The position numbers and the translations under genes were made by a program. A DNA stretch of 64,000 nucleotides from Sneathiella sp. (GTDB taxonomy: Bacteria > Pseudomonadota > Alphaproteobacteria > Sneathiellales > Sneathiellaceae): assembly GCF_002694385.1 (NCBI RefSeq), contig NZ_NZMB01000010.1, forward strand, positions 256,962-320,961. The letters are read 5' to 3'. The notes below the pieces were generated by a model that saw only the letters and a program-made list of their open reading frames with translations, was not told the DNA's origin and searched no databases. Position 1 is the stretch's first letter. Every line of letters begins with the position of its first letter. Shown here one piece after another: positions 1-64,000 of this stretch.

Positions 1-1467
1 TTCCTTATGTGTGAAAACGGTGATCGGCACGCCCCATGCCCGCTGACGGGACAGCACCCAATCGGGGCGGTTCGCGATCATCGCATGGATGCGATTGCGG
101 CCCGACGCGGGATACCATTTCGTCTCGTCGATGGCCTTCAGCGCCTTCGCCCGCAGATCGTTCGTCTCCATGGAGATGAACCACTGGCTTGTATTGCGGA
201 AGATCAGCGGCGCCTTTGAGCGCCAGGAGTGCGGATAGGAATGCACCAGCTTGCCCCGTTTGAGCAGAGCCCCAACCTTCTGCAATTCATCCGCAACGCC
301 TTCGTTACATTTATAGACATGCTGACCGGCAAAGATCGGCACATGGGCATAGAAGGTCCCGTCCTCATCCACGGTATGCGGCACCTCAAGACCATGTGCG
401 AGGCCAACCTCATAGTCCTCCTGCCCGTGGCCCGGCGCGGTATGGACAAATCCCGTACCGGCCTCCACCGTCACATGATCGCCATCGACAAGCGGCACGT
501 CGAAATCATAGCCATGGCCGTGGAACGGATGCCGGCAGATAACGCCCTTGAATGCATCGCCCTTGCCGCGCCAGACGATCTCCGCCTCCGTGATCCCGGC
601 TTCCTTCTTCACCTCGTCCAGAAGTTCCGCCGCAACGAACAGGGTCTCGCCCGCGACCGCCAGCGATCCCTCACTCACATCGGTCACCCGGATGCCGACA
701 TACTCCATTTCCGGGCCATAAGCGATGGCGCGGTTGCCAGGCATTGTCCAAGGCGTCGTCGTCCAGATAACAATGGCGCCGCCCATGAATTCCTCTGGTC
801 CGGATTTGACCGGGAACCGGACATGGATGGTGGTTGACGTGTGGTCATGATATTCAAGCTCGGCTTCCGCCAGCGCCGTCTTTTCAACGGGCGACCACAT
901 GACCGGCTTCGACCCGCGATAAAGGCCGCCATTCATCAGGAATTTCAGCAGTTCCCGAACGATCTGCGCTTCGGCATCGAAGCTCATGGTCGTATAGGGG
1001 CGCTCCCAGTCGCCGATCACGCCAAGGCGCTTGAATTCCTCTTTCTGCACGCCGACCCAGTGGGCGGCAAAATCGCGGCATTCCTTGCGGAATTCCACAA
1101 TCGGCACCGTATCCTTATCCTTGCCTGCGGCCCGGTATTTCTCTTCGATCTTCCATTCAATCGGCAACCCGTGACAGTCCCAGCCGGGCACATAATGCGC
1201 ATTCTTGCCCATCATCTGCTGCGACCGGCTGATGACGTCCTTCAGGATCTTGTTCATGGCATGGCCGATATGCAGGTTGCCATTCGCGTAAGGGGGGCCA
1301 TCATGAAGAATGAATTTTTCGCGGTCTTTCGATTGTTCCCGCTGAAGGCGGAACAAATCCATTTCCTCCCAGCGATCCAGCAGTCCCGGCTCTTTCGCCG
1401 GCAGGCCAGCCTTCATGGGGAAATCGGTACGGGGTAGAAAAATTGTCGATTTATAGTCAGTGCTCAT
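1..1467 (-). CDS. ileS: Isoleucyl-tRNA synthetase, N-terminal part (cut by window edge)
   Basis: Class I aminoacyl-tRNA synthetase that charges tRNA-Ile in the cytoplasm. About 489 residues are visible from an ATG at 1467. The class I signature HIGH is at residues 66-69, preceded by HDGPPYANGNL. The start of the editing domain (WTTTPW) is visible, and so is SRQRAWGVPI near the cut end. The KMSKS loop and anticodon-binding domain lie beyond the left edge. It is the last visible gene of a minus-strand run MaoC-ribF-ileS; a 267-bp spacer with a hairpin separates it from ribF, so it may have its own promoter. Identification is secure from the motifs and N-terminal sequence. Confidence 0.97.
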   Translation of the reverse strand, partial: MSTDYKSTIFLPRTDFPMKAGLPAKEPGLLDRWEEMDLFRLQREQSKDREKFILHDGPPYANGNLHIGHAMNKILKDVISRSQQMMGKNAHYVPGWDCHGLPIEWKIEEKYRAAGKDKDTVPIVEFRKECRDFAAHWVGVQKEEFKRLGVIGDWERPYTTMSFDAEAQIVRELLKFLMNGGLYRGSKPVMWSPVEKTALAEAELEYHDHTSTTIHVRFPVKSGPEEFMGGAIVIWTTTPWTMPGNRAIAYGPEMEYVGIRVTDVSEGSLAVAGETLFVAAELLDEVKKEAGITEAEIVWRGKGDAFKGVICRHPFHGHGYDFDVPLVDGDHVTVEAGTGFVHTAPGHGQEDYEVGLAHGLEVPHTVDEDGTFYAHVPIFAGQHVYKCNEGVADELQKVGALLKRGKLVHSYPHSWRSKAPLIFRNTSQWFISMETNDLRAKALKAIDETKWYPASGRNRIHAMIANRPDWVLSRQRAWGVPITVFTHKE

Positions 1468-1573
1468 CGCAGCGAACTGATCCTAACAGTAACTTGAATG
1501 GTGATGATTGACCGGCGGGAGATCGCCAGATTTCCGGGGCTTTTCCCTGATCATCAGGTACAAACCTCTCATA

Positions 1574-1599
1574 CCCGGCCTTATTCGATAAAGGCCGGG
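1574..1599 (-). terminator. Hairpin between ribF and ileS
   Basis: A 9-bp perfect stem (CCCGGCCTT / AAGGCCGGG) with an 8-nt loop lies about 135 bp past the ribF stop. On the minus strand it is not followed by a run of T, so an intrinsic terminator is possible but unproven. It could equally be an attenuator or leader structure for ileS. The rest of the 1468-1734 spacer shows no gene. Confidence 0.35.
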
Positions 1600-1734
1600 C
1601 CGCTAATTCGACCGCCAATGACGAGGCATTCCGGAAAACCGGTATCGCAAACCCAGAATTTATTCATGGCAGGTGTTTTATCAACTCCCCCAACCTCTGT
1701 CGAGAAATCATGCGGCCATCCCGCAAAAAACTGC

Positions 1735-2718
1735 CTAATTGGGGACTTTCTTGTCAGCGTAACGCGTTTGCGCATTTTCAGGGCGCGCGAGAATGTCCCG
1801 CGCTTTGTCGGCATCCTTTACGATCTGCGCTGTCAGCTCCTCGATGCCATTGAATTTCATCTCGGGACGGATGTAATCGACAAAGGCAACCCGCAGGCTC
1901 TGGCCGTAGAGGTCTCCTGTCCAATCGAGCAAATGTACTTCAAGCAGGACATCCTGTTTATCAAACGTCGGCCGCATACCGAAATTGGCAACCCCGTCGA
2001 TCCAGTCCACATGCGATCCGTGATGCAGGCCGATACGGACGGCATACACACCCAGCTTGGGATAGTGATAGCCGACAAGCGGGATATTGGCGGTCGGGAA
2101 GCCAATAGTGCGCCCGCGTTTGTCACCACCGACGACAGGGCCTTCCACTTCCCACCAGTGCCCCAGCAACGTCGCAGCTTTTCTTGGCTCTCCCGCTTTC
2201 AGGCATTCTCGTATTGCCGTTGACGAGAAGATCACCGTCTCCTCTCCGACCGGCTCAACCACCGTTACTCCGAACCCGTATTTCCGGGCCAGCTCCGCCA
2301 GGACAACGGTCGTTCCCTGCCGTTTATGCCCGAATATGAAATCATAGCCGACCACCACATGAACAACACCATATCCTTCGACAAGAACATCCCGGACAAA
2401 TTCTTCCGCCGATTTCTGCGAAAATTCCCGATCAAACGTCAATGCCGCCATAACGTCAACGCCAAGCCATTTGAGATGCGCGGCCTTTGTTTCCATTGTG
2501 GACAGGCGAAAGGGCGGCGCGTCCGGCGCGAAAAACTCCCGCGAATGCGGCTCGAAGGTCATGACACCGGACGGAACCTTGAGGCGGGCCGCAATTTTCT
2601 GCGCCTCACCGATGACCGCCTGATGACCGCGATGAACCCCGTCGAAATTTCCAATGGCCAGAACCAGCCCCCGGCAGCCTTGCGGCACATCGTGATAATC
2701 TCGCACTATCTGCATCAC
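1735..2718 (-). CDS. ribF: Bifunctional riboflavin kinase / FAD synthetase
   Basis: Converts riboflavin to FMN and then FAD in the cytoplasm. The 327-residue length is normal for the family. The N-terminal nucleotidyltransferase domain carries GNFDGVHRGH at residues 23-32. The C-terminal riboflavin kinase domain shows GRTIGFPTAN near residue 203. Two ATGs sit side by side at the start (MMQIV), so the true start may be one codon later. It follows the MaoC gene by 25 bp, which suggests cotranscription. A ribF-ileS neighbourhood is common in proteobacteria. Confidence 0.96.
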   Translation of the reverse strand: MMQIVRDYHDVPQGCRGLVLAIGNFDGVHRGHQAVIGEAQKIAARLKVPSGVMTFEPHSREFFAPDAPPFRLSTMETKAAHLKWLGVDVMAALTFDREFSQKSAEEFVRDVLVEGYGVVHVVVGYDFIFGHKRQGTTVVLAELARKYGFGVTVVEPVGEETVIFSSTAIRECLKAGEPRKAATLLGHWWEVEGPVVGGDKRGRTIGFPTANIPLVGYHYPKLGVYAVRIGLHHGSHVDWIDGVANFGMRPTFDKQDVLLEVHLLDWTGDLYGQSLRVAFVDYIRPEMKFNGIEELTAQIVKDADKARDILARPENAQTRYADKKVPN

Positions 2719-2743
2719 TTTAAATCCGTCTCTTCCGGTCCCC

Positions 2744-3175
2744 TTACGGACGCCGGGATACCATCAAAGTCGCCTCGCCATCCAGCACAACCGTCTCTCC
2801 GATGGTGCAGGCGCAGTCAAAAGTCACTTTCTTGCCCGAGATCTCCCTCAGCGATACGCTGGCAACCACCGTGTCGCCGATGCAGACCGGCGCCTTGAAA
2901 TTCAGGCTCTGGTTCATATAAATCGCCCCGGGTCCGGGAAGCTTGGTGCCGAACACGGTCGATAATAGTCCGGCAGACAGCATGCCATGGGCGATCCGCT
3001 CCTTGAAAATTGTCTTTTCGGCAAACTCCGCATTCAGATGCACCGGATTTGTATCCCCGGAAACTCCTGCATAAAGAAGGATATCCGCCTCGGTTATGGT
3101 CTTGGCATAGACCGCTGTCATACCGACTTTGAGGTCTTCCAGGAAATATCCGTGCAATTCTTCATATACTGACAT
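2744..3175 (-). CDS. MaoC-family (R)-enoyl-CoA hydratase
   Basis: Single hotdog-fold hydratase of 143 residues, PhaJ-like in size. The hydratase motif is clear: Asp41 and His46 within GDTNPVHLN, followed by RIAHGMLSAGL. Such enzymes hydrate trans-2-enoyl-CoA to (R)-3-hydroxyacyl-CoA, for PHA supply or side-chain oxidation; the substrate cannot be told from sequence. I chose the ATG at 3175 (MSVYEELHG) because residues upstream of it (to 3241) look non-coding. It lies immediately upstream of ribF on the same strand. Confidence 0.88.
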   Translation of the reverse strand: MSVYEELHGYFLEDLKVGMTAVYAKTITEADILLYAGVSGDTNPVHLNAEFAEKTIFKERIAHGMLSAGLLSTVFGTKLPGPGAIYMNQSLNFKAPVCIGDTVVASVSLREISGKKVTFDCACTIGETVVLDGEATLMVSRRP

Positions 3176-3309
3176 TGTTATCCTGTTCTTTCTATCGGGA
3201 ATCGGCCGGGTTATATAGAAGGAAAAACCGCCTCTCCGCAAGGGCTGCGGCGAAAATCAATCACCATGAATCATCTCCTGTCCTTTCCTTTTGCCAAAAC
3301 ATCGGTGGA

Positions 3310-3325
3310 TTAACCATTTTTTCAA
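3310..3325 (+). promoter_or_regulatory. CtrA-like box upstream of cheY
   Basis: TTAACCAT at 3310-3317 followed by TTCAAC at 3321 gives TTAA-N7-TTCAAC, one mismatch from the alphaproteobacterial CtrA consensus TTAA-N7-TTAAC. It lies about 85 bp before the cheY start. CtrA control of motility genes is well known in this class; the assignment here is inferred from the motif only. Confidence 0.4.
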
Positions 3326-3329
3326 CTTC

Positions 3330-3385
3330 ACCCGCTACCTTGCGGGTTCGTTTCCATATATTTCGCATCCCGCGAGTGCGGGGTG
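3330..3385 (+). promoter_or_regulatory. Two hairpins in the cheY leader
   Basis: Two short inverted repeats lie in the DNA just before cheY: ACCCGC/GCGGGT at 3330-3347 and an 8-bp stem CATCCCGC/GCGGGGTG (one G-T pair, GAGT loop) at 3366-3385. The second ends 25 nt before the cheY ATG. They may shape the mRNA 5' end, or the first may end readthrough. Neither has a proper T-run. Confidence 0.35.
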
Positions 3386-3409
3386 TCAAGAATTGACAAG
3401 AGGGTTTCC

Positions 3410-3796
3410 ATGGCTGTTGATATGAATATGCCGATTTTGATCGTCGACGATTACAAAACCATGCTGAGGATCATTCGCAACCTCCTCAAGCAGCTCGGCT
3501 TCAATGTTGTTGACGAAGCCGCCGACGGATCAGCTGCGCTGACCAAGATGCGCACCAAGAAATACGGCCTTGTCATCTCCGACTGGAACATGGAACCGAT
3601 GACCGGTTACCAGCTTCTGAAAGAAGTGCGCGCCGATGATACCCTGAAGGCAACGCCTTTCATCATGATCACGGCCGAATCCAAAACGGATAACGTGATT
3701 GCCGCAAAACAGGCCGGTGTTAACAACTACATCGTGAAGCCGTTCAATGCGGCGACACTGAAATCGAAAATCACAGCGGTCCTGGGTGATTTCTAA
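3410..3796 (+). CDS. cheY: CheY-like single-domain response regulator
   Basis: Receiver domain of 128 residues with no output domain. The acidic pair is Asp13-Asp14, the phospho-acceptor is Asp58 (ISDWNM), Thr88 is the switch threonine and Lys110 (IVKPF) the conserved lysine. Tyr107 replaces the aromatic switch residue at the usual place. The ATG at 3410 (MAVDMNMPIL) follows GAGGG at good spacing. Its stop codon shares a base with the cheZ ATG, so the two are translationally coupled. Function: phosphorylated CheY binds the flagellar motor switch. Confidence 0.93.
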   Translation: MAVDMNMPILIVDDYKTMLRIIRNLLKQLGFNVVDEAADGSAALTKMRTKKYGLVISDWNMEPMTGYQLLKEVRADDTLKATPFIMITAESKTDNVIAAKQAGVNNYIVKPFNAATLKSKITAVLGDF

Positions 3797-4425
3797 TGTC
3801 TGATGCGGAGGAAATCCTTCGTCTGAGGCGGCAGATTGCGACGCTTCATCAGGATTGTCAGGACCTCGCCAATTTCATTATGGCGGCGCGGTCCGAAATC
3901 GCACAAATCAGGCCCAATGATCTGAAGCAGGAGAAACTCCCGCGCGCCGGAAAGGAGCTCGACGCAATTGTCGAGGCGACGGAAGCGGCCACAAACCAGA
4001 TCATGAGCGCGACCGAAATGATCATGTCCGCCCGTGTCACCGAGCCGGATGTGGTCAATGACGCCTGCATGGCGATTTTCGAGGCCTGCTCCTTTCAGGA
4101 TATTACGGGCCAGCGGATCAGCAAAGTGGTTTCCACACTCAACTATATTGAGGAATATCTCGCCCGGCTGACCAAGGCGTGGGGGCATCATATTGACAAT
4201 AATACCGCCCCTGGCACCGAAAATGCCGATACGCCAAATGATGAGGCCGCCCTGCTGAACGGACCGGCGCTGGATGGCGAAGGGGTGAATCAAGAGGAAA
4301 TTGACTCGCTTTTCGACATCGAAACGCCCGCCACGGAGGACGCCAAGGCAACCGAAAAAAAGAAGACGGATGCCGACGCGGACCGCAGCAAGGCGCAGGA
4401 TGAGATCGACGCTCTTTTCGACTGA
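3796..4425 (+). CDS. cheZ: CheZ-family CheY-P phosphatase
   Basis: Protein of 209 residues. The CheZ signature ACSFQDITGQRI is at residues 97-108; Asp102 and Gln106 match the catalytic Asp143 and Gln147 of E. coli CheZ. The first ~130 residues should form the long dimeric helical hairpin. The C-terminal third is acidic and low-complexity. It carries two copies of a short motif, QEEIDSLFD (166-174) and QDEIDALFD (201-209, the last residues). These resemble the EIDALL motif at the N-terminus of FliM that binds CheY-P. The gene overlaps cheY by one base. Together they form a two-gene unit inserted, in the opposite orientation, between minus-strand genes. Confidence 0.9.
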   Translation: MSDAEEILRLRRQIATLHQDCQDLANFIMAARSEIAQIRPNDLKQEKLPRAGKELDAIVEATEAATNQIMSATEMIMSARVTEPDVVNDACMAIFEACSFQDITGQRISKVVSTLNYIEEYLARLTKAWGHHIDNNTAPGTENADTPNDEAALLNGPALDGEGVNQEEIDSLFDIETPATEDAKATEKKKTDADADRSKAQDEIDALFD

Positions 4426-4456
4426 GTGACCGGATGCCCGGCGCACGCCGACCGGT

Positions 4457-5332
4457 CTACCAGATCATATGGCCCGTCACGTAACGTGGTGAAAAGGCGT
4501 ACTCGCCAACGACAGAGGCCACTTGCGCCGCACTCGGCAATGCGCCCCCCTGAAGGCCCCATTCATCCGCGTGAATGCCGCCGCTTACCAGGATACTGTC
4601 GATCCCGGCGCTGGCGGCGCCCTTGATATCGGTCCGCATGCTGTCCCCGACGGCAAGGATACGCGCGGGGTCACTGATCGCGAGCCGGGCCATAGCCTGC
4701 CGATACACTTCCGGATAGGGTTTCCCGAACAGCACAACCCGTCCGCCCATCTCCGCATAAAGCGCCGCTATCGCCCCGGCGCAGTAGATGGAGGCATCCC
4801 CGCGCATGACGGTCAGATCGGGATTGGCGCAGAGCATCGGCAGATCATGGGACAGCGCTTTACTCAGAAGATTGCGATAATCCTCCGGCGTTTCCGTCTC
4901 GTCATTGGTCAGACCCGTACAAATCAGGAAATCCGCTGCGGGCACATCAAAAACACGGGCATACTCAAGTCCGTCTTCCAGCCCCTTATCGCGGCTGGCG
5001 CCAATCTGGTAGAAGGCCTTGCCCCTATCCTTCAGGAACGGATGATCACGCGTTTCCAGCGCCTGACGTGTCAGATCGCCAGAAGTCAGGATATGATCAT
5101 ACCGGTCGCGGGCAACGCCCAGCCCTTCCAGAAAGCTGATCACAAAATTATTGGTACGCGGCGCGTTCGAGACGAGAATGATCTGCCGCCCCCCCTCCCG
5201 GAGCCGCGCCATACAATCCAGCGCGCCGGGATAGGGCTGCTTGCCATTATGCACCACCCCCCACAGATCGAGAATGAAGGCATCATAATCCGATGCGACG
5301 GCCTGAAGGCCGGGGATAATCGTGAAAGTCAT
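4457..5332 (-). CDS. HAD-IIA family hydrolase (TIGR01459-like)
   Basis: NagD-like haloacid dehalogenase hydrolase of 291 residues. Motif I is DLWGVVHNG starting at Asp22; tryptophan in place of the second Asp-x-Asp residue is typical of this alphaproteobacterial subfamily. Motif II lies in ILVSNAPR, and motif III/IV in GKPYPEVY and VGDSMRTDIKG. The substrate is unknown, probably a phosphorylated small metabolite. It starts 12 bp after the TipF-like gene on the same strand, so the two are probably cotranscribed. It converges with cheZ across 31 bp. Confidence 0.9.
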   Translation of the reverse strand: MTFTIIPGLQAVASDYDAFILDLWGVVHNGKQPYPGALDCMARLREGGRQIILVSNAPRTNNFVISFLEGLGVARDRYDHILTSGDLTRQALETRDHPFLKDRGKAFYQIGASRDKGLEDGLEYARVFDVPAADFLICTGLTNDETETPEDYRNLLSKALSHDLPMLCANPDLTVMRGDASIYCAGAIAALYAEMGGRVVLFGKPYPEVYRQAMARLAISDPARILAVGDSMRTDIKGAASAGIDSILVSGGIHADEWGLQGGALPSAAQVASVVGEYAFSPRYVTGHMIW

Positions 5333-5344
5333 TTGAAAAACCTG

Positions 5345-6574
5345 TTAGTTGACGGATTGCGGCGGGCGCGGCACCCCGAAGAGATACCCCTGTCCGAACC
5401 CGACTTCAACATCAAGCAGGCCGATAACGGTATCCTCATCCTCCACCATGCTGGCAATCAGCTCTATATTCTCGCGGTGGAGGGCTTCCCGCAGATCATC
5501 GGGATGAATATCCATGGGCAGGCCGGGCCGCCCGGGTAATAATTCAACCGCCGCGACCTTGAGATAGCGGAAGTTCCGCTTGCCGAGCACCGCAAAATCG
5601 AAATCCAGCCGATGCACATGATCAACCGAAAAGGTGAACCCCATCCGCGCCAGTGTTTTAAGGCCCGTCTCGACTACATCGGAGGCATTTTCGATATCTT
5701 CCTGCGCAAATTCCAGAATCAGGCTTTCCGCCAGATCCCGGTTTTCATCAAGAAATTCGATAAACTGGCGGAAAAACGCCGTATCATTCAGCGTCCGCGC
5801 CGATACATTGACGAAAAAGCCGATATCCACGTTGCGCTGACGCACCCGGCGGATAAGCTGCACGCAACGGATCAGCAACAGGTTGTCAATGGTACTGATC
5901 AGCCCCGTGTTTTCGGCCACCTTGAGATATTGGCCGGGCGTGATAACTTCGCCCCGCGGGCCACGAATGCGCGAAAAGGCCTCATAGAACAATGTCCGCC
6001 GCTGCGGCAGCCGGACAATCGGTTGCAGATAAAGATCGACTTTGTTTTCCTGAAGACCCGCGCGGACGATTTCGAGAATTTCATCGTCAAGCGGCTGGAC
6101 CGGTTCCGTATCATCATCCGCTACGTCTTCATCCGCCACCGTCTGTTCGGCGATTTCCTCATTCTCGGAAAGAACAATTTCCTCTTCTTCCCCGGCAGCT
6201 TGGGAGGTCGCGTCTTCTGGCTGCTTTTCATTCGATAGCTGCCTCAGAAGACGGCGGAGTATCTGCATTTCGGAGGCGAAGCTTTCAATATTGCCATCCT
6301 TGCCCGCCAGCTTGCCCAGGATATTGTCAAAACGGTCCAGACCGGATTCGGCCATGTCGAGATCACTGCGCATTTTCAACAGATCCCGTTGGAACCGGGC
6401 CCGCTCCACATGCCGCATGATAAAATCATGCACCAGCGCGCACAGCAGGAAGAACACGCCACCCGCCCAGTATCCAATGATGGGATCAAGCCCCGCCACA
6501 TACTGGGGCGCCTGCACCGCAATAACGACAGCCGTCAGCGCATAGGCGATAATGATAATGCCATGATAGAGCAC
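5345..6574 (-). CDS. tipF: TipF-like membrane protein with degenerate EAL domain
   Basis: Two N-terminal membrane segments (about residues 4-22 and 32-50), a helical stretch likely to be a coiled coil, an acidic linker, then an EAL domain. EAL motifs are damaged: EAL is EAF, the E-x-T-E region reads EFAQ, and DDFG is replaced by DHVH. The N-x-S and Q-G-x-x-F-like elements survive. This predicts c-di-GMP binding without hydrolysis, as known for Caulobacter TipF, which promotes flagellar assembly at the pole. I chose GTG at 6574 because a strong AAGGG lies 5 nt before it; a TTG at 6616 is possible. Flagellar context: cheYZ is 1 kb away. Confidence 0.75.
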   Translation of the reverse strand: MLYHGIIIIAYALTAVVIAVQAPQYVAGLDPIIGYWAGGVFFLLCALVHDFIMRHVERARFQRDLLKMRSDLDMAESGLDRFDNILGKLAGKDGNIESFASEMQILRRLLRQLSNEKQPEDATSQAAGEEEEIVLSENEEIAEQTVADEDVADDDTEPVQPLDDEILEIVRAGLQENKVDLYLQPIVRLPQRRTLFYEAFSRIRGPRGEVITPGQYLKVAENTGLISTIDNLLLIRCVQLIRRVRQRNVDIGFFVNVSARTLNDTAFFRQFIEFLDENRDLAESLILEFAQEDIENASDVVETGLKTLARMGFTFSVDHVHRLDFDFAVLGKRNFRYLKVAAVELLPGRPGLPMDIHPDDLREALHRENIELIASMVEDEDTVIGLLDVEVGFGQGYLFGVPRPPQSVN

Positions 6575-6729
6575 GCGAGCCCTTCCCCCTTCCGTTATAG
6601 GCGCCAGTTTAGTCAAATTTTCCGAATAGGGAAGTTAATCCGGGCAGGAATTTGATAAACGCCGTATTCGCCCCCCTCATGATCTTGCTATAGTTGAGCA
6701 GCAATAACATAAAAAGGGAGGGTTAAGCG

Positions 6730-7563
6730 ATGGCGCGGCTACAGGGAAAGGTCACGGTTATCACGGGCGGAACCAGCGGGATCGGCCTCAGGACGGTCGA
6801 GATATTTGCGAATGAGGGCGCGACTGTCGTCTTCTCCGGCCGCCGGGAAACAGAAGGCAGAAAAATTGCTGAAAAACTTGGAGACGCGGTGCATTTCGTC
6901 CGTGCGGATGCCAGTGTGGAGGCGGATATGCAATCGCTGATCCTTGGCACCGCCGAGAAATTTGGCCGTCTCGACTGCCTTTTCAACAATGCAGGCGGTC
7001 CAGCACCGGTCGGCAGCATTGAAACGGTTGATTTCGAAAAAGCCATGGCGGCGATGCGGCTGCTGTTCGGCGGGGTCCTGCTCGGCATCAAGCATGCCGC
7101 CCCCATTATGAAGAAACAGGGTTTCGGCAGTATCATCAACAATGGCAGCATCGCGGGCCATCTGGCGGGTTATTCCACATCAATGGTGTATTCCAGCGCC
7201 AAGGCCGCCGTTCTGCAACTGACCCGCAGCGCGGCCATGGAACTCGGGGAGAGCAATGTCCGGGTCAACAGCATCTCGCCCGGCGCCATTGCGACCGGCA
7301 TATTTGGCAAGGCGCTCGGTCTGACCGGGCAGGCGGCAGAGGATACGGCGGAAATCGCCGGGGAGGTTCTTGCGAAGGCGCAGCCGATCCAGCGCGCCGG
7401 CCTCCCCGATGATATTGCAAAAGCCGCATTGTTTCTGGCGTCGGATGACTCTACCTTTATTAATGCCGCCGATATTCTGGTGGATGGTGGCATGATCGGC
7501 GGGCGTCACTGGACAGCCCATCAGGAAAGTGTCAAGGGATTGGGGAAAGCCTTTAGCGGGTGA
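6730..7563 (+). CDS. SDR family oxidoreductase
   Basis: Classical short-chain dehydrogenase of 277 residues. TGGTSGIG (12-19) binds NAD(P), NNAG is at 86-89, and the catalytic set is Ser140, Tyr154 and Lys158 (YSSAK). The end VDGGMIGG is typical. Substrate not predictable. A good GGGAGGG ribosome-binding site precedes the ATG. It stands alone, converging with accA. Confidence 0.88.
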   Translation: MARLQGKVTVITGGTSGIGLRTVEIFANEGATVVFSGRRETEGRKIAEKLGDAVHFVRADASVEADMQSLILGTAEKFGRLDCLFNNAGGPAPVGSIETVDFEKAMAAMRLLFGGVLLGIKHAAPIMKKQGFGSIINNGSIAGHLAGYSTSMVYSSAKAAVLQLTRSAAMELGESNVRVNSISPGAIATGIFGKALGLTGQAAEDTAEIAGEVLAKAQPIQRAGLPDDIAKAALFLASDDSTFINAADILVDGGMIGGRHWTAHQESVKGLGKAFSG

Positions 7564-7579
7564 GGGGGGGGCGGAAAGC

Positions 7580-8536
7580 TCAGCTTTCCTCCAGCCGTCC
7601 AATGGCAAGGAACTTGCGCCGCCGCTCTTCACGGAGCTCACCCGGCTCCTTTTTGGCGAGATCGGTCAGTTCTTCCTCGATGGCATCGCCGAGCGCTTTG
7701 ATGGCCGCCGGGACATCGCGCTGGGCACCACCAACCGGCTCATCGACGATCCGGTCGATTACCTTCAATTTCAGAAGGTCCTGCGCCGTGATGCGCATGG
7801 CGGTGGCCGCCTCCTGCGCCTTGTCGCGAGTTTTCCAGAGGATGGCTGCGCAGCCTTCCGGTGAGATAACCGAATAGACCGCATGGGCAAACATCAACAC
7901 TCGATTGGCGCTGGCCAGTGCAACGGCGCCGCCGGAACCGCCCTCCCCGACGATGGAGGCGATCATCGGCACCCGGACATCGAGGCATACCTCGATTGAG
8001 CGTGCAATGGCTTCGGCCTGTCCGCGTTCTTCCGCCCCGATACCGGGATAGGCGCCGGAGGTGTCGATAAATGTCAGGATGGGAATGCCGAAATGGTCGG
8101 CCATCTGCATCAGGCGTTGCGCCTTGCGATATCCTTCGGGACGGGCCATGCCGAAATTATGGCGCAGGCGCGTTTCCGTATCCTTGCCCTTTTCGGTGCC
8201 GATCACAACAACGCTGCGGCCGCGGAAACGGCCAAGGCCGCCGATAATCGCCTTGTCATCGGCGAAGGCGCGATCGCCTGCAAGCGGTGTGAAGTCGTCA
8301 ATGAGCCGGGCGGTGATGTCGTTGAGTTTCGGCCTGTCCACATGGCGGGCTACTTGCGTTTTCTGCCACGGCGTCAGCTTTGCATAGGTCTGTTCAAGCT
8401 GTTGCAGGGCTTTCTGGCGGAGTTTGGCAATATCCTCTTTGATCTCAATATCGCTGCCATCCTCAAGCCCTTCCAGCTCGCGGATTTTGCCTTCCAGATC
8501 AGCAATCGGCTTCTCAAAATCAAGGAAATTATTCAT
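7580..8536 (-). CDS. accA: Acetyl-CoA carboxylase carboxyltransferase subunit alpha
   Basis: Subunit of the carboxyltransferase that forms malonyl-CoA for fatty acid synthesis; works with AccD, not in this window. The 318-residue protein begins MNNFLDFEKPIADLEGKI, the usual AccA N-terminus, so I chose the ATG at 8536 rather than an upstream one at 8554. Conserved segments RPEGYRKAQRLMQMADHF, GAYPGIGAEERGQ and GEGGSGGA are present. Located downstream of the malyl-CoA lyase gene on the same strand with a hairpin between. Confidence 0.97.
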   Translation of the reverse strand: MNNFLDFEKPIADLEGKIRELEGLEDGSDIEIKEDIAKLRQKALQQLEQTYAKLTPWQKTQVARHVDRPKLNDITARLIDDFTPLAGDRAFADDKAIIGGLGRFRGRSVVVIGTEKGKDTETRLRHNFGMARPEGYRKAQRLMQMADHFGIPILTFIDTSGAYPGIGAEERGQAEAIARSIEVCLDVRVPMIASIVGEGGSGGAVALASANRVLMFAHAVYSVISPEGCAAILWKTRDKAQEAATAMRITAQDLLKLKVIDRIVDEPVGGAQRDVPAAIKALGDAIEEELTDLAKKEPGELREERRRKFLAIGRLEES

Positions 8537-8584
8537 AAACCGTCCAGACTCCACACATCATCAATGGACTGATTAATAAATTGA

Positions 8585-8613
8585 CGGAACGGCTACGTCA
8601 ATGAACCGTTCCG
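8585..8613 (-). terminator. Hairpin between malyl-CoA lyase and accA
   Basis: An 8-bp perfect stem (CGGAACGG / CCGTTCCG) with a 13-nt loop. On the minus strand it is followed by the AT-rich TCAATTTATTAAT, so it may weakly end transcription of the lyase gene before accA. Confidence 0.4.
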
Positions 8614-8648
8614 CCAGACATTAAAATTGTGACATCCGTATGAACGGA

Positions 8649-9635
8649 TTACTTTTTGGTCCGCGCCGCAATAATATCGGCCTGGGTGACGAGCGCTTCC
8701 GCCTGTTTGATGGAGGCAATGTCGATCAGACCGCCATCCAGCGCAACGGCACCGGCGCCTTCTTTCTGCGCCTTTTCCATGGCTTCAAGGATACGGCGGG
8801 CCTTGGCGATTTCCTTCTCCGCCGGAGTGAAGATGTCATTGGCGAGCGGGATCTGTTTCGGATGGATCGCCCACTTGCCTTCACAGCCGAGAATGGCCGC
8901 CCGGTTACCGTGGGCAATGTAGCCGTCCGGATCGGAGAAGTCGCCGAACGGGCCATCGATCGGACGCAAGCCATTGGCGCGGGCGGCCACCACCATGCGG
9001 GCGATGGCATAATGCCACATGTCGCCCCAGTGGAAATCGCGGGAGCCATCTTCAGCCGGGTCGGTGAGAACGCCGTAAAGCGGGTTCGGCCCGCCGATGG
9101 AGGTTGTCCGCGCCTTGGTTGAGGCCGCATAATCGGCCACGCCGAAATGCAGGCTTTCGTTGCGCTTGCTGGCCGCCGCAATCTCATGGATATTCTGCAT
9201 GCCGAGCGCGGTTTCGATGATAAGCTCGAAGCCGACCTTCTTCTTGCGGCCGATGGCCGTTTCAATCTGTGTCGCCAGCATATCGAGGGCATAAACATCG
9301 GACGCTGTGCCGACCTTGGGGATCATGATCAGGTCCAGACGCTCACCGCCCTTTTCCAGAATCTCGATCACATCGCGATACATAAAATGCGTATCCAGAC
9401 CATTGATGCGGACCGACATCACCTTGTCACCCCAATCGATGTCATGCAGCGCCTCGATGATATTCTGGCGCGCCTTCGGCTTGTCGTTCGGCGCAACAGC
9501 ATCCTCCAGATCAAGGAAAATGACATCCGCATCGGATTTTGCGGCTTTTTCGAACATATGCGGGCTGGAGCCGGGAACGGCAAGTTCACAACGGTTGAGG
9601 CGCGAAACGCTGGGTTCCGGAACAGTAAAGCTCAT
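8649..9635 (-). CDS. mcl1: L-malyl-CoA / beta-methylmalyl-CoA lyase (CitE-like)
   Basis: HpcH/HpaI-CitE family CoA lyase of 328 residues. The N-terminus MSFTVPEP...LNRCEL resembles Rhodobacter Mcl1, which cleaves malyl-CoA to acetyl-CoA plus glyoxylate and beta-methylmalyl-CoA to propionyl-CoA plus glyoxylate. Key segments: FLDLEDAVAP with the metal-binding acidic residues, VRINGLDT, MIPKVG, and the C-terminal KWAIHPKQI. An in-frame GTG at 9644 could add three residues. With methylmalonyl-CoA mutase at 26-28 kb, this fits an ethylmalonyl-CoA-pathway-type or glyoxylate-assimilation role, but citramalyl-CoA lyase activity cannot be excluded. Confidence 0.85.
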   Translation of the reverse strand: MSFTVPEPSVSRLNRCELAVPGSSPHMFEKAAKSDADVIFLDLEDAVAPNDKPKARQNIIEALHDIDWGDKVMSVRINGLDTHFMYRDVIEILEKGGERLDLIMIPKVGTASDVYALDMLATQIETAIGRKKKVGFELIIETALGMQNIHEIAAASKRNESLHFGVADYAASTKARTTSIGGPNPLYGVLTDPAEDGSRDFHWGDMWHYAIARMVVAARANGLRPIDGPFGDFSDPDGYIAHGNRAAILGCEGKWAIHPKQIPLANDIFTPAEKEIAKARRILEAMEKAQKEGAGAVALDGGLIDIASIKQAEALVTQADIIAARTKK

Positions 9636-9728
9636 GTCGGTCACACTTTCTTGGTTTGTTGTAGTCGGATTGGGTGGAAATTGCGGCAGGCGGGAGGGAG
9701 AGTCAAGTATTCCCCTGATAATTTTGCA

Positions 9729-10622
9729 TCAGGCCAGCGGATGATGGGTCGAGACGATCTCCATCAGGCGCTTTTGCAGAACATGGGTATAGATCTGGGT
9801 TGTTGAAATATCCGCATGGCCCAGCATCTTTTGCAGGGAGCGAAGGTCTGCCCCGTTGGCCAGCAGATGGCTTGCAAAGGCATGGCGCAGCACATGGGGC
9901 GAAACCTTGGCCGGATCGATACCGCTTCGGATCGCCAGATCTTTTAGAAGCTGGCCAAGCCGCTGGCGGGTAAGATGCCCCTGCCCGCCGCGCGACGGGA
10001 ACAGCCATTTTGAATGCTGCCCCTCCGGACAGAAACCATCCCGCATGGCCAGATAGTCTTCCAATGCCTGCTTCGATGTCCGGTTGACGGGAACCAGCCG
10101 TTCCTTATTTCCCTTGCCGCGCACCATCAGAAAGCGGTCCTGATCGCGCAGTGCCGGAAACGGCAGGGTCACCAGTTCGGACACCCGCAGACCGGTGGCA
10201 TAAAGCAGTTGCAGCAGCGCATGGAGCCTCTTTTCTTCCGCCGTTTCCCCTATTGCCGCCGTCAGCAGGCGATCCACCTCCTCTTCGCTGAGATATTTCG
10301 GCAGCCGCCGCCCGGCCCGCGGGCTGTCAATATTGAGGGAAGGATCATCACGGCGGATATCCTCCGCCAGCAGATAGGCGAAAAGCTGGCGGAGCGCGCT
10401 CAGGCGGCGCGCCTGTGTCGTCGCCTTAAGGCCAAGATCATCCAGAAACTTGAGATACGCCTGAATATCCGCCGGGCCCGCCGTATTGAGAGTGGTTCCG
10501 CGCCGGGCAATAAAATCCGTAAAATCAGTCAAGTCCCGGCGATAGGCAGCCAGGGTATTTTCCGCCGCCCCCCGTTCTGTCAGCAGCATCTCCAGAAATG
10601 CTTCCAGATAAGGCGCGGACAT
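9729..10622 (-). CDS. xerD: Site-specific tyrosine recombinase XerD
   Basis: Resolves chromosome dimers at dif together with XerC during division. The 297 residues contain a SAM-like N-terminal domain (1-90) and the catalytic set Arg146, His243, Arg246, His269 and Tyr278 (LGHADISTTQIYTHV). Start chosen at the ATG at 10622 (MSAPYLEAFL), which lies one base after the stop of the upstream secreted-protein gene. It is chromosomal housekeeping: there are no flanking attachment repeats or phage genes. Confidence 0.93.
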   Translation of the reverse strand: MSAPYLEAFLEMLLTERGAAENTLAAYRRDLTDFTDFIARRGTTLNTAGPADIQAYLKFLDDLGLKATTQARRLSALRQLFAYLLAEDIRRDDPSLNIDSPRAGRRLPKYLSEEEVDRLLTAAIGETAEEKRLHALLQLLYATGLRVSELVTLPFPALRDQDRFLMVRGKGNKERLVPVNRTSKQALEDYLAMRDGFCPEGQHSKWLFPSRGGQGHLTRQRLGQLLKDLAIRSGIDPAKVSPHVLRHAFASHLLANGADLRSLQKMLGHADISTTQIYTHVLQKRLMEIVSTHHPLA

Positions 10623-10623
10623 G

Positions 10624-12420
10624 TCAGAGATTCCGGGAGACAGCCGCCTCCAGCGCAAGCCGGCGCGCTTCCGCCTCAAGACCAATGGAACGAAGCGCGG
10701 CAAGAACATTGACGAGGGTATGGGTCGAGGTCATGGCCGGTCCGTCCTCCCCCAGCGCCGCGAGAGCCAGCGCAATGGTCTCTCCTACTCGATCCGCCGC
10801 CGCTGCAACCTGAAGATTCTTTTCAATTACAATATTCGATGTGCTGAGCCGGGGCGCCTGCCCGGCCTCAAGGACATCTCGCCACAGTGTTTCGGGTACA
10901 CTCTCGCCGAGAGCCTCAAGGATGCCGAGATAGAGCCCGGCATTTTCATTCTGGACACCCCCGTCCGGCTGGCTGAAATCGCCCGCCTCGAATGTCGCGG
11001 CATTCCAGCGCGCAATCCCCGGAATTCCCGAGATCAGCATATAGGCATTGGCGCGGGCGATGCGGATGCGCGCGGCCTCACGGGTGGCATAATCACCCTT
11101 CAGAGACCCGCGCCGGATCATCCGCTCCCAAGCAGTGGCATTCTGCTGTTCGCCGGTAAGAAGTGAGACGCGAAGCGCATTGATCGCAAACTCCTCATCC
11201 TCATCGGACGGCGAGACCATCAGAAACGGCGGAACGGCAAGCCGGGCCGCCGCCAGATAGCTGCCATCGCGATCCCCGGCCGCCCAAAGCTCACTGACGA
11301 TGCGCCTTCTTTCGGCTTCCGGTGTGGTGCTTGTCATTTCCCGGTAGAGTGCGGCCATATGACCCAGCTCGCCTGCCGTGTCGCCATTCTCGCGGAAAGC
11401 CCCCTCCCGGATCAGGCGGCGCGGCAGCTCTGCCGGAACGCTGCCAACCCCGAAGGATCTGTAGGCCGCCGGAAAGCGCTCATCGAGCTTTGCCGTTTCA
11501 TCCTGCGCCAACGCCCAGAGAAAAGCATAGCCGGCATTTTCAATAACCGAGTAGGACAACTCGATCCCCGCCTGCTTCATCATGGCAATATGCAGCGGCG
11601 TCAACGCCTGATCATTTTCCGGCAACCGGGCTGCACCGCCCGCCAGGCGATCAAACAGCGCGAGGAACATCGGATCCTCACCGGCGGCTTCGTCGAGCAG
11701 GTTGAGGCCAATCTCCGCGCGGGCCAGATTGCCCGCCTGCAAATTGCAGAAAATATCAACCCGCGTCCAGAAACCGTCGGCTGTCTCGCTCTGCCGCCCA
11801 CTGATTCGCTGGCAGGCCGCCTCTGCCGCGCCGCGCAGCAGATCAATCTCAACGGCGACCCGTTCAAGCGATGGCGTCATCTCGGAGGCCGGAATCCGGG
11901 CGATCAACTCTGCCGCATCGGTGACGAGCCCCGCATCCAGCAACCGGTTGAGACGCAGCGCCAGCAGCGCCGTCGGATCCTCCAGCCCTTGTGGAATGAC
12001 CGCCGCCGTCAGTAGCAGCCGACGGAACAGCTGCTGCATTTCCGGCGAGGCGGCGGAAACCGGCAACTGACGCAACAGCGATACAATCTGTGCGGGAGCC
12101 GTCCCTTGCCAGATCCGCGGGCCGAAACCGCCATTGGCTTCCGTCAGGATGCCGATTGATCCAGGATCAATGCCGCCAAGGGACTGGATGACAACCGCCC
12201 CTTTCACGCCCGGACCCTCAATCACGTTTTTTTGATCTGGTTCCCGCTGCGTCTGCGGCGGCGCGCTATCCTTTGCCCGTTCATCCGTGGTTTGGCCCAG
12301 CGGCGGCACCAGACTGAGAGGCTTACCCTGCGCCCAGACAGTGGCAGAAGACATCAACAGCCCCCCCGCCAGCAGCGGAACGGCCAACAGCAAGCTGCTG
12401 TTATTTCGGAAACTGGTCAT
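10624..12420 (-). CDS. Large secreted/periplasmic protein of unknown function
   Basis: I do not recognise a domain. The 598-residue product starts at an ATG at 12420 (MTSFRNNSSLLLAVPLLAGG), with a hydrophobic segment and a probable signal-peptidase site after TVWA. The rest is rich in Ala, Leu, Glu and Arg and looks all-helical, possibly TPR-like repeats without clear signatures. It overlaps the upstream 46-residue membrane peptide gene by 20 bp and abuts xerD with a one-base gap, so the three form one transcription unit. An alternative start upstream (12531) would overlap the small gene and lose the signal peptide position. Confidence 0.75.
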   Translation of the reverse strand: MTSFRNNSSLLLAVPLLAGGLLMSSATVWAQGKPLSLVPPLGQTTDERAKDSAPPQTQREPDQKNVIEGPGVKGAVVIQSLGGIDPGSIGILTEANGGFGPRIWQGTAPAQIVSLLRQLPVSAASPEMQQLFRRLLLTAAVIPQGLEDPTALLALRLNRLLDAGLVTDAAELIARIPASEMTPSLERVAVEIDLLRGAAEAACQRISGRQSETADGFWTRVDIFCNLQAGNLARAEIGLNLLDEAAGEDPMFLALFDRLAGGAARLPENDQALTPLHIAMMKQAGIELSYSVIENAGYAFLWALAQDETAKLDERFPAAYRSFGVGSVPAELPRRLIREGAFRENGDTAGELGHMAALYREMTSTTPEAERRRIVSELWAAGDRDGSYLAAARLAVPPFLMVSPSDEDEEFAINALRVSLLTGEQQNATAWERMIRRGSLKGDYATREAARIRIARANAYMLISGIPGIARWNAATFEAGDFSQPDGGVQNENAGLYLGILEALGESVPETLWRDVLEAGQAPRLSTSNIVIEKNLQVAAAADRVGETIALALAALGEDGPAMTSTHTLVNVLAALRSIGLEAEARRLALEAAVSRNL

Positions 12421-12541
12421 TCGGAATAACCTTTTCGACCTGTACCGACGGCGCCGGGATGTCCCAGGCGGAGAGAAAAACACCGCCACCAATGACAAGC
12501 GCGGCGAATAGAAAAAGCAGGAAAAGGGCAAATTTGGACAT
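12401..12541 (-). CDS. Small single-pass membrane protein (46 residues)
   Basis: Short reading frame from an ATG at 12541 to a TAA at 12401. The peptide starts MSKFALFLLFLFAALVIGG, an obvious membrane segment, followed by FLSAWDIPAPSVQVEKVIP, a short polar tail outside the membrane. It overlaps the start of the 598-residue secreted protein gene by 20 bp, the arrangement expected for translational coupling. No family recognised. Its clean hydrophobic-then-polar layout and tight packing support it being real. Confidence 0.7.
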   Translation of the reverse strand: MSKFALFLLFLFAALVIGGGVFLSAWDIPAPSVQVEKVIPNDQFPK

Positions 12542-12752
12542 TGTCGATCACTGTATCCGGATACGCATCACCAAAAATTGGGGCTTGTTGGGCAAAACTG
12601 TTGCTATTAAAAGCGCTAAGCTGCGATTATGTTAAAAATCAGGCTTTATTGATTAGCACGGTTCGGCAAATTACATCAATAACCTTCGGGAAAAGTTATT
12701 GTGATCCATGTCCCGGCGCAGGGTCGTGCGCACGTTGTTGAAAAGTGACAGA

Positions 12753-13355
12753 ATGAAAAGCAAACCAGAGGCCGAAGACGGCGTTGCCGCTGCGGCTGTT
12801 GATTATGGAAACCGGACCATTGTACTGGTCGGATTGATGGGAGCGGGGAAAAGCTCAGTCGGGCGGCGCCTTGCCGCTGCGCTCAATCTGCCGTTCCGCG
12901 ATGCCGACACGGAAATTGAAACGGCATCGAACATGACCATTCCGGATTTTTTTGAATTGCATGGCGAAGCCGCCTTTCGCGAGGGCGAGCGGAAAGTGAT
13001 CGCCCGCCTGCTGGAGGAGCCGCGTCATGTTCTCGCCACCGGCGGCGGGGCATTTATGGATCCGGAAACCCGCAGGCTGATCGCTGAAAAGGGCTGTGCA
13101 ATCTGGTTGCGCGCTGATCTCGATGTCATTTATAAACGCTGCATGAAACGCAATAACAGGCCGCTTTTGAAGAGCGGCAATCCAAGAGAAACCCTGCAAC
13201 GGCTGATGAATGAACGCTATCCGGTTTATGCCGAAGCGGATATCATCGTTGACAGCGGCGACGGCCCCCATGAAATCGTCGTGGACAAGATTATTTCGGC
13301 GCTCGCGACGAGCGCGTCGGAGGGCCACCTCCATGAAAATGCAGGAAACGAATGA
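12753..13355 (+). CDS. aroK: Shikimate kinase
   Basis: Phosphorylates shikimate in the chorismate pathway. From the ATG at 12753 the protein has 200 residues. Walker A is GLMGAGKSS (27-35), the shikimate-binding DADTEIE follows, and ATGGGAF and the lid region RNNRPLL are present. An in-frame ATG at 12708 would add 15 residues, and neither start has a strong ribosome-binding site. It overlaps aroB by 4 bp (ATGA), the classic aroK-aroB pair, and is divergent from the xerD unit across about 200 bp. Confidence 0.94.
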   Translation: MKSKPEAEDGVAAAAVDYGNRTIVLVGLMGAGKSSVGRRLAAALNLPFRDADTEIETASNMTIPDFFELHGEAAFREGERKVIARLLEEPRHVLATGGGAFMDPETRRLIAEKGCAIWLRADLDVIYKRCMKRNNRPLLKSGNPRETLQRLMNERYPVYAEADIIVDSGDGPHEIVVDKIISALATSASEGHLHENAGNE

Positions 13356-14491
13356 CATCCCCTTCCTCAAGCGCCGACCCGGCCCTATCTCGCGTTCCCG
13401 TCTCTCTCGGCGATCGTTCCTATGATATTCTGATCGGGGGCGGCCTTGTCGGCACGGCCGATACCCATATCAAGGGGCTGCTACGCAATCCCCGGGTGGC
13501 CATTATCACCGATGAAACGGTCGCGGAGCGGCATTTGCAGCTTCTTAAAAATGCACTGGACCGCGCCGCAATTGACAGCCGGAGTTTTGTTTTTCCGCCC
13601 GGCGAAGGCAGTAAGAGCATCGCCACCTATGCCGAGTTGATGAATGATCTCCTCGATGCCCGCATCCAGCGTGACGAGGCGCTGATTGCGCTCGGTGGCG
13701 GAGTGATCGGCGACCTCACCGGCTTTGCGGCGGCGACGTTGCGCCGCGGCGTTGATTTTATCCAGATTCCGACGACTCTTCTCTCGCAGGTTGACAGTTC
13801 CGTCGGTGGTAAAACCGGCATCAATGCACCGCAGGGCAAGAACCTGATTGGCGCCTTCTATCAACCGCGCCTCGTTCTTGCGGATATCTCCATGCTGGGT
13901 ACCCTGCCGAAACGGGAGCTGCTCGCCGGGTATGCGGAGGTGGTGAAATACGGTCTGCTTGGCGATCATAGCTTCTTCGAATGGCTGGAAGTGAATGGCC
14001 GCCGAGTAATTGACGGAGACGCCGCCGCGCGCATTTATGCTGTTGAACAAAGCGTCAAGGCCAAAGCCCGCATTGTGGCGGAGGATGAACGCGAAGGCGG
14101 CGTGCGGGCCCTGCTCAATCTCGGCCATACCTTCGGCCATGCACTGGAAGCAGAAAGCCGATATGGCCCCCATCTCAATCATGGCGAAGCGGTTGCCATT
14201 GGTATGATCATGGCGGCGGAGCTGTCGGCACGTCTTGGTCTGCTGAGCGGGCAGGAATGCAGGCGGATCCGCGCGCATTTCGAAGCAGTCGGCCTGCCGG
14301 TTTCCGTGCCCGCCATTCCGGGCATCGACTGGACAGCCGAAAAACTGCTCGCGCATATGCGTCAGGACAAGAAGATCAGCGGTGGCAAAATCACCCTGAT
14401 CCTGATGAAAGGGATCGGCGCGGCCTTCAGCACCCGTGATATCGCGGAAAAGGATATACGCACCGTGCTGGAACAGGAGCTGCAACGTTAA
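13352..14491 (+). CDS. aroB: 3-dehydroquinate synthase
   Basis: Second step of the shikimate pathway, NAD- and Zn-dependent. The 379-residue length is typical. GEGSKS, LGGGVIGDLTGFAAAT and DSSVGGKTGIN mark the nucleotide and substrate sites. NLGHTFGHALE and HLNHGEAVAIGM hold the zinc histidines. Start overlaps the end of aroK by 4 bp and its stop overlaps the next gene's ATG, giving a coupled three-gene operon. Confidence 0.97.
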   Translation: MTSPSSSADPALSRVPVSLGDRSYDILIGGGLVGTADTHIKGLLRNPRVAIITDETVAERHLQLLKNALDRAAIDSRSFVFPPGEGSKSIATYAELMNDLLDARIQRDEALIALGGGVIGDLTGFAAATLRRGVDFIQIPTTLLSQVDSSVGGKTGINAPQGKNLIGAFYQPRLVLADISMLGTLPKRELLAGYAEVVKYGLLGDHSFFEWLEVNGRRVIDGDAAARIYAVEQSVKAKARIVAEDEREGGVRALLNLGHTFGHALEAESRYGPHLNHGEAVAIGMIMAAELSARLGLLSGQECRRIRAHFEAVGLPVSVPAIPGIDWTAEKLLAHMRQDKKISGGKITLILMKGIGAAFSTRDIAEKDIRTVLEQELQR

Positions 14492-15789
14492 TGGACACGG
14501 GAACAGGAGACATGAACTTAGAGCTGATCTTGTTGTTACTGGCCATCTTTGTTCTGTTGATGCTATCGGCCTTTTTCTCCGCGTCAGAGACAGCGTTGAC
14601 CGCCGCCTCACGGGCCCGTCTGCATCAAATGGCGCAGTCCGGCAATAAACGGGCAGGCATTGTCAATCTGCTACGCGATCAGCACACCAAACTGATCAGC
14701 GCCATTCTGCTGGGCAACAATCTCGTCAATATCCTGGCCTCCGCGCTCGCCACCAGCATCTTCATCACCCTGTTCGGCGATATCGGTGTCGCCTATGCCA
14801 CCGTGGTCATGACCCTGCTCGTCCTCGTCTTTGCCGAGGTGATGCCGAAGACCGTTGCCCTGCGGCTCTCTATTCCGGTGGCTCTTTTCGTTGCGCCGCT
14901 GTTACGGCCGATTGTCTTCCTGCTCTCGCCGATAGTGGCCTCAGTCAACTATCTTGTTGACTCAGTCCTAACACTTATCGGTTTACGCAAAGATCATCAC
15001 GATGCGGACCGGCTGAGCGATGCGGCCCAAGATGAGCTCCGCGGTGCCATTGATCTGCATTCCGAGGATGCGGGCATCATCATGCATGAGCGTTACATGC
15101 TAGATACCATTCTCGATATGGACGAGGTGGACCTCTCCGAAATCATGGTCCATCGCAAGAATGTGGAAATGGTCGACTGTTCCAAGCCGGTGCGGGAGAT
15201 TATTGACCAGGTGCTCGGCAGCCCCTATACGCGCCTTCCGCTATGGAAAGAAAACACCGAAAATATCATCGGCATTATCCATGCAAAGGACCTGCTGCGG
15301 GCGCTTATCCCGATGGATGGTGATTATGATCGCCTGGATATCGAGGCGATTGCCGTCGAACCCTGGTTCGTGCCGGAGACAACGACGCTGCGCAACCAGC
15401 TTACTGCATTTCTAAACCGCAAAAGTCATTTCGCACTGGTCGTGGATGAATATGGCGCCCTGATGGGACTGGTCACCCTTGAAGATATTCTGGAGGAGAT
15501 CGTCGGCGAGATTGAGGATGAGCATGACCTTGCTGCCAGTGATGTTCGCAGGACGAAAGAAGGCGGCATCATCACGCGCGGAGAGGTGACAATCCGCGAC
15601 CTCAACCGCCAGTTCAACTGGGCCCTGCCGGATGAGGAAGCCGCCACGATCGCTGGCCTTGTCATTCATGAGGCGCAAATCATTCCGGATGTCGGACAGG
15701 CCTTCATGTTCCATGGGTATCGGTTCGAAGTCCTGAAGAAGGAACATAACCAGATTACCGAGCTCAAGGTTACGCCGGTCGAGAGCTAA
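14491..15789 (+). CDS. HlyC/CorC-type membrane protein (DUF21-CBS-CorC)
   Basis: Magnesium/cobalt efflux or CNNM-like protein of 432 residues. The N-terminal DUF21 domain has about four membrane segments (residues ~6-25 and 65-155). A pair of CBS domains follows (about 215-340, including LVVDEYGALMGLVTLEDIL). A CorC_HlyC domain ends the protein (about 350-430). The ATG overlaps the aroB stop (TAATG). A second ATG at 14512 (MNLEL) is possible. Presence behind aroKB is common in Alphaproteobacteria. Confidence 0.93.
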   Translation: MDTGTGDMNLELILLLLAIFVLLMLSAFFSASETALTAASRARLHQMAQSGNKRAGIVNLLRDQHTKLISAILLGNNLVNILASALATSIFITLFGDIGVAYATVVMTLLVLVFAEVMPKTVALRLSIPVALFVAPLLRPIVFLLSPIVASVNYLVDSVLTLIGLRKDHHDADRLSDAAQDELRGAIDLHSEDAGIIMHERYMLDTILDMDEVDLSEIMVHRKNVEMVDCSKPVREIIDQVLGSPYTRLPLWKENTENIIGIIHAKDLLRALIPMDGDYDRLDIEAIAVEPWFVPETTTLRNQLTAFLNRKSHFALVVDEYGALMGLVTLEDILEEIVGEIEDEHDLAASDVRRTKEGGIITRGEVTIRDLNRQFNWALPDEEAATIAGLVIHEAQIIPDVGQAFMFHGYRFEVLKKEHNQITELKVTPVES

Positions 15790-15827
15790 CCTGTCGATCA
15801 GGTCGAACCGCTGGGGGAGCGGGTGCG

Positions 15828-16703
15828 ATGTATGAAATTCTGCTGAACATCATCGCGCCGGTCGTTATTGTCGCGGCAATTGGATATTTCTGGTCGAAAA
15901 GCGGCCGGGCGTTTCATGCGGAAACAGTGACAAGCATTGTCACGACGATCGGCTCTCCCATGCTGATTTTCTCGACGCTTGCCAATCTCGACATGGCACT
16001 TTCAAGTTTTCTCGAATTCGCCATGTATGCGGTTCTGGCGGCGACATCATTCGCTGTTATCGGCTTTGTCATCCTCTCTCTTTGCCGGTTGAACATCCGG
16101 GACTATCTGCCAGGGCTGATGTTTCCCAACGCCGGTAATATGGGGCTTCCCCTCTGTTATTTTGCTTTCGGGGATCCGGGCCTTGCCCTCGCCATTGCCG
16201 TTTTCACTGTATTTTCCACCTTGCAGTTCACTGTCGGTATCTGGTTTTCTTCGGGTTCCTCCTCGATCCGGCAGTTAATACGGACCCCCCATCTTTATGC
16301 CGTTGCATTGGCCATCGGGTCAAAGGCCCTTGGTATCGGCATTCCTGTCTGGATAATGAATGCAACGACCCTGCTCGGCAGCCTCACCATTCCGTTGATG
16401 CTGCTGGCGCTCGGCGTCAGTCTTGCCAGCTTGTCCGTCAATCATATCCGGCTTGCGACGGGTCTGTCGGTTCTACGTTTGGCAATGGGATTTACCGTTG
16501 GTTACGCCCTGGCCGCGATTTTCGGACTGGAAGGCGTCGCCCGCGGCGTACTCATCCTGGAATGCTGCATGCCCGTCGCCGTCTTTAACTATCTTTTCTC
16601 TCTCCGTTATGAACGGGCGCACACACATGTCGCGGGGATGGTGCTGATCTCGACATTGCTGTCTTTCCTCACCCTCCCCGTTCTGCTGCTGTATCTGCTT
16701 TAG
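15828..16703 (+). CDS. AEC-family (auxin efflux carrier-like) transporter
   Basis: Polytopic inner-membrane permease of 291 residues with roughly ten hydrophobic segments in two halves. The conserved LPGLMFPNAGNMGLPL near residue 92 matches the family's crossover motif. Bacterial AEC proteins export or import dicarboxylates or other organic anions; substrate unknown. A GGGGGAGCGGG stretch precedes the ATG. Its stop is 4 bp from that of the convergent ribbon-helix-helix gene. Confidence 0.88.
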   Translation: MYEILLNIIAPVVIVAAIGYFWSKSGRAFHAETVTSIVTTIGSPMLIFSTLANLDMALSSFLEFAMYAVLAATSFAVIGFVILSLCRLNIRDYLPGLMFPNAGNMGLPLCYFAFGDPGLALAIAVFTVFSTLQFTVGIWFSSGSSSIRQLIRTPHLYAVALAIGSKALGIGIPVWIMNATTLLGSLTIPLMLLALGVSLASLSVNHIRLATGLSVLRLAMGFTVGYALAAIFGLEGVARGVLILECCMPVAVFNYLFSLRYERAHTHVAGMVLISTLLSFLTLPVLLLYLL

Positions 16704-16707
16704 AGAA

Positions 16708-16974
16708 TTATGAATCGAGCCTGCGTTCCCGATCCAGATAGTGGCTGAGAATGGCGGAGCGAATACGGGACGTGCGGGAATGTTCCTTACGATGTGCGTC
16801 CCGGTTGGCGCGGCAGCAGAATTCATTGATTGATATACTTTCCTCTGCGCAGATATTCCTGAGCGCCACCCATTCAATCTGCTCCAGCCGGATACTGGTC
16901 CGGTGCAGCTCCCCCGAGGCGGGGTCGATAACTGAAATATTCCTGTTTACAAGAGTCTGGCTAGCTTGCGGCAT
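16708..16974 (-). CDS. Ribbon-helix-helix domain protein
   Basis: Small DNA-binding-type protein of 88 residues. TSIRLEQIEWVALRNICAEE followed by SINEF matches the RHH_4 pattern of alphaproteobacterial proteins (strand R-x-I-R-L-E, then a W-x-A-L helix). The ATG at 16974 (MPQASQTLVN) is chosen because AAGGAGGATATC precedes it, a near-perfect ribosome-binding site. The regulatory target is unknown. No toxin or other partner gene is adjacent. Confidence 0.82.
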   Translation of the reverse strand: MPQASQTLVNRNISVIDPASGELHRTSIRLEQIEWVALRNICAEESISINEFCCRANRDAHRKEHSRTSRIRSAILSHYLDRERRLDS

Positions 16975-17101
16975 GATATCCTCCTTGTATGCTCCTATAA
17001 GTTGCCATTTATAATATTGCACTCTCAAAAAGAGCATATAGGCATACAATTTCAGCAGTTCAACAACCCTTGGTTCATTATTGTAAAAATTTACAACCAA
17101 A

Positions 17102-17359
17102 CTACTCCCGCGCCGTCAGGGAAAACGCGTGCACCTTGTCGGCAAGCTCTTCTGAAAGCACGTCATATACCGCTCGCTGGCGCGCGACGCGGGACATTCC
17201 CTTGAAGGCATCAGCAGCAATTTCGACCCGGAAATGGCTCTCTCCATCGGGGCGGGCGCCCGCATGGCCAATATGCAGATGCGATTCGTCCACGACAATC
17301 AGCTCTCTGGGTGAAAAAGCGTCAGTCAGCTTTCGTTCAATGGTTTTTGCAACGGACAT
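17102..17359 (-). CDS. bolA: BolA family protein
   Basis: BolA-like protein of 85 residues. GHAGARPDGESHFRVEI, SRVARQRAVYDVL and VHAFSL with the invariant His77 are all present. BolA proteins pair with monothiol glutaredoxins to handle [2Fe-2S] clusters and affect iron regulation and cell shape. Its glutaredoxin partner is not in the window. Lies upstream of the ribbon-helix-helix gene on the same strand with a 127-bp gap and divergent from the J-domain gene. Confidence 0.93.
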   Translation of the reverse strand: MSVAKTIERKLTDAFSPRELIVVDESHLHIGHAGARPDGESHFRVEIAADAFKGMSRVARQRAVYDVLSEELADKVHAFSLTARE

Positions 17360-17551
17360 GTCGAATTTCCTCTTGCGGATGGGCAGATGACCGGCAATGT
17401 TGCCCCCATGGCAGATTTTTGCAAGAGCAGACGGCCATTCCGATGACCGGCAGGCAATTTATCATCGCCGTCGCGTCCGGTTTCAGGCTGTTGCGCGGAT
17501 GACGCCCGGCTGCGGCAAAAGCGCCCCGTCGATCCATCCGGACTTGCTAGC

Positions 17552-18175
17552 ATGCAGCCGGATATCCATAATATGAGGATGTCACGAAAGCGGAAAATAT
17601 CAGCGGACGATATCCTGTCCAGAGCAGCGCAGCGGCCATGCGCCCACACCGGCTGTCCAGAAGCCGGGGAATTCCGCGCACCCAAAACACGGCTGCTCGA
17701 TCGGGGCCATCCGGATGATTACCAGTGGTTCTGTCTCGCCCATATTCGGGAGTTCAACAAGTCCTGGAACTTCTTTGACGGGATGAGCGATGAGGAAATT
17801 GTCAGCTACAAGGATCAGGATATTACCGGCCATCGCCCTACATGGAAGCTCGGCTCCCGCACGGCGACGCAGCGCAATGGTAATAGCTATGGCTATCACG
17901 ACCCGTTCGGCTTCCGCGAGGAAATGGAGGGGGACGGCACAACAACCGACACCTCGCAGGCCCAAACGGCGGCGCCCGTTGATCCAAAGGAACGCGCCGC
18001 CTTCGCCACTCTCAATCTGGAGCCGGGCAGCAGCCTTGAACAGATAAAACGTCGCCACAAGGAACTGGCCAAGAAATACCATCCCGATATTCACGGGGGC
18101 GATAAAAAGGCGGAAGAAATACTAAAAAATATCAATCAGGCCTATACACACCTACGAAGTTGCGCTAACTCCTAG
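17552..18175 (+). CDS. DnaJ-like protein with C-terminal J domain
   Basis: Protein of up to 207 residues. The J domain is at the C-terminus (about 151-203) with the HPD motif at 177-179 in AKKYHPDIHG, so it can stimulate an Hsp70. The N-terminal half is unlike DnaJ. It has a Cys/His set, CAHTGC near residue 31 and FCLAH near residue 61, that may bind a metal, then FNKSWNFFDGMSDEEI, a pattern seen in alphaproteobacterial J-proteins. The start is uncertain (17552, 17573 or 17579). Next to cobS but with its own 48-bp gap. Confidence 0.85.
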   Translation: MQPDIHNMRMSRKRKISADDILSRAAQRPCAHTGCPEAGEFRAPKTRLLDRGHPDDYQWFCLAHIREFNKSWNFFDGMSDEEIVSYKDQDITGHRPTWKLGSRTATQRNGNSYGYHDPFGFREEMEGDGTTTDTSQAQTAAPVDPKERAAFATLNLEPGSSLEQIKRRHKELAKKYHPDIHGGDKKAEEILKNINQAYTHLRSCANS

Positions 18176-18223
18176 TTTCGCCCGTAAAAGAAAAACCACA
18201 CTTTGTGACACGGAACTGTATTT

Positions 18224-19225
18224 ATGAAGTCCTTAGAACTTGCCGGCGATGCTCCGGAATTGACAATTGATATGCCCGATACAACGGTTTCTGTTCGGGA
18301 AGTCTTTAAAATCGACAGCGACATGCAAGTCCCTGCCTACAGCGTAAAGACTGACCGCGTGCCGGATCTGGATCCGACATATGTTTTCGACCGCAACACA
18401 ACGCTCGCCATTCTCGCCGGTTTTGCCTTCAACCGCCGCGTCATGGTGCAGGGCTATCATGGCACCGGCAAGTCCACCCATATCGAACAGGTGGCGGCGC
18501 GCCTCAACTGGCCGTGCGTCCGCATCAATCTTGACAGCCATATCTCGCGGATTGATCTGGTCGGCAAGGATGCCATTGTGCTGCGCGATGGCAAGCAGGT
18601 GACCGAATTTCGTGAAGGCATTCTGCCCTGGGCATTGCAGTCCCCGGTCGCAATCGTATTCGATGAATATGACGCCGGGCGGCCGGACGTGATGTTCGTG
18701 ATCCAGCGGGTTCTGGAGGTTGAAGGCAAGCTCACCCTGCTCGACCAGAACCGGATCATCCGCCCGCATCCCGCCTTCCGCATGTTCGCCACCACCAATA
18801 CGGTCGGCCTTGGCGATACTACAGGCCTCTATCACGGGACGCAGCAGCTCAACCAGGGCCAGATGGACCGCTGGAACATTGTCACGACCCTCAACTATCT
18901 GCCGGAGGATGTGGAGAATGAAATCGTTCTCGCCAAACTGCCGAGCTATGACAATGAACAGGGGCGCAAGACCATTCGCGCCATGATCGCCTGCGCCGAG
19001 CTCAGCCGCGCCGGTTTCATCGCCGGGGATATCTCCACCGTGATGAGCCCGCGAACGGTGATCACCTGGGCGCAGAATGCCGAGATTTTCGGCGATGTCG
19101 GCTTTGCCTTCCGCGTCACTTTCCTCAACAAATGTGACGAGATGGAACGTCCGCTCGTCGCCGAATATTACCAGCGCAGCTTCGGCGAGGAATTGCCGGA
19201 ATCCGCCGCCAACATCGTTGCTTAA
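18224..19225 (+). CDS. cobS: Aerobic cobaltochelatase subunit CobS
   Basis: AAA+ ATPase subunit of the CobNST complex that inserts cobalt into hydrogenobyrinic acid a,c-diamide in the aerobic B12 pathway. The 333 residues carry Walker [10 protein letters not shown] at 77-85, Walker [10 protein letters not shown] near 142 and the sensor TTNT. It precedes cobT by 8 bp in the usual cobST order. CobN is not in the window. Confidence 0.96.
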
Positions 19226-19233
19226 GGACCGCC

Positions 19234-21102
19234 GTGGCCTTTATCAAGAACAAGGAGCCCGCGGCCGAACCCTTCAAGCGTGCCGTCACCGCAACGATGC
19301 GGGCGATGGCGCGGGAAAAGGAATTGCAGGTCACATACGGCAATGATGCGCCGGGGATCAGCGGTGATCGCGCCCGCTTGCCCAATCCGGCGCGCGACCT
19401 GCCGGTGGAGGATGTTCGCCTTGTGCGCGGCATTGCCGACAGCCTCGCCCTCCGCAAGCGCTATCATGACGATGGGCTGCATGCCCGCTACGCACCGGAG
19501 GGCGGTGATGCCCGCGCGGTTTTTGATGCCATCGAACAGGCCCGCGTGGAAGCCATTGGCGCGGGGCGCATGAAGGGCGTCGCCGACAATCTCTTCAGCC
19601 GGCTCGACAACCACTGCCGGGAAAAGGGCTTCGATCGTGTGTTTGACAAGGCCGATGCCCCTATCGATGAAGTCATGGGGCTGCTCGCGCGGGAGAAGCT
19701 GGCGGGCATTCCCGTCCCGGACAGCGCAAAAGGCATGGTCGATCTGTGGCGCGGCGAGATTGAAGAGAAAAGCGGCGATGATTTTATCGAGTTGCTGGAA
19801 ACTGTCCGCAGCCAGAAGGAATTCGCCAGCGCCGCCCGCAAGCTGCTGAAAGATCTCGACCTGATCGACGACGCCGAAGGGGAATTCTCCGACAACGAGG
19901 ATAACGCTGACGGCGATCAGGGCGAACAGGAGCCGGACGCCGAAACCAGCGGCGCGGAAGGCGACGATGAAGCGCAGGACGCGAGCGCCGCCGAGGATGC
20001 CAACACCCAGGAAGGCGCAGGCGAGGACGGCAGCGATACAGAGGCGGGCGAAAGCGCCGATATGGAGGCAAGCAGCACCGGCGATGAGGCCGGGCGCGAC
20101 CGCCGCCCCGTCTATCCCGATGACTTCCGCAATGCGCCCGAGGCCGCCGTCTATAAGGCCTTCACAACGGAATTCGACGAAGTTATCCAGGCTTCCGACC
20201 TTTGCGAACCTGCCGAACTCGCCCGGCTGCGCCAGCAGCTGGACCAGCAGATGACCAACCTGCACAGCCTGATCAGCAAACTCGCCAACCGGCTGCAACG
20301 CAAATTGCAGGCGCAGCAGAACCGCTCCTGGGAGTTCGATCTGGATGAGGGGATTCTCGATGCCGCCCGCCTGTCGCGGGTCGTCGTCGATCCGCAGCTC
20401 CCCCTTTCCTTCAAGATCGAAAAGGACACGGATTTCCGCGACACCGTCGTGACACTCCTGATCGACAATTCGGGCTCCATGCGCGGGCGGCCGATTTCCG
20501 TCGCCGCCATGTGCGCGGATGTGCTGGCCCGCACGTTAGAGCGCTGCTCGGTCAAGGTGGAAATCCTCGGTTTTACGACCCGCGCCTGGAAAGGTGGCCA
20601 ATCGCGTGAGAAATGGTTGCAGGAGGGCAAGAGCCCCAATCCCGGCCGCCTCAATGACCTCCGGCATATTGTCTATAAATCAGCGGACTTTCCCTACCGG
20701 CGGGCGCGGCAGTCGCTTGGTTTAATGCTGCGGGAGGGGTTGCTGAAAGAGAATATCGACGGCGAAGGTCTGCTCTGGGCGCATAACCGGCTGCTTGGCC
20801 GTCCGGAACAGCGGCGCATCCTGATGGTGATTTCCGACGGCGCACCGGTCGATGACAGCACGCTGTCCGTCAATCCGGGCAACTATCTCGACAAGCATCT
20901 CAGGGATATGATCAAGTGGATCGAAACCCGCTCACCGGTCGAGCTGATCGCCATCGGCATCGGCCATGACGTCACCCGCTATTACCAGCAGGCCGTCACC
21001 ATCATCGACGCCGAGCAGCTGGGTGGCGTGATGATGGAGCAGCTTGCCGATCTGTTCGACGAGAACAAACCTTCCCGGCGCGACAAGGGCGACCGCTGGT
21101 AA
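19234..21102 (+). CDS. cobT: Aerobic cobaltochelatase subunit CobT
   Basis: Partner of CobS in the cobalt insertion complex. The 622-residue protein starts at GTG. An N-terminal domain (1-210) is followed by a highly acidic Glu/Asp/Ala/Gly linker (about 213-290), then a helical part and a C-terminal von Willebrand A domain. Its MIDAS motif DNSGSMRG is near residue 411. CobS-CobT-MIDAS architecture parallels Mg-chelatase I and D subunits. Convergent with the dienelactone hydrolase gene, 3 bp apart. Confidence 0.96.
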
Positions 21103-21105
21103 GGA

Positions 21106-21873
21106 TCAGCCCTTCAGATTGCTGTTGAAAAAGCCAAGGCTGCGCGACCAGGCAAGCTGCGCATCTTCCTGATCGTACCGGGCACCGGACGGGTTGGCGA
21201 AGGCGTGATCCGCATCATACCAGAAGACTTCTGGCGCGGGCTGACCGGCAAGCTTCATCTGCTCGACAAAACCGTCCACCATTTCCTTGTTGATCCATTT
21301 GTCCTTTTCAGCGAAATGCCCCATCACCGGGCCTTTCAGCGCCTTGAGGGCCGCCGCTTCGCGGGCAACGCTGCCGTAATAAACGATTGTCGCCTCGACC
21401 GGCGTGGCGATGGACGCATTCAGCGACCAGCCGCCGCCAAAGCACCAGCCGATGGTCCCGACATGATCGGTGGTTTTCTCATTGGCGCGGGCCCAGGCCA
21501 CCCATTTCTGCAAGGTTTCCGTCGCCAGCTCCGGCTTGACCGCCTTCATATATTGCCCGGCCTCATCAGGGGTCGCGGCGACCTTCCCGTTATACATATC
21601 CACGGCAAGGGCGACATAGCCTTCACGGGCGAGTTCCGCCGCGACAGCCTTGATCTGATCATTCAGGCCCCACCATTCATGGATCAGCAGAACGGACGGC
21701 GCCGGTGTCACTTCGGGATAAATCACGGAAGCGGCCACCGACTGACCGCCATCGAGCGTTATGCTCACGTCCTCGGTCATATCGGCCGCCGCCCGCGCCA
21801 GAATGGGATCAGCCAGAATTGCGGCAAGCGGCAGGGTCGCCGCGCCCTTCACGATATCACGCCGTGCATACAT
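21106..21873 (-). CDS. Exported dienelactone hydrolase-family protein
   Basis: Alpha/beta-hydrolase of 255 residues. The N-terminus MYARRDIVKGAATLPLAAIL has a twin-arginine-like signal with cleavage likely after ARA, so it acts in the periplasm. HEWWGLND is the family's oxyanion region. The nucleophile is Cys in GWCFGG, and DADHAFANP holds the catalytic His. Cys rather than Ser is normal for dienelactone hydrolases. The natural substrate is unknown. Confidence 0.88.
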   Translation of the reverse strand: MYARRDIVKGAATLPLAAILADPILARAAADMTEDVSITLDGGQSVAASVIYPEVTPAPSVLLIHEWWGLNDQIKAVAAELAREGYVALAVDMYNGKVAATPDEAGQYMKAVKPELATETLQKWVAWARANEKTTDHVGTIGWCFGGGWSLNASIATPVEATIVYYGSVAREAAALKALKGPVMGHFAEKDKWINKEMVDGFVEQMKLAGQPAPEVFWYDADHAFANPSGARYDQEDAQLAWSRSLGFFNSNLKG

Positions 21874-21954
21874 GATGTGTCTCTCCTGTCAGAATATTAT
21901 TTAAAGTCTGTGACAGAGAAGATAGGACGCCCGCATTCGGGAGGCAAACAGGAG

Positions 21955-21987
21955 ATTAAAAAACGGGCGGGAATTGCTTCCCGCCCG
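21955..21987 (-). terminator. Intrinsic terminator of rpmB
   Basis: A 10-bp perfect GC-rich stem (CGGGCGGGAA / TTCCCGCCCG) with a 4-nt loop at 21964-21987, followed on the minus strand by TTTTTTAAT. It lies 28 bp past the rpmB stop. Textbook Rho-independent terminator. Confidence 0.88.
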
Positions 21988-22014
21988 CGTTTGTAACGTT
22001 ATCCGGAAGCCGGA

Positions 22015-22302
22015 TTATGCAGAAGCCGTTGCTTTTCTGATTTCGCGCTTTACCCGCTGGGCCTGCGTGGAGAGATTCTCGTCACGTGACTTCAGGAGGA
22101 ATTTGTCGAGACCGCCATTATGTTCGACGGAGCGCAGGGCGGCAGCCGACACTTTCAGGCTGAAGGAACGGCCGAGCGACTCGGACATCAAACGGACTTC
22201 CTGCACATTCGGCAAAAACCGGCGACGGGTCTTGTTGTTCGCATGGCTGACATTATTGCCTGCCTGAACACCCTTACCTGTCAATTCGCAACGACGTGCC
22301 AT
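22015..22302 (-). CDS. rpmB: 50S ribosomal protein L28
   Basis: Structural protein of the large ribosomal subunit, 95 residues. [20 protein letters not shown] and the basic KTRRRFLPN are diagnostic. The C-terminal extension is of the alphaproteobacterial type. It is a single-gene unit with a strong terminator downstream and divergent or isolated from its neighbours. Confidence 0.98.
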
Positions 22303-22414
22303 TATGGACCTCTTTAACCAAATAAATAGGAATGCCGCCGCAAAGCGACGAACGTGAGGACGCTATTTAAGGAATGGCAGCGCATCCGTCAAGCATATAA
22401 GGCACAACATCGGC

Positions 22415-23416
22415 CTATTTTCCCAAAAACACCTTCAGAAGCTCCTCCGCGGCGGCGGCGGGAGCAATGCGGGCACTGCGCACATCTTCTTCCATCGTCT
22501 GCAGGCGCGCGGAAACCCCCTCATGCGCCCGGAACCGGGACATCAGGGAATCACCCAGTTCCGACCACATCCAGGAAACCGCCTGCTCGCGGCGCTGTTC
22601 CACTAGCTCCCCTTCCGCTTCGCGGGCTTCGCGATACTGGCCGATTGTCTCCCACAGCTTGTCGATGCCGATTTTGTTGAGGGAGGAAACCATCAGGACT
22701 TTCGGCTTCCAGTGCTTGCTTTTGGGCCGCATTAGGCCAAGGGCGCCCTTATATTCCCCGGCCGCGCGGGACGCCGCTGGCTTCAGATCCCCATCGGCCT
22801 TGTTGATGACAACGATATCCGCAAGCTCCATCACGCCGCGTTTGATGCCCTGCAGCTCATCGCCGCCGCCCGGTGCAAGAAGCAGCAGGAACACATCCGA
22901 CATTTCGGCGACCGTCGTCTCCGACTGTCCAACGCCAACTGTCTCGACCAGCACGACATCAAAGCCCGCCGCTTCGGTCAGCAGCATGGCCTCCCGCGTG
23001 CGCCTTGCGACACCGCCGAGCGATCCGCCGGAGGGGGATGGCCGGATAAAGGCGTTGGGATCGCGCACCAGCTCCTCCATCCGCGTCTTGTCGCCGAGGA
23101 TGGAGCCGCCGCTCCGCCGGGAAGAGGGGTCAATCGGCAGGACGGCGACCTTGTGCCCCTCTGCCGTCAAGAGCTTACCGAATGTCTCGATAAAGGTGGA
23201 TTTACCGACGCCCGGCGTGCCCGAAATGCCAATCCGGACGGAATTGCCCGTATGGGGCAGGCAACGGCTTAACAATGCCTGCGCCATGTCGCGGTGATCG
23301 GGGCGGATTGATTCCACCAGCGTGATGGCCCGCGCCAGCGCCCGGCGGTCCCCCTTAAGCAGCCGTTCGGCGATATCATCGACAAATGCTGCGGTATTTT
23401 TTGCCATGTCATTCAT
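22415..23416 (-). CDS. meaB: Methylmalonyl-CoA mutase-associated GTPase MeaB
   Basis: G3E-type P-loop GTPase of 333 residues that protects and reloads adenosylcobalamin on methylmalonyl-CoA mutase. The P-loop is GTPGVGKSTFIE. IDPSSRRSGGSILGDKTRM and ETVGVGQSE are switch segments, and NKAD gives guanine specificity. ATG at 23416 (MNDMAK) is chosen because AAGG lies just before it; an upstream in-frame ATG at 23452 is possible. The mutase gene is 2.6 kb away at 26-28 kb. The gene is divergent from the proline racemase-like gene. Confidence 0.94.
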   Translation of the reverse strand: MNDMAKNTAAFVDDIAERLLKGDRRALARAITLVESIRPDHRDMAQALLSRCLPHTGNSVRIGISGTPGVGKSTFIETFGKLLTAEGHKVAVLPIDPSSRRSGGSILGDKTRMEELVRDPNAFIRPSPSGGSLGGVARRTREAMLLTEAAGFDVVLVETVGVGQSETTVAEMSDVFLLLLAPGGGDELQGIKRGVMELADIVVINKADGDLKPAASRAAGEYKGALGLMRPKSKHWKPKVLMVSSLNKIGIDKLWETIGQYREAREAEGELVEQRREQAVSWMWSELGDSLMSRFRAHEGVSARLQTMEEDVRSARIAPAAAAEELLKVFLGK

Positions 23417-23522
23417 AGCCTTGGGTATGGGAAAATCCCGCGCTTTCGTCAAGTCAATTGAAAGCCCTACCGGTTTTTATCAAACCGTCCTATCCTTGTC
23501 GCATGAGAACCCGGAGGAAATC

Positions 23523-24527
23523 ATGATCAGCGCCATCCAGACGGTTGAAATGCATACGGGCGGCGAGCCACTGCGTATCGTGACGGACGGCATACCGGTG
23601 CCGGAAGGGCGGACCCTGCTGGACAAGCGCGCCTATTTGCGGGATCACGCGGATCAGTACCGCAAATTCCTGATGTTTGAACCCCGCGGCCACAAGGATA
23701 TGTATGGCGCGCTACTGGTCCCCCCGGATCATCCGGAGGCCGATATTGCTGTCATCTTCATGCATAATGAAGGCTACAGCACTATGTGCGGCCATGCCAT
23801 TATCGCCCTTGGACGCTATGTTCTAGATTACGGGCTGAAGGTGAAGGAAACGGATGAAACACCGGTCAATATCCAGTGCCCCTGCGGACTGGTTCGCGCA
23901 GTGGTCGAGACAAAGGAGGGGGTGACCGGCGCCGTCCGCTTCGAAAGTGTCCCTGCCTTCGCCTACAAGCTCGGGCAGTTCGTGGAGACAAGGGAATATG
24001 GCCCGGTTGAGATTGATATCGGCTATGGCGGAGCCTTTTATGCGGTTCTGGAGGCGGCAACCATCGGTCTTGATGTCAGGAACTCGCCTGCCCGCGATCT
24101 GACGGCGGCGGGGGCGGCGATTAGCGAAGCGGTCAAGGCGCAAATCCCCATCAGCCATCCGGAAGAAGCCGATCTCGGCTTCCTCTATGGCACCATCCTC
24201 ACCGATGGAAAAACCGGCAGAGACGGAAATTCGAGCGCCAATATCTGCATTTTTGCCGACCAGCAGGTGGATCGCAGCCCAACAGGTTCGGGCGTGACGG
24301 CCCGTATGGCCCTTATGGCGGCCCGTGGAGAGATGGCAGCAGGAGAAACCGCGATCTTCGAGAGTATCACCGGCACCCGTTTCAACGGGAAAATCCTGCG
24401 CGAAACAAAAGTCGGCCCGCATGCCGCTGTCACGGTGGAGGTAACTGGCCATGCCTATTATTCCGGAACGGCGGAATTTACCTATGAAGATGGCGATCCG
24501 CTGGCGGGCGGGTTTCTGCTAAGGTGA
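23523..24527 (+). CDS. Trans-3-hydroxy-L-proline dehydratase (proline racemase family)
   Basis: Proline racemase-fold enzyme of 334 residues. The first catalytic position is Cys89 (MCGHAIIA). The second is Thr254 in DRSPTGSG, where racemases and epimerases have Cys. The Cys/Thr pair is the known signature of trans-3-hydroxy-L-proline dehydratases, which release delta-1-pyrroline-2-carboxylate. Start ATG at 23523 follows CGGAGGAAATC. No other hydroxyproline gene is adjacent; cdd follows by 4 bp and is likely cotranscribed. Confidence 0.88.
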   Translation: MISAIQTVEMHTGGEPLRIVTDGIPVPEGRTLLDKRAYLRDHADQYRKFLMFEPRGHKDMYGALLVPPDHPEADIAVIFMHNEGYSTMCGHAIIALGRYVLDYGLKVKETDETPVNIQCPCGLVRAVVETKEGVTGAVRFESVPAFAYKLGQFVETREYGPVEIDIGYGGAFYAVLEAATIGLDVRNSPARDLTAAGAAISEAVKAQIPISHPEEADLGFLYGTILTDGKTGRDGNSSANICIFADQQVDRSPTGSGVTARMALMAARGEMAAGETAIFESITGTRFNGKILRETKVGPHAAVTVEVTGHAYYSGTAEFTYEDGDPLAGGFLLR

Positions 24528-24531
24528 CATC

Positions 24532-24936
24532 ATGAGCGGAAATAAACTTAACAAAGCGGCTGAAACGGTATTGGAAGCGGCCTATGCCCCCTACTCCGGC
24601 TTTCGCGTCGGCGCAGCCGTTGTGACGGAAAGTGGCGTGGTTCATACCGGCTGCAATGTGGAAAATGCCTCCTACGGCCTCACCCTCTGTGCGGAACGGA
24701 ACGCGATCGCCCGCGCCGTCGCCGCAGAAGGGCCCGCCATGAAAATCCGTGAAATATATATCACTAACCGCACCGCTTCCGGTGTCGCCGTTCCCTGCTC
24801 CCCCTGCGGGGCCTGCCGCCAGGTGATAGCCGAATTCGCGACCGCCGATACCCTTATCCACTATCACGGTGAAGACGGCATCGTCTGCAAAACCATGGCG
24901 GAACTGCTACCCGACAGTTTCACCTTCAGCCGCTAA
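24532..24936 (+). CDS. cdd: Cytidine deaminase
   Basis: Pyrimidine salvage enzyme of 134 residues, the small tetrameric type. Zinc ligands Cys53 (CAERNA, with catalytic Glu55), Cys89 and Cys92 (PCSPCGACRQ) are in place. AAGGTGACATC provides the ribosome-binding site. It starts 4 bp after the dehydratase stop. Its stop overlaps the stop of the convergent deacetylase-like gene. Confidence 0.95.
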   Translation: MSGNKLNKAAETVLEAAYAPYSGFRVGAAVVTESGVVHTGCNVENASYGLTLCAERNAIARAVAAEGPAMKIREIYITNRTASGVAVPCSPCGACRQVIAEFATADTLIHYHGEDGIVCKTMAELLPDSFTFSR

Positions 24937-25970
24937 CCTCTCGCCCCTTCAAATCCGGCAATAAAGCTGGCGATATTAGCGCCGAGATAATCGCGGTTAT
25001 ATCCCCCTTCCTGCACCAGTACCGTCGGCATATCGAGACGGGCAATAGCGGCGGCGATACGCGAAAACCCTTTCGTACTGATCGAGAGGCCGATCAGCGG
25101 GTCCTTTTCGAACGCATCAAGGCCAAGGGCGACAAACAGCACATCGGGCGCATAGGCCCTGAGGGCGGTGAGCGCCTCTTCCAGATAGGTGAGATATGCG
25201 TCATCGGCCGTTTCTGGCGGTAGCGGCAGGTTCAGGTTATAGCCCTCACCGGCCGCGCTTCCCCGCTCATGGGCATAGCCGGCAAAGTAAGGGTAAAAAT
25301 CCGTCGGATCACAATGAAGCGAGATCATGAACACATCCGCCCGGTCATAAAAGATGCCCTGTGTCCCGTTGCCGTGATGTACATCCACATCCAGAATGGC
25401 GACACGGGAAACACTGCCGCGCGCATATTCAGCGGCAATGGCGATATTGTTGAGAAAACAGAACCCACCCGCCTGATCCTTGAAGGCATGATGCCCCGGC
25501 GGACGGCAGAGCGCATAGGCGGCCCGTTTTGCAGGGACATCCTCCAGCACATGGCGCGTTGCCGTCAGCGCCACATTATTTGCGGCAACTGCGGCCTGCC
25601 ATGTTGAGGGACCAATCGGCGCTGAAATATCGGTCGTGTAATAGCCGACCTCCCCGACGATGCCCCGCGGCATGGAGGACATATGCCGCCCCGGATGAAT
25701 GTTGGGAAGGACTTCCTTGCCCCCCAATTCACCGGCGATCCAGCGGGCATGGATGGTTTCCAGAAAATGGAGATAGCCCGGCGTATGAACCGCGGCGCGC
25801 GGGGCAGGGCCGAAATCCTCCGGCGCGACAATCTCGTGCCCGGCCTCTTTCAGGCCGCCGACAAGCGCCTCCGCCCGCGATGGCACTTCCTGCGGCTCGT
25901 GAAACGTTCCGCCCTTGAAATAGGTTTTCGGATCATGCAACGCATGATCCGGGCTGTAGACGATTTTCAT
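24933..25970 (-). CDS. Histone deacetylase-family hydrolase
   Basis: Class II-type HDAC/acetylpolyamine amidohydrolase family protein of 345 residues. RPPGHHAFKD gives the His-His pair, LDVDVHHGNGTQ the zinc Asp and His, and LGLDAFEKDPL the second zinc Asp. Bacterial members deacetylate polyamines or other small amides, and some act on acetylated proteins. GGGGGAGGG precedes the ATG. A product of this type next to cdd has no obvious pathway link. Confidence 0.92.
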   Translation of the reverse strand: MKIVYSPDHALHDPKTYFKGGTFHEPQEVPSRAEALVGGLKEAGHEIVAPEDFGPAPRAAVHTPGYLHFLETIHARWIAGELGGKEVLPNIHPGRHMSSMPRGIVGEVGYYTTDISAPIGPSTWQAAVAANNVALTATRHVLEDVPAKRAAYALCRPPGHHAFKDQAGGFCFLNNIAIAAEYARGSVSRVAILDVDVHHGNGTQGIFYDRADVFMISLHCDPTDFYPYFAGYAHERGSAAGEGYNLNLPLPPETADDAYLTYLEEALTALRAYAPDVLFVALGLDAFEKDPLIGLSISTKGFSRIAAAIARLDMPTVLVQEGGYNRDYLGANIASFIAGFEGARG

Positions 25971-26032
25971 GACTCCCTCCCCCGTCTGTGCGGTCCCTGA
26001 TGGGGATCATACCGCGACAGGCAGGGTCAAGG

Positions 26033-28183
26033 TCAAGCCGCCTTGCGCCGCTTGCGGATCAGGTCGAGGACTTTTGCGGCAGACTCAGGGATATTGGTCC
26101 CCGGGCCAAAGATGGCGGCAACGCCCGCATCATAAAGTGCCTGATAATCCTGCGCCGGGATAACACCGCCACAAATGACCAGAATGTCATCCGCGCCCTG
26201 CTTCTTCAGCTCGGCAATGATCTGCGGCACCAGCGTCTTGTGACCCGCCGCCAGCGACGAAATGCCGATGACATGCACGTCACTTTCGATGGCGTCCTGT
26301 GCGGCTTCCGCAGGGGTCTGGAACAAGGGCCCGACATCGACGTCAAAACCGATATCGGCGAAGGCCGTGGCAACCACTTTGGCGCCGCGGTCGTGACCAT
26401 CCTGACCAACCTTCACAACGAGCATACGGGGACGGCGCCCCTCTTCTGCCGTAAAGGCGTCGATATCCGCAGCAATTTGCATGAATCCCTTGTCCCCTTC
26501 ATAAGCGGAGCCATAAACGCCGGAAATTGAACGGATTTCCGCACGATGGCGGGTAAAGACTTTTTCCATGGCATCGGAAATCTCGCCAACCGTCGCCCGC
26601 GCCCGTGCCGCATTGACACTAAGCTCCAGCAGATTGGCATTGCCTTCCGCGCCCTTTGTAAGGGCCTCCAGCGCCGCCTGACAGGCGGCTTCATCCCGGC
26701 TTGCGCGGATTTTCTCAAGGCGGGCAACCTGCTGACGCAGCACTTCGGTATTATCCACATCGAGAATTTCGATATTGCTGTCGTCCTTGTCGATCCGGTA
26801 TTTGTTAACGCCGACAATCACCTCTTCGCCCCGGTCGATCCGGGCCTGACGGCGGGCGGCTGATTCCTCGATTCTTAGCTTTGGCATACCGCTTTCAACG
26901 GCTTTGGTCATGCCGCCCATTTCCTCAACTTCCTCGATCAGCTTCCAGGCTTCCTCGACAAGGGAATTGGTCAGGCTTTCGACATAATAGCTGCCACCAA
27001 GCGGATCAATCACATGGGGGACGCCGGTTTCCTCCGACAGGATTAGCTGCGTATTGCGGGCAATACGGGCTGAAAAGTCGGTCGGCAGGGCAATCGCCTC
27101 GTCCAGCGCATTGGTATGCAGGCTCTGCGTTCCGCCAAGAACGGCCGCCATGGCCTCATAGGCCGTGCGGATGACGTTGTTATAGGGGTCCTGCTCGGTC
27201 AGGCTGACGCCTGATGTCTGACAATGGGTCCGCAGCATCAAAGAGCTCTGGTTTTTTGGCTCGAACTCCTTGATCATCCGCGCCCACAGGATGCGGGCCG
27301 CACGAAGTTTCGCGATTTCCATAAAGAAGTTCATGCCAATGGCAAAAAAGAAGCTGAGGCGCGGCGCGAAATCGTCGATCTTCAATCCGCTCGCCATGGC
27401 AGCGCGGGCATATTCCAGCCCGTCCGCAAGGGTGAAGGCCAGTTCCTGCACCTGTGTCGCGCCCGCTTCCTGCATATGATAGCCGGAAATGGAAATGGAG
27501 TTGAAGCGGGGCATTTTGGCCGATGTATAGCCGATGATATCCCCGATAATCCGCATGCTGGGTTCCGGCGGGTAGATATAAGTGTTGCGGACCATAAACT
27601 CCTTCAGAATATCATTCTGGATGGTCCCGGCCAGCTTGTCCGGCGACACGCCCTGCTCTTCCGCGGCAACGATATAGTTTGCCATGATCGGCAGAACCGC
27701 ACCGTTCATCGTCATGGAAACGGACATTTCATCGAGCGGAATGCCATCGAACAGGATTTTCATATCCTCGACACTGTCGATGGCAACGCCCGCCTTGCCG
27801 ACATCGCCGACGACGCGCGGATGATCCGAATCATACCCGCGGTGGGTCGCCAGATCGAAAGCGACGGAAAGGCCTTTCTGCCCCGCCGCCAGGTTGCGCC
27901 GATAAAAGGCGTTCGATTCTTCGGCCGTCGAAAAGCCGGCATATTGGCGAATCGTCCACGGGCGGTTCGCATACATGGTGGCGCGCACGCCCCGTTTGAA
28001 CGGGGCAACCCCGGGCAGATCATCGGCAATATCCAGATCGGCCGTATCCGCAGATGTGTATAGCGGCTTTACAGTAATGCCTTCGGGCGTTTCCCAGTTC
28101 AAATCGCTCGCCTTTCGGCCCCGCAATTCTTTTTCCGCCAGCTTTTCCCAGTCCGGCAATGTCTGCTTTGGAAAGTCGCTCAT
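26033..28183 (-). CDS. scpA: Methylmalonyl-CoA mutase, large homologue
   Basis: Adenosylcobalamin enzyme interconverting methylmalonyl- and succinyl-CoA. The 716-residue protein, started at the ATG at 28183 ([12 protein letters not shown]) after AAAAGGTGGAA, has the N-terminal TIM barrel. Its C-terminal B12-binding domain carries DGHDRG near residue 595 (the lower-axial-ligand His) plus GISSLAAGH and GGVIPAQDY. It is the single-chain type, also named mutB, bhbA or scpA. No small subunit gene is nearby. With meaB and cobST in the window, it completes the B12-dependent end of propionyl-CoA use. Confidence 0.96.
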
Positions 28184-28560
28184 TCTTTCTATTCCACCTT
28201 TTATTATTCCGCCGTTCTGTCGCTGCCTGATGGCGCCCCGGTTTGGCCGGTTCGGCATGATTGTAACATAGCGCGGGAGCTATATCATAAATTTTCGCAA
28301 ACACCAAACGAGCGTTAGCTTAACTCCACGCGCCGAAATCCGCCCGATTTCCGGATACGCTTCATATATATGGCACACCGGTCAAAGGGGGCGCCCGCCC
28401 GATATTTTTCAATTTTCCGACGGATACAGGAGATATTTTCGTCATAATCGCCATATAATGGGGCAGCAGCAGCGAACGGTGGATCCTCGACTTGCCGGAA
28501 GCGCTGAAATTAAGGTATGTGCGAGGCAACACTATGTCTCCACTGAGGAGCTGATCAGGA
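28184..28560. other. Divergent intergenic region, mutase / SUV3-like helicase
   Basis: A 377-bp spacer between two outward-reading genes, so it must hold both promoters. Short frames in it show no family features. The last 20 bp contain GAGGAG and CAGGA before the helicase ATG. I could not find a convincing operator or hairpin. Confidence 0.5.
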
Positions 28561-31503
28561 ATGCATTCCGGCAACATATCTCCCCGGACGTTCAAGACAA
28601 GCCATGTTACCGCCATCCTGGGCCCGACCAATACCGGCAAAACCCATCTGGCGGTCGAGCGGATGATGGGACACCGGGACGGCGTGATCGGCCTGCCGCT
28701 CCGCCTGCTGGCCCGCGAGGTTTATGAGCGGGTCGTCGCGGTGAAGGGCGCCGCAAATGTTGCACTTGTCACGGGGGAGGAGAAAATCATCCCTCCGCAG
28801 GCCGCCTATTTCATCTGCACGGTGGAGGCGATGCCGCTCGACCGGGGATTTGAATTTCTGGCCGTTGATGAGATACAGCTCGCCGAAGATCCCGAGCGGG
28901 GGCATATCTTCACGGACCGCCTTCTCTACGCTCGCGGACGGGAAGAGACATTATTTCTTGGCGCGGAAACCATCCGGCCCTGGATCAAGCGACTGATACC
29001 GGACGCCTCCTTTGTAAGCCGCCCGCGTTTTTCAAAGCTGACCTATCGCGGCGCCAAGAAAATCTCCCGCCTGCGTCCCCGCACGGCCATCGTTGCCTTT
29101 TCATCAAGTGACGTCTATGCCATCGCTGAGCTGGTCCGGCGTCAGCGCGGCGGCGCGGCGGTTGTCATGGGCAGCCTGTCCCCGCGCACCCGCAATGCCC
29201 AGGTTGCCCTCTATCAGTCCGGGGATGTGGACTATCTGGTGGCAACCGACGCCATTGGCATGGGCCTCAACATGGATATCGACCATGTCGCCTTTGCGGG
29301 GACAGTGAAATATGACGGCGCCCTGTCACGCCGCCTGTATCCGACGGAATTCGCCCAGATTGCCGGGCGGGCCGGGCGGCATATGAACAATGGCAGCTTC
29401 GGCACCACCGCCAATGTGGAACCACTGGAAGAAGAGCTGATCGAGAAAATAGAGAACCATGAGTTTGATCCGGTGCGCAATATCCGCTGGCGCAATCAGG
29501 AGCTGGATTTCACAACGCCGCGTGATCTGCTCCGCTCCCTCGAAAAGCTGCCAACGATAGAGGGCATGATCTCTCCGCGTGAGCCGGATGACTATAATGC
29601 CTTTAAAACCCTGATCCGGGATGAGGAGATCAAAAGGCATTCACAATCAATGCTCAAGGTGCGTCAGTTATGGCATGTCTGTCAGGTGCCGGATTTTCGG
29701 AAAACCATGCATGATGCCCATGTCAGACTACTTGGGGAAATCTATATCCATCTTCAGGGAAAACAGGGAAAGCTGCCCACTGACTGGGTGGCTGGTCATC
29801 TGAAAAGCCTTGATAAAACCGATGGAGACATCGATACGCTCGCAACACGTATTGCTCATACGCGGACTTGGACGTATATTTCCCACGTTTCGGAGTGGAT
29901 GGACGATTACCGGTACTGGCAGGATGCCGCGCGTGCCATAGAAGATAAACTTTCAGACGCTCTGCATGAGCGGCTGACCCAGAGATTTGTAGACCGCCGC
30001 ACCGCGATGCTGGTGCGAAAACTGAAAGACAGAAGTCAATTGGAAGCACAGATTAACGACGCCGGAGAGGTCCATATCGAGGGACATTATCTCGGAACCC
30101 TCAAAGGCTTGAGATTTACCGCCGACACCAGCCTCAACAATACCGAAGCACGAACGCTTCGCAATGCCGGGAACAAGGCCGTCGCCGCCGAAATTGCAAC
30201 CCGTGCGGCCCGCCTCGCGGCGGCGGAAGATGCGGACATCGCTCTCGATGAAACAGGCAAGGTCATCTGGCAGGAAACTCCCGTCGCCACGCTGGCAAAA
30301 GGGGAAAGTATTCTCAAGCCGCGCCTCATCCTGCTGGCCAGTGAACAGCTTAACGGTTCGGCGCAGGAAGCGGTGACCCGACGTCTCAATGACTGGCTCT
30401 CCGGCACAATCGAAAACCGCCTCAAGCCCCTCGTACAGCTCGAATCCCTGCCGCTTGCCGGACCTGCGCGCGGCATTGCCTTCCAGCTCAGTGAAAATCT
30501 TGGCGCCATGCAGCGCTTCAAACTCAACGACCAGATTCGCCTACTCGATAAAAAAGATTACGGGCGCCTCAAATTCGGCGGCATCCGGGTTGGCTATGAA
30601 CATGTCTTTATGCCGATCCTGCTGAAACCCGATCCGACGGCACTGCGCTGCCTGCTCTGGGCTGTTTATCAGGAACGGCGTGAAATTCCACCCGCCCCGC
30701 CTGCAGGCCGGGTCTCCTTCGAGATCGACGGCAAACTGCCCTGGACCTATTATATGACAGCGGGTTATGCGGTTTTTGACAAGCTCGCCGTGCGTCTGGA
30801 TATGCTCGACCGGTTGGCAAGCCTTCTCCGCCGCGCCTCGCGCGGGCTGCTGGAGACCACTCCGCCGCCCGCAACGGCTGAAGCCCCCTCGGAAGCCGCA
30901 CCCGATACAGCGGCTGAAGCGACTGTGGATGTAACCGGCGAAAATTCAGCGGAAGTGCCGGAAAGCAACGCAGCAGCGCCGATTGCGGAGACTGGTACGG
31001 ATGGCGCCGATGCCACGGCAAGCGTAAAAGAGGCGGAGATTGCCGCCCCTCAGGAAAGCGTCGCCGCGGCGACTGTAACGGCGGAAGGTGAAACCGAAGC
31101 ACCGGCGGCCTCTTCCGGGGAGGAAGGAGCAACTCCAGCCGCAACGCCAGAAACATCGGCAAAGAAAAGGGACATGCCCCGCAATCTGCCGTTCAAGCCA
31201 ACGCATGAAATGCTTTCCCTTGTCGGCACGACGCGGGAACAGTTTGCCTTGATTCTCGACAAGCTCGGCTATGTTGCGGAAGGCGAAGGGGAAGATCTCA
31301 CCTATCGCAAAAAATCCTTCAAGAAAAAGGCCCGCGGCCCGCGCCCGCAACCGCAGAAGAATGAACAGAAGCCTACGGCGACTGACCGCAAGAAATCCAA
31401 AGGGAAACAGACCGAGCAAAAACGTCCGCAGGTGAAGGAGAAAGAAAAGGAGATCGACCCCGATTCACCCTTCGCCATTCTGAAGACCCTCGGCAAAAAA
31501 TAG
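28561..31503 (+). CDS. SUV3-like superfamily 2 RNA helicase
   Basis: Helicase of 980 residues. Walker A GPTNTGKTH is at 21-29 and the DExH-box variant DEIQ at 103-106. Motif V (ATDAIGMGLNMDI) and motif VI (QIAGRAGRH) follow. The middle resembles mitochondrial SUV3/Hfq-independent alphaproteobacterial helicases with a long conserved C-terminal region. After about residue 760 comes an Ala/Glu/Thr-rich acidic linker. A final Lys/Gln-rich basic tail (about 910-980) is likely to bind RNA. It is followed 3 bp later by an S4 RNA-binding protein gene. Confidence 0.9.
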   Translation: MHSGNISPRTFKTSHVTAILGPTNTGKTHLAVERMMGHRDGVIGLPLRLLAREVYERVVAVKGAANVALVTGEEKIIPPQAAYFICTVEAMPLDRGFEFLAVDEIQLAEDPERGHIFTDRLLYARGREETLFLGAETIRPWIKRLIPDASFVSRPRFSKLTYRGAKKISRLRPRTAIVAFSSSDVYAIAELVRRQRGGAAVVMGSLSPRTRNAQVALYQSGDVDYLVATDAIGMGLNMDIDHVAFAGTVKYDGALSRRLYPTEFAQIAGRAGRHMNNGSFGTTANVEPLEEELIEKIENHEFDPVRNIRWRNQELDFTTPRDLLRSLEKLPTIEGMISPREPDDYNAFKTLIRDEEIKRHSQSMLKVRQLWHVCQVPDFRKTMHDAHVRLLGEIYIHLQGKQGKLPTDWVAGHLKSLDKTDGDIDTLATRIAHTRTWTYISHVSEWMDDYRYWQDAARAIEDKLSDALHERLTQRFVDRRTAMLVRKLKDRSQLEAQINDAGEVHIEGHYLGTLKGLRFTADTSLNNTEARTLRNAGNKAVAAEIATRAARLAAAEDADIALDETGKVIWQETPVATLAKGESILKPRLILLASEQLNGSAQEAVTRRLNDWLSGTIENRLKPLVQLESLPLAGPARGIAFQLSENLGAMQRFKLNDQIRLLDKKDYGRLKFGGIRVGYEHVFMPILLKPDPTALRCLLWAVYQERREIPPAPPAGRVSFEIDGKLPWTYYMTAGYAVFDKLAVRLDMLDRLASLLRRASRGLLETTPPPATAEAPSEAAPDTAAEATVDVTGENSAEVPESNAAAPIAETGTDGADATASVKEAEIAAPQESVAAATVTAEGETEAPAASSGEEGATPAATPETSAKKRDMPRNLPFKPTHEMLSLVGTTREQFALILDKLGYVAEGEGEDLTYRKKSFKKKARGPRPQPQKNEQKPTATDRKKSKGKQTEQKRPQVKEKEKEIDPDSPFAILKTLGKK

Positions 31504-31506
31504 CGC

Positions 31507-31917
31507 ATGAGTGAGGGCACCGGCACCGCTTCCTCCCCCAGCATTCGCGTCGATAAATGGCTCTGGTATGCACGCTTTTTCAAAAGCCGGTCGCTGGCGG
31601 CAAAGGTCGTGCAGTCCCGCAAGCTGCGCCTCAACAGCGTGATCGTGACGAAAGCCAGCGCCATGGTGAAACCCGACGATATCCTCACTTTCGCGCAAGG
31701 CAAGGCCATCCGCGTCATCCGCATTCTTGATATCGGCGCCCGGCGCGGCCCCGCCGCAGAGGCCCGGACTCTTTATGAGGATCTCGCCCCGATCGAGCGG
31801 AAAGCGGAGAGGGACCCCCCGGCGGCACCGGTTGCAACGCGGGACGCGGGTGCGGGACGGCCCACGAAAGCGGATCGGCGCGCGCTTGACAAATTGCGCG
31901 CGAAGATCGAGGAATAG
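31507..31917 (+). CDS. S4-domain RNA-binding protein (Hsp15-like)
   Basis: Protein of 136 residues. The S4 domain occupies residues 13-70 (IRVDKWLWYARFFKSRSLAA, VQSRKLRLNS), followed by a basic tail. The family binds stalled 50S subunits or rRNA. It overlaps nothing but is 3 bp from the helicase, so they are surely one operon. In many Alphaproteobacteria fdxA and carD come next; here neither does. Confidence 0.9.
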   Translation: MSEGTGTASSPSIRVDKWLWYARFFKSRSLAAKVVQSRKLRLNSVIVTKASAMVKPDDILTFAQGKAIRVIRILDIGARRGPAAEARTLYEDLAPIERKAERDPPAAPVATRDAGAGRPTKADRRALDKLRAKIEE

Positions 31918-31944
31918 GAAAATCGCGCCACAAAGGACATTCAG

Positions 31945-32436
31945 GTGAATACCACTACACCGTTCGACAAGTTTTTTACCGCATGGGATGCGGACGGCAT
32001 CGGCTATTTCAAGGTTGCGCAGGTGTTCCTGAGCGAGACAGAAAATGCCAAGAAACTGGAAGCCGCCGCCAAAAGCGCCGCCCGCGATATCGAGGCGGAA
32101 GTCTTCTATGCCTGGAACCTCGGCAATCCTAGAAGCGATGCCTGGTGGCTCGGCTGGGGCGGCTATGATCTGGAAGAAGACATCCCTTTTTATGCCGCCA
32201 TGTCCAGGCCGGAAGTACAGGAAAAAATCAACGCCTTCGATCCACGGGATAATGAATTTGAATGCGCCACGCTGGAGGAATATAAAGAGCTGCTGTTCAA
32301 TGCCTATGATGAAGAACTCACTGCCGCTGAGCTGGTTCAGGGCTTCCGGGACTGGGTCCGCTCACTGGATAAGCCAGCGCAACAGACCCTGATGAAGGAT
32401 TTGACGGGCTGGAAACAGAACGCGGAAACGCTATAA
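31945..32436 (+). CDS. Conserved-looking protein of unknown function
   Basis: A 163-residue acidic soluble protein starting at GTG (NTTTPFDKFF), with AAAGGACATTCAG upstream. It is rich in Trp, Tyr, Phe and acidic residues, including AWWLGWGGYDLEED near residue 70. No signal peptide or membrane segment. The sequence is evenly coding-like and well spaced from its neighbours (27 and 16 bp), so it is real. I do not recognise its family. Confidence 0.7.
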   Translation: MNTTTPFDKFFTAWDADGIGYFKVAQVFLSETENAKKLEAAAKSAARDIEAEVFYAWNLGNPRSDAWWLGWGGYDLEEDIPFYAAMSRPEVQEKINAFDPRDNEFECATLEEYKELLFNAYDEELTAAELVQGFRDWVRSLDKPAQQTLMKDLTGWKQNAETL

Positions 32437-32452
32437 GCCAGAGGAACAGCTC

Positions 32453-33142
32453 ATGCAATTTGCATTCGATCCCATCCCGACACCATCCCTCGCCATTCAG
32501 GGGAGTGATCTGCGCTATCCCGTCCGGCGGATTTTCTGCGTCGGGCGCAATTATGCCGATCACGCCCTCGAAATGGGGGGGGACCCCAATCGCGAGCCCC
32601 CTTTCTTCTTTACCAAACCGGCGGATGCCATTCTGGAAAGCGGTTCGGAAATGACCTATCCGAAGCTGACCGAAAAGCTGCATCACGAGCTGGAACTGGT
32701 GATCGCCATCGGCAAGGGCGGCGACAATATATCGAAGGACAAGGCGCGCGAACATATCTTCGGCTACGCCATCGGCATCGACATGACCCGCCGGGATTTG
32801 CAGGATGAGGCGAAGCAGACGCGTCGCCCCTGGGACAGCGGCAAGGCATTTGACCAGTCCGCCCCCTGCGGACCCATTACGCCTGCGGATCAGCTGGCCC
32901 ACCCCGACGATTTGCAAATCAGTCTGACGGTCAATGGTGATGTGCGTCAATCCTCGTCAACGAACCGGCTCATCTGGACGATAGACGAAATCATTGAACA
33001 TCTCTCGCACTCCTTCACGCTTGCGCCGGGGGATCTGATCTACAGCGGCACACCGGCAGGGGTCGGCCCGCTGGTTCCGGGAGATCATGTGGTCGCCACG
33101 GCCGAAGGGCTGGAGACGCTGGAGATCACCATAACAGGATAG
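32453..33142 (+). CDS. Fumarylacetoacetate hydrolase-family protein
   Basis: FAH-fold enzyme of 229 residues. FCVGRNYADHA, PPFFFTKPADA, the metal-binding ELELVIAIG and GYAIGIDMTRRDLQ, and the C-terminal YSGTPAGVGPL are standard. The family includes hydrolases, isomerases and decarboxylases of beta-diketo acids (for example oxaloacetate decarboxylase-like and fumarylpyruvate hydrolase). Substrate not determined. GAGGAACAGCTC precedes the ATG. Confidence 0.9.
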   Translation: MQFAFDPIPTPSLAIQGSDLRYPVRRIFCVGRNYADHALEMGGDPNREPPFFFTKPADAILESGSEMTYPKLTEKLHHELELVIAIGKGGDNISKDKAREHIFGYAIGIDMTRRDLQDEAKQTRRPWDSGKAFDQSAPCGPITPADQLAHPDDLQISLTVNGDVRQSSSTNRLIWTIDEIIEHLSHSFTLAPGDLIYSGTPAGVGPLVPGDHVVATAEGLETLEITITG

Positions 33143-33257
33143 TTTATTTTATTATCGCAAAGCCGACCGAATTGAATTCCCCGGCTATGGCGTTAAATCG
33201 ACAGAATGGGATGGCAATCAACGCCATTCAAAACCGCACATGCACGGCAGGGGAGCC

Positions 33258-33617
33258 ATGAAGAATTTGAACAGACTGTTTTTTTGCAGCCTTATTTTTG
33301 TCTCAGTCGCCTCCTGCGCGGGAAATCCCGACTATCTGCAAAGCAGCCTCACGCCTTATGCACCGGAAGATTGTAAACCCGTCGTCGAGCAGGAAATCGA
33401 CCGCCTTGCCATTGACCGGGATAAAATAACCGGGACCGATTATCTCACCTCCTATCTATCGGATGGAGAGGTTGGCAACGACTATAATTATCAGGCCTGG
33501 ATGCGCTTTAACAGCTGTACCGGGCATTATGTTGTCGACATGAACAAAGCCTGTCAGATCGAGCGCAGCTATGCCATGGGGAATTGCAGACTGGAAGATA
33601 TTGTCGCCAGCAAATAA
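33258..33617 (+). CDS. Putative lipoprotein
   Basis: A 119-residue protein started at the ATG at 33258 after GGGGAGCC. MKNLNRLFFCSLIFVSVASC is a lipoprotein signal with lipobox VASC-A, so Cys20 should be lipidated. The mature part has four more cysteines (in EDCKP, FNSCTG, KACQIE and GNCRL), probably two disulfides. No family recognised. An in-frame ATG at 33240 would displace the signal. Confidence 0.72.
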   Translation: MKNLNRLFFCSLIFVSVASCAGNPDYLQSSLTPYAPEDCKPVVEQEIDRLAIDRDKITGTDYLTSYLSDGEVGNDYNYQAWMRFNSCTGHYVVDMNKACQIERSYAMGNCRLEDIVASK

Positions 33618-33931
33618 CCCGCATAGAGGCTTCACCCGATATGGATTCTGCCGCATGTTAACCATAAGCCAATGATATGGCTTAATTTTCCATGATATTC
33701 AGATGCAAAAATGCTCCCATTTCGGTAATATCCATCGCATTTCGAGCGGTTTTTAACTTTTTTCGAAAAATTAGTTCAATTTTGATTGAAATTAACCATA
33801 AATCTTAGATTTTCTGTAGTTTCGCCGCTTTTTTCCCGTTAAAATACAGACTGCAATTTGACGCAGGTCGTCACGGTCGCAATAGCCGGATTGCGCCCAA
33901 TCATCGAGGATGAAACGGAATAACGCACCAT
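33618..33931. other. AT-rich intergenic region with CtrA-like half sites
   Basis: A 314-bp spacer much richer in A/T than its surroundings. TTAACCAT occurs at about 33658 and at 33792-33799, and the inverted repeat TTCAAT-TTTG-ATTGAA is at about 33776-33791. Poly-T tracts are frequent. No gene. It is a plausible promoter region for the following coiled-coil protein gene and perhaps a protein-binding, bent DNA segment. Confidence 0.5.
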
Positions 33932-34657
33932 ATGAGCTTCGCTCGACAAAATCCGGGAAAACCTCTCTTCAGCCAGGCGCAGATCATTTCCGCGCGGGAA
34001 CGGGTGTTGCTCGCCGAGAACCGGCAGCTACGGGATCGTAACAGACGCCTGAAAGACGCCATGCTGACGCTGGTCGAGCGAATTGAAATGCAGCTTCCCT
34101 ATCTCAAGGAAAAGGATGCGGCGTTTACAAAATCCAAACCGCAGGAAAATGCGCAAAGCCGGGTTCGTGAAGAAACATTCCGCGAGCGCTCCCGCCGGTA
34201 TCAGGCGCAGCCACCGAAGATGGAGATTTTCGAAGCCGTCGAAGAACCCATCGAATTTGGAGAGCCGGCCCCGGAAATGCGCTTTGGCGGCAAAGCGGAG
34301 ACCGCAACCCGCAAACAGGGGAAAAGCAAACCAACCGTTGCTGCCGATCCTGCCGCGGCGGATTATCATATTTCCCCTGATCTCGCGCCGGAAGAAATCG
34401 ACATCCTGAAATCTCCGACGCGCGAACGGGTGCGTCAACGGCCGGTTCATCGGGAAACCGTCGAAGTCGTAGATTTGCATCCGGCTCGCAAAACCGGGAA
34501 CGGGACGGCGGAACATTACGAAGCTGGCGGGACGGCGGCCTCCGATATTCCGGCATTCGAATTTTCTTCGGATGAGCCCATTGTCGATATTGATTTTGAG
34601 CGCAAAGAGACCCTTCGGGCAGCCATGCGCCGCCGGGTGAACCGCCTGCGCTGGTAA
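33932..34657 (+). CDS. Protein of unknown function with N-terminal coiled coil
   Basis: A 241-residue soluble protein. Residues 18-60 (SARERVLLAENRQLRDRNRR) read as a strong coiled coil. The middle is low-complexity, charged and likely disordered. The last residues (AAMRRRVNRLRW) form a basic C-terminal helix ending in Trp. No family recognised. Upstream AT-rich DNA with TTAACCAT boxes hints at cell-cycle control. Confidence 0.65.
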   Translation: MSFARQNPGKPLFSQAQIISARERVLLAENRQLRDRNRRLKDAMLTLVERIEMQLPYLKEKDAAFTKSKPQENAQSRVREETFRERSRRYQAQPPKMEIFEAVEEPIEFGEPAPEMRFGGKAETATRKQGKSKPTVAADPAAADYHISPDLAPEEIDILKSPTRERVRQRPVHRETVEVVDLHPARKTGNGTAEHYEAGGTAASDIPAFEFSSDEPIVDIDFERKETLRAAMRRRVNRLRW

Positions 34658-34749
34658 AAATCACAGACATCCGTTAGGTTGGACCGAACTGGCGAGATTT
34701 CGCCCGCTATCAACCAATAACCGATATGATGCCTGCATCGAACCACGAT

Positions 34750-35412
34750 ATGACGACCCTGCCCATTCTCTACAGTTTCCGCCGCTGTCCCTACGCCATG
34801 CGGGCGCGGATGGCTATTCTCGGCTCCGGCCGCCCGGTGGAGCTACGCAACATCCTGCTGAAGGACAAACCGCCGGAAATGCTGACGGCAAGCCCGAAGG
34901 GAACCGTTCCCGTCCTCGTCCTTGACAATGGCGACGTACTGGAAGAGAGCATTGATATCATGCTCTGGGCGCTGAGCGGGCACGACCCGGACGGTTGGCT
35001 GCCGCATGACCGCACGGCGTCGGACACGGCCTTCGATCTGATTGCGGAAAATGATGGCCACTTCAAAACAAATCTTGATCGCTACAAATACCATGTGCGT
35101 TTCCCGGATCATCCGAGGGAAGCCTATCGCGCGGAGGGGGAAGCTTTTCTCTCCCGGCTTGAACAGCGTCTCGCCTCCAACCGCTATCTGTTGGGAGAGC
35201 GGCAGACTCTTGCTGACATTGCCATCTTCCCCTTCATCCGCCAGTTCGCCAATGTCGATCCCGACTGGTTCGCCAACGCTCCCTATCCGAGGGTGCGGGC
35301 CTGGCTGACGGATTTTACAAACGGGACCGCCTTTCGGGACATCATGAAAAAGCGCCCGCTCTGGACGCCGGGAACCGTCGGCGAGCTGTTGCAAAAATCC
35401 GATGCAGCCTGA
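34750..35412 (+). CDS. Glutathione S-transferase-family protein
   Basis: GST-fold protein of 220 residues from the ATG at 34750 (MTTLPILYSFRRCPYAMRAR). An upstream ATG at 34726 is possible. The thioredoxin-like N-domain has RRCPYAMRAR with a Cys-Pro-Tyr in the catalytic place, as in GrxB-like and omega-type GSTs, plus SPKGTVPVL, the cis-Pro loop, and EES. The C-domain is helical. It overlaps the next gene by 11 bp. Confidence 0.85.
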   Translation: MTTLPILYSFRRCPYAMRARMAILGSGRPVELRNILLKDKPPEMLTASPKGTVPVLVLDNGDVLEESIDIMLWALSGHDPDGWLPHDRTASDTAFDLIAENDGHFKTNLDRYKYHVRFPDHPREAYRAEGEAFLSRLEQRLASNRYLLGERQTLADIAIFPFIRQFANVDPDWFANAPYPRVRAWLTDFTNGTAFRDIMKKRPLWTPGTVGELLQKSDAA

Positions 35413-35899
35413 ATATTTTCGCGATTCCGGGGCCAATTTCAGCCCCTGCGGTGCCTATCGCTACCGCCTCTGGCGGCGCTGGCGCAGCGGACCGGGCGTT
35501 GCCTTCATTATGCTGAACCCATCGACGGCGGACGCCACCCATAACGATCCGACCATCGAACGATGCCACCGCCGCGCCGTGGATATGGGGTTCGCCGCGC
35601 TGGATGTCATCAACATCTTCGCCTATCGAGCAACCGATCCCCGCAACCTCAAAGCGTGCGCACAACCCGTCGGTCCGGAGAATGATGCGGTCCTTATCGA
35701 AACGGCAAGATCAGCGGCAATGGTCATCTGTGCATGGGGAAGTCACGGGACCCATCAGGACCGACATCAGGAGGTAACAAAGCTGCTGAAGCAGCACGGG
35801 ATTCGCCCCCATGTCCTTTCCTTGACAATGAAGGGACTGCCGGGCCACCCGCTCTATCTTTCCTATCGCAAACAGCCCGTTCCCTGGCCGAATTTCTAA
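35402..35899 (+). CDS. DUF1643-family protein
   Basis: A 165-residue protein with the DUF1643 pattern FIMLNPSTADATHNDPTIERC near residue 35 and INIFAYRATDPR, then ICAWGSHG. Family function unknown, probably a small ligand- or nucleotide-related enzyme. It overlaps the GST gene end by 11 bp and is translated with it. A strong terminator follows. Confidence 0.88.
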   Translation: MQPEYFRDSGANFSPCGAYRYRLWRRWRSGPGVAFIMLNPSTADATHNDPTIERCHRRAVDMGFAALDVINIFAYRATDPRNLKACAQPVGPENDAVLIETARSAAMVICAWGSHGTHQDRHQEVTKLLKQHGIRPHVLSLTMKGLPGHPLYLSYRKQPVPWPNF

Positions 35900-35914
35900 G
35901 TCATCTGCCAAAAA

Positions 35915-35948
35915 AACATAAAAAACCGGAGAGGATGTCCCTCTCCGG
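35915..35948 (-). terminator. Bidirectional terminator
   Basis: A 9-bp perfect stem (CCGGAGAGG / CCTCTCCGG, 5-nt loop) at 35926-35948. On the minus strand it is followed by TTTTTTATGTTTTTT, which makes a strong terminator for the acyl-CoA dehydrogenase pair. On the plus strand the DUF1643 gene ends into the A-rich side, so it may serve both. Confidence 0.82.
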
Positions 35949-35974
35949 TCCGATCATGTGTAACGGGCAGCCGA

Positions 35975-37108
35975 TCAGGCCAGCGCCGCATAGCGTTTGA
36001 AATGATAGTCGGTATTGCCAAGAAGCATTTCAATGGTCATCAGACGCTTGAAATAGTGACCGATGGAATATTCATCCGTCATCCCCATGCCGCCATGCAG
36101 CTGCACTGCCTGCTCGCCGACGAATTTGGCGCCCTGGCCGATTTTCGCCTTGGCGGCGGCCACAGACCGGCGACGGTCCTGCACATCATCAAGACCCAGC
36201 TTCATCGCCACCATATCGGACATGGATTTGGATTGCTCCGCCTCCATATACATATCGACCATACGATGCTGCAAAACCTGGAACTTGCCGATTGGCGCCC
36301 CAAACTGTTTGCGCTCCTTAAGATATCCATTGGTGATCTCAATGGCCGCCTGCATCGCGCCAACCGCCTCTGCACAGAGGGCGGCAATGGCCCGGTCCAC
36401 GATCTTTTCAATCACCGGGTAGGCCTTGCCTTCACTGCCCAGCAGCGCATCGGACCCGACTTTTACATTGTCAAGCGTCACATCGGCGGCCCGCTGACCA
36501 TCGATTGTGCGATAATCGCGGCGGCTCAACCCTGCGGTATTATTATCCACGATGAAGAGGGAAATCCCATCCTCATCCCGGGAACTACCGCCGGTGCGGG
36601 CCGAGACGATAATCTTATCCGCCGTTGTCGCATGATAGACGACAGACTTATGGCCGTTCAAAACATAACCATCACCGGATTTTTTTGCCGTTGTTTCAAC
36701 GTCATTGAGATCAAAGCGGGATTGCGGCTCCGCATAGGCGAAGGCAAGCATAAGTTCGCCTTCAATAACCGCCGGGATGATCGCTTCGATCTGGGTATCA
36801 TTACCCGCCTCTGCAACCAGTCCGCCGCCCATGACTACCGTTGTCAGGAAAGGCTCCAGCACCAGACCGCGGCCCATGCTTTCCATCATGATCATGGTTT
36901 CGACAGCCGTGCCGCCAAAACCGCCCACCTCTTCGGAGAAAGGAAGTCCAAGCCATCCGAGCTCGGCCATCTTCTTCCAATGGTTGCGGCTGAAGCCCGT
37001 TTCCGTTTCAGAGAGCTTGGCCCGCGCTTCGGCGGAGTAGTTATCCTTAACAAACCGTTCGACGCTGTCTTTGAGCAGGTTCTGCTCATCGGAAAGTTCA
37101 AAGTCCAT
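35975..37108 (-). CDS. Acyl-CoA dehydrogenase, smaller partner (PimD-like)
   Basis: FAD enzyme of 377 residues; ELGWLGLPFSEEVGGFGG and the C-terminal QLHGGMGMTDEYSIGHYFKR are diagnostic. The central FAD-binding region has AYAEPQSRF in place of the usual T-E-P-x-x-G-S, and the base may differ from the usual Glu. It lies 12 bp after a second dehydrogenase gene. Such adjacent pairs (pimeloyl-CoA or steroid-type) act as heteromers. Substrate unknown. Confidence 0.88.
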   Translation of the reverse strand: MDFELSDEQNLLKDSVERFVKDNYSAEARAKLSETETGFSRNHWKKMAELGWLGLPFSEEVGGFGGTAVETMIMMESMGRGLVLEPFLTTVVMGGGLVAEAGNDTQIEAIIPAVIEGELMLAFAYAEPQSRFDLNDVETTAKKSGDGYVLNGHKSVVYHATTADKIIVSARTGGSSRDEDGISLFIVDNNTAGLSRRDYRTIDGQRAADVTLDNVKVGSDALLGSEGKAYPVIEKIVDRAIAALCAEAVGAMQAAIEITNGYLKERKQFGAPIGKFQVLQHRMVDMYMEAEQSKSMSDMVAMKLGLDDVQDRRRSVAAAKAKIGQGAKFVGEQAVQLHGGMGMTDEYSIGHYFKRLMTIEMLLGNTDYHFKRYAALA

Positions 37109-37120
37109 TTTTTAATTTCC

Positions 37121-38317
37121 TTATAATCCCAGAACCATTTTGGAGATGATGTTGCGCTGAATTTCGTTACTGCCGCCGTAGATCGTCGCCGCCCGCAAGT
37201 AAAGATGCTCTGCCATCGGCCCAAACCCATAATCCGGCCCGACCTGCGCTTCATTACGACCTTCGTAATTTTGCTCCGCTTCATATGGCGCGCCATACAT
37301 GCCGAGGGATTCCACCAGCAGACTGGTCAGCCGTTGCTGGATTTCCGTTCCCTTGATTTTCAGAACGGACGGTTCCGCCGACAGATTCTTGCCATGCGAC
37401 ATCATCGATAGATACCGGAGTTCGGTATATTCCAGCGCCATCAGGTCAACCTCGATCCGGTTGAGCTTGTTCATGAAATCTGGATCTTCCGCAAGCGGGC
37501 GTCCCCCGCTCCGCTCGGTTTTGGCAATCACATGGAGCCGTTCGACCTGCCGCTTTGAACGGGCAACGCGCGCGATACCATTACGTTCGTTTCCAAGAAG
37601 GAATTTGGCGTAGGTCCATCCCTTGTTTTCTTCCCCGATCCGGTTCTTGACCGGAACACGGACGTCTTCAAAGAAGACCTCATTGAGGCTGTGTTCCTTA
37701 TCGAGGCCGATAATCGGCTTCACGGTGATGCCCGGCGTTTTCATGTCAATGAGAAGGAAGGAAATTCCCTCCTGCTGCTTGACGGAGCTATCAGTGCGCA
37801 CGAGACAGAAAATCATGTCCGCATTCTGCGCGAAGGTCGTCCAGATTTTCTGGCCGTTCACGATGTAATCATCCCCGTCGCGGACAGCTTTCGTCTGCAG
37901 GGATGCAAGGTCGGAACCCGAGCCCGGCTCGGAATAGCCCTGACACCACCAGTCATCGGAGTTCAGGATACGCGGCAGATAATAGTCCTTCTGCTCCTGA
38001 TTACCGAAGGTATAGATCACCGGCCCAACCATACTTACCCCGAACGGCAGCGCGATCGGCGCCGAGGCATGCCCGAATTCATGGGCAGCAATATATTTCT
38101 GCGTGACGGTCCAGCCCGTGCCGCCATATTCCTTTGGCCAGTTCGGCGCCAACCAGCCTTTTTCGTTGAGAATTTTCTGCCAGCGAACCTGCCCTTCCTT
38201 GGTGGCATGTAGCCCGCGGTCAAAGCGTTCCTTCACGTCATCAGGCAGGGATGTCGCAAGAAATTCCCGCACCTCGTCGCGGAATGCCAAGTCTTCTTTA
38301 CTAAATGATAGATCCAT
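37121..38317 (-). CDS. Acyl-CoA dehydrogenase, larger partner (PimC-like)
   Basis: FAD enzyme of 398 residues. WLAPNWPKEYGGTG, CQGYSEPGSGSDLASL, and the C-terminal RAATIYGGSNEIQRNIIS are typical. The standard motif of FAD contact (SEPGSGSDL) is intact, so this is likely the FAD-bound catalytic half of the pair with the gene at 35975. Two tandem TGGGCCCA elements sit 30-51 bp upstream of the ATG. Confidence 0.92.
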   Translation of the reverse strand: MDLSFSKEDLAFRDEVREFLATSLPDDVKERFDRGLHATKEGQVRWQKILNEKGWLAPNWPKEYGGTGWTVTQKYIAAHEFGHASAPIALPFGVSMVGPVIYTFGNQEQKDYYLPRILNSDDWWCQGYSEPGSGSDLASLQTKAVRDGDDYIVNGQKIWTTFAQNADMIFCLVRTDSSVKQQEGISFLLIDMKTPGITVKPIIGLDKEHSLNEVFFEDVRVPVKNRIGEENKGWTYAKFLLGNERNGIARVARSKRQVERLHVIAKTERSGGRPLAEDPDFMNKLNRIEVDLMALEYTELRYLSMMSHGKNLSAEPSVLKIKGTEIQQRLTSLLVESLGMYGAPYEAEQNYEGRNEAQVGPDYGFGPMAEHLYLRAATIYGGSNEIQRNIISKMVLGL

Positions 38318-38346
38318 CCGGTTTCTCCATTATTTTCATGGGGTTC

Positions 38347-38368
38347 TTTGGGCCCATTTTGGGCCCAT
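38347..38368. repeat. Tandem 11-bp repeat with TGGGCCCA palindromes
   Basis: TTTGGGCCCAT occurs twice with no spacer (38347-38357, 38358-38368), one helical turn apart and 30-51 bp upstream of the acyl-CoA dehydrogenase pair. Each unit contains the 8-bp palindrome TGGGCCCA. The same palindrome, within ATTTTGGGCCCA read on the other strand, lies before the thioesterase gene at 42856. Looks like a dimeric-protein operator. Confidence 0.55.
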
Positions 38369-38500
38369 GCTAGGCTGGCTTTTCCTTCTTTGCAAGCATG
38401 GCTTTCATTTTATCCGCCTCAAGGTAGCGAGGCGGACAATCCGTTGCGTTACAAGTGCCGGACTCGCCTGAAAAAGTCATCATATATTCCAAATTCAGCG

Positions 38501-40099
38501 CTAGAATTTACGGAATCGCGCCAGTCCGTCACGGGCGATCTGCTCCATCAAACCGACTTCCCAGGTCAGATATTCCTGCATCCGCCGGCGAACGCTTTCC
38601 CTGTCGCTTGTATCATAGGGTTTATACCAGACGTCATCAGCCTCGCTCAGCAGCCGCGTCTCCCCGCTTTCGAGGGGAAGAGAGGATTTTTCCCATGCAT
38701 CGGTTCCACCGGCCAGCACCCGGACAATTGTCTGCGGCCTCAGACGGGCCACCTCGGGCGCCGCGAGATGCGCGAGTTCACCGTCAGGCGACGTCAGGAT
38801 TACCAGCCCCGCCGCCGGCATGAAGACAAGATCCTTCTCCAATCGTGCCCGGATCGCCCAATAAGCGCCGGGGACATGGCCGGCGCGATAGTCCAGCGAA
38901 CTGGCAAGATCAATCACCGCCACCGCTTCGCCAGAAGCCAGAACCGCATCCAACTCATAGGGCGTCACCGTTTCCGCCTTTTTCACATCACCGCCAGGGG
39001 CCGGGCCTTTTTCCGTAAGAGCCTCCGGCCCCACCGTCAGGGCGTACACTTCCGTCCAGTTCATCTGGATTAGCCAGGATGCCGTCATGATGGCGCGGAC
39101 GGCGCAGTCATCTATCACGACGATGCGTGCATTGCGAACGCCGATATATTCATCCGTCGCCTGCACCAGCTGCCCACCCGGCGTATGGCGGGCGCCGGGC
39201 AGATGGCCGTTCAGAAATTCTTCTTCCGTCCGGACATCACAGAGAAACAATGTCCGTTCCTGACGTTCCGCCTGCATTTTTCCGAGGGTTTCAAGATCAA
39301 TCGACCGGACACCGAAACGCTCCGCAACGGCCTTCGCTTCCCGCTGGCTCCTGGCGAGAGCCTCTGTCCCCGGCGCGGGCGCCACCCTGTCTTCGCGGTG
39401 GGCAAGATCAAGCCCCGACAGATACCACCCCATCGTTCCGTCTTTCAGAGCCGTGATCGGGTTTTTTATGCCCGCGTTGATCAGGGACTGTGCGCCGATA
39501 ATACTGCGCGTTCGCCCGGCGCAATTGACGACAATCGGCGTTGTCTCATCCTGAACGCTTTCATGCACCCGGTGCACCAGCTCTGCCCCCGGCATATCAA
39601 TCCCTCCGGGAATGGACATGCGGTGAAATTCCGGAAAAGGGCGGCTATCGAGAATAGCAATCTTCTCGCCTTGCCCTTGTCGTCTCGCCAGTTCTTCCGC
39701 CGTTATATGCGGCGTGCCACAGTTTTCCTCGACAAACTCTCCGAACGCCTTGCTCGGCACATTAACGCCGGTGAACAGCTCGAAACCCGCCGCATGCCAT
39801 CCGGCAATCCCCTCCTCTACCAGATAGAGATTGTCATAGCCGAGGGATTGCAGGCGTTCTGCCGCCCGTTCTGCAAGTGGCAACTCCGGCCCCTGGTCCA
39901 GTATATAGACGGGAACGGTTTTACGCGGCATCAGCGCCGCCGCCCGCAGTTCCAGATGGCTGAGTGGCAAGGGAACTGCAAAGAAGGGATGGCCCTGCGA
40001 ATGCACGCCCTGCTCCCGCACATCAATGAGGGCGTATTCTCCGGCATCTTCCTGCATCAAGAGACGCAGGGCCTGCGGCGTGATTGTCTTGATGGTCAA
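38501..40099 (-). CDS. Four-domain rhodanese-like sulfurtransferase
   Basis: A 532-residue cytoplasmic protein of four rhodanese repeats (about 1-110, 129-235, 270-370, 395-490). Only repeat 2 keeps the catalytic cysteine, Cys193 in IVVNCAGRTRS. The matching places in repeats 1, 3 and 4 hold non-Cys residues (repeat 3 has ...IDDCAVRA with Cys two places off). A TTG start at 40099 is chosen because AGAGG lies 7 nt before it and it overlaps the cysteine dioxygenase stop by 3 bases (TTGA). An ATG at 40144 is less likely. Likely handles sulfane sulfur or sulfite from cysteine oxidation. Confidence 0.85.
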   Translation of the reverse strand: MTIKTITPQALRLLMQEDAGEYALIDVREQGVHSQGHPFFAVPLPLSHLELRAAALMPRKTVPVYILDQGPELPLAERAAERLQSLGYDNLYLVEEGIAGWHAAGFELFTGVNVPSKAFGEFVEENCGTPHITAEELARRQGQGEKIAILDSRPFPEFHRMSIPGGIDMPGAELVHRVHESVQDETTPIVVNCAGRTRSIIGAQSLINAGIKNPITALKDGTMGWYLSGLDLAHREDRVAPAPGTEALARSQREAKAVAERFGVRSIDLETLGKMQAERQERTLFLCDVRTEEEFLNGHLPGARHTPGGQLVQATDEYIGVRNARIVVIDDCAVRAIMTASWLIQMNWTEVYALTVGPEALTEKGPAPGGDVKKAETVTPYELDAVLASGEAVAVIDLASSLDYRAGHVPGAYWAIRARLEKDLVFMPAAGLVILTSPDGELAHLAAPEVARLRPQTIVRVLAGGTDAWEKSSLPLESGETRLLSEADDVWYKPYDTSDRESVRRRMQEYLTWEVGLMEQIARDGLARFRKF

Positions 40100-40674
40100 C
40101 GGCGCGCCTCTCGAATGTCTGTATGGGCGGGAAAGGTTTTCCATTCCAGAGTCCGGCTGTTCCAGAATTTGCGCTCATGCAGCTGTTCAAGCGCCAGGCC
40201 ATACATATGGAAATTCATGACCGGCCGCCCTTCTTCAATATGAATGGTGTGAATATCCCCGGGCAACATGGCGATCCCCGTTCCCGGCTCAACCATATGC
40301 CGGCCCGCCTCGGCAACGCCCTCGGGTGTCTTTGTGTAAAACCGGTTTTCCTCCTGACCGTCGATACCGACAATCACCGCCCAGGTAGTATGGTCATGGG
40401 GCGGCGCACTGACTGCCCCATCGGCAACATTCAGATAGAGGGCGAAGCGATGATCCGCATCCTCCGACAGGCGGTAAAGACAGCTACGGCGTTTCGAGTC
40501 CGCTTCAGGCGGCGGGAAATCCGTGATGGGGAAATATTCCTTCTTTGCGGCAAGCGCTATCAGCTCCTCTCTGATATCCTCCAGAACCGGGCGCGTGATC
40601 TCATGGTCCTCTGTCTTCTCGCGAATACGCGCGACAGTTTCCGCAACGGCCTTCTGACGTTCACTGACGTTCAT
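40096..40674 (-). CDS. Cysteine dioxygenase-family cupin
   Basis: Thiol dioxygenase of 192 residues, the bacterial type. The iron ligands are in PHDHTTW (His-x-His) and the later HTIHIEEG. RSCLYRLSEDADHRFALYL starts the cupin. Typical product is cysteine sulfinate (or 3-mercaptopropionate sulfinate). Overlap with the rhodanese start shows a sulfur-catabolism operon. Confidence 0.9.
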   Translation of the reverse strand: MNVSERQKAVAETVARIREKTEDHEITRPVLEDIREELIALAAKKEYFPITDFPPPEADSKRRSCLYRLSEDADHRFALYLNVADGAVSAPPHDHTTWAVIVGIDGQEENRFYTKTPEGVAEAGRHMVEPGTGIAMLPGDIHTIHIEEGRPVMNFHMYGLALEQLHERKFWNSRTLEWKTFPAHTDIREARR

Positions 40675-40772
40675 CCTCCCACTCCCCTTTTTTCATTGCC
40701 TTTACATTTAGCATCCTGCACCCTGCAAGGAAAGCAAAGGCGGTTAAAAAATCAGGCGGACGGAACAAAATC

Positions 40773-42233
40773 ATGATCAGGAAAACCCTTCTTCTGGTGG
40801 TCATTCTTCTCCTCGCGCTGATTGGTGTGATTGCCTACAAAACCTTCACCAATAAACCCGCCGAAGTAACAGTCTCCGCCGCCGAAATGCCGCCCATAGA
40901 TGCGCTCGCGGCTGCCGAACGGCTGGCGAAGGCCGTCAGGATCCGCACCATTTCCACCGGGCGCGACGATCCGCCCGCCAGCGCCGAATTTGACCGGCTG
41001 CATCAGTTGATCAACACCGCCTATCCACAGGTCGCTGAAAGGCTGAAGCGGGAAGTCATTGGCGGATACAGCCTGCTGTATACATGGGAGGGGAGCGACC
41101 CCACGTTACCGCCGATCCTGCTGATGGGGCATATGGATGTGGTGCCTGTGGAGCCGGGCACGGAAGACGACTGGCAGCAGGATGCCTTTTCGGGCGCCAT
41201 AGAAGACGGGATGGTCTGGGGGCGCGGCACTCTGGATGACAAGGTTTCCGTCTTTGCCATTCTGGAAGCGGCGGAGCATTTGCTGACAGACGGCTTTAAG
41301 CCAACGCGCACAATATACTTTGCCTTCGGCCATGATGAGGAGATTGGCGGCGAGAAAGGCGCGGCTCAGATCGCTGCTTTGCTGAAGAAGCGCGGGGTAA
41401 ACCTCGCCTTTACCCTTGATGAGGGAATGGTGATTGTCAGCGGCCTGATGCCGGGGATTGATAAACCCATTGCTTTTATTGCACTCGCGGAAAAGGGCTA
41501 TCTCACGCTTCAATTGACCGCCGCGACGACAGGTGGCCATTCCTCCATCCCGCCGCGAACGACGGCCATCGGCAAGATCGCCCGGGCAATTACACGGCTG
41601 GAGGAAAACCGCCTGCCGGCAACATTACAAAGCCCGGCTTCCGATATGTTCGATACCCTCTCGCCGCACATGTCCCTGCCGCTTCGGGCGATTATCTCGA
41701 ACCGCTGGCTGCTGGATCCGCTGCTGGTGAGAGAGCTGGGCAAGGGCGGGGCAACCAATGCCATGGTCCGCACCACAACCGCCGTCACCATTGCGGAAGG
41801 CGGGACGAAAGATAACGTCCTGCCTTCCACGGCGATGGCAACGGTCAATTTCCGCCTGCTGCCGGGAACAAGCATTCAGGATGTCATCGACCATGTTACG
41901 AAGGTAATTGATGATGCCGACGTGACAATCGACATCAAACAGGGAAATGAGCCGTCCCGTGTTTCCAGCCGGGAAGGAGACAGTTACCGATTGATTGAGA
42001 CAACTATTCGCGAGACATTCCCGGATGTCCTCGTCTCTCCCGGGTTGATGCTGGCCGGGTCCGACAGCAAGCATTATGAAGAGGTTGCGGAGAATAACTA
42101 CCGTTTCCTTCCCATGCGGTTCGGGCCGGAAGATCTGGCGCGGGTTCATGGCACGAATGAACGGATCGTCATCGACAATTACGTGGAAATTATCCAGTTC
42201 TATCGCCGCCTGATGGAGAATTCGGGCGGCTAA
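40773..42233 (+). CDS. Membrane-anchored M20-family carboxypeptidase
   Basis: Metallopeptidase of 486 residues, similar in layout to PM20D1. One N-terminal membrane anchor (KTLLLVVILLLALIGVIAYK). Zinc and catalytic motifs: LLMGHMDVVPVEPG (His, Asp), GRGTLDDK, and GHDEEIGGEKGA with the Glu-Glu pair. GGHSSIPPRTTAIG starts the dimerisation lid. It likely acts in the periplasm on N-acyl amino acids or dipeptides. Two convergent small-gene neighbours end downstream. Confidence 0.9.
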   Translation: MIRKTLLLVVILLLALIGVIAYKTFTNKPAEVTVSAAEMPPIDALAAAERLAKAVRIRTISTGRDDPPASAEFDRLHQLINTAYPQVAERLKREVIGGYSLLYTWEGSDPTLPPILLMGHMDVVPVEPGTEDDWQQDAFSGAIEDGMVWGRGTLDDKVSVFAILEAAEHLLTDGFKPTRTIYFAFGHDEEIGGEKGAAQIAALLKKRGVNLAFTLDEGMVIVSGLMPGIDKPIAFIALAEKGYLTLQLTAATTGGHSSIPPRTTAIGKIARAITRLEENRLPATLQSPASDMFDTLSPHMSLPLRAIISNRWLLDPLLVRELGKGGATNAMVRTTTAVTIAEGGTKDNVLPSTAMATVNFRLLPGTSIQDVIDHVTKVIDDADVTIDIKQGNEPSRVSSREGDSYRLIETTIRETFPDVLVSPGLMLAGSDSKHYEEVAENNYRFLPMRFGPEDLARVHGTNERIVIDNYVEIIQFYRRLMENSGG

Positions 42234-42236
42234 GCC

Positions 42237-42482
42237 TCAATGCCGCCGCGCCTGAACGATAATGGCCTCAATGGTGGCCTCACCCAGGGATTTGATGGCT
42301 TCCAGACGGTGCTGCCCCTTGATCAGCACATAACGATCCTGCCCCATACGCACCTGTATCGGCGTTTTCTGCCCATTGTCCAGAATATCTTCCGCCAGCT
42401 CTTCAACACGGGTCGAGTTTAACTCTTTGCGCATCTTGACCGGCACATAAATCTTGTCGGTGTCAATAATGACGGTTCTCAT
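42237..42482 (-). CDS. ParB/sulfiredoxin-fold small protein
   Basis: An 81-residue protein started at the ATG at 42482 (MRTVIIDTDKIYVP) after GGGAAAAG. DILDNGQKTPIQVR and YVLIKGQHRLEAIKSLGE match the ParB N-terminal nuclease-like domain (the G-x-H-R loop). It has no DNA-binding helix-turn-helix, so it is not a partitioning protein. Function unknown. It converges with the carboxypeptidase gene 3 bp away. Confidence 0.85.
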   Translation of the reverse strand: MRTVIIDTDKIYVPVKMRKELNSTRVEELAEDILDNGQKTPIQVRMGQDRYVLIKGQHRLEAIKSLGEATIEAIIVQARRH

Positions 42483-42592
42483 CTTTTCCCTGCCTTTATT
42501 GCAGCCGTAGATATTCCATGGATGCCCATATCCTGTATCACAAACACCCCGCCGGTCGCGTCTCATCCTATATTCAGATACTGGAGACGAGG

Positions 42593-42781
42593 ATGACAGA
42601 CAAAGGGCACGCTGATAAGTGGGAATTTTATCAGGATCACAATGTAAAGCATCATAAATGGCGCTGGCGGCGAACCGCTCCAAACGGCCGGATCGTCGGC
42701 GCATCCACCCAGGGCTATGTAGATCGCGATGAATGCATCGAAAACGCCGTCCGCAATGGCTATGTGAAAGACGCGGGCTGA
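42593..42781 (+). CDS. DUF1508 (YegP-like) protein
   Basis: A 62-residue protein started at the ATG at 42593 after GGAGACGAGG. KWEFYQDHNVKHHKWRWRR and APNGRIVGASTQGYVDRDEC show a single DUF1508 repeat. Function unknown. It stands alone, divergent from the ParB-like gene. Confidence 0.85.
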   Translation: MTDKGHADKWEFYQDHNVKHHKWRWRRTAPNGRIVGASTQGYVDRDECIENAVRNGYVKDAG

Positions 42782-42824
42782 GTGAGCATCAGCCCTCTTG
42801 CGCTGCAAGGCATTATCGTCATAC

Positions 42825-42832
42825 TGGGCCCA
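42825..42832. promoter_or_regulatory. TGGGCCCA palindrome before thioesterase gene
   Basis: The 8-bp palindrome is 24 bp before the thioesterase ATG. Read on the minus strand it is ATTTTGGGCCCA, matching 12 bases of the tandem repeat at 38347-38368. Candidate operator shared by acyl-CoA genes. Confidence 0.4.
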
Positions 42833-42855
42833 AAATAATAAGCTCAGGTACCAGT

Positions 42856-43266
42856 ATGACACTCTCCCCCATCCCGGAAGGCTTTCGCCCCTTTACATCC
42901 CGCGGACGCTATACGGAAAAGATCGGCCCCCTCTATTACCGCGAGGAGGGCGACAGCTTCACTTATGGATTCCTGGCCGATGAAGGCCACGCCAATGCCA
43001 ATGGCATCGTTCATGGCGGCATGCTGATCAGCTTTCTGGATGAAGCACTCGGCCAGATCATCTGGCGCAGTGTGGACCGGCAGCGCTGCGCCACCATTTC
43101 CCTGAATTGTGATTTCGTCGCGTCTGCCAAACCGGGCGACTGGATCGAGACGCGCGCCACCATCAGCAAACGCGGGCTGGCCGTCGTCTTTATCCGCGGG
43201 GAGCTGGTTGTCGGCGACAGGACGATCCTGATCGCTGACGGCATTTGGAAAATTATCGGCAAGTGA
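42856..43266 (+). CDS. PaaI-type hotdog thioesterase
   Basis: Acyl-CoA thioesterase of 136 residues from the ATG at 42856. NGIVHGGMLISFLDEALG is the family's signature, with the catalytic Asp in the helix and NCDFVASAKPGDWIE following. It likely recycles CoA from stuck acyl-CoA species. The TGGGCCCA motif and a long-chain acyl-CoA ligase gene 166 bp downstream place it with fatty acid metabolism. Confidence 0.88.
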   Translation: MTLSPIPEGFRPFTSRGRYTEKIGPLYYREEGDSFTYGFLADEGHANANGIVHGGMLISFLDEALGQIIWRSVDRQRCATISLNCDFVASAKPGDWIETRATISKRGLAVVFIRGELVVGDRTILIADGIWKIIGK

Positions 43267-43431
43267 ATCCGAGTGGCTGACAACGACGCAGCCTGCAAAT
43301 TCCCTTACTGCGAGCCTTATATGTCCCAGCCTATTGAAAAGATTACCGAATGAACAGTTTCCATTGACCGATCTCCCCTTTGCAACGTACCCTGTCACCA
43401 ACAGGGACATCAACTCAATCCAGGGGATATT

Positions 43432-45150
43432 ATGTCAAATTTTCTATGGGAGAAATCTTACCCGAAAGGGGTTTCTTGGGACATCACGATCGAAGACAAG
43501 CCCGTCTATGCCCTGCTTGATGAAGCGGTGCGCAAATGGTCCGGCAACTATGCTATCGACTTTATGGGGAAGCGATACACCTATGCCGAATTGGACGCCC
43601 TCGTAAATCGCGCCGCGAAAGGATTTCGCGCTCTTGGTGTAAAAGAAGGTGTGCATGTCGGCCTCTATCTGCCGAATACGCCACACTATATGGTCTGTTT
43701 TTTTGGCATACTGAAAGCAGGCGGCACGGTGGTCAACTATTCACCGCTGGATGCCGAGCGGGAACTCCGTCACAAGATCGAAGACAGCCATACGGATTTC
43801 ATTGTTACGCTGGACCTGGAGGTCCTGTATCCGAAAATTGCCGGAATGCTGAACCAGACCCGGCTCAAGAAAATCATCGTCGGTTGCCTGAAGGAAGTTC
43901 TGCCTTTTCCGAAAAACTTCCTGTATCCGCTGCTCAAGTCAAAGGAGATTGCCAAAGTTCCGAATAACGCTCAGAACATGACTTTCCATGACCTGATCAA
44001 TAATGATGGCAAGATCGAGGCGAGCCCGGTTCCCGATCCAGGCGAACGGGTTGCCGTCCTGCAATATACCGGCGGCACGACCGGGCTTCCCAAGGGCGCG
44101 ATGCTCACACACCGGAACCTGATCGCCGCCTGCCAGCAGTATCGCGCCATGCAGCAGGGGGATGAGGCGGTTCTCATTGACGGACAGGAAAAAATCCTCG
44201 CTGTTCTGCCGCTTTTTCATATCTACGCTCTTTCCGTTATCATGACTTTCGGCATTGCCGGGGGGTATGAAATCATCCTGCATCCGAAGTTTGAGCTGGA
44301 GGCGGTAATGAAGGACCTCAACAAGAAAAAACCGACGGTTTTCCCGGGTGTTCCGACCATGTATATGGCCATTGCCAGCCACCCGAAGATCAAGGAATAT
44401 GACCTGTCGTCTTTGAAATTCTGCGCCTCTGGCGGGGCACCGCTCCCCTTTGAGGTGCAGGAACAGTTCCAGAGGGTCACCGGCTGCCGCCTGCTGGAAG
44501 GCTGGGGGATGACGGAGACCTCTCCCTCCGGCACCAGCACGCCCATGACCGACAAGCGCGTTGCCGGAGCGGCCGGCGTCCCGCTGCCCGGTATCGAAAT
44601 CCGCATCTTTGGCGTTGATGACAAAAGCAAGATTATGCCCACAGGAGAGATCGGCGAGATCGGCATCAAGGGTCCCAACGTCATGAAAGGCTATTGGAAC
44701 AAGCCCGAAGCCACGGCAGAATCCTTCGTTGACGGGTTTTTCCTGAGCGGTGATACGGGCTATCTCGATGAAGACGGATATATGCATATTGTCGACCGCA
44801 CCAAGGACATGATTACCTCGGGCGGTTTCAACGTCTATCCCCGCCTGATCGAGGAAGCGATTTTCGAGCATCCGGCCGTCGCCGAGGTCACCGTGGTAGG
44901 CATTCCCGACGATTATCGCGGTGAGGCGGCAAAGGCATTTGTCAAACTCTCGCCGGGCGCCAAGGAATTTTCGCTTGAGGAGCTTCGTACTTTCCTGAAA
45001 GATAAGCTCGGCAAGCATGAGTTGCCCTCTGCCCTCGAATTCCGGGCGGAGTTACCGAAGACGCTCGTTGGCAAGCTGTCCAAAAAGGAACTTGTTGAAG
45101 AGGAAAGACAGAAATATGAGGCGCGGAAAAAGGCCGAAACCGGAGCCTGA
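43432..45150 (+). CDS. fadD: Long-chain fatty acid-CoA ligase
   Basis: AMP-forming acyl-CoA synthetase of 572 residues. The P-loop is YTGGTTGLPKGAM near residue 215; GWGMTETSPSG is the adenine motif, and GDTGYLDEDGYMHIVDRTKD with SGGFNVYP is the hinge. The catalytic Lys lies in LVGKLSKKEL. GGGGAT precedes the ATG. Single gene, likely supplying acyl-CoA for the beta-oxidation operon at 55-60 kb. Confidence 0.92.
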   Translation: MSNFLWEKSYPKGVSWDITIEDKPVYALLDEAVRKWSGNYAIDFMGKRYTYAELDALVNRAAKGFRALGVKEGVHVGLYLPNTPHYMVCFFGILKAGGTVVNYSPLDAERELRHKIEDSHTDFIVTLDLEVLYPKIAGMLNQTRLKKIIVGCLKEVLPFPKNFLYPLLKSKEIAKVPNNAQNMTFHDLINNDGKIEASPVPDPGERVAVLQYTGGTTGLPKGAMLTHRNLIAACQQYRAMQQGDEAVLIDGQEKILAVLPLFHIYALSVIMTFGIAGGYEIILHPKFELEAVMKDLNKKKPTVFPGVPTMYMAIASHPKIKEYDLSSLKFCASGGAPLPFEVQEQFQRVTGCRLLEGWGMTETSPSGTSTPMTDKRVAGAAGVPLPGIEIRIFGVDDKSKIMPTGEIGEIGIKGPNVMKGYWNKPEATAESFVDGFFLSGDTGYLDEDGYMHIVDRTKDMITSGGFNVYPRLIEEAIFEHPAVAEVTVVGIPDDYRGEAAKAFVKLSPGAKEFSLEELRTFLKDKLGKHELPSALEFRAELPKTLVGKLSKKELVEEERQKYEARKKAETGA

Positions 45151-45210
45151 CCGACCTATTGCCTTACAGATGCGCGCCTGCCCTGAGAGAGCAGGACGCC
45201 GGAGGATCGT

Positions 45211-45762
45211 ATGAGTAGCTTTCTTGCCATAGATTTCGAAACCGCCAACAACCAGCCCGACAGCGCCTGCGCGATCGGGCTGGTCCGAGCGGAAGAGGGG
45301 GAGATCGTTGCTGAGGCAGCGTTTCTGATCCGGCCGCCCAGCCCGGAATTCTACTTTACCCATATCCATGGCCTGACCTGGGCCCATGTGGCGGATGCGC
45401 CGGACTTCGGCACCCTCTGGCCCGACATGTCCCCCTTTTTTGATGATGTGGATTTTTTCGCGGCCCATAATGCAGGCTTCGATGCCAAGGTTCTTCGTCA
45501 ATGCTGCGCGCGCTATCAACTCGCCCCACCGACACAGGAATTTACCTGCACCGTCAAGCTGGCCCGCGGCATGTGGGAAGTCCGCCCGACAAAATTGCCG
45601 AATGTCGCGCATTTTCTGGGGCTTGACCTCAACCATCATGACGCCCTGTCAGACAGCCGGGCCTGCGCCAACATCATCCTGGCGGCAGAACGGGACGGCT
45701 GGTCATTTGAAACCGGCTATGACAATGTGGGCGAAAGATATATCGCCATGGATCAGCATTGA
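45211..45762 (+). CDS. DnaQ-like 3'-5' exonuclease
   Basis: DEDDh exonuclease domain protein of 183 residues, probably acting on DNA or RNA ends. Exo I has Asp8 and Glu10 (AIDFETAN), Exo II is AAHNAGFDAKVL, and Exo III is HHDALSDSRACANI with the His and Asp. It has no polymerase or helicase domain. It lies 60 bp after fadD. Confidence 0.9.
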   Translation: MSSFLAIDFETANNQPDSACAIGLVRAEEGEIVAEAAFLIRPPSPEFYFTHIHGLTWAHVADAPDFGTLWPDMSPFFDDVDFFAAHNAGFDAKVLRQCCARYQLAPPTQEFTCTVKLARGMWEVRPTKLPNVAHFLGLDLNHHDALSDSRACANIILAAERDGWSFETGYDNVGERYIAMDQH

Positions 45763-45772
45763 CACGGGCTTT

Positions 45773-45791
45773 ATTGCGACTCATTCGCAAT
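45773..45791 (+). promoter_or_regulatory. Fur-like box 1
   Basis: A 19-bp inverted repeat, ATTGCGA-CTCAT-TCGCAAT, with perfect 7-bp arms. Length and the A/T-ended GCGA...TCGC arms fit iron-box variants of proteobacteria. It sits 66 bp before the 55-codon gene and just upstream of its -35. Confidence 0.5.
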
Positions 45792-45796
45792 ATCTA

Positions 45797-45841
45797 TTGA
45801 CGCAACATTCATCCTATTATTTAATAATGACAATCATTCGC
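45797..45841 (+). promoter_or_regulatory. Promoter overlapped by Fur-like box 2
   Basis: TTGACG at 45797-45802 and TTTAAT at 45820-45825, 17 bp apart, make a good sigma-70 promoter. From 45823 to 45841 the sequence AATAATGACAATCATTCGC matches the classic 19-bp Fur box (GATAATGATAATCATTATC) at 15 of 19 places and covers the -10 and start region. Fur binding would block transcription when iron is plentiful. Confidence 0.55.
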
Positions 45842-45857
45842 ATGATTGGAAGGTTAA

Positions 45858-46025
45858 ATGATTCTCATTAGATATCTCGCCCCTGCTGCTTTGGGATCAC
45901 TGCTGGTAAAAGCGGCGGAAGAGCAGACGGCGATCAGGGAGAGCTGCAAGACCAGCACGGAAGGTTTTCGCGACGCGCAGCGTCTGTATTCGGCCGAGGG
46001 ACAAAAAGAAGGGCGGCCCCAATAA
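45858..46025 (+). CDS. Small gene (55 residues) under Fur-like boxes
   Basis: An ATG at 45858 after GGAAGG (5-nt spacing) opens 55 codons ending TAA at 46025. The N-terminus MILIRYLAPAALGSLLVKAA is weakly hydrophobic, followed by EEQTAIRESCKTSTEGFRDA and a polar tail. No family recognised. Two Fur-like boxes and a good promoter precede it and a hairpin terminator overlaps its last codons, so it forms a complete unit. It could be a translated small gene or the processed part of an iron-regulated RNA. Confidence 0.55.
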   Translation: MILIRYLAPAALGSLLVKAAEEQTAIRESCKTSTEGFRDAQRLYSAEGQKEGRPQ

Positions 46026-46045
46026 CGGGAGCCGCCCATTTCTTA
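46011..46045. terminator. Bidirectional hairpin terminator
   Basis: GGGCGGC / GCCGCCC stem with an inner CCC/GGG extension at 46011-46037. On the minus strand it is followed by TTCTTTTTG (for the basic-protein gene); on the plus strand by ATTTCTTAAAC. Between two converging genes, so it probably ends both. Confidence 0.7.
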
Positions 46046-46062
46046 AACTCTGGTTGTTTGGG

Positions 46063-46269
46063 TCAGGCAGCCTGCTGCGTCGCGGCCTGCACCTTCTTCA
46101 ACTGACGGCGCGCCGAATGACGGCCCTGCGCCCGCAATGTCAGTTTCCGGGCTGCGCGCTGCTGGCTGGAACGGCTGTTCTTCGTCAGGCCATTCCCGTT
46201 GCCGCCGCCGCCTTTTTTCCGGTTCTTGCCGCCCTGATTGCGGCCATTCCGTGCTGTTCTCGCTGTCAT
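46063..46269 (-). CDS. Small very basic protein of unknown function
   Basis: A 68-residue protein rich in Arg, Lys, Gly, Asn and Gln, with a GGKNRKKGGGGNGNG stretch and no acidic residues to speak of. An ATG at 46269 has GGAG 8 nt before it, and a hairpin terminator follows its stop. Composition suggests nucleic-acid binding (nucleoid or ribosome associated). No family recognised. Confidence 0.55.
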   Translation of the reverse strand: MTARTARNGRNQGGKNRKKGGGGNGNGLTKNSRSSQQRAARKLTLRAQGRHSARRQLKKVQAATQQAA

Positions 46270-46376
46270 GTGACTAGCTCCACTCGCGTTTCATCAAAAT
46301 TCGAAGGGCACTACATAAAGCTTCAAAGGCAAAAGGTACAGAAAAAATTTTGCCGGATCCGCAATTTTTCGCGATT

Positions 46377-46679
46377 TTATGAAAAAATCTTCTGCAGCTT
46401 CATGGCGATCCCCATGCTACCGGCAATCTTAAGCTTCCCCATCATGAAGGCAGTGGTCGGATCCAGATCTCCCTTGGCGAGCGCTTCGAAATTGTCTTTG
46501 GAAATCGTGATCGTGCAGTCGGCGTCCTTGTCTTCATTCGAGACGACATTCGGAACTGACGCCGCATCGAGATATACGATCCCCTCATCCCCGAAATCAA
46601 ACTTCAGCGTTGCATCAAGTCCGCTGTCCTCGCCGACCCTTTCCCGCAGGCCTTCGGTAATTTCTTGCAGCGTCGCCAT
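46377..46679 (-). CDS. SCP2 sterol-binding domain protein
   Basis: A 100-residue lipid-binding protein with the SCP2 fold: LKFDFGDEGIVYLDA, ADCTITISKDNFEALAKG, and DPTTAFMMGKLKIAGSMGIA are the consensus core. AAGGAAAAG precedes the ATG. It probably carries fatty acyl-CoA or lipids. Faces the SDR-acyl-CoA dehydrogenase operon across a shared 187-bp region. Confidence 0.92.
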   Translation of the reverse strand: MATLQEITEGLRERVGEDSGLDATLKFDFGDEGIVYLDAASVPNVVSNEDKDADCTITISKDNFEALAKGDLDPTTAFMMGKLKIAGSMGIAMKLQKIFS

Positions 46680-46758
46680 CTGTCTTTTCCTTTCAGGATT
46701 GAATGAAAACCGTCTATAAATTCATTTCCGGCGCACTGTTTCTGATGCCCGGAAAGGC

Positions 46759-46780
46759 TTGACGTTAACGTAAAGGTCAA
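46759..46780 (+). promoter_or_regulatory. MerR-type operator/promoter before SDR-acyl-CoA dehydrogenase operon
   Basis: A 22-bp inverted repeat starting TTGACGTTAACG and ending GGTCAA. It matches the operator of the merR gene (60857-60880) at 20 of 22 positions. TTGACG serves as -35, and TTTAAT or TTAATC at 46783-46789 as -10, giving an 18- or 19-bp spacer that MerR-family activators re-shape. The ATG is 107 bp downstream. Confidence 0.75.
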
Positions 46781-46866
46781 GGTTTAATCTGTCAATTCCT
46801 GATCCGCTGTCATTGGTCGGCATCGGGCAGGACCCTGAAAAGCAAGAATAACAAAAGTGGGAGTTT

Positions 46867-47742
46867 TTGATGAACTATCGTTCCATTTATCGGCCGGGTC
46901 TTTTCGATGGGCAATCCATCATCATTACCGGCGGCGGCAGCGGCATCGGTCGCTGTACGGCGCACGAACTTGTCGCGCTCGGCGCCCGGGTCGCCCTGAT
47001 CGGCCGTTCCATGGACAAGCTTGAAACCGTCAAGGAGGAACTGGCCAAAGAAGGCGGCGAGGCCACCATTCATAGTTGCGATATCCGCAATGAAGAAGCT
47101 GTTCGAGATACCGTTGCCGATGTTATCAAACAGCATGGCGCCATCCATGGCCTGGTCAATAACGCGGGCGGGCAATTCCCTTCCCTGCTGGAAAATATTT
47201 CCTTCAACGGCTGGGAAGCCGTGGTCCGCAATAATCTGACCGGTGGTTTTCTGTTCAGCCGCGAATGCTATACCCAGTGGATGCGGGATAACGGCGGCGG
47301 CTCCATTGTCAATATCATCGCTGATATGTGGAACTCCATGCCCGGCATGGGGCACTCCGGCGCGGCCCGTAAAGGCATGCTCAGCTTGACGGAAACCGCC
47401 GCCCTTGAATGGGCCCCGGCGGGTGTCCGGGTCAATGCCGTCGCCCCCGGCCTGATCATTTCATCGGGGATGTATAATTATCCCGAATCATGGATTTCGC
47501 GCGTCAAGGCACGCATCGCCTCGCATCCGGTAAAGCGGCTCGGCACCGAATCAGAAATCTCTTCCGGGATTGTTTTCATGCTCTCGGAAGCCGCGGCCTT
47601 CATCACCGGAAGCTGCCTGCGGATCGACGGGGGCGCGCCCAACATCCGCATGAACTGGGATATTCCGGATCATAAAAACAACAAGCCCTATAACGGCTTT
47701 CACCTGGCCGACGTGCCGGAATTCTTACGGGAGGAAGAATGA
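46867..47742 (+). CDS. SDR family oxidoreductase (enoyl-CoA reductase-like)
   Basis: A 291-residue short-chain dehydrogenase. ITGGGSGIG (NAD(P) site) begins at about residue 19, NNAGG follows near 98, and the catalytic region is GHSGAARKGML, where the usual Tyr before Lys is replaced by Ala in S-G-A-A-R-K. This pattern is seen in PECR/DECR-like 2,4-dienoyl- or enoyl-CoA reductases rather than classical SDRs. GGGAG precedes the ATG. It overlaps the acyl-CoA dehydrogenase ATG by 4 bp (operon). Confidence 0.85.
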   Translation: MMNYRSIYRPGLFDGQSIIITGGGSGIGRCTAHELVALGARVALIGRSMDKLETVKEELAKEGGEATIHSCDIRNEEAVRDTVADVIKQHGAIHGLVNNAGGQFPSLLENISFNGWEAVVRNNLTGGFLFSRECYTQWMRDNGGGSIVNIIADMWNSMPGMGHSGAARKGMLSLTETAALEWAPAGVRVNAVAPGLIISSGMYNYPESWISRVKARIASHPVKRLGTESEISSGIVFMLSEAAAFITGSCLRIDGGAPNIRMNWDIPDHKNNKPYNGFHLADVPEFLREEE

Positions 47743-48902
47743 TGATTTACGGACCGGAACATGAGGAGCTGATCCGCTCTCTCACCAAATTCATTGATCA
47801 GGAGATAAATCCCCATGTCGATGAATGGGAGGCGGAAGGGGAATTCCCCACCCATGCGCTGTTCAAGAAGCTCGGCGATAAGGGATTTCTCGGCGTCTGT
47901 AAACCGGTCGAATTCGGCGGCCTCGGCCTAGATTATTCCTACAGCCTTGCCGTTTCGGAAACGCTTGGGAAAATTCACTGCGGTGGCGTCCCCATGGCCA
48001 TCGGTGTGCAGACGGACATGGCAACCCCGGCCCTCGCCCGCTTCGGCTCCGATTATGTGCGCGAGACCTATCTCCGCCCCGCTATCGCCGGCGATTTGGT
48101 CACCTGCATCGGCGTTTCGGAGCCCGGCGCGGGGTCGGATGTCGCGAACATCAAAAGCCACGCCCGCAAAGACGGCGAGGATTACATCATCAACGGCCAG
48201 AAAATGTGGATCACCAACGGCACCAAGGCCGACATCATGACCATGCTGGTCAACACCAGCGACGGGGCCATGCATGAAAGCAAATCCCTGATTGTTGTCC
48301 CCATGGACAGCCCCGGCATCACCGTCGCGCGCAAGCTCGACAAGATGGGCATGCGGTCCTCCGACACGGCGCAGCTTTATTTTGAAGACGTCAGGGTTCC
48401 CGCGCGAAACCTGATCGGCGAGGAAGGCAAGGGTTTCACCTACCAGATGCTGCAATTTCAGGAGGAACGCCTGTGGGCCGCAGGCGCCGGTCTGAAACCG
48501 CTGGAAAAAGCGATCAACGATGTCATCGACTATACCCGAACTCGTCAGGCGTTCGGCAAGCCGCTGCTGGATAATCAGTATATTCATTTCCGTCTCGCCG
48601 AATTGCTGACCGAGGTGGAGCAACTCCGTTCCCTCACCTATCGGGCTGTCTATGAGTATGTGCGCGGGGGCGATGTCACGATGCTCGCCTCCATGGCGAA
48701 GCTAAAAGTCGGGCGGCTAACCCGGGAAATCGCAGATGCCTGCCTGCAATATTACGGCGGCATGGGGTTCATGAATGAAACACCGATCACCCGGTTTTTC
48801 CGGGATGGGCGCCTCTCCTCCATCGGCGGCGGAGCAGATGAAGTCATGCTCGGGATCATCTGCAAGTATATGGATATTCTGCCAAAACAGCGGCGCGGAT
48901 GA
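47739..48902 (+). CDS. Acyl-CoA dehydrogenase
   Basis: FAD enzyme of 387 residues. CIGVSEPGAGSDVANI (FAD motif) and MWITNGTKAD lie in the middle. The C-terminal part has QYYGGMGFMNETPITRFFRDG with a glycine-rich loop. The start overlaps the SDR gene, so both should answer to the upstream MerR-type operator. Substrate not predictable; pairing with an enoyl-CoA reductase-like SDR suggests an unsaturated or branched chain. Confidence 0.9.
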   Translation: MMIYGPEHEELIRSLTKFIDQEINPHVDEWEAEGEFPTHALFKKLGDKGFLGVCKPVEFGGLGLDYSYSLAVSETLGKIHCGGVPMAIGVQTDMATPALARFGSDYVRETYLRPAIAGDLVTCIGVSEPGAGSDVANIKSHARKDGEDYIINGQKMWITNGTKADIMTMLVNTSDGAMHESKSLIVVPMDSPGITVARKLDKMGMRSSDTAQLYFEDVRVPARNLIGEEGKGFTYQMLQFQEERLWAAGAGLKPLEKAINDVIDYTRTRQAFGKPLLDNQYIHFRLAELLTEVEQLRSLTYRAVYEYVRGGDVTMLASMAKLKVGRLTREIADACLQYYGGMGFMNETPITRFFRDGRLSSIGGGADEVMLGIICKYMDILPKQRRG

Positions 48903-49009
48903 AAATCGCCAGATGCCTGGAAACGGGTATGATTTAAGGAAATGGCCCGCCCTGCCGGGGAAGCAGAGACGGGCCAACCGGAACGCGACGACAGAGAATG
49001 CCGCGCCCG

Positions 49010-49543
49010 TTATCCGTCCTTCTTTTTCATAGCGCCCATTTTCGGCCCCATCTTTGCCAACTCATCGGCAGAGAGGGCGCCATCTTTATTCTCGTCAGCG
49101 GCGGCAAAGCGATTGTCCGACGCGGCGACAAATTCCGCCTTGGAAACCGTGCCATCCCCATCGGTATCAAGGATTTTCAGCATCCGCGCGCCATGACGAC
49201 CTTTCATTTCTTCCCGCTTCTGCTGGCGAAATGCCTGGGCTTCTTCCTTGCTCACCGCACCGTTCTTGTCCGCATCCATCGCATCGAACATTTTCTGCAT
49301 GCGAACGGTCATATCCTCAACCGTTACGGCGCCGTTACCGTCCGTGTCCATCCGTTGAAACCGTGCGGTCACCGTCGCTGTCATTTCTTCAAGTGTGACC
49401 TGACCATCCTTATTACTGTCCAGCCGCTCGAACATGCCGCCCTTGTGCATCCGTTTTCCGGCCCCGTCATCCGTCGCCGCAATGGCCACTACAGGAACGG
49501 CGAGCGCCGCAATCAGGGAACCGACGATCATTTTGCGTTTCAT
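49010..49543 (-). CDS. Secreted EF-hand calcium-binding protein
   Basis: A 177-residue protein with a signal peptide (KMIVGSLIAALAVPVVAIAA) and five EF-hand-like loops: DSNKDGQVTLEE, DTDGNGAVTVED, DADKNGAVSKEE, DTDGDGTVSKAE and DENKDGALSADE. Loop positions 1, 3, 5 and 12 are acidic or Asn as needed. Likely a periplasmic calcium buffer or sensor. Good ribosome-binding site (AAAGGAGA). Divergent from the TetR gene. Confidence 0.93.
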   Translation of the reverse strand: MKRKMIVGSLIAALAVPVVAIAATDDGAGKRMHKGGMFERLDSNKDGQVTLEEMTATVTARFQRMDTDGNGAVTVEDMTVRMQKMFDAMDADKNGAVSKEEAQAFRQQKREEMKGRHGARMLKILDTDGDGTVSKAEFVAASDNRFAAADENKDGALSADELAKMGPKMGAMKKKDG

Positions 49544-49648
49544 GCTTCAAGTCTCCTTTCGTATTGACTTATCCATTCAACGGCCCACACAAAATATTCC
49601 GTCGCGAAAAAAAATCTTCAAAATCCCATGCCCTGCCTCAAAATTTAT

Positions 49649-49668
49649 TGAACATTGTTCATTATAAT
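49649..49668 (+). promoter_or_regulatory. TetR operator and -10 of the 49694 gene
   Basis: TGAACATTGTTCA at 49649-49661 is a 13-bp perfect palindrome. TATAAT at 49663-49668 is a consensus -10 just downstream. A repressor there would overlap the promoter of the tetR gene, so autoregulation is likely. Confidence 0.5.
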
Positions 49669-49693
49669 ATACAATGACTCATCAGGAGGGAGC

Positions 49694-50317
49694 ATGACCA
49701 AAACGGGGAAGCAGCGGGAGCGGGCCGACAGCCTGAAATCTTTCAAGCGGCAGCATATTCTGGGCGCGGCCCGGCGCCTATTTGAGGCCCAAGGCATGGA
49801 TGGTCTCAACATGCGCGCCATTGCGGCGGAGGCCGGATATTCCCTCGGCGCGGCCTATGCCTATTTCAGGACGAAAGAGGAAATCGAGGCTGAACTCCTG
49901 GCCTGGATCATTTCTGACCTGACCCGCTTTATCCGGACATCTTCCGCCGGGGCGGACAATCCTGCGCTGGCGGGTTTCTCCTTCTTCGCCCAATATTTCA
50001 ATGACAGGCCCGAAGAAAGAAAGCTGCTACTTTCTATGTTGGCGGGAATAGAGGCCGCGACCTCTCAGGCCGATAAGACAAGCCGGAAGGAGCTGGATCG
50101 CCGCATTATTACGCTGCTTGGCCTGCTCGCCAATAATCTGCATCGTCACAGCGCCGCCTCTCCCACCCGCGTGCAGAATGAAACGATGGACTTCTTCACC
50201 TATCTTCTCGGCCTGCTGATGCTGCAGGCCGGTGGTCAGCTTTCGCTTCTTGATCAACGATTGCAAGAAATGGTCGACCGATACGGACAGCAGATGTTAT
50301 TAAGATTGGCGCAATAA
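49694..50317 (+). CDS. TetR/AcrR-family regulator
   Basis: A 207-residue regulator from the ATG at 49694 after AGGAGGG. The helix-turn-helix is at residues 15-60: AARRLFEAQGMDGLNMRAI, AAEAGYSLGAAYAYFRTKEE. The C-terminal ligand domain is not specific. A palindrome precedes its gene. Two thioesterase genes follow in the same direction 40 bp later, so the ligand may be an acyl-CoA. Confidence 0.9.
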   Translation: MTKTGKQRERADSLKSFKRQHILGAARRLFEAQGMDGLNMRAIAAEAGYSLGAAYAYFRTKEEIEAELLAWIISDLTRFIRTSSAGADNPALAGFSFFAQYFNDRPEERKLLLSMLAGIEAATSQADKTSRKELDRRIITLLGLLANNLHRHSAASPTRVQNETMDFFTYLLGLLMLQAGGQLSLLDQRLQEMVDRYGQQMLLRLAQ

Positions 50318-50356
50318 GAAGAACAACAACGACGTGGAGACAGGAGCGACCCTTCC

Positions 50357-50788
50357 ATGAGCGGTTTTATAGAAAGCTATCGCGGTCAGGTTCTGATGCG
50401 TGAATGCGATAATATGGGGCATATGAACGTCCAGTTTTATATCGCCCGTGTCAATCTGGCCATGTACAGCATGTTCCACCGGACGGGCGTGGATGCGGAT
50501 GCCTATCTGCAACAGAAAGTCGGCATCGCCGCGGTTGAGCAGCAAAACCAGTTTCTGGCGGAACTGCGCGCCGGGGATCTCATTCACATGGAAAGTGCGG
50601 TTCTTGGCGCGACAAACAAATCCATGACCTTTACACACCGCCTTTATAACAGTGCTGACGGCAAGCTCGCCTTTACCTGCCGGATGGTCGCGGTCTATAT
50701 GGATCTTGTCACGCGGAGGGCCATTCCGCTCACCGATGCCATGCGCCGACGGATCGAAGAGACGAAAGCAGAGGAGGAGGCCGCATGA
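50357..50788 (+). CDS. Hotdog thioesterase, single domain
   Basis: A 143-residue 4-HBT-type thioesterase. ECDNMGHMNVQFYIARVN (residues 15-32) holds the catalytic-Asp region of the family, followed by ELRAGDLIHMESAVLG. It overlaps the next thioesterase gene by 4 bp (ATGA). The first 30 residues are a close copy of the next protein's start. Confidence 0.87.
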   Translation: MSGFIESYRGQVLMRECDNMGHMNVQFYIARVNLAMYSMFHRTGVDADAYLQQKVGIAAVEQQNQFLAELRAGDLIHMESAVLGATNKSMTFTHRLYNSADGKLAFTCRMVAVYMDLVTRRAIPLTDAMRRRIEETKAEEEAA

Positions 50789-51690
50789 GCAGCAAACTGA
50801 TCTCCGGCTATCGCGGTGGCGTGGAACAATGGGAATGCGACCAGATGAACCATATGAACGTACAGTTCTATATGGCGAAGGCGGCAGAGGCGTTTGGCCA
50901 TCTGCAAAACGCACTCGGCTTGTCCCCTACCGTCCTGCGCACCGGGCGCAAAGGGCTGTGGCTCAAGACACTTCGTACGCAATACAAATCCGAAATGCAT
51001 AGCGGCACACCAATAAATGGCCTCTGCGGTATCCGCAGTCTCGATGGAGATGTTATCAAAGGATTCATTCATCTGTTTAACGCGTCAAAAGACAGGCTGT
51101 CGGCTGTCTATGAGTTCACCGCCGACTATGCGGACTATGACACGGACGCGTCTCTCCCGCTGCCGACGGACATCCGCAAGGCGGCGGAAGCACTGGCGGA
51201 TGACCATCCGGACATGTTTAACCCGGCCCCCTTTTCCGGACCGGTCATGCCGACAATGCCGCTCGATCATCTCTTTGATAGCGCGCGCGGAACCGTTAAT
51301 GTTTGGGAAAGCGACCCCTTCGATCATATCGAAATGCGGAATATCGTCGCGTATTTTTCCAATGCCGCCACCCATATCATCCATAATGTCGGCTTGACCC
51401 GCAAGATCATCCGCGAGCGTAACCTGGGTTCCGCCGCGCTCGATTATTATTCCGAATTTCACGCGCCGGTCCGCAAGACGGCGGCGGTCTTGCTTAAAAG
51501 TGGCCTGATGGGAGCGGAAGGAAAGATTTTCCGCTTCGGTCATCAGCTTATCAACATGGATACGGGGGAGATCGCCGTCACCACCACCGTTGTCGGCTGT
51601 TACTTCGATATGACAAGCCGTAAATCGGTGGCCCTGCCGGAAGAGTTCACCAACTACCCCAAGGAGAAGCTGTTAATGGCCCAGCTTTAG
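50785..51690 (+). CDS. Two-domain thioesterase
   Basis: A 301-residue protein with two hotdog units. The N-terminal one starts YRGGVEQWECDQMNHMNVQF, nearly matching the neighbour gene; the second begins about residue 160 with WESDPFDHIEMRNIVAYFSN. Acyl-ACP/acyl-CoA thioesterases with two repeats have one active unit each or share an active site. Its end overlaps the convergent TetR gene end by 18 bp. Confidence 0.85.
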   Translation: MSSKLISGYRGGVEQWECDQMNHMNVQFYMAKAAEAFGHLQNALGLSPTVLRTGRKGLWLKTLRTQYKSEMHSGTPINGLCGIRSLDGDVIKGFIHLFNASKDRLSAVYEFTADYADYDTDASLPLPTDIRKAAEALADDHPDMFNPAPFSGPVMPTMPLDHLFDSARGTVNVWESDPFDHIEMRNIVAYFSNAATHIIHNVGLTRKIIRERNLGSAALDYYSEFHAPVRKTAAVLLKSGLMGAEGKIFRFGHQLINMDTGEIAVTTTVVGCYFDMTSRKSVALPEEFTNYPKEKLLMAQL

Positions 51691-52314
51691 CGGCCGATCC
51701 GATTGTACCGGGCTGAACAGCAGCTTGATGTAGGACCGCAGAAGCAGTATCTGGGTCGCGAGCTTCTCCGGCTCCCGGGTCGCCTTGGACATGATAATGC
51801 CGCCTTCGACGACCGTTGAGACAAGATCGGCCACTTCCACCAGGTCAACATCGTCATTCGGCGGGTAAATCTCGCTGATTTCTCTCAGCACGTCGAGGAA
51901 TCTTTGCCGCCAGGCGAGAACGCCGCTGCGGGTCATGTCATGGATGTCCCGATCGAAAAGCCGTTCCTGATAACAAATGGTCGCGACAAGACAGCCGGGA
52001 TGCCCTTCCGGCAGGTCCGTCATCATTTCGGCAAACAGCTTGAGACCGATCAAAAATGCATGGAGCGGATCATCATTCAACTCTCTGGCGCGGTTGAAAA
52101 GCCCGTCAAGAACAACCTCATCCTGCTCCAGATAGCGATGAATAAGCGCCCGAGCCAGTTCCGTCTTGTCCTTGAAATGGTAAAAAAAGCCGCTTTTGGT
52201 TATTTCCGCTTCAGAGATGACCTCTTCGATTGAGGTCGCCCCGAATCCCTTTGCCAGAATCGCCGCTTCGGCAATTGCCAGAAGCCGCTCTCTCGTCTCA
52301 ATGCCTTTTCTCAT
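51673..52314 (-). CDS. TetR/AcrR-family regulator (AcrR-type with extended C-terminus)
   Basis: A 213-residue regulator. The helix-turn-helix region is ETRERLLAIAEAAILAKGFG and SIEEVISEAEITKSGFFYHF. The start is uncertain (52314 or 52329). Palindromes at 52331-52361 sit directly before it, so it probably represses itself. It is divergent from the methyltransferase-like gene at 52535. Confidence 0.9.
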   Translation of the reverse strand: MRKGIETRERLLAIAEAAILAKGFGATSIEEVISEAEITKSGFFYHFKDKTELARALIHRYLEQDEVVLDGLFNRARELNDDPLHAFLIGLKLFAEMMTDLPEGHPGCLVATICYQERLFDRDIHDMTRSGVLAWRQRFLDVLREISEIYPPNDDVDLVEVADLVSTVVEGGIIMSKATREPEKLATQILLLRSYIKLLFSPVQSDRPLKLGH

Positions 52315-52330
52315 GATTTTCTCGCCCATT

Positions 52331-52361
52331 CTGTACCGCGAGTACTGTACCATCGGTACAG
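52331..52361. promoter_or_regulatory. TetR operator between the regulator and the methyltransferase gene
   Basis: CTGTACC-ATC-GGTACAG at 52345-52361 is a perfect 7-3-7 palindrome. An imperfect copy (CTGTACC-GCG-AGTACTG) overlaps it at 52331-52347, 14 bp earlier. Another CTGTACC half site is at 52456-52462, near the methyltransferase-like gene. A shared, cooperatively bound operator for the divergent pair. Confidence 0.6.
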
Positions 52362-52534
52362 ATTTTTCCGCAGCCGACCAATTCTACCATATAAAGAGAT
52401 GAAATGAAATAATTCAACGCACTGAAATATATAAGACATTCATAAGACTTCATTACTGTACCATGAAGCCGCTAGTTTCAGCGCCCGGTCACCAATATTT
52501 TCCCATCACTCATACATGAAGGGAGAATATCATC

Positions 52535-53476
52535 ATGCAAGCAAAGTACCGTCATCACCTGCCGCAGAGCGGCGACAATATATTCCTGACCGACGGCGGA
52601 ATAGAAACCACCCTGCTGTTTCTCGAAGGCTTCGATCTGCCGTATTTCGCGGCATTTGATCTTATGCGGGACAGCAAAGGCAGGCGGGCGATTGAAAATT
52701 ACCTGCTGAAATACATCGATCTTGCCAAAGAGAACGGCACCGGGATTATACTGGATACCCCGACCTGGCGCGCCAGTCAGGATTGGGGCAACCTGCTCGG
52801 CTATAGTCCGGAGGCGCTGGACGCGGTCAACCGTGAGTCCATTGAAATGCTGCACGCCCTGCGGAATGCCCATGAAACCGAAACGACAAAATGCGTCATC
52901 AACGGGGCTATTGGTCCGCGCGGTGACGGTTATAATCCGGCGTTTCTGATGTCCGTGGAAGACGCAACCGATTATCACCGGGCGCAGGTCACCGCGTTCG
53001 CCGAGACGGGCGCCGATATGATTTCGGCAGTCACGATGGCCTATGCGGAGGAAGCAATTGGCATTGCCCGCCTCTGCGCCGAGGCCGATATCCCGGTTGT
53101 CATTGCCTTCACTGTCGAGACGGATGGCAAGCTGCCGACCGGCGAGTCACTGGAAGAGGCTATTCGCCGGACGGATGATGCAAGTGACAAACGCCCGGCT
53201 TATTACATGATCAACTGCGCCCATCCGACGCATTTTGAAAGCACCCTGAAATCGGGGGGAAGCTGGCAGAACCGGATTGGCGGGCTGCGCGCCAATGCGT
53301 CCAGTCTCAGCCATGCGGAACTGGACGAAGCCGAAGAGCTGGATGACGGCAACCCGGCGGAATTCGCGACGCAGCATACGGAACTTGCCCGGTATCTGCC
53401 AAATCTTGTCGTGATCGGTGGCTGTTGCGGCACCGATCACCGTCATATCAGCGCCGTGCACGCGCACTTTCATTAA
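52535..53476 (+). CDS. Homocysteine S-methyltransferase-like protein
   Basis: A 313-residue BHMT/MetH-N-like protein. LTDGGIETTLLF begins the barrel. The zinc cysteines are in MINCAHP and GGCCGT near the end, GAIGPRGDG is the substrate loop. It should transfer a methyl group from a betaine, sulfonium or similar donor to homocysteine or another thiol; the methyl donor is not clear. No B12 domain. Divergent from the TetR gene whose operator lies just upstream. Confidence 0.88.
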   Translation: MQAKYRHHLPQSGDNIFLTDGGIETTLLFLEGFDLPYFAAFDLMRDSKGRRAIENYLLKYIDLAKENGTGIILDTPTWRASQDWGNLLGYSPEALDAVNRESIEMLHALRNAHETETTKCVINGAIGPRGDGYNPAFLMSVEDATDYHRAQVTAFAETGADMISAVTMAYAEEAIGIARLCAEADIPVVIAFTVETDGKLPTGESLEEAIRRTDDASDKRPAYYMINCAHPTHFESTLKSGGSWQNRIGGLRANASSLSHAELDEAEELDDGNPAEFATQHTELARYLPNLVVIGGCCGTDHRHISAVHAHFH

Positions 53477-53487
53477 CGACAGGCACC

Positions 53488-53510
53488 GGGGGCCTTTTCA
53501 CAAGGCCCCC
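53488..53510. terminator. Hairpin between convergent genes
   Basis: GGGGGCCTT / AAGGCCCCC, a 9-bp perfect stem with a 5-nt loop, lies 12 bp past the methyltransferase-like stop. It lacks a T-run on the plus side, so its strength as a terminator is uncertain. It sits in the 201-bp gap between converging genes. Confidence 0.5.
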
Positions 53511-53677
53511 AGTCTCCTGAGGACAACATGCAATGCATTTCAGATACGACTGGTCAGAATCCGGTGTTTCACATGAAACATTAAAAGCCCCAAATGAATT
53601 TTATTCGCTTCAAACCCCCGGGATTGCTCCGGCAAGGTCCGGCTGGTTTCATCGGGTTCTGGTCATTCTTGTCGCGA

Positions 53678-54814
53678 TTATAATTCCCTTGATATCAGTT
53701 CTTTCATGATTTCATTGGTGCCGCCGTAAATCCGCTGCACGCGGGCATCGGCATAGGCGCGGGCTACCCGGAATTCCCACATGAAGCCATAGCCGCCATG
53801 CAGCTGCAGGCACTCATCGATCACCTTGTTTTCGGTATCGGAGCACCAGTATTTCGCCATCGCCGCCGTGGAAACGGCCAGCTTGCCCTTGATCACCTCT
53901 TCGATACATTTATCAACGAAGGTCCGGGCAATCTGCACCTGCGTCTTCAGCTCCGCCAGTTTGAAACGGGTATTCTGGAATTTGATGATACTCTGGCCGA
54001 ACGCTGAACGATCCTTCGTGTATTCAATGGTTTCCTCCAGCACCGCTTCCATGGTTGCGGTGGCGGTGATGGCGATCTGTAACCGCTCCCACGCCAGCTC
54101 CTTCATCAGGCAGAAGAAGCCCTGCCCTTCCCCGCCCAGTATATTGCTGGCCGGAACCCGCACATCATCAAAGAACAGCTCGGACGTATCCTGCGCCTTC
54201 ATCCCCAGCTTTTCGAGGTTACGCCCCTTCTCAAACCCCGGCGTGCCCGCATCAACGAGGAACAGCGTCGTTCCCTTCGCGCCCGCATTGGGGTCCGTCT
54301 TGGTCACCACAATCACCACGTCGGACATAAAGCCATTGGTGATGAAGGTCTTGGAGCCATTAATGACGTAATGATCTCCATCCTTGACCGCGCGGGTCTT
54401 GACGCCCTGCAAATCGGAACCTGCCCCCGGCTCCGTCATGGCGATGGCGCCAATAATCTCGCCCTTCGCCATTCTCGGCAGGTAGTTCTTCTTCTGCTCT
54501 TCCGTGCCATAATTCAGGATATAGGGACCGACAATTTCGGAATGCAATCCAAAACCCGGGCCGGTCGCGCCCGCACGGGCCTGTTCTTCCATCATGATGA
54601 TGCTGTAAAGCTTGTCCGCGCCCGCGCCGCCAAACTCTTCCGGGATGGACATGCAAAGCAATCCCTGCTTGCCCGCCTCCAGCCACGCGTCCCGGCTGAC
54701 CTTGCCGTCCTTTTCCCATTTGCTGTGATGGGGGATGATATGCTCTTCATAAAAGCGGCGCACCGATTCCCTGAAAATATTATGTTCTTCGCTGAAAATT
54801 GTTCTTTCCATCAT
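53678..54814 (-). CDS. Acyl-CoA dehydrogenase
   Basis: A 378-residue FAD enzyme of the medium/long-chain or isovaleryl type. AMTEPGAGSDLQGVKTRAV and GSKTFITNGFMSD are the FAD region; the C-terminal LHGGYGFMWEFRVARAYADA and RIYGGTNEIMKELIS carry the Gly-rich helix. The start has two Met codons (MMERTI). It is transcribed away from the fadE gene region but on the same strand; a gap and hairpin (54958) separate them. Confidence 0.92.
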   Translation of the reverse strand: MMERTIFSEEHNIFRESVRRFYEEHIIPHHSKWEKDGKVSRDAWLEAGKQGLLCMSIPEEFGGAGADKLYSIIMMEEQARAGATGPGFGLHSEIVGPYILNYGTEEQKKNYLPRMAKGEIIGAIAMTEPGAGSDLQGVKTRAVKDGDHYVINGSKTFITNGFMSDVVIVVTKTDPNAGAKGTTLFLVDAGTPGFEKGRNLEKLGMKAQDTSELFFDDVRVPASNILGGEGQGFFCLMKELAWERLQIAITATATMEAVLEETIEYTKDRSAFGQSIIKFQNTRFKLAELKTQVQIARTFVDKCIEEVIKGKLAVSTAAMAKYWCSDTENKVIDECLQLHGGYGFMWEFRVARAYADARVQRIYGGTNEIMKELISREL

Positions 54815-54957
54815 CTCGCCACCTTTTTTGTTATGGTTCCCGGGTTATATATTTTTATGCATGACAGGGCGTCATATTCGCGCTCATTCTAGACAGGAGA
54901 AGACCCCCTTGTCAGCAAAAAGCGCGGACGCAGACGCCGCCAACAAGCAAAGCAGGA

Positions 54958-54975
54958 ACGGCGCCGAAGCGCCGT
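54958..54975 (-). terminator. Hairpin after the fadE-type gene
   Basis: ACGGCGC-CGAA-GCGCCGT, a 7-bp stem with a 4-nt loop, 11 bp past the acyl-CoA dehydrogenase stop. The following minus-strand bases are TCCTGCTTTGC, so the tail is weak. Likely end of the fadA-fadN-fadE operon. Confidence 0.4.
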
Positions 54976-54985
54976 CCCATATTCT

Positions 54986-56776
54986 TTAGAATGCTTCCGC
55001 ATCCAGCTCCATCATTGTTCTTGCCCCGGCGCTCATTTTCACCAGCAGGGAGGAGACATCGGGGATCATCCGCTCAAAGAAGAAACGGGCGGTCACCAGC
55101 TTCGTCTTGTAAAATTCCGGATCATCCGTCCCGTCAGCCAGTTTCTGTTTGGAAATCTTCGCCATCTGCGCCCACATGTAGCCGAGCGCCACCAGACCGA
55201 ACATGCGGAGATATTCGCTTGATGCCGCGCCTGCCTCATCCGGCCGGGTCATGCCTTTTTCCGCAATCAGCGCGGTGCCCTGCTGAAGTTTGGCAAAGGC
55301 CTTGGCCAGCGGCAGGATATAATCCTTCATCTCCGGGTCCATCATGTTTTCCTGAATGAAGGCATCCACCGGATGGAAGAACTGGCGGAGATTCCGCCCC
55401 ATATTCTGCGGCAGCTTGCGGCCGACCAGATCGAGCGCCTGAATGCCGTTCGCCCCTTCATAAATCTGGGTGATGCGGGCATCGCGGACGAACTGCTCCA
55501 TCCCCCATTCATGAATATAGCCATGGCCGCCGTAGCACTGCATGGCCGTCGCCGCAAGCTTGAACCCCATATCGGTGAAATAGGCCTTGATCACCGGCGT
55601 CAGGAGGGAAAGCCCCTCGTCAGCATCCCGGCGGGCGTCCTCATCGGGGTGCTTGTCCACCATATCCACCTGCAATCCGGCCCAGAGACCAAGGGCGCGC
55701 GCGCCTTCCGTGAAAGCGCGGATCATCAGGAGATTACGGCGGATATCCGGATGAACGATGATCGGATCGGCCGGTTTGTCCGGCGCTTTGACGCCAGAGA
55801 TGGACCGTCCCTGCAAGCGGTCTTTTGCGTAGATGACCGCATTCTGATAGGCAACTTCCGCCTGGCTGAGGCCCTGGATACCGACGCCGAGACGGGCCGC
55901 GTTCATCATGGTGAACATGGCGCGCATGCCTTTATGCGCCTCCCCCAGCAGCCAGCCCGTCGCTTCGTCATAATTCATGACGCAGGTGGAGTTGCCATGG
56001 ATACCCATCTTATGCTCGATCGAGCCACAGGCGACGCCATTGCGTGTCTCCGGTTCCCCGTCCTTGTTCAACAGGAACTTCGGCACGATGAAAAGGGAAA
56101 CGCCCTTGATCCCCTCCGGTCCGCCCGGAATTTTCGCGAGCACGAGATGGACGATATTATCCGCCATGTCATGCTCCCCGGCGGAGATGAAAATCTTCGT
56201 GCCTGAGATTTTATAGCTGCCATCCTCCTGCGGCACCGCCTTGGTCCGCATCAGGCCAAGATCCGTGCCGCAATGCGGTTCGGTCAGGTTCATGGTGCCG
56301 GACCAGTCGCCGGTCACCATTTTCGGAAGCCAGGTTTTCTTCTGTTCCTCCGTGCCATGCTTGAGGATGGCGGCATAGGCGCCATGGGTAAGGCCCGGAT
56401 ACATGCCAAACGCCATATTGGCGGAGCTCATCATTTCCGCAAAGGCAATGCCGAGCACATGTGGCAGGCCTTGCCCACCATATTCAGGATCGGCATCCAG
56501 CCCCATCCAACCGGCGGCGCGATATTCGTCATAGGCGTGCTTGAAGCCGGTCGGCGTCGAAACCTCGCCATCCTTCCAGACACAACCTTCCTTGTCACCC
56601 ACCTGATTGAGCGGCTGGATGACTTCACTCATCAGCTTGGCGCCCTCTTCCAGAATGGCGTCAATCATATCTGGCGTTGCCTCTTCAAACCCCGGCATGT
56701 TGGTGAGCTTGTCAACACCAAGCAACTCATTGAGGACAAATTTGAAGTCTTTGACCGGTGCGTTATAAACGGGCAT
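54986..56776 (-). CDS. fadE: Acyl-CoA dehydrogenase with C-terminal extension (FadE/DmdC-like)
   Basis: A 596-residue enzyme. MNLTEPHCGTDLGLMRTKAV is the FAD motif; GYIHEWGMEQFVRDARI and IYEGANGIQALDLVGRKL (about residue 440) match the catalytic region; a C-terminal helical extension (about 470-590) is characteristic of large acyl-CoA dehydrogenases of the B. subtilis FadE and DmdC type. It follows the fadN-type gene by 13 bp and closes the fadA-fadN-fadE operon. Confidence 0.93.
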   Translation of the reverse strand: MPVYNAPVKDFKFVLNELLGVDKLTNMPGFEEATPDMIDAILEEGAKLMSEVIQPLNQVGDKEGCVWKDGEVSTPTGFKHAYDEYRAAGWMGLDADPEYGGQGLPHVLGIAFAEMMSSANMAFGMYPGLTHGAYAAILKHGTEEQKKTWLPKMVTGDWSGTMNLTEPHCGTDLGLMRTKAVPQEDGSYKISGTKIFISAGEHDMADNIVHLVLAKIPGGPEGIKGVSLFIVPKFLLNKDGEPETRNGVACGSIEHKMGIHGNSTCVMNYDEATGWLLGEAHKGMRAMFTMMNAARLGVGIQGLSQAEVAYQNAVIYAKDRLQGRSISGVKAPDKPADPIIVHPDIRRNLLMIRAFTEGARALGLWAGLQVDMVDKHPDEDARRDADEGLSLLTPVIKAYFTDMGFKLAATAMQCYGGHGYIHEWGMEQFVRDARITQIYEGANGIQALDLVGRKLPQNMGRNLRQFFHPVDAFIQENMMDPEMKDYILPLAKAFAKLQQGTALIAEKGMTRPDEAGAASSEYLRMFGLVALGYMWAQMAKISKQKLADGTDDPEFYKTKLVTARFFFERMIPDVSSLLVKMSAGARTMMELDAEAF

Positions 56777-56789
56777 CTCGATACTCCTT

Positions 56790-59123
56790 CTAGTTCCTGA
56801 GCGGCTTGCCGGTGGTGAGCATATGCTCGATCCGGTCCAGCGTTTTATGGTTGTGGATCAGCTTCATGAAGCCCTCGCGTTCCAGTTCCAGCAGCTTTTT
56901 CTCGGTGACCGGCTGGGTAATGTCCGTATCCCCGCCAGAGAGAACACGGCCAACCGCCGCACTCACAACCGCATCATAGGCTGTTGCCTTGCCCATGGTG
57001 ACGAAGCCGGAAACCGCCATGTCAAAGGCCGCCGCCGCCGTCGGGCCGGGCAGGTTGATCTCCACCTGCTCTGGCGCCTTATATCCCTCTACCATGGCCA
57101 GCGCCCGCTTCTTGGCGTCCGGCAACACCCTTTTCCGGTTCATGCTGATGCCATCTTCAGGCCGCAGGATCAGCATATCCCGTGCCTCCGCCGCACTTGT
57201 CGCGACCTTGGCCGTTGAAATCGCCTCAAAAACCGCGGCAAGCGCGGGCATCGCACCGCCCGGCCGCTTTTTGTTCAGGATCGCCCGCATCACCAGCTCT
57301 TTACAGCCGCCGAAGCCCGGGATGACCCCGACACCGACCTCGACAAGCCCCATATAGCTTTCCGCATGGGCCTGGACGGCGGCGGCGGACAAAACAATTT
57401 CACACCCGCCCCCCAGCGCCATACCGGCCGGGGCCGCGACCACCGGGAAAGGCGCGTATTTCAGCTTCATCAGGGCGTTCTGCCCCTCGCTCATGGAGTT
57501 TTCGATCACCGGCCACATGGCGGCATTGGCGGCAAACAGGGCGAGCCCCACATTGGCGCCGACCGAGAAATTATCCGCATCATTGCCGATGACCAGCGCC
57601 TTGAAGCCTTTCTTGTCGATCTTGCCCGCCTCCTGCAGCATGGCCACGACATCCTGATCGATGGAATTCATCTTGGTGTGGATTTCAAGGCAGGCAACCC
57701 CGTCCCCGAGATCCCAGATACTCGCCCCCTTGTTCGACATGACAGGCTCGCGCCCGCGCTTGATATCCGCCAGCATCCAGGCGTCATCGGCGACCGGAAC
57801 CACGGCATAATCGCCCTTGACCGTCATATAGAAGGCATCCGTCCCCTCTTCCTTATACAGCGGGCGATCGCCAACGGTTTTAAGGAAATCCGGCACCGGC
57901 AGGCCTTCTGCGGCAAGCCGGTCAATGAAATACTGATTGCCGAGCTGATCGAGCTGTTCGAAGGGGCCATATTTCCACGCGTAGCCGGTTTTCATGGCCG
58001 TATCTATGGCGATGATATCATCGGCGATTTCACCGACCAGCGACGCCGCATAGGAAATGGTTTTTGACAGGATCGCCCAGGCGTATTCCCCGCCTTTGTC
58101 ATCATATTCGACAAGGGCGCGGAGGCCCTTTTTCGCCGCCTTGACGGACGCTAGATCAGGCTTACCCGCCTTGGCATAGTCGCCGGTTTTGAGGTTGCGG
58201 GCTTCTTTGACCTTCTTCCCGCCGTCCTTGTTCATGCGATAGAAACCGCCCTTGCCTTTCCGGCCGGTATAGCCATCGGCAATCATCGTCTCAATGGTTT
58301 TGACCATCGGATGATCCGGATCATATTCCTTTGCGAAAGTATCGCTCTTGGGGAGTTCCTTCAGCATGGAGGCGATGACTTTCGGGCCGAGATCGATCCC
58401 GGTCAGATCGCCAAGCCCGAAAATCCCGGTCGAAGGAATGCCCATCGGCTTGCCGCAGACGGCATCCGCCTCCTCCACCGTGAGGCCGAGATCATAGGCC
58501 GAACGCGTCGCGACGGAGGACCAGTAAATGCCAATGCGGTTGCCGACGAAACCCGGCGTGTCATACGCATCGACCACTTCCTTGCCGAGCTTGACATCCG
58601 CGAAATCCCGCAGCGCCGTCAGCGCCTCTTTCCGCGTCTTTGCCCCGCCAACCAGTTCAAACAGCCGCATATAGCGCGGCGGGTTGAAGAAATGGGTGAT
58701 GGCGAAATCTTTTTGCAGGCTGTCCGGCATCCCGTCCATCAGGGATTTGAGCGGAATGGTCGAGGTGTTGGAGGTGACAATCGACCCTGCTTTGCGCACG
58801 CCCTCAAGCCGTTTGTAGAGATCCTGCTTGATGGCCGGATTTTCGACAATCGCCTCGCAGATCCAGTCGCAATCGGCAATGAGATCGAGGTTATCCTCCA
58901 GATTGCCGGGGGTGACGAGACGCGCGTTCTTCTTGTGCATGAAGGGCGCGGGGTTGGTTTTCAGCAGGGCCGCAATCGCGCCTTCGGCCAGCATATTGCG
59001 ATTTTTTGCATCCGCTGGAACGATGTCCAGCAGCACGACCGGAATGCCCGCATTGGCGACATGGGCGGCAATCGCCGCGCCCATGACACCGGCGCCGATA
59101 ACGGCAACCTTTTCAATGGCCAT
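56790..59123 (-). CDS. fadN: 3-hydroxyacyl-CoA dehydrogenase / enoyl-CoA hydratase (FadN-type order)
   Basis: A 777-residue bifunctional beta-oxidation protein. The start is the ATG at 59123 (MAIEKVAVIG), one base after the thiolase stop. The dehydrogenase comes first (GAGVMGAAIAAH at 9-20; dimerisation and second half to about 430), and the enoyl-CoA hydratase/isomerase domain last (ALGGGCEIVLSAAA and GVGVIPGFGG near residue 600). This order is that of B. subtilis FadN and the reverse of E. coli FadB. It may therefore work as an independent pair with thiolase without the FadBA-type complex. Confidence 0.92.
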   Translation of the reverse strand: MAIEKVAVIGAGVMGAAIAAHVANAGIPVVLLDIVPADAKNRNMLAEGAIAALLKTNPAPFMHKKNARLVTPGNLEDNLDLIADCDWICEAIVENPAIKQDLYKRLEGVRKAGSIVTSNTSTIPLKSLMDGMPDSLQKDFAITHFFNPPRYMRLFELVGGAKTRKEALTALRDFADVKLGKEVVDAYDTPGFVGNRIGIYWSSVATRSAYDLGLTVEEADAVCGKPMGIPSTGIFGLGDLTGIDLGPKVIASMLKELPKSDTFAKEYDPDHPMVKTIETMIADGYTGRKGKGGFYRMNKDGGKKVKEARNLKTGDYAKAGKPDLASVKAAKKGLRALVEYDDKGGEYAWAILSKTISYAASLVGEIADDIIAIDTAMKTGYAWKYGPFEQLDQLGNQYFIDRLAAEGLPVPDFLKTVGDRPLYKEEGTDAFYMTVKGDYAVVPVADDAWMLADIKRGREPVMSNKGASIWDLGDGVACLEIHTKMNSIDQDVVAMLQEAGKIDKKGFKALVIGNDADNFSVGANVGLALFAANAAMWPVIENSMSEGQNALMKLKYAPFPVVAAPAGMALGGGCEIVLSAAAVQAHAESYMGLVEVGVGVIPGFGGCKELVMRAILNKKRPGGAMPALAAVFEAISTAKVATSAAEARDMLILRPEDGISMNRKRVLPDAKKRALAMVEGYKAPEQVEINLPGPTAAAAFDMAVSGFVTMGKATAYDAVVSAAVGRVLSGGDTDITQPVTEKKLLELEREGFMKLIHNHKTLDRIEHMLTTGKPLRN

Positions 59124-59124
59124 C

Positions 59125-60261
59125 TCAGCAGGCCTCCAGAACCGTCGCAATACCCTGACCGCCGCCAATGCACTGGGTCGCAAGACCGAGTGCCTTTCCT
59201 TCGCGTTGCAGCAGGCTGGCCAGCTTGCCGGTGATGCGCGCGCCCGTCGCACCAAGCGGATGGCCCAGCGCAATGGCGCCGCCATCAATATTGGTTTTGG
59301 CAAAATCAATGCCGGTCTCGCGAATGACGGCCAGCGCCTGCGCTGCGAAAGCTTCATTCAGCTCGACAATATCAATGTCCGTGATACTGACTCCGGCGCG
59401 TTTCAACGCCTTTTCGGTCGCCGGAACCGGACCTATCCCCATGATTTCGGGGGCACAGCCGGCCACCGCAATGGAACGGATGCGCGCCAGCTTCTTGAGA
59501 CCGTTTGCATCGGCATATTCTTCAGAACAAACCAGCGTGACCGATGCCCCGTCGGTCAGCGGGGAGGACGTCGCTGCCGTGACCGTGCCCTTTTCATCGA
59601 AGGCAGGCTTCAGGCCGGCCAGCGTTTCCATCGTGGTTTCGGGGCGGATGCAGCCATCCTGATCCACCCGGATGTTGCCATCAACAATCGGGATAATCTC
59701 GTCAGTGAATTTGCCAGCCTCCCGTGCGGCGCTCGCGCGGGCATGGCTTTCAACGGCAACTTCTTCCTGCTCCTTGCGGGAGATATCATATTTCTTGGAG
59801 AGGTTTTCCGCCGTAATGCCCATGGAGACATAGGCCTCCGGATATTTTTTATAAAGGCCCGGATGCGGCGCCGGGTTGAAGCCGCCCATGGGAATGCGGG
59901 TCATGCTTTCGATCCCGCCGCAGATAAACACATCGCCTGCGCCCATCTGGATCGCGCCCGCCGCCATATGGATCGACTGCATGGAGGAGCCGCAGAAACG
60001 ATTGACGGTCGTGCCCGCCGCGCTGATCGGAATCCCGGCCAGGAAGCTGATGAGCCGCGCGACATTGAGGCCCTGCTCCGCCTCCGGAAAGGCGCAACCG
60101 ATGATGACATCCTCGATATCCGCCGTATTCACGCCTGATTTTTCAATCAGCCCCTTAACCACCTGCGCCGTCATTTCATCGGGCCGAACCTTGACCAGTT
60201 CTCCCTTGTTGGCGAGGGTGAAGGGGGAGCGTGCATATCCCGCGATTACAACATTCTTCAT
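59125..60261 (-). CDS. fadA: Acetyl-CoA C-acyltransferase (thiolase)
   Basis: Thiolase of 378 residues. The nucleophile loop is RFCGSSMQSIH (Cys near residue 90). The C-terminal motifs are NEAFAAQALAV, GGAIALGHPLGATGAR (His) and CIGGGQGIATVLE (Cys base). It is the first enzyme gene of the operon after merR, with fadN following by one base. Degradative thiolase fits the context; acetoacetyl-CoA thiolase cannot be excluded from sequence alone. Confidence 0.93.
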   Translation of the reverse strand: MKNVVIAGYARSPFTLANKGELVKVRPDEMTAQVVKGLIEKSGVNTADIEDVIIGCAFPEAEQGLNVARLISFLAGIPISAAGTTVNRFCGSSMQSIHMAAGAIQMGAGDVFICGGIESMTRIPMGGFNPAPHPGLYKKYPEAYVSMGITAENLSKKYDISRKEQEEVAVESHARASAAREAGKFTDEIIPIVDGNIRVDQDGCIRPETTMETLAGLKPAFDEKGTVTAATSSPLTDGASVTLVCSEEYADANGLKKLARIRSIAVAGCAPEIMGIGPVPATEKALKRAGVSITDIDIVELNEAFAAQALAVIRETGIDFAKTNIDGGAIALGHPLGATGARITGKLASLLQREGKALGLATQCIGGGQGIATVLEAC

Positions 60262-60322
60262 TGTCCCGACTTCCTTTCAGTCATCCAAATGAACCGGCCC
60301 ACTCCCGGTCGTTTTCTGAACC

Positions 60323-60342
60323 TGGGCCCGCATCGGGACCCA
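60323..60342. promoter_or_regulatory. Imperfect TGGG...CCCA palindrome before fadA
   Basis: TGGGCCCG and GGGACCCA frame a 20-bp imperfect inverted repeat 62-81 bp before the thiolase ATG, in the 120-bp merR-fadA gap. It resembles the TGGGCCCA element found at 38347 and 42825. May be a secondary operator or hairpin. Confidence 0.3.
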
Positions 60343-60381
60343 TATGTCAAACGATTGATCCGCTTACCGCGGACCCACTCT

Positions 60382-60822
60382 TTACGCGATTGTTTTTCTG
60401 GCACCCTTTGACGGCTTGCCGCCAGTGCTGAGATAATCCTTGAGCTGGCGGATGCCGTCCTCAAGTTCGGAGATCGCCTCATTGATATCGGCGCGCTGAA
60501 TATTCAGCTTCGCAAGCTGCTCTTCACATTTCTGCAAGGTAAAGGTGAGCTGATCCTTCGCGCCGCTTTCCGGAGAATACATATCCAGCATCTTCTTGAT
60601 ATCCTGAAGGCTGAATCCAAGGCGGCGGCCGCGCAGAATAATCTTGAGGCGCCCCCGGTCCTTGCGCGAATAGACCCGTGTAGTCCCTTCCCGCGCGGGG
60701 TTGATCAGCCCCTTGTCTTCATAAAAGCGGATGGTGCGCGAGGTTACGCCAAATTCTTCGGCCAGCTCCGTGATGGAAAAGCTGACCCGTTCCTCCGTGG
60801 CGATTTTCATTCTGGCATTCAT
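60382..60822 (-). CDS. MerR-family regulator of the beta-oxidation operon
   Basis: A 146-residue regulator. The N-terminal winged helix-turn-helix is ITELAEEFGVTSRTIRFYED, KGLINPAREGTTRVYS; a coiled-coil dimer helix follows (about 90-130). There is no Cys pair at the C-terminus as in metal-sensing MerR, so a CoA ester or other organic ligand is likely. Close to the LiuR type that controls branched-chain or fatty acid breakdown. Starts possible at 60822 or 60810. It precedes fadA on the same strand and has a perfect palindromic operator before it. Confidence 0.9.
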   Translation of the reverse strand: MNARMKIATEERVSFSITELAEEFGVTSRTIRFYEDKGLINPAREGTTRVYSRKDRGRLKIILRGRRLGFSLQDIKKMLDMYSPESGAKDQLTFTLQKCEEQLAKLNIQRADINEAISELEDGIRQLKDYLSTGGKPSKGARKTIA

Positions 60823-60856
60823 GTGAGTCCCAATCTCTACCCTGACCATGAATATA

Positions 60857-60880
60857 GTTGACGTTTACGTAAACGTCAAC
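60857..60880 (-). promoter_or_regulatory. MerR operator (perfect 24-bp palindrome) and promoter
   Basis: GTTGACGTTTAC and its exact inverted copy make a 24-bp perfect palindrome, 35 bp before merR. On the minus strand TTGACG acts as -35, and TATATT, 17 bp later, as -10. A copy with 20 of 22 matching positions is at 46759-46780. LiuR-like sites of other proteobacteria have similar ACGT-containing arms. It likely drives merR-fadA-fadN-fadE. Confidence 0.8.
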
Positions 60881-60976
60881 CTTGATCAAAACATTCAATG
60901 GTTGGAAAAACTCACCCGTATTCTGCTATAATAGCAAAAAAGAAACGGCGTGAATACTCAAAGGGAGGTGATGGGC

Positions 60977-61312
60977 ATGTCGGAAAGAATTACCAGCTAT
61001 CAGGAGTTCTGGCCCTACTATCTGCGGGAGCATTCGAAACCCGCCTGCCGGAAACTGCATTTCTTCGGCACGACGCTGGCCATCTTCAGCCTGATTGCCG
61101 CCCTCTGGCTGCAATGGCCCTGGCTGATCCTGCTGGCACTCGTCGCGGGATACGGCCCGGCGTGGGTTGCTCATTTCTTTATCGAACATAATCGTCCGGC
61201 AACCTTCAAATATCCTTTCTGGTCACTTTACAGCGATTTCCGCATGTATTTTTGCTGGCTTGGCGGTAAACTTCCGGCGGAACTGCGCAAGGCAGGGGTG
61301 ACGGCAACCTGA
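60977..61312 (+). CDS. DUF962 / Mpo1-like membrane protein
   Basis: A 111-residue protein from the ATG at 60977, 8 nt after GGGAGG. HSKPACRKLHFFGT, AWVAHFFIEHNRPATFKYP and YFCW are conserved in the DUF962 family (bacterial YGL010w/Mpo1 group); the yeast enzyme shortens 2-hydroxy fatty acids. Two membrane segments lie in the middle (about residues 27-65). Function here is inferred as a lipid-modifying enzyme. It is divergent from merR. Confidence 0.85.
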   Translation: MSERITSYQEFWPYYLREHSKPACRKLHFFGTTLAIFSLIAALWLQWPWLILLALVAGYGPAWVAHFFIEHNRPATFKYPFWSLYSDFRMYFCWLGGKLPAELRKAGVTAT

Positions 61313-61666
61313 TGGTATTATTTCCTTAACCGGTTAATTAAAATCCTGATGAATGCCGGCTCGTCATGCCGCCCGCTTACGGGAATGAAGCCATCTGCAT
61401 CGCGATAGAATGGACGCGTGGACGCAAGGTAAAACACCCTGAAGGACGGGCAGCCGCCGCGGTGAAACGCCCCCGGATTTGACCCCTGCTGCGCGCCGAA
61501 ATCGCCCGTTTCCGCAGACTATGGCAAATAGGTCGCTATAATCGCATGACAGGCCGAAGTTTTCCCTGCCTCCCCTTCCCTTTATCAGGCTTTTCATGTA
61601 TAGGCAGACTATCCAGCGCCACGCCTCCCGTCATCAGCGTAAAAGAAGAAGGCAAAAGCTTCAGAA
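61313..61666. other. Intergenic region with a possible gene remnant
   Basis: A 354-bp gap. On the minus strand a stop-free frame of about 60 codons ends at TAA near 61324-61326. Its last part reads as coding-like (ASTRPFYRDADGFIPVSGRH) but has no ATG; only a GTG near 61434 could begin it. It may be a degraded gene end. Another short frame at 61364-61597 has no family features. No terminator or operator was recognised. Confidence 0.3.
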
Positions 61667-62584
61667 ATGACTGTTTATCTGCCCATTGCCGAGATTTCCG
61701 TCAATCTCTTTCTGGTGTTGGGCATGGGTGGCGCAATCGGTTTGTTATCCGGCATGTTCGGCGTTGGCGGCGGGTTTCTGATGACGCCGCTGCTGATCTT
61801 TATCGGCATTCCGCCCGCCGTGGCCGTCGCCACCGTTTCCAACCAGATCACGGCCGCCAGCGTGTCCGGCGTTCTGGCCCACTGGCGGCGGGGAAATGTG
61901 GATTTCAAGATGGGCGTCGTGCTGCTTGTCGGCGGTATTTTCGGCTCTATTTTGGGGGCGTGGATCTTCACCTTGCTCAAATCCATCGGTCAGATCGACC
62001 TGATGATCTCGCTCTCCTATGTGCTGTTTCTCGGCACCATCGGCATCCTGATGATGATCGAGAGCGTGAATGCCCTGATCAAGACCCGCAAGGGATCCAT
62101 GACCCGCAAGAAGCTGCATCAGCATTACTGGATTCATGGCCTGCCCTTCAAGATGCGCTTTCGCAAATCGAAGCTTTACATCAGCGCCCTGATGCCGCTT
62201 GGCATTGGCGCCGTGGTCGGCATTCTGTCGGCCATCATGGGCGTGGGCGGCGGCTTTGTCATGGTGCCCGCCATGATCTATCTGCTGGGTATGCCGACCA
62301 GCGTGGTGATCGGCACCTCTTTGTTCCAGATCATCTTCGTCACCGCCAACGTCACCCTGCTGCACGCCATGAGCACCCAGACCGTTGATGCCGTGCTTGC
62401 CCTGCTGCTGGTGGCGAGCGCCGTCGTCGGGGCGCAGATCGGCACCCGGCTTGGCAGCAAGCTGCGCGGGGAGCAACTCCGCGGCCTGCTGGCCTTCCTG
62501 GTTATCGTTGTCTGCCTCAAGCTGGCGTTCGACATGGTTGTGACGCCCGATGATCTGTACTCCCTCGCCGATGGGGGGAACTGA
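61667..62584 (+). CDS. TauE/SafE-family sulfite exporter-like permease
   Basis: An integral membrane protein of 305 residues with about eight membrane segments. The two-fold repeat is clear: GMFGVGGGFLMTPLLIFIGI near residue 28 and AIMGVGGGFVMVPAMIYLLG near residue 190. The family moves sulfonates, sulfite or other organic anions. Its stop overlaps the ATG of the next gene by one base (TGATG). Confidence 0.93.
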   Translation: MTVYLPIAEISVNLFLVLGMGGAIGLLSGMFGVGGGFLMTPLLIFIGIPPAVAVATVSNQITAASVSGVLAHWRRGNVDFKMGVVLLVGGIFGSILGAWIFTLLKSIGQIDLMISLSYVLFLGTIGILMMIESVNALIKTRKGSMTRKKLHQHYWIHGLPFKMRFRKSKLYISALMPLGIGAVVGILSAIMGVGGGFVMVPAMIYLLGMPTSVVIGTSLFQIIFVTANVTLLHAMSTQTVDAVLALLLVASAVVGAQIGTRLGSKLRGEQLRGLLAFLVIVVCLKLAFDMVVTPDDLYSLADGGN

Positions 62585-63369
62585 TGATCCAGCGGCATTC
62601 CTCTCTCCGGTTCCTGATCGCGGTTGTCACGATTTGCCTTTCTTCGTCCCTGACGGACAGGGAGGCGGCGGCGCAATCGTCTCTGATCACCGATATTTCA
62701 TCGCATCTCATCTCGGTCACCTCCGACTTTACCGGAACGGAATTGCTGCTGTTCGGCGCGATCGAGCTGGACGCGGAAGATGTCGGCCCCGGCAACGGGG
62801 ATGTCCTCGTCATCGTCCGGGGCCCCGAAAAGGAGGTTGTTGTCCGCCGCAAGGACAGGGTTGCAGGCATATGGATCAATCTGGAAGCCGTGGAGTTTCA
62901 GAGGGTGCCGAGCTTCTACGCCCTCGCCAGCAACCGCCCGGTTGAGGAAATTGCCCCGCCCGACGTGCTGCAACGGCTGCGCATCGGGCCGGACCGACTG
63001 CGCTTCCAGTCGGATAAACTGGGCGAAGTAAGCGCGCCGTTTGAAGAAGCGCTGGTGCGCCAGAAAACAAGGGAACGTCTTTATTCCGATCAGGATGCGG
63101 CGGTCTATTTCCTCGGCAACAAGCTGTTCCGGACGACCATCGCCATTCCGGCCAACGTGCCGGTGGGCGACTATATCGCTGAATTTTATCTGTTCAAGGA
63201 CGGCGAACTGCTCAGCGCCTCCTCCTCCCCGCTGTTCATCAAGAAGTCGGGGCTTGGCCGGACGATCTACGAATTTGCCCATGATTATCCGGCCCTGTAC
63301 GGCATCGCGGCGATTATTGTTGCATTGATTGCCGGGTGGCTCGCCTCCGCCGTGTTCCGCAAGGAATAA
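62584..63369 (+). CDS. TIGR02186-family membrane protein
   Basis: A 261-residue protein. A signal-like N-terminus (FLIAVVTICLSSSL) precedes a periplasmic beta-rich part with DFTGTELLLFGAIE and a single C-terminal membrane anchor (YGIAAIIVALIAGWLASAVF). This family is found next to TauE/SafE permeases in Alphaproteobacteria, as here, and its role is unknown. Translational coupling by overlap with the permease gene. Confidence 0.9.
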   Translation: MIQRHSSLRFLIAVVTICLSSSLTDREAAAQSSLITDISSHLISVTSDFTGTELLLFGAIELDAEDVGPGNGDVLVIVRGPEKEVVVRRKDRVAGIWINLEAVEFQRVPSFYALASNRPVEEIAPPDVLQRLRIGPDRLRFQSDKLGEVSAPFEEALVRQKTRERLYSDQDAAVYFLGNKLFRTTIAIPANVPVGDYIAEFYLFKDGELLSASSSPLFIKKSGLGRTIYEFAHDYPALYGIAAIIVALIAGWLASAVFRKE

Positions 63370-63498
63370 TCGAACGATAAAGCCCGGGCGACAAAGAAAG
63401 GGCATTCAAATTTGCCGTCGGCTGGATTAGTATCATGGCCGAATGCTTTCCATGCCTGCTTATTCCCGGCAAAAACAACAAGAACGGAGCGGGGTTTT

Positions 63499-64000
63499 TT
63501 GACCGATCCCAAGAAAACAGAATTTGTGCCTCTTGCCATTGGCGTTATGGCCCTTTCCTTCATGATGGGAATGGTCGGGCGGCTTTCCTTTGAGAATTTC
63601 CCGAACCTTGTCACCCCGCTTGGAATGGAGTTTGACTGGTCGCGAAGCACCGTCGCCTCCATCTATTCCATGGGCGGGCTGGTGACGGGGCTGACCGGCC
63701 CGCTGGTCGGCACGCTGTTTGACAGGCTGGGCCCGCGTAATGTCTACGGCATCGCAATCCTCAGCGGCGGTCTCGGGCTGATCCTTTCCGGACTTGCGAC
63801 AAATATCTGGCATTTCTATTTCAGCATCAGCCTGCTCATCGGTTTTGGCGTTTCCTGTAGCGGCAATGTGCCGAATTCGGCGCTGGCGAGCCGCTGGTTC
63901 CGCAAGCAGATCCCTCTCGCGCTCGCCATGATATATTCTTCGCTCGGGGCGGGGACCCTGCTGGGACTGGCGGTTTCGCAGCTATTCATTGAAAATTACG
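63499..64000 (+). CDS. MFS transporter, N-terminal part (cut by window edge)
   Basis: Major facilitator permease; 167 residues are visible with about five membrane segments, including the loop-2-3 motif GTLFDRLGPRN. A TTG start at 63499 (MTDPKK) follows GGAGCGGGG; no ATG fits. The remainder lies past the right edge. Substrate unknown; oxalate/formate antiporter-like MFS would fit the signature DRLGPRN but this is a guess. Confidence 0.85.
   Translation, partial: MTDPKKTEFVPLAIGVMALSFMMGMVGRLSFENFPNLVTPLGMEFDWSRSTVASIYSMGGLVTGLTGPLVGTLFDRLGPRNVYGIAILSGGLGLILSGLATNIWHFYFSISLLIGFGVSCSGNVPNSALASRWFRKQIPLALAMIYSSLGAGTLLGLAVSQLFIENY

Follow-up and report, generated by a model that had tools for sequence, protein, structure and literature searches.

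The window (the whole 64-kb stretch of DNA analysed here) contains two near-identical candidate operators, neither assigned to a strand. Operator 1 (GTTGACGTTTACGTAAACGTCAAC; 60857-60880) is a perfect 24-bp palindrome that precedes a MerR-family regulator gene, and operator 2 (TTGACGTTAACGTAAAGGTCAA; 46759-46780) lies between an SDR-acyl-CoA dehydrogenase (ACAD) gene pair and a divergent gene for an SCP2 sterol-carrier-like protein. Operator 2 is identical to the core of operator 1 (60858-60879) at 20 of 22 positions, which confirms the positions, the palindrome and the degree of identity given in an earlier note on this DNA. Its gene assignments are correct too, with the MerR gene on the minus strand at 60382-60849 and the SDR gene overlapping the ACAD gene on the plus strand.

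The regulator gene (60382..60849, minus strand) encodes a MerR-family protein of the LiuR clade, in which the domains PF13411, PF00376 and PF09278 (the HTH and the dimerisation region) score above cut-off. Because the start at 60849 is only a few bases from the predicted −10 box, translation probably begins at the ATG at 60822. Three genes follow on the same strand: the thiolase gene fadA (59125..60261; TIGR01930 above cut-off), a fadN/fadB-type gene for a 3-hydroxyacyl-CoA dehydrogenase/enoyl-CoA hydratase (56790..59123, the open reading frame listed from 59357 being over-long), and a fadE-type acyl-CoA dehydrogenase gene (54986..56776) whose product carries the C-terminal domain PF12806. The operon probably ends after fadE, at a terminator-like stem (54978-54955). 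Another ACAD gene (53678-54814) was excluded from the merR operon, since both this stem and a promoter-like site at 54915 precede it. The predicted merR promoter (60851..60879, minus strand) has its −35 box, TTGACG, within the left arm of the palindrome and its −10 box, TATATT, after a 17-nt spacer, so that the operator extends over this −35 box and spacer. Among relatives, the motif cTAtA.T after the operator is kept, and the operator core upstream of merR is conserved at 21-22 of 22 positions in nearly all gene-bearing genomes of the genus. In part of the genus (L016-L021 and L025), a second copy of the palindrome, full or partial, stands in tandem with the merR operator, some 22 bp further upstream; this copy is absent from the window.

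At operator 2, the SDR gene (46870..47742, plus strand) shares a 4-base overlap with the ACAD gene (47739..48902, plus strand). The SDR comes closest to a solved dehydrogenase of citronellol catabolism (6lln; E 7e-101) and to the human, peroxisomal trans-2-enoyl-CoA reductase (1yxm). The SCP2 gene (46377..46679, minus strand; PF02036) has operator 2 in common with the SDR gene, and the SDR-SCP2 gene order is maintained in the genus, in a sister genus (G024) and in a genome of another family (G025). Operator 2 itself is conserved beside the orthologous SDR gene of 20 genomes in the genus, with an identity of 0.95 as against 0.30 in the upstream flank.

We then consider how specific these sites are. 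Within the window, operators 1 and 2 are the only sites with at most three mismatches to the palindrome, and 100 dinucleotide shuffles contained none. The earlier note had proposed a whole-genome scan, and pattern searches of 3,599,778 bases in 30 contigs found four sites matching the 22-mer with at most three mismatches (reversed control, 0), which extends the putative regulon beyond two operons. A looser search with a 16-base core and one mismatch returned the same four and none besides, with one match per strand in the control. Under a 37.7-bit matrix built from 72 genus sites, a training set that includes the four sites scored, the window sites reached 41.3 and 35.8 and all four genome sites 30.7-41.3, as compared with a best chance score of 7.6 in 3.6 Mb of Markov sequence. 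Given their rarity in shuffles and reversed control and scores far above the Markov peak, the four genome sites are not due to chance.

The two further sites lie at C6:77680 and C22:141706. The first precedes an uncharacterised but conserved diiron-oxygenase-like gene (C6:76529-77632, minus strand; L003:350-1453), whose product shows weak, sub-threshold similarity to AurF and to aldehyde-deformylating oxygenase. Two ExxH pairs are conserved in this protein (E141-H144 and E221-H224, L062 numbering), and a FemAB-like gene adjoins its gene in the genus. Its predicted structure had a pLDDT of 43.7 and was set aside. The second site precedes a gene for an MBL-fold hydrolase followed by one for an enoyl-CoA hydratase, with a fadE-like gene directly ahead of the pair; a TACAAT-like −10 box stands here at the same place relative to the operator as at merR.

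These associations are retained across species. All 24 genomes of the genus have sites, one to five each, and the control gave 0 throughout. Among the 49 sites examined in the genus other than those at merR, SDR-ACAD/SCP2 accounts for 19, the diiron-like gene for 20 and the MBL hydrolase-enoyl-CoA hydratase pair for 9, so that 48 of 49 belong to the same three further operons; the sole outlier (L094) precedes an open reading frame with distant similarity to an acyl-CoA dehydrogenase. Pairwise identity over the 22 operator bases was 0.97 at merR, 0.95 at SDR, 0.93 at the diiron-like gene and 0.87 at the MBL operon, and only 0.30-0.38 over the 30 bases upstream of the operators. All four targets recur in the sister genus, and the merR, SDR/SCP2 and MBL targets in G025. 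More widely, of 80 named loci with a related MerR gene, almost all from alphaproteobacteria and mostly with operator-like sites nearby, 78 have fadE-, fadA- or fadN-type genes beside the MerR gene. In G057, a genome of another family, an operator-like site with two mismatches (L254:2001-2022) precedes a gene for a FadL-type outer-membrane transporter-like protein.

To what kind of regulator does the MerR protein belong? Its score against the curated metal-sensing equivalog models (CueR, ZntR, MerR and CadR) did not exceed 59.8 bits, far below their cut-offs of 143-168. In a tree of 72 rows, the protein fell into a 68-row clade (support 100/99) together with the LiuR proteins of Marinobacter, Aeromonas, Photobacterium and Vibrio, and CueR and the genome's three other MerR proteins fell outside; several branches are long, and the order inside the LiuR clade, being unsure, was not used. 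The gammaproteobacterial LiuR proteins were recognised by their liuABCDE neighbours, which are annotated in Marinobacter and were identified by comparison in Aeromonas, Photobacterium and Vibrio. Of the traits of LiuR, an ACGT palindrome as operator, the regulator's own gene included, was found here, and control of ILV (liu/ivd) genes was not: no operator occurs inside the genome's own liu operon (liuA at about C6:35173, liuBCDE near C6:40300-45700) or in the 5 kb that precede it. This absence points to targets of fatty-acid type and not leucine breakdown. On this ground we class the protein encoded at 60382-60849 as a LiuR-group protein of a fatty-acid branch and not as a functional LiuR. Control of the sites by a paralogous MerR protein is unlikely, the three paralogs being distant and outside the LiuR clade.

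Taken together, these results argue, with a probability of roughly 85%, that this LiuR-group MerR protein binds the four palindromes, represses the genes behind them, its own included, and responds to acyl-CoA. A MerR dimer would bind the 22-24-bp palindrome TTGACGTTTACGTAAACGTCAA and, lying over the −35 box and spacer, would most likely block RNA polymerase, with an acyl-CoA intermediate as the most likely trigger of its release. In this way the protein would autoregulate merR-fadA-fadN-fadE and control three more operons, namely SDR-ACAD (with the divergent SCP2 gene), the AurF/aldehyde-oxygenase-like diiron protein and the MBL hydrolase-enoyl-CoA hydratase pair; the sites, their rarity, their conservation at orthologous genes, the kinship of the protein and the promoter geometry are computed results, and we infer binding, the sign of control, the effector and the operon structure. 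Repression by promoter occupancy is the simplest reading because the spacer at merR is 17 nt, whereas classical, metal-type activating MerR proteins work on spacers of 19-20 nt (PMC5045206). That family habit is what favours a classical activator that untwists the promoter; however, at both merR and the MBL operon the spacing is 17 nt and the −10 box good, so that untwisting is unneeded, at the diiron gene the operator is seemingly downstream of a TA-rich promoter-like sequence, and LiuR has been reported as a repressor (PMC3223726), all of which makes activation distinctly improbable. Less credible still is the idea that the sites belong to another regulator, with the merR palindrome just one of its targets. 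Two TetR genes (49655 and 51673) do lie between the two sites, one of them near SDR-ACAD, but wherever a LiuR-type MerR protein occurs, in different genera and families and even in Rubrobacter, the palindrome precedes the merR gene itself.

The reach of operator 2 depends on how its promoters are read. The SDR group has a second conserved element, TGTCAAATA, about 9 bases downstream of the operator, which on the other strand reads TTGACA, and TTGAC(A/T) is found at a fixed distance from the SDR-group operator in nearly all relatives. We infer that on the reverse strand this element acts as the −35 box of the SCP2 gene, with the operator supplying the −10 region. The candidate SCP2 promoter (46767..46795, minus strand) would thus consist of TTGACA (46795-46790), 17 nt, and TACGTT (46772-46767) inside the operator; TACGTT is a weak match, and promoter prediction did not list this promoter. 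A conserved element beside operator 2 (CTGTCAAWTMCTGATC) was considered as the site of a different regulator. It has one exact match in the genome, the rest having two mismatches (8, versus 2 in the reversed control), and since a genome search did not point to another conserved target we read it as a promoter element. In the window's clade, the SDR direction lacks a conserved promoter where merR and the MBL operon would lead one to expect it, and the geometry differs between targets, which counts against the proposed regulon. Operator 2 probably also serves the SCP2 gene. That it mainly controls this gene and not SDR-ACAD seems unlikely: the fixed minus-strand TTGACA does place the SCP2 −10 box within the operator, and G057 has a site before an SCP2 gene without an adjoining SDR gene, but the SDR gene remains beside the site in the genus, in G024 and in G025, and one clade keeps a TACCAT at a spacing of 17 nt from TTGACG in the SDR direction. 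Both SCP2 and SDR-ACAD may be controlled from operator 2. The proposal of the earlier note that one MerR protein acts on both window operons is well supported by comparison, since each site keeps its place at the corresponding genes throughout the genus, in the sister genus and in another family, and since protein and operator match LiuR. Its extent was incomplete, as the predicted regulon comprises four operons and not two, together with a probable SCP2 target, and ILV breakdown, which LiuR classically controls, is not among the predicted targets.

Other regulators of fatty-acid degradation, PsrA, FadR and FadP, are alike in role but are unrelated proteins of the TetR or GntR families. Kazakov et al. 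are said to have described in 2009 (J Bacteriol 191:52) LiuR orthologs that control fatty-acid degradation in alphaproteobacteria, which would make them similar to the present system in class, regulator group and type of target. No paper dealing directly with MerR regulation of alphaproteobacterial fad genes turned up in a literature search. The LiuR proteins of gamma- and betaproteobacteria are 44-49% identical to the window's protein and belong with it to one supported clade, and the gammaproteobacterial operators, near-identical ACGT palindromes before the regulator's own gene or operon, agree with those of the window at 18-19 of 22 positions; in contrast, the targets there are genes of leucine/ILV degradation, and here operons of fatty-acid type. 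Published work describes LiuR as a MerR-family protein that represses ILV genes (PMC3223726; PMC5343134). A LiuR/ILV box has also been described in Rhodospirillum rubrum, likewise an alphaproteobacterium with a box before the regulator's own gene, although boxes there precede the ivd and liu clusters (PMC7238569). In the alphaproteobacterium G052, a LiuR-group gene lies beside liuA (L256 1-1997) with a 22/22 operator, unlike the fad context of the window; from this context the LiuR group appears to have both kinds of target, liu and fad, within one class. A plasmid of Rubrobacter radiotolerans carries a 22/22 operator (L220:5955-5976) ahead of genes for a LiuR-type MerR protein and an isovaleryl-CoA-dehydrogenase-like protein, and its occurrence in an actinobacterium suggests transfer or extreme conservation of the operator.

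The kind of regulator is therefore already known as LiuR, and what is added here is a fuller list of its putative targets. The joint presence of an ACAD, SCP2 and a diiron-like oxygenase in the regulon of the SDR suggests a pathway that may act on chains of branched, unsaturated or isoprenoid type. A more specific possibility, which we regard as doubtful, is that the four co-regulated operons together serve one pathway reserved for an acyl chain of unusual type (e.g. methyl-branched or isoprenoid), in which the diiron protein would convert an acyl intermediate in a way not yet described. With four sites per 3.6 Mb, the predicted regulon is compact and nearly background-free, and it would link three poorly described operons, among them the one for the diiron-oxygenase-like protein, with the breakdown of fatty acids or acyl-CoA. 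Finally, the operator is almost unchanged from that of gammaproteobacterial LiuR and the targets differ, as if the regulator had kept its DNA site and changed its pathway.
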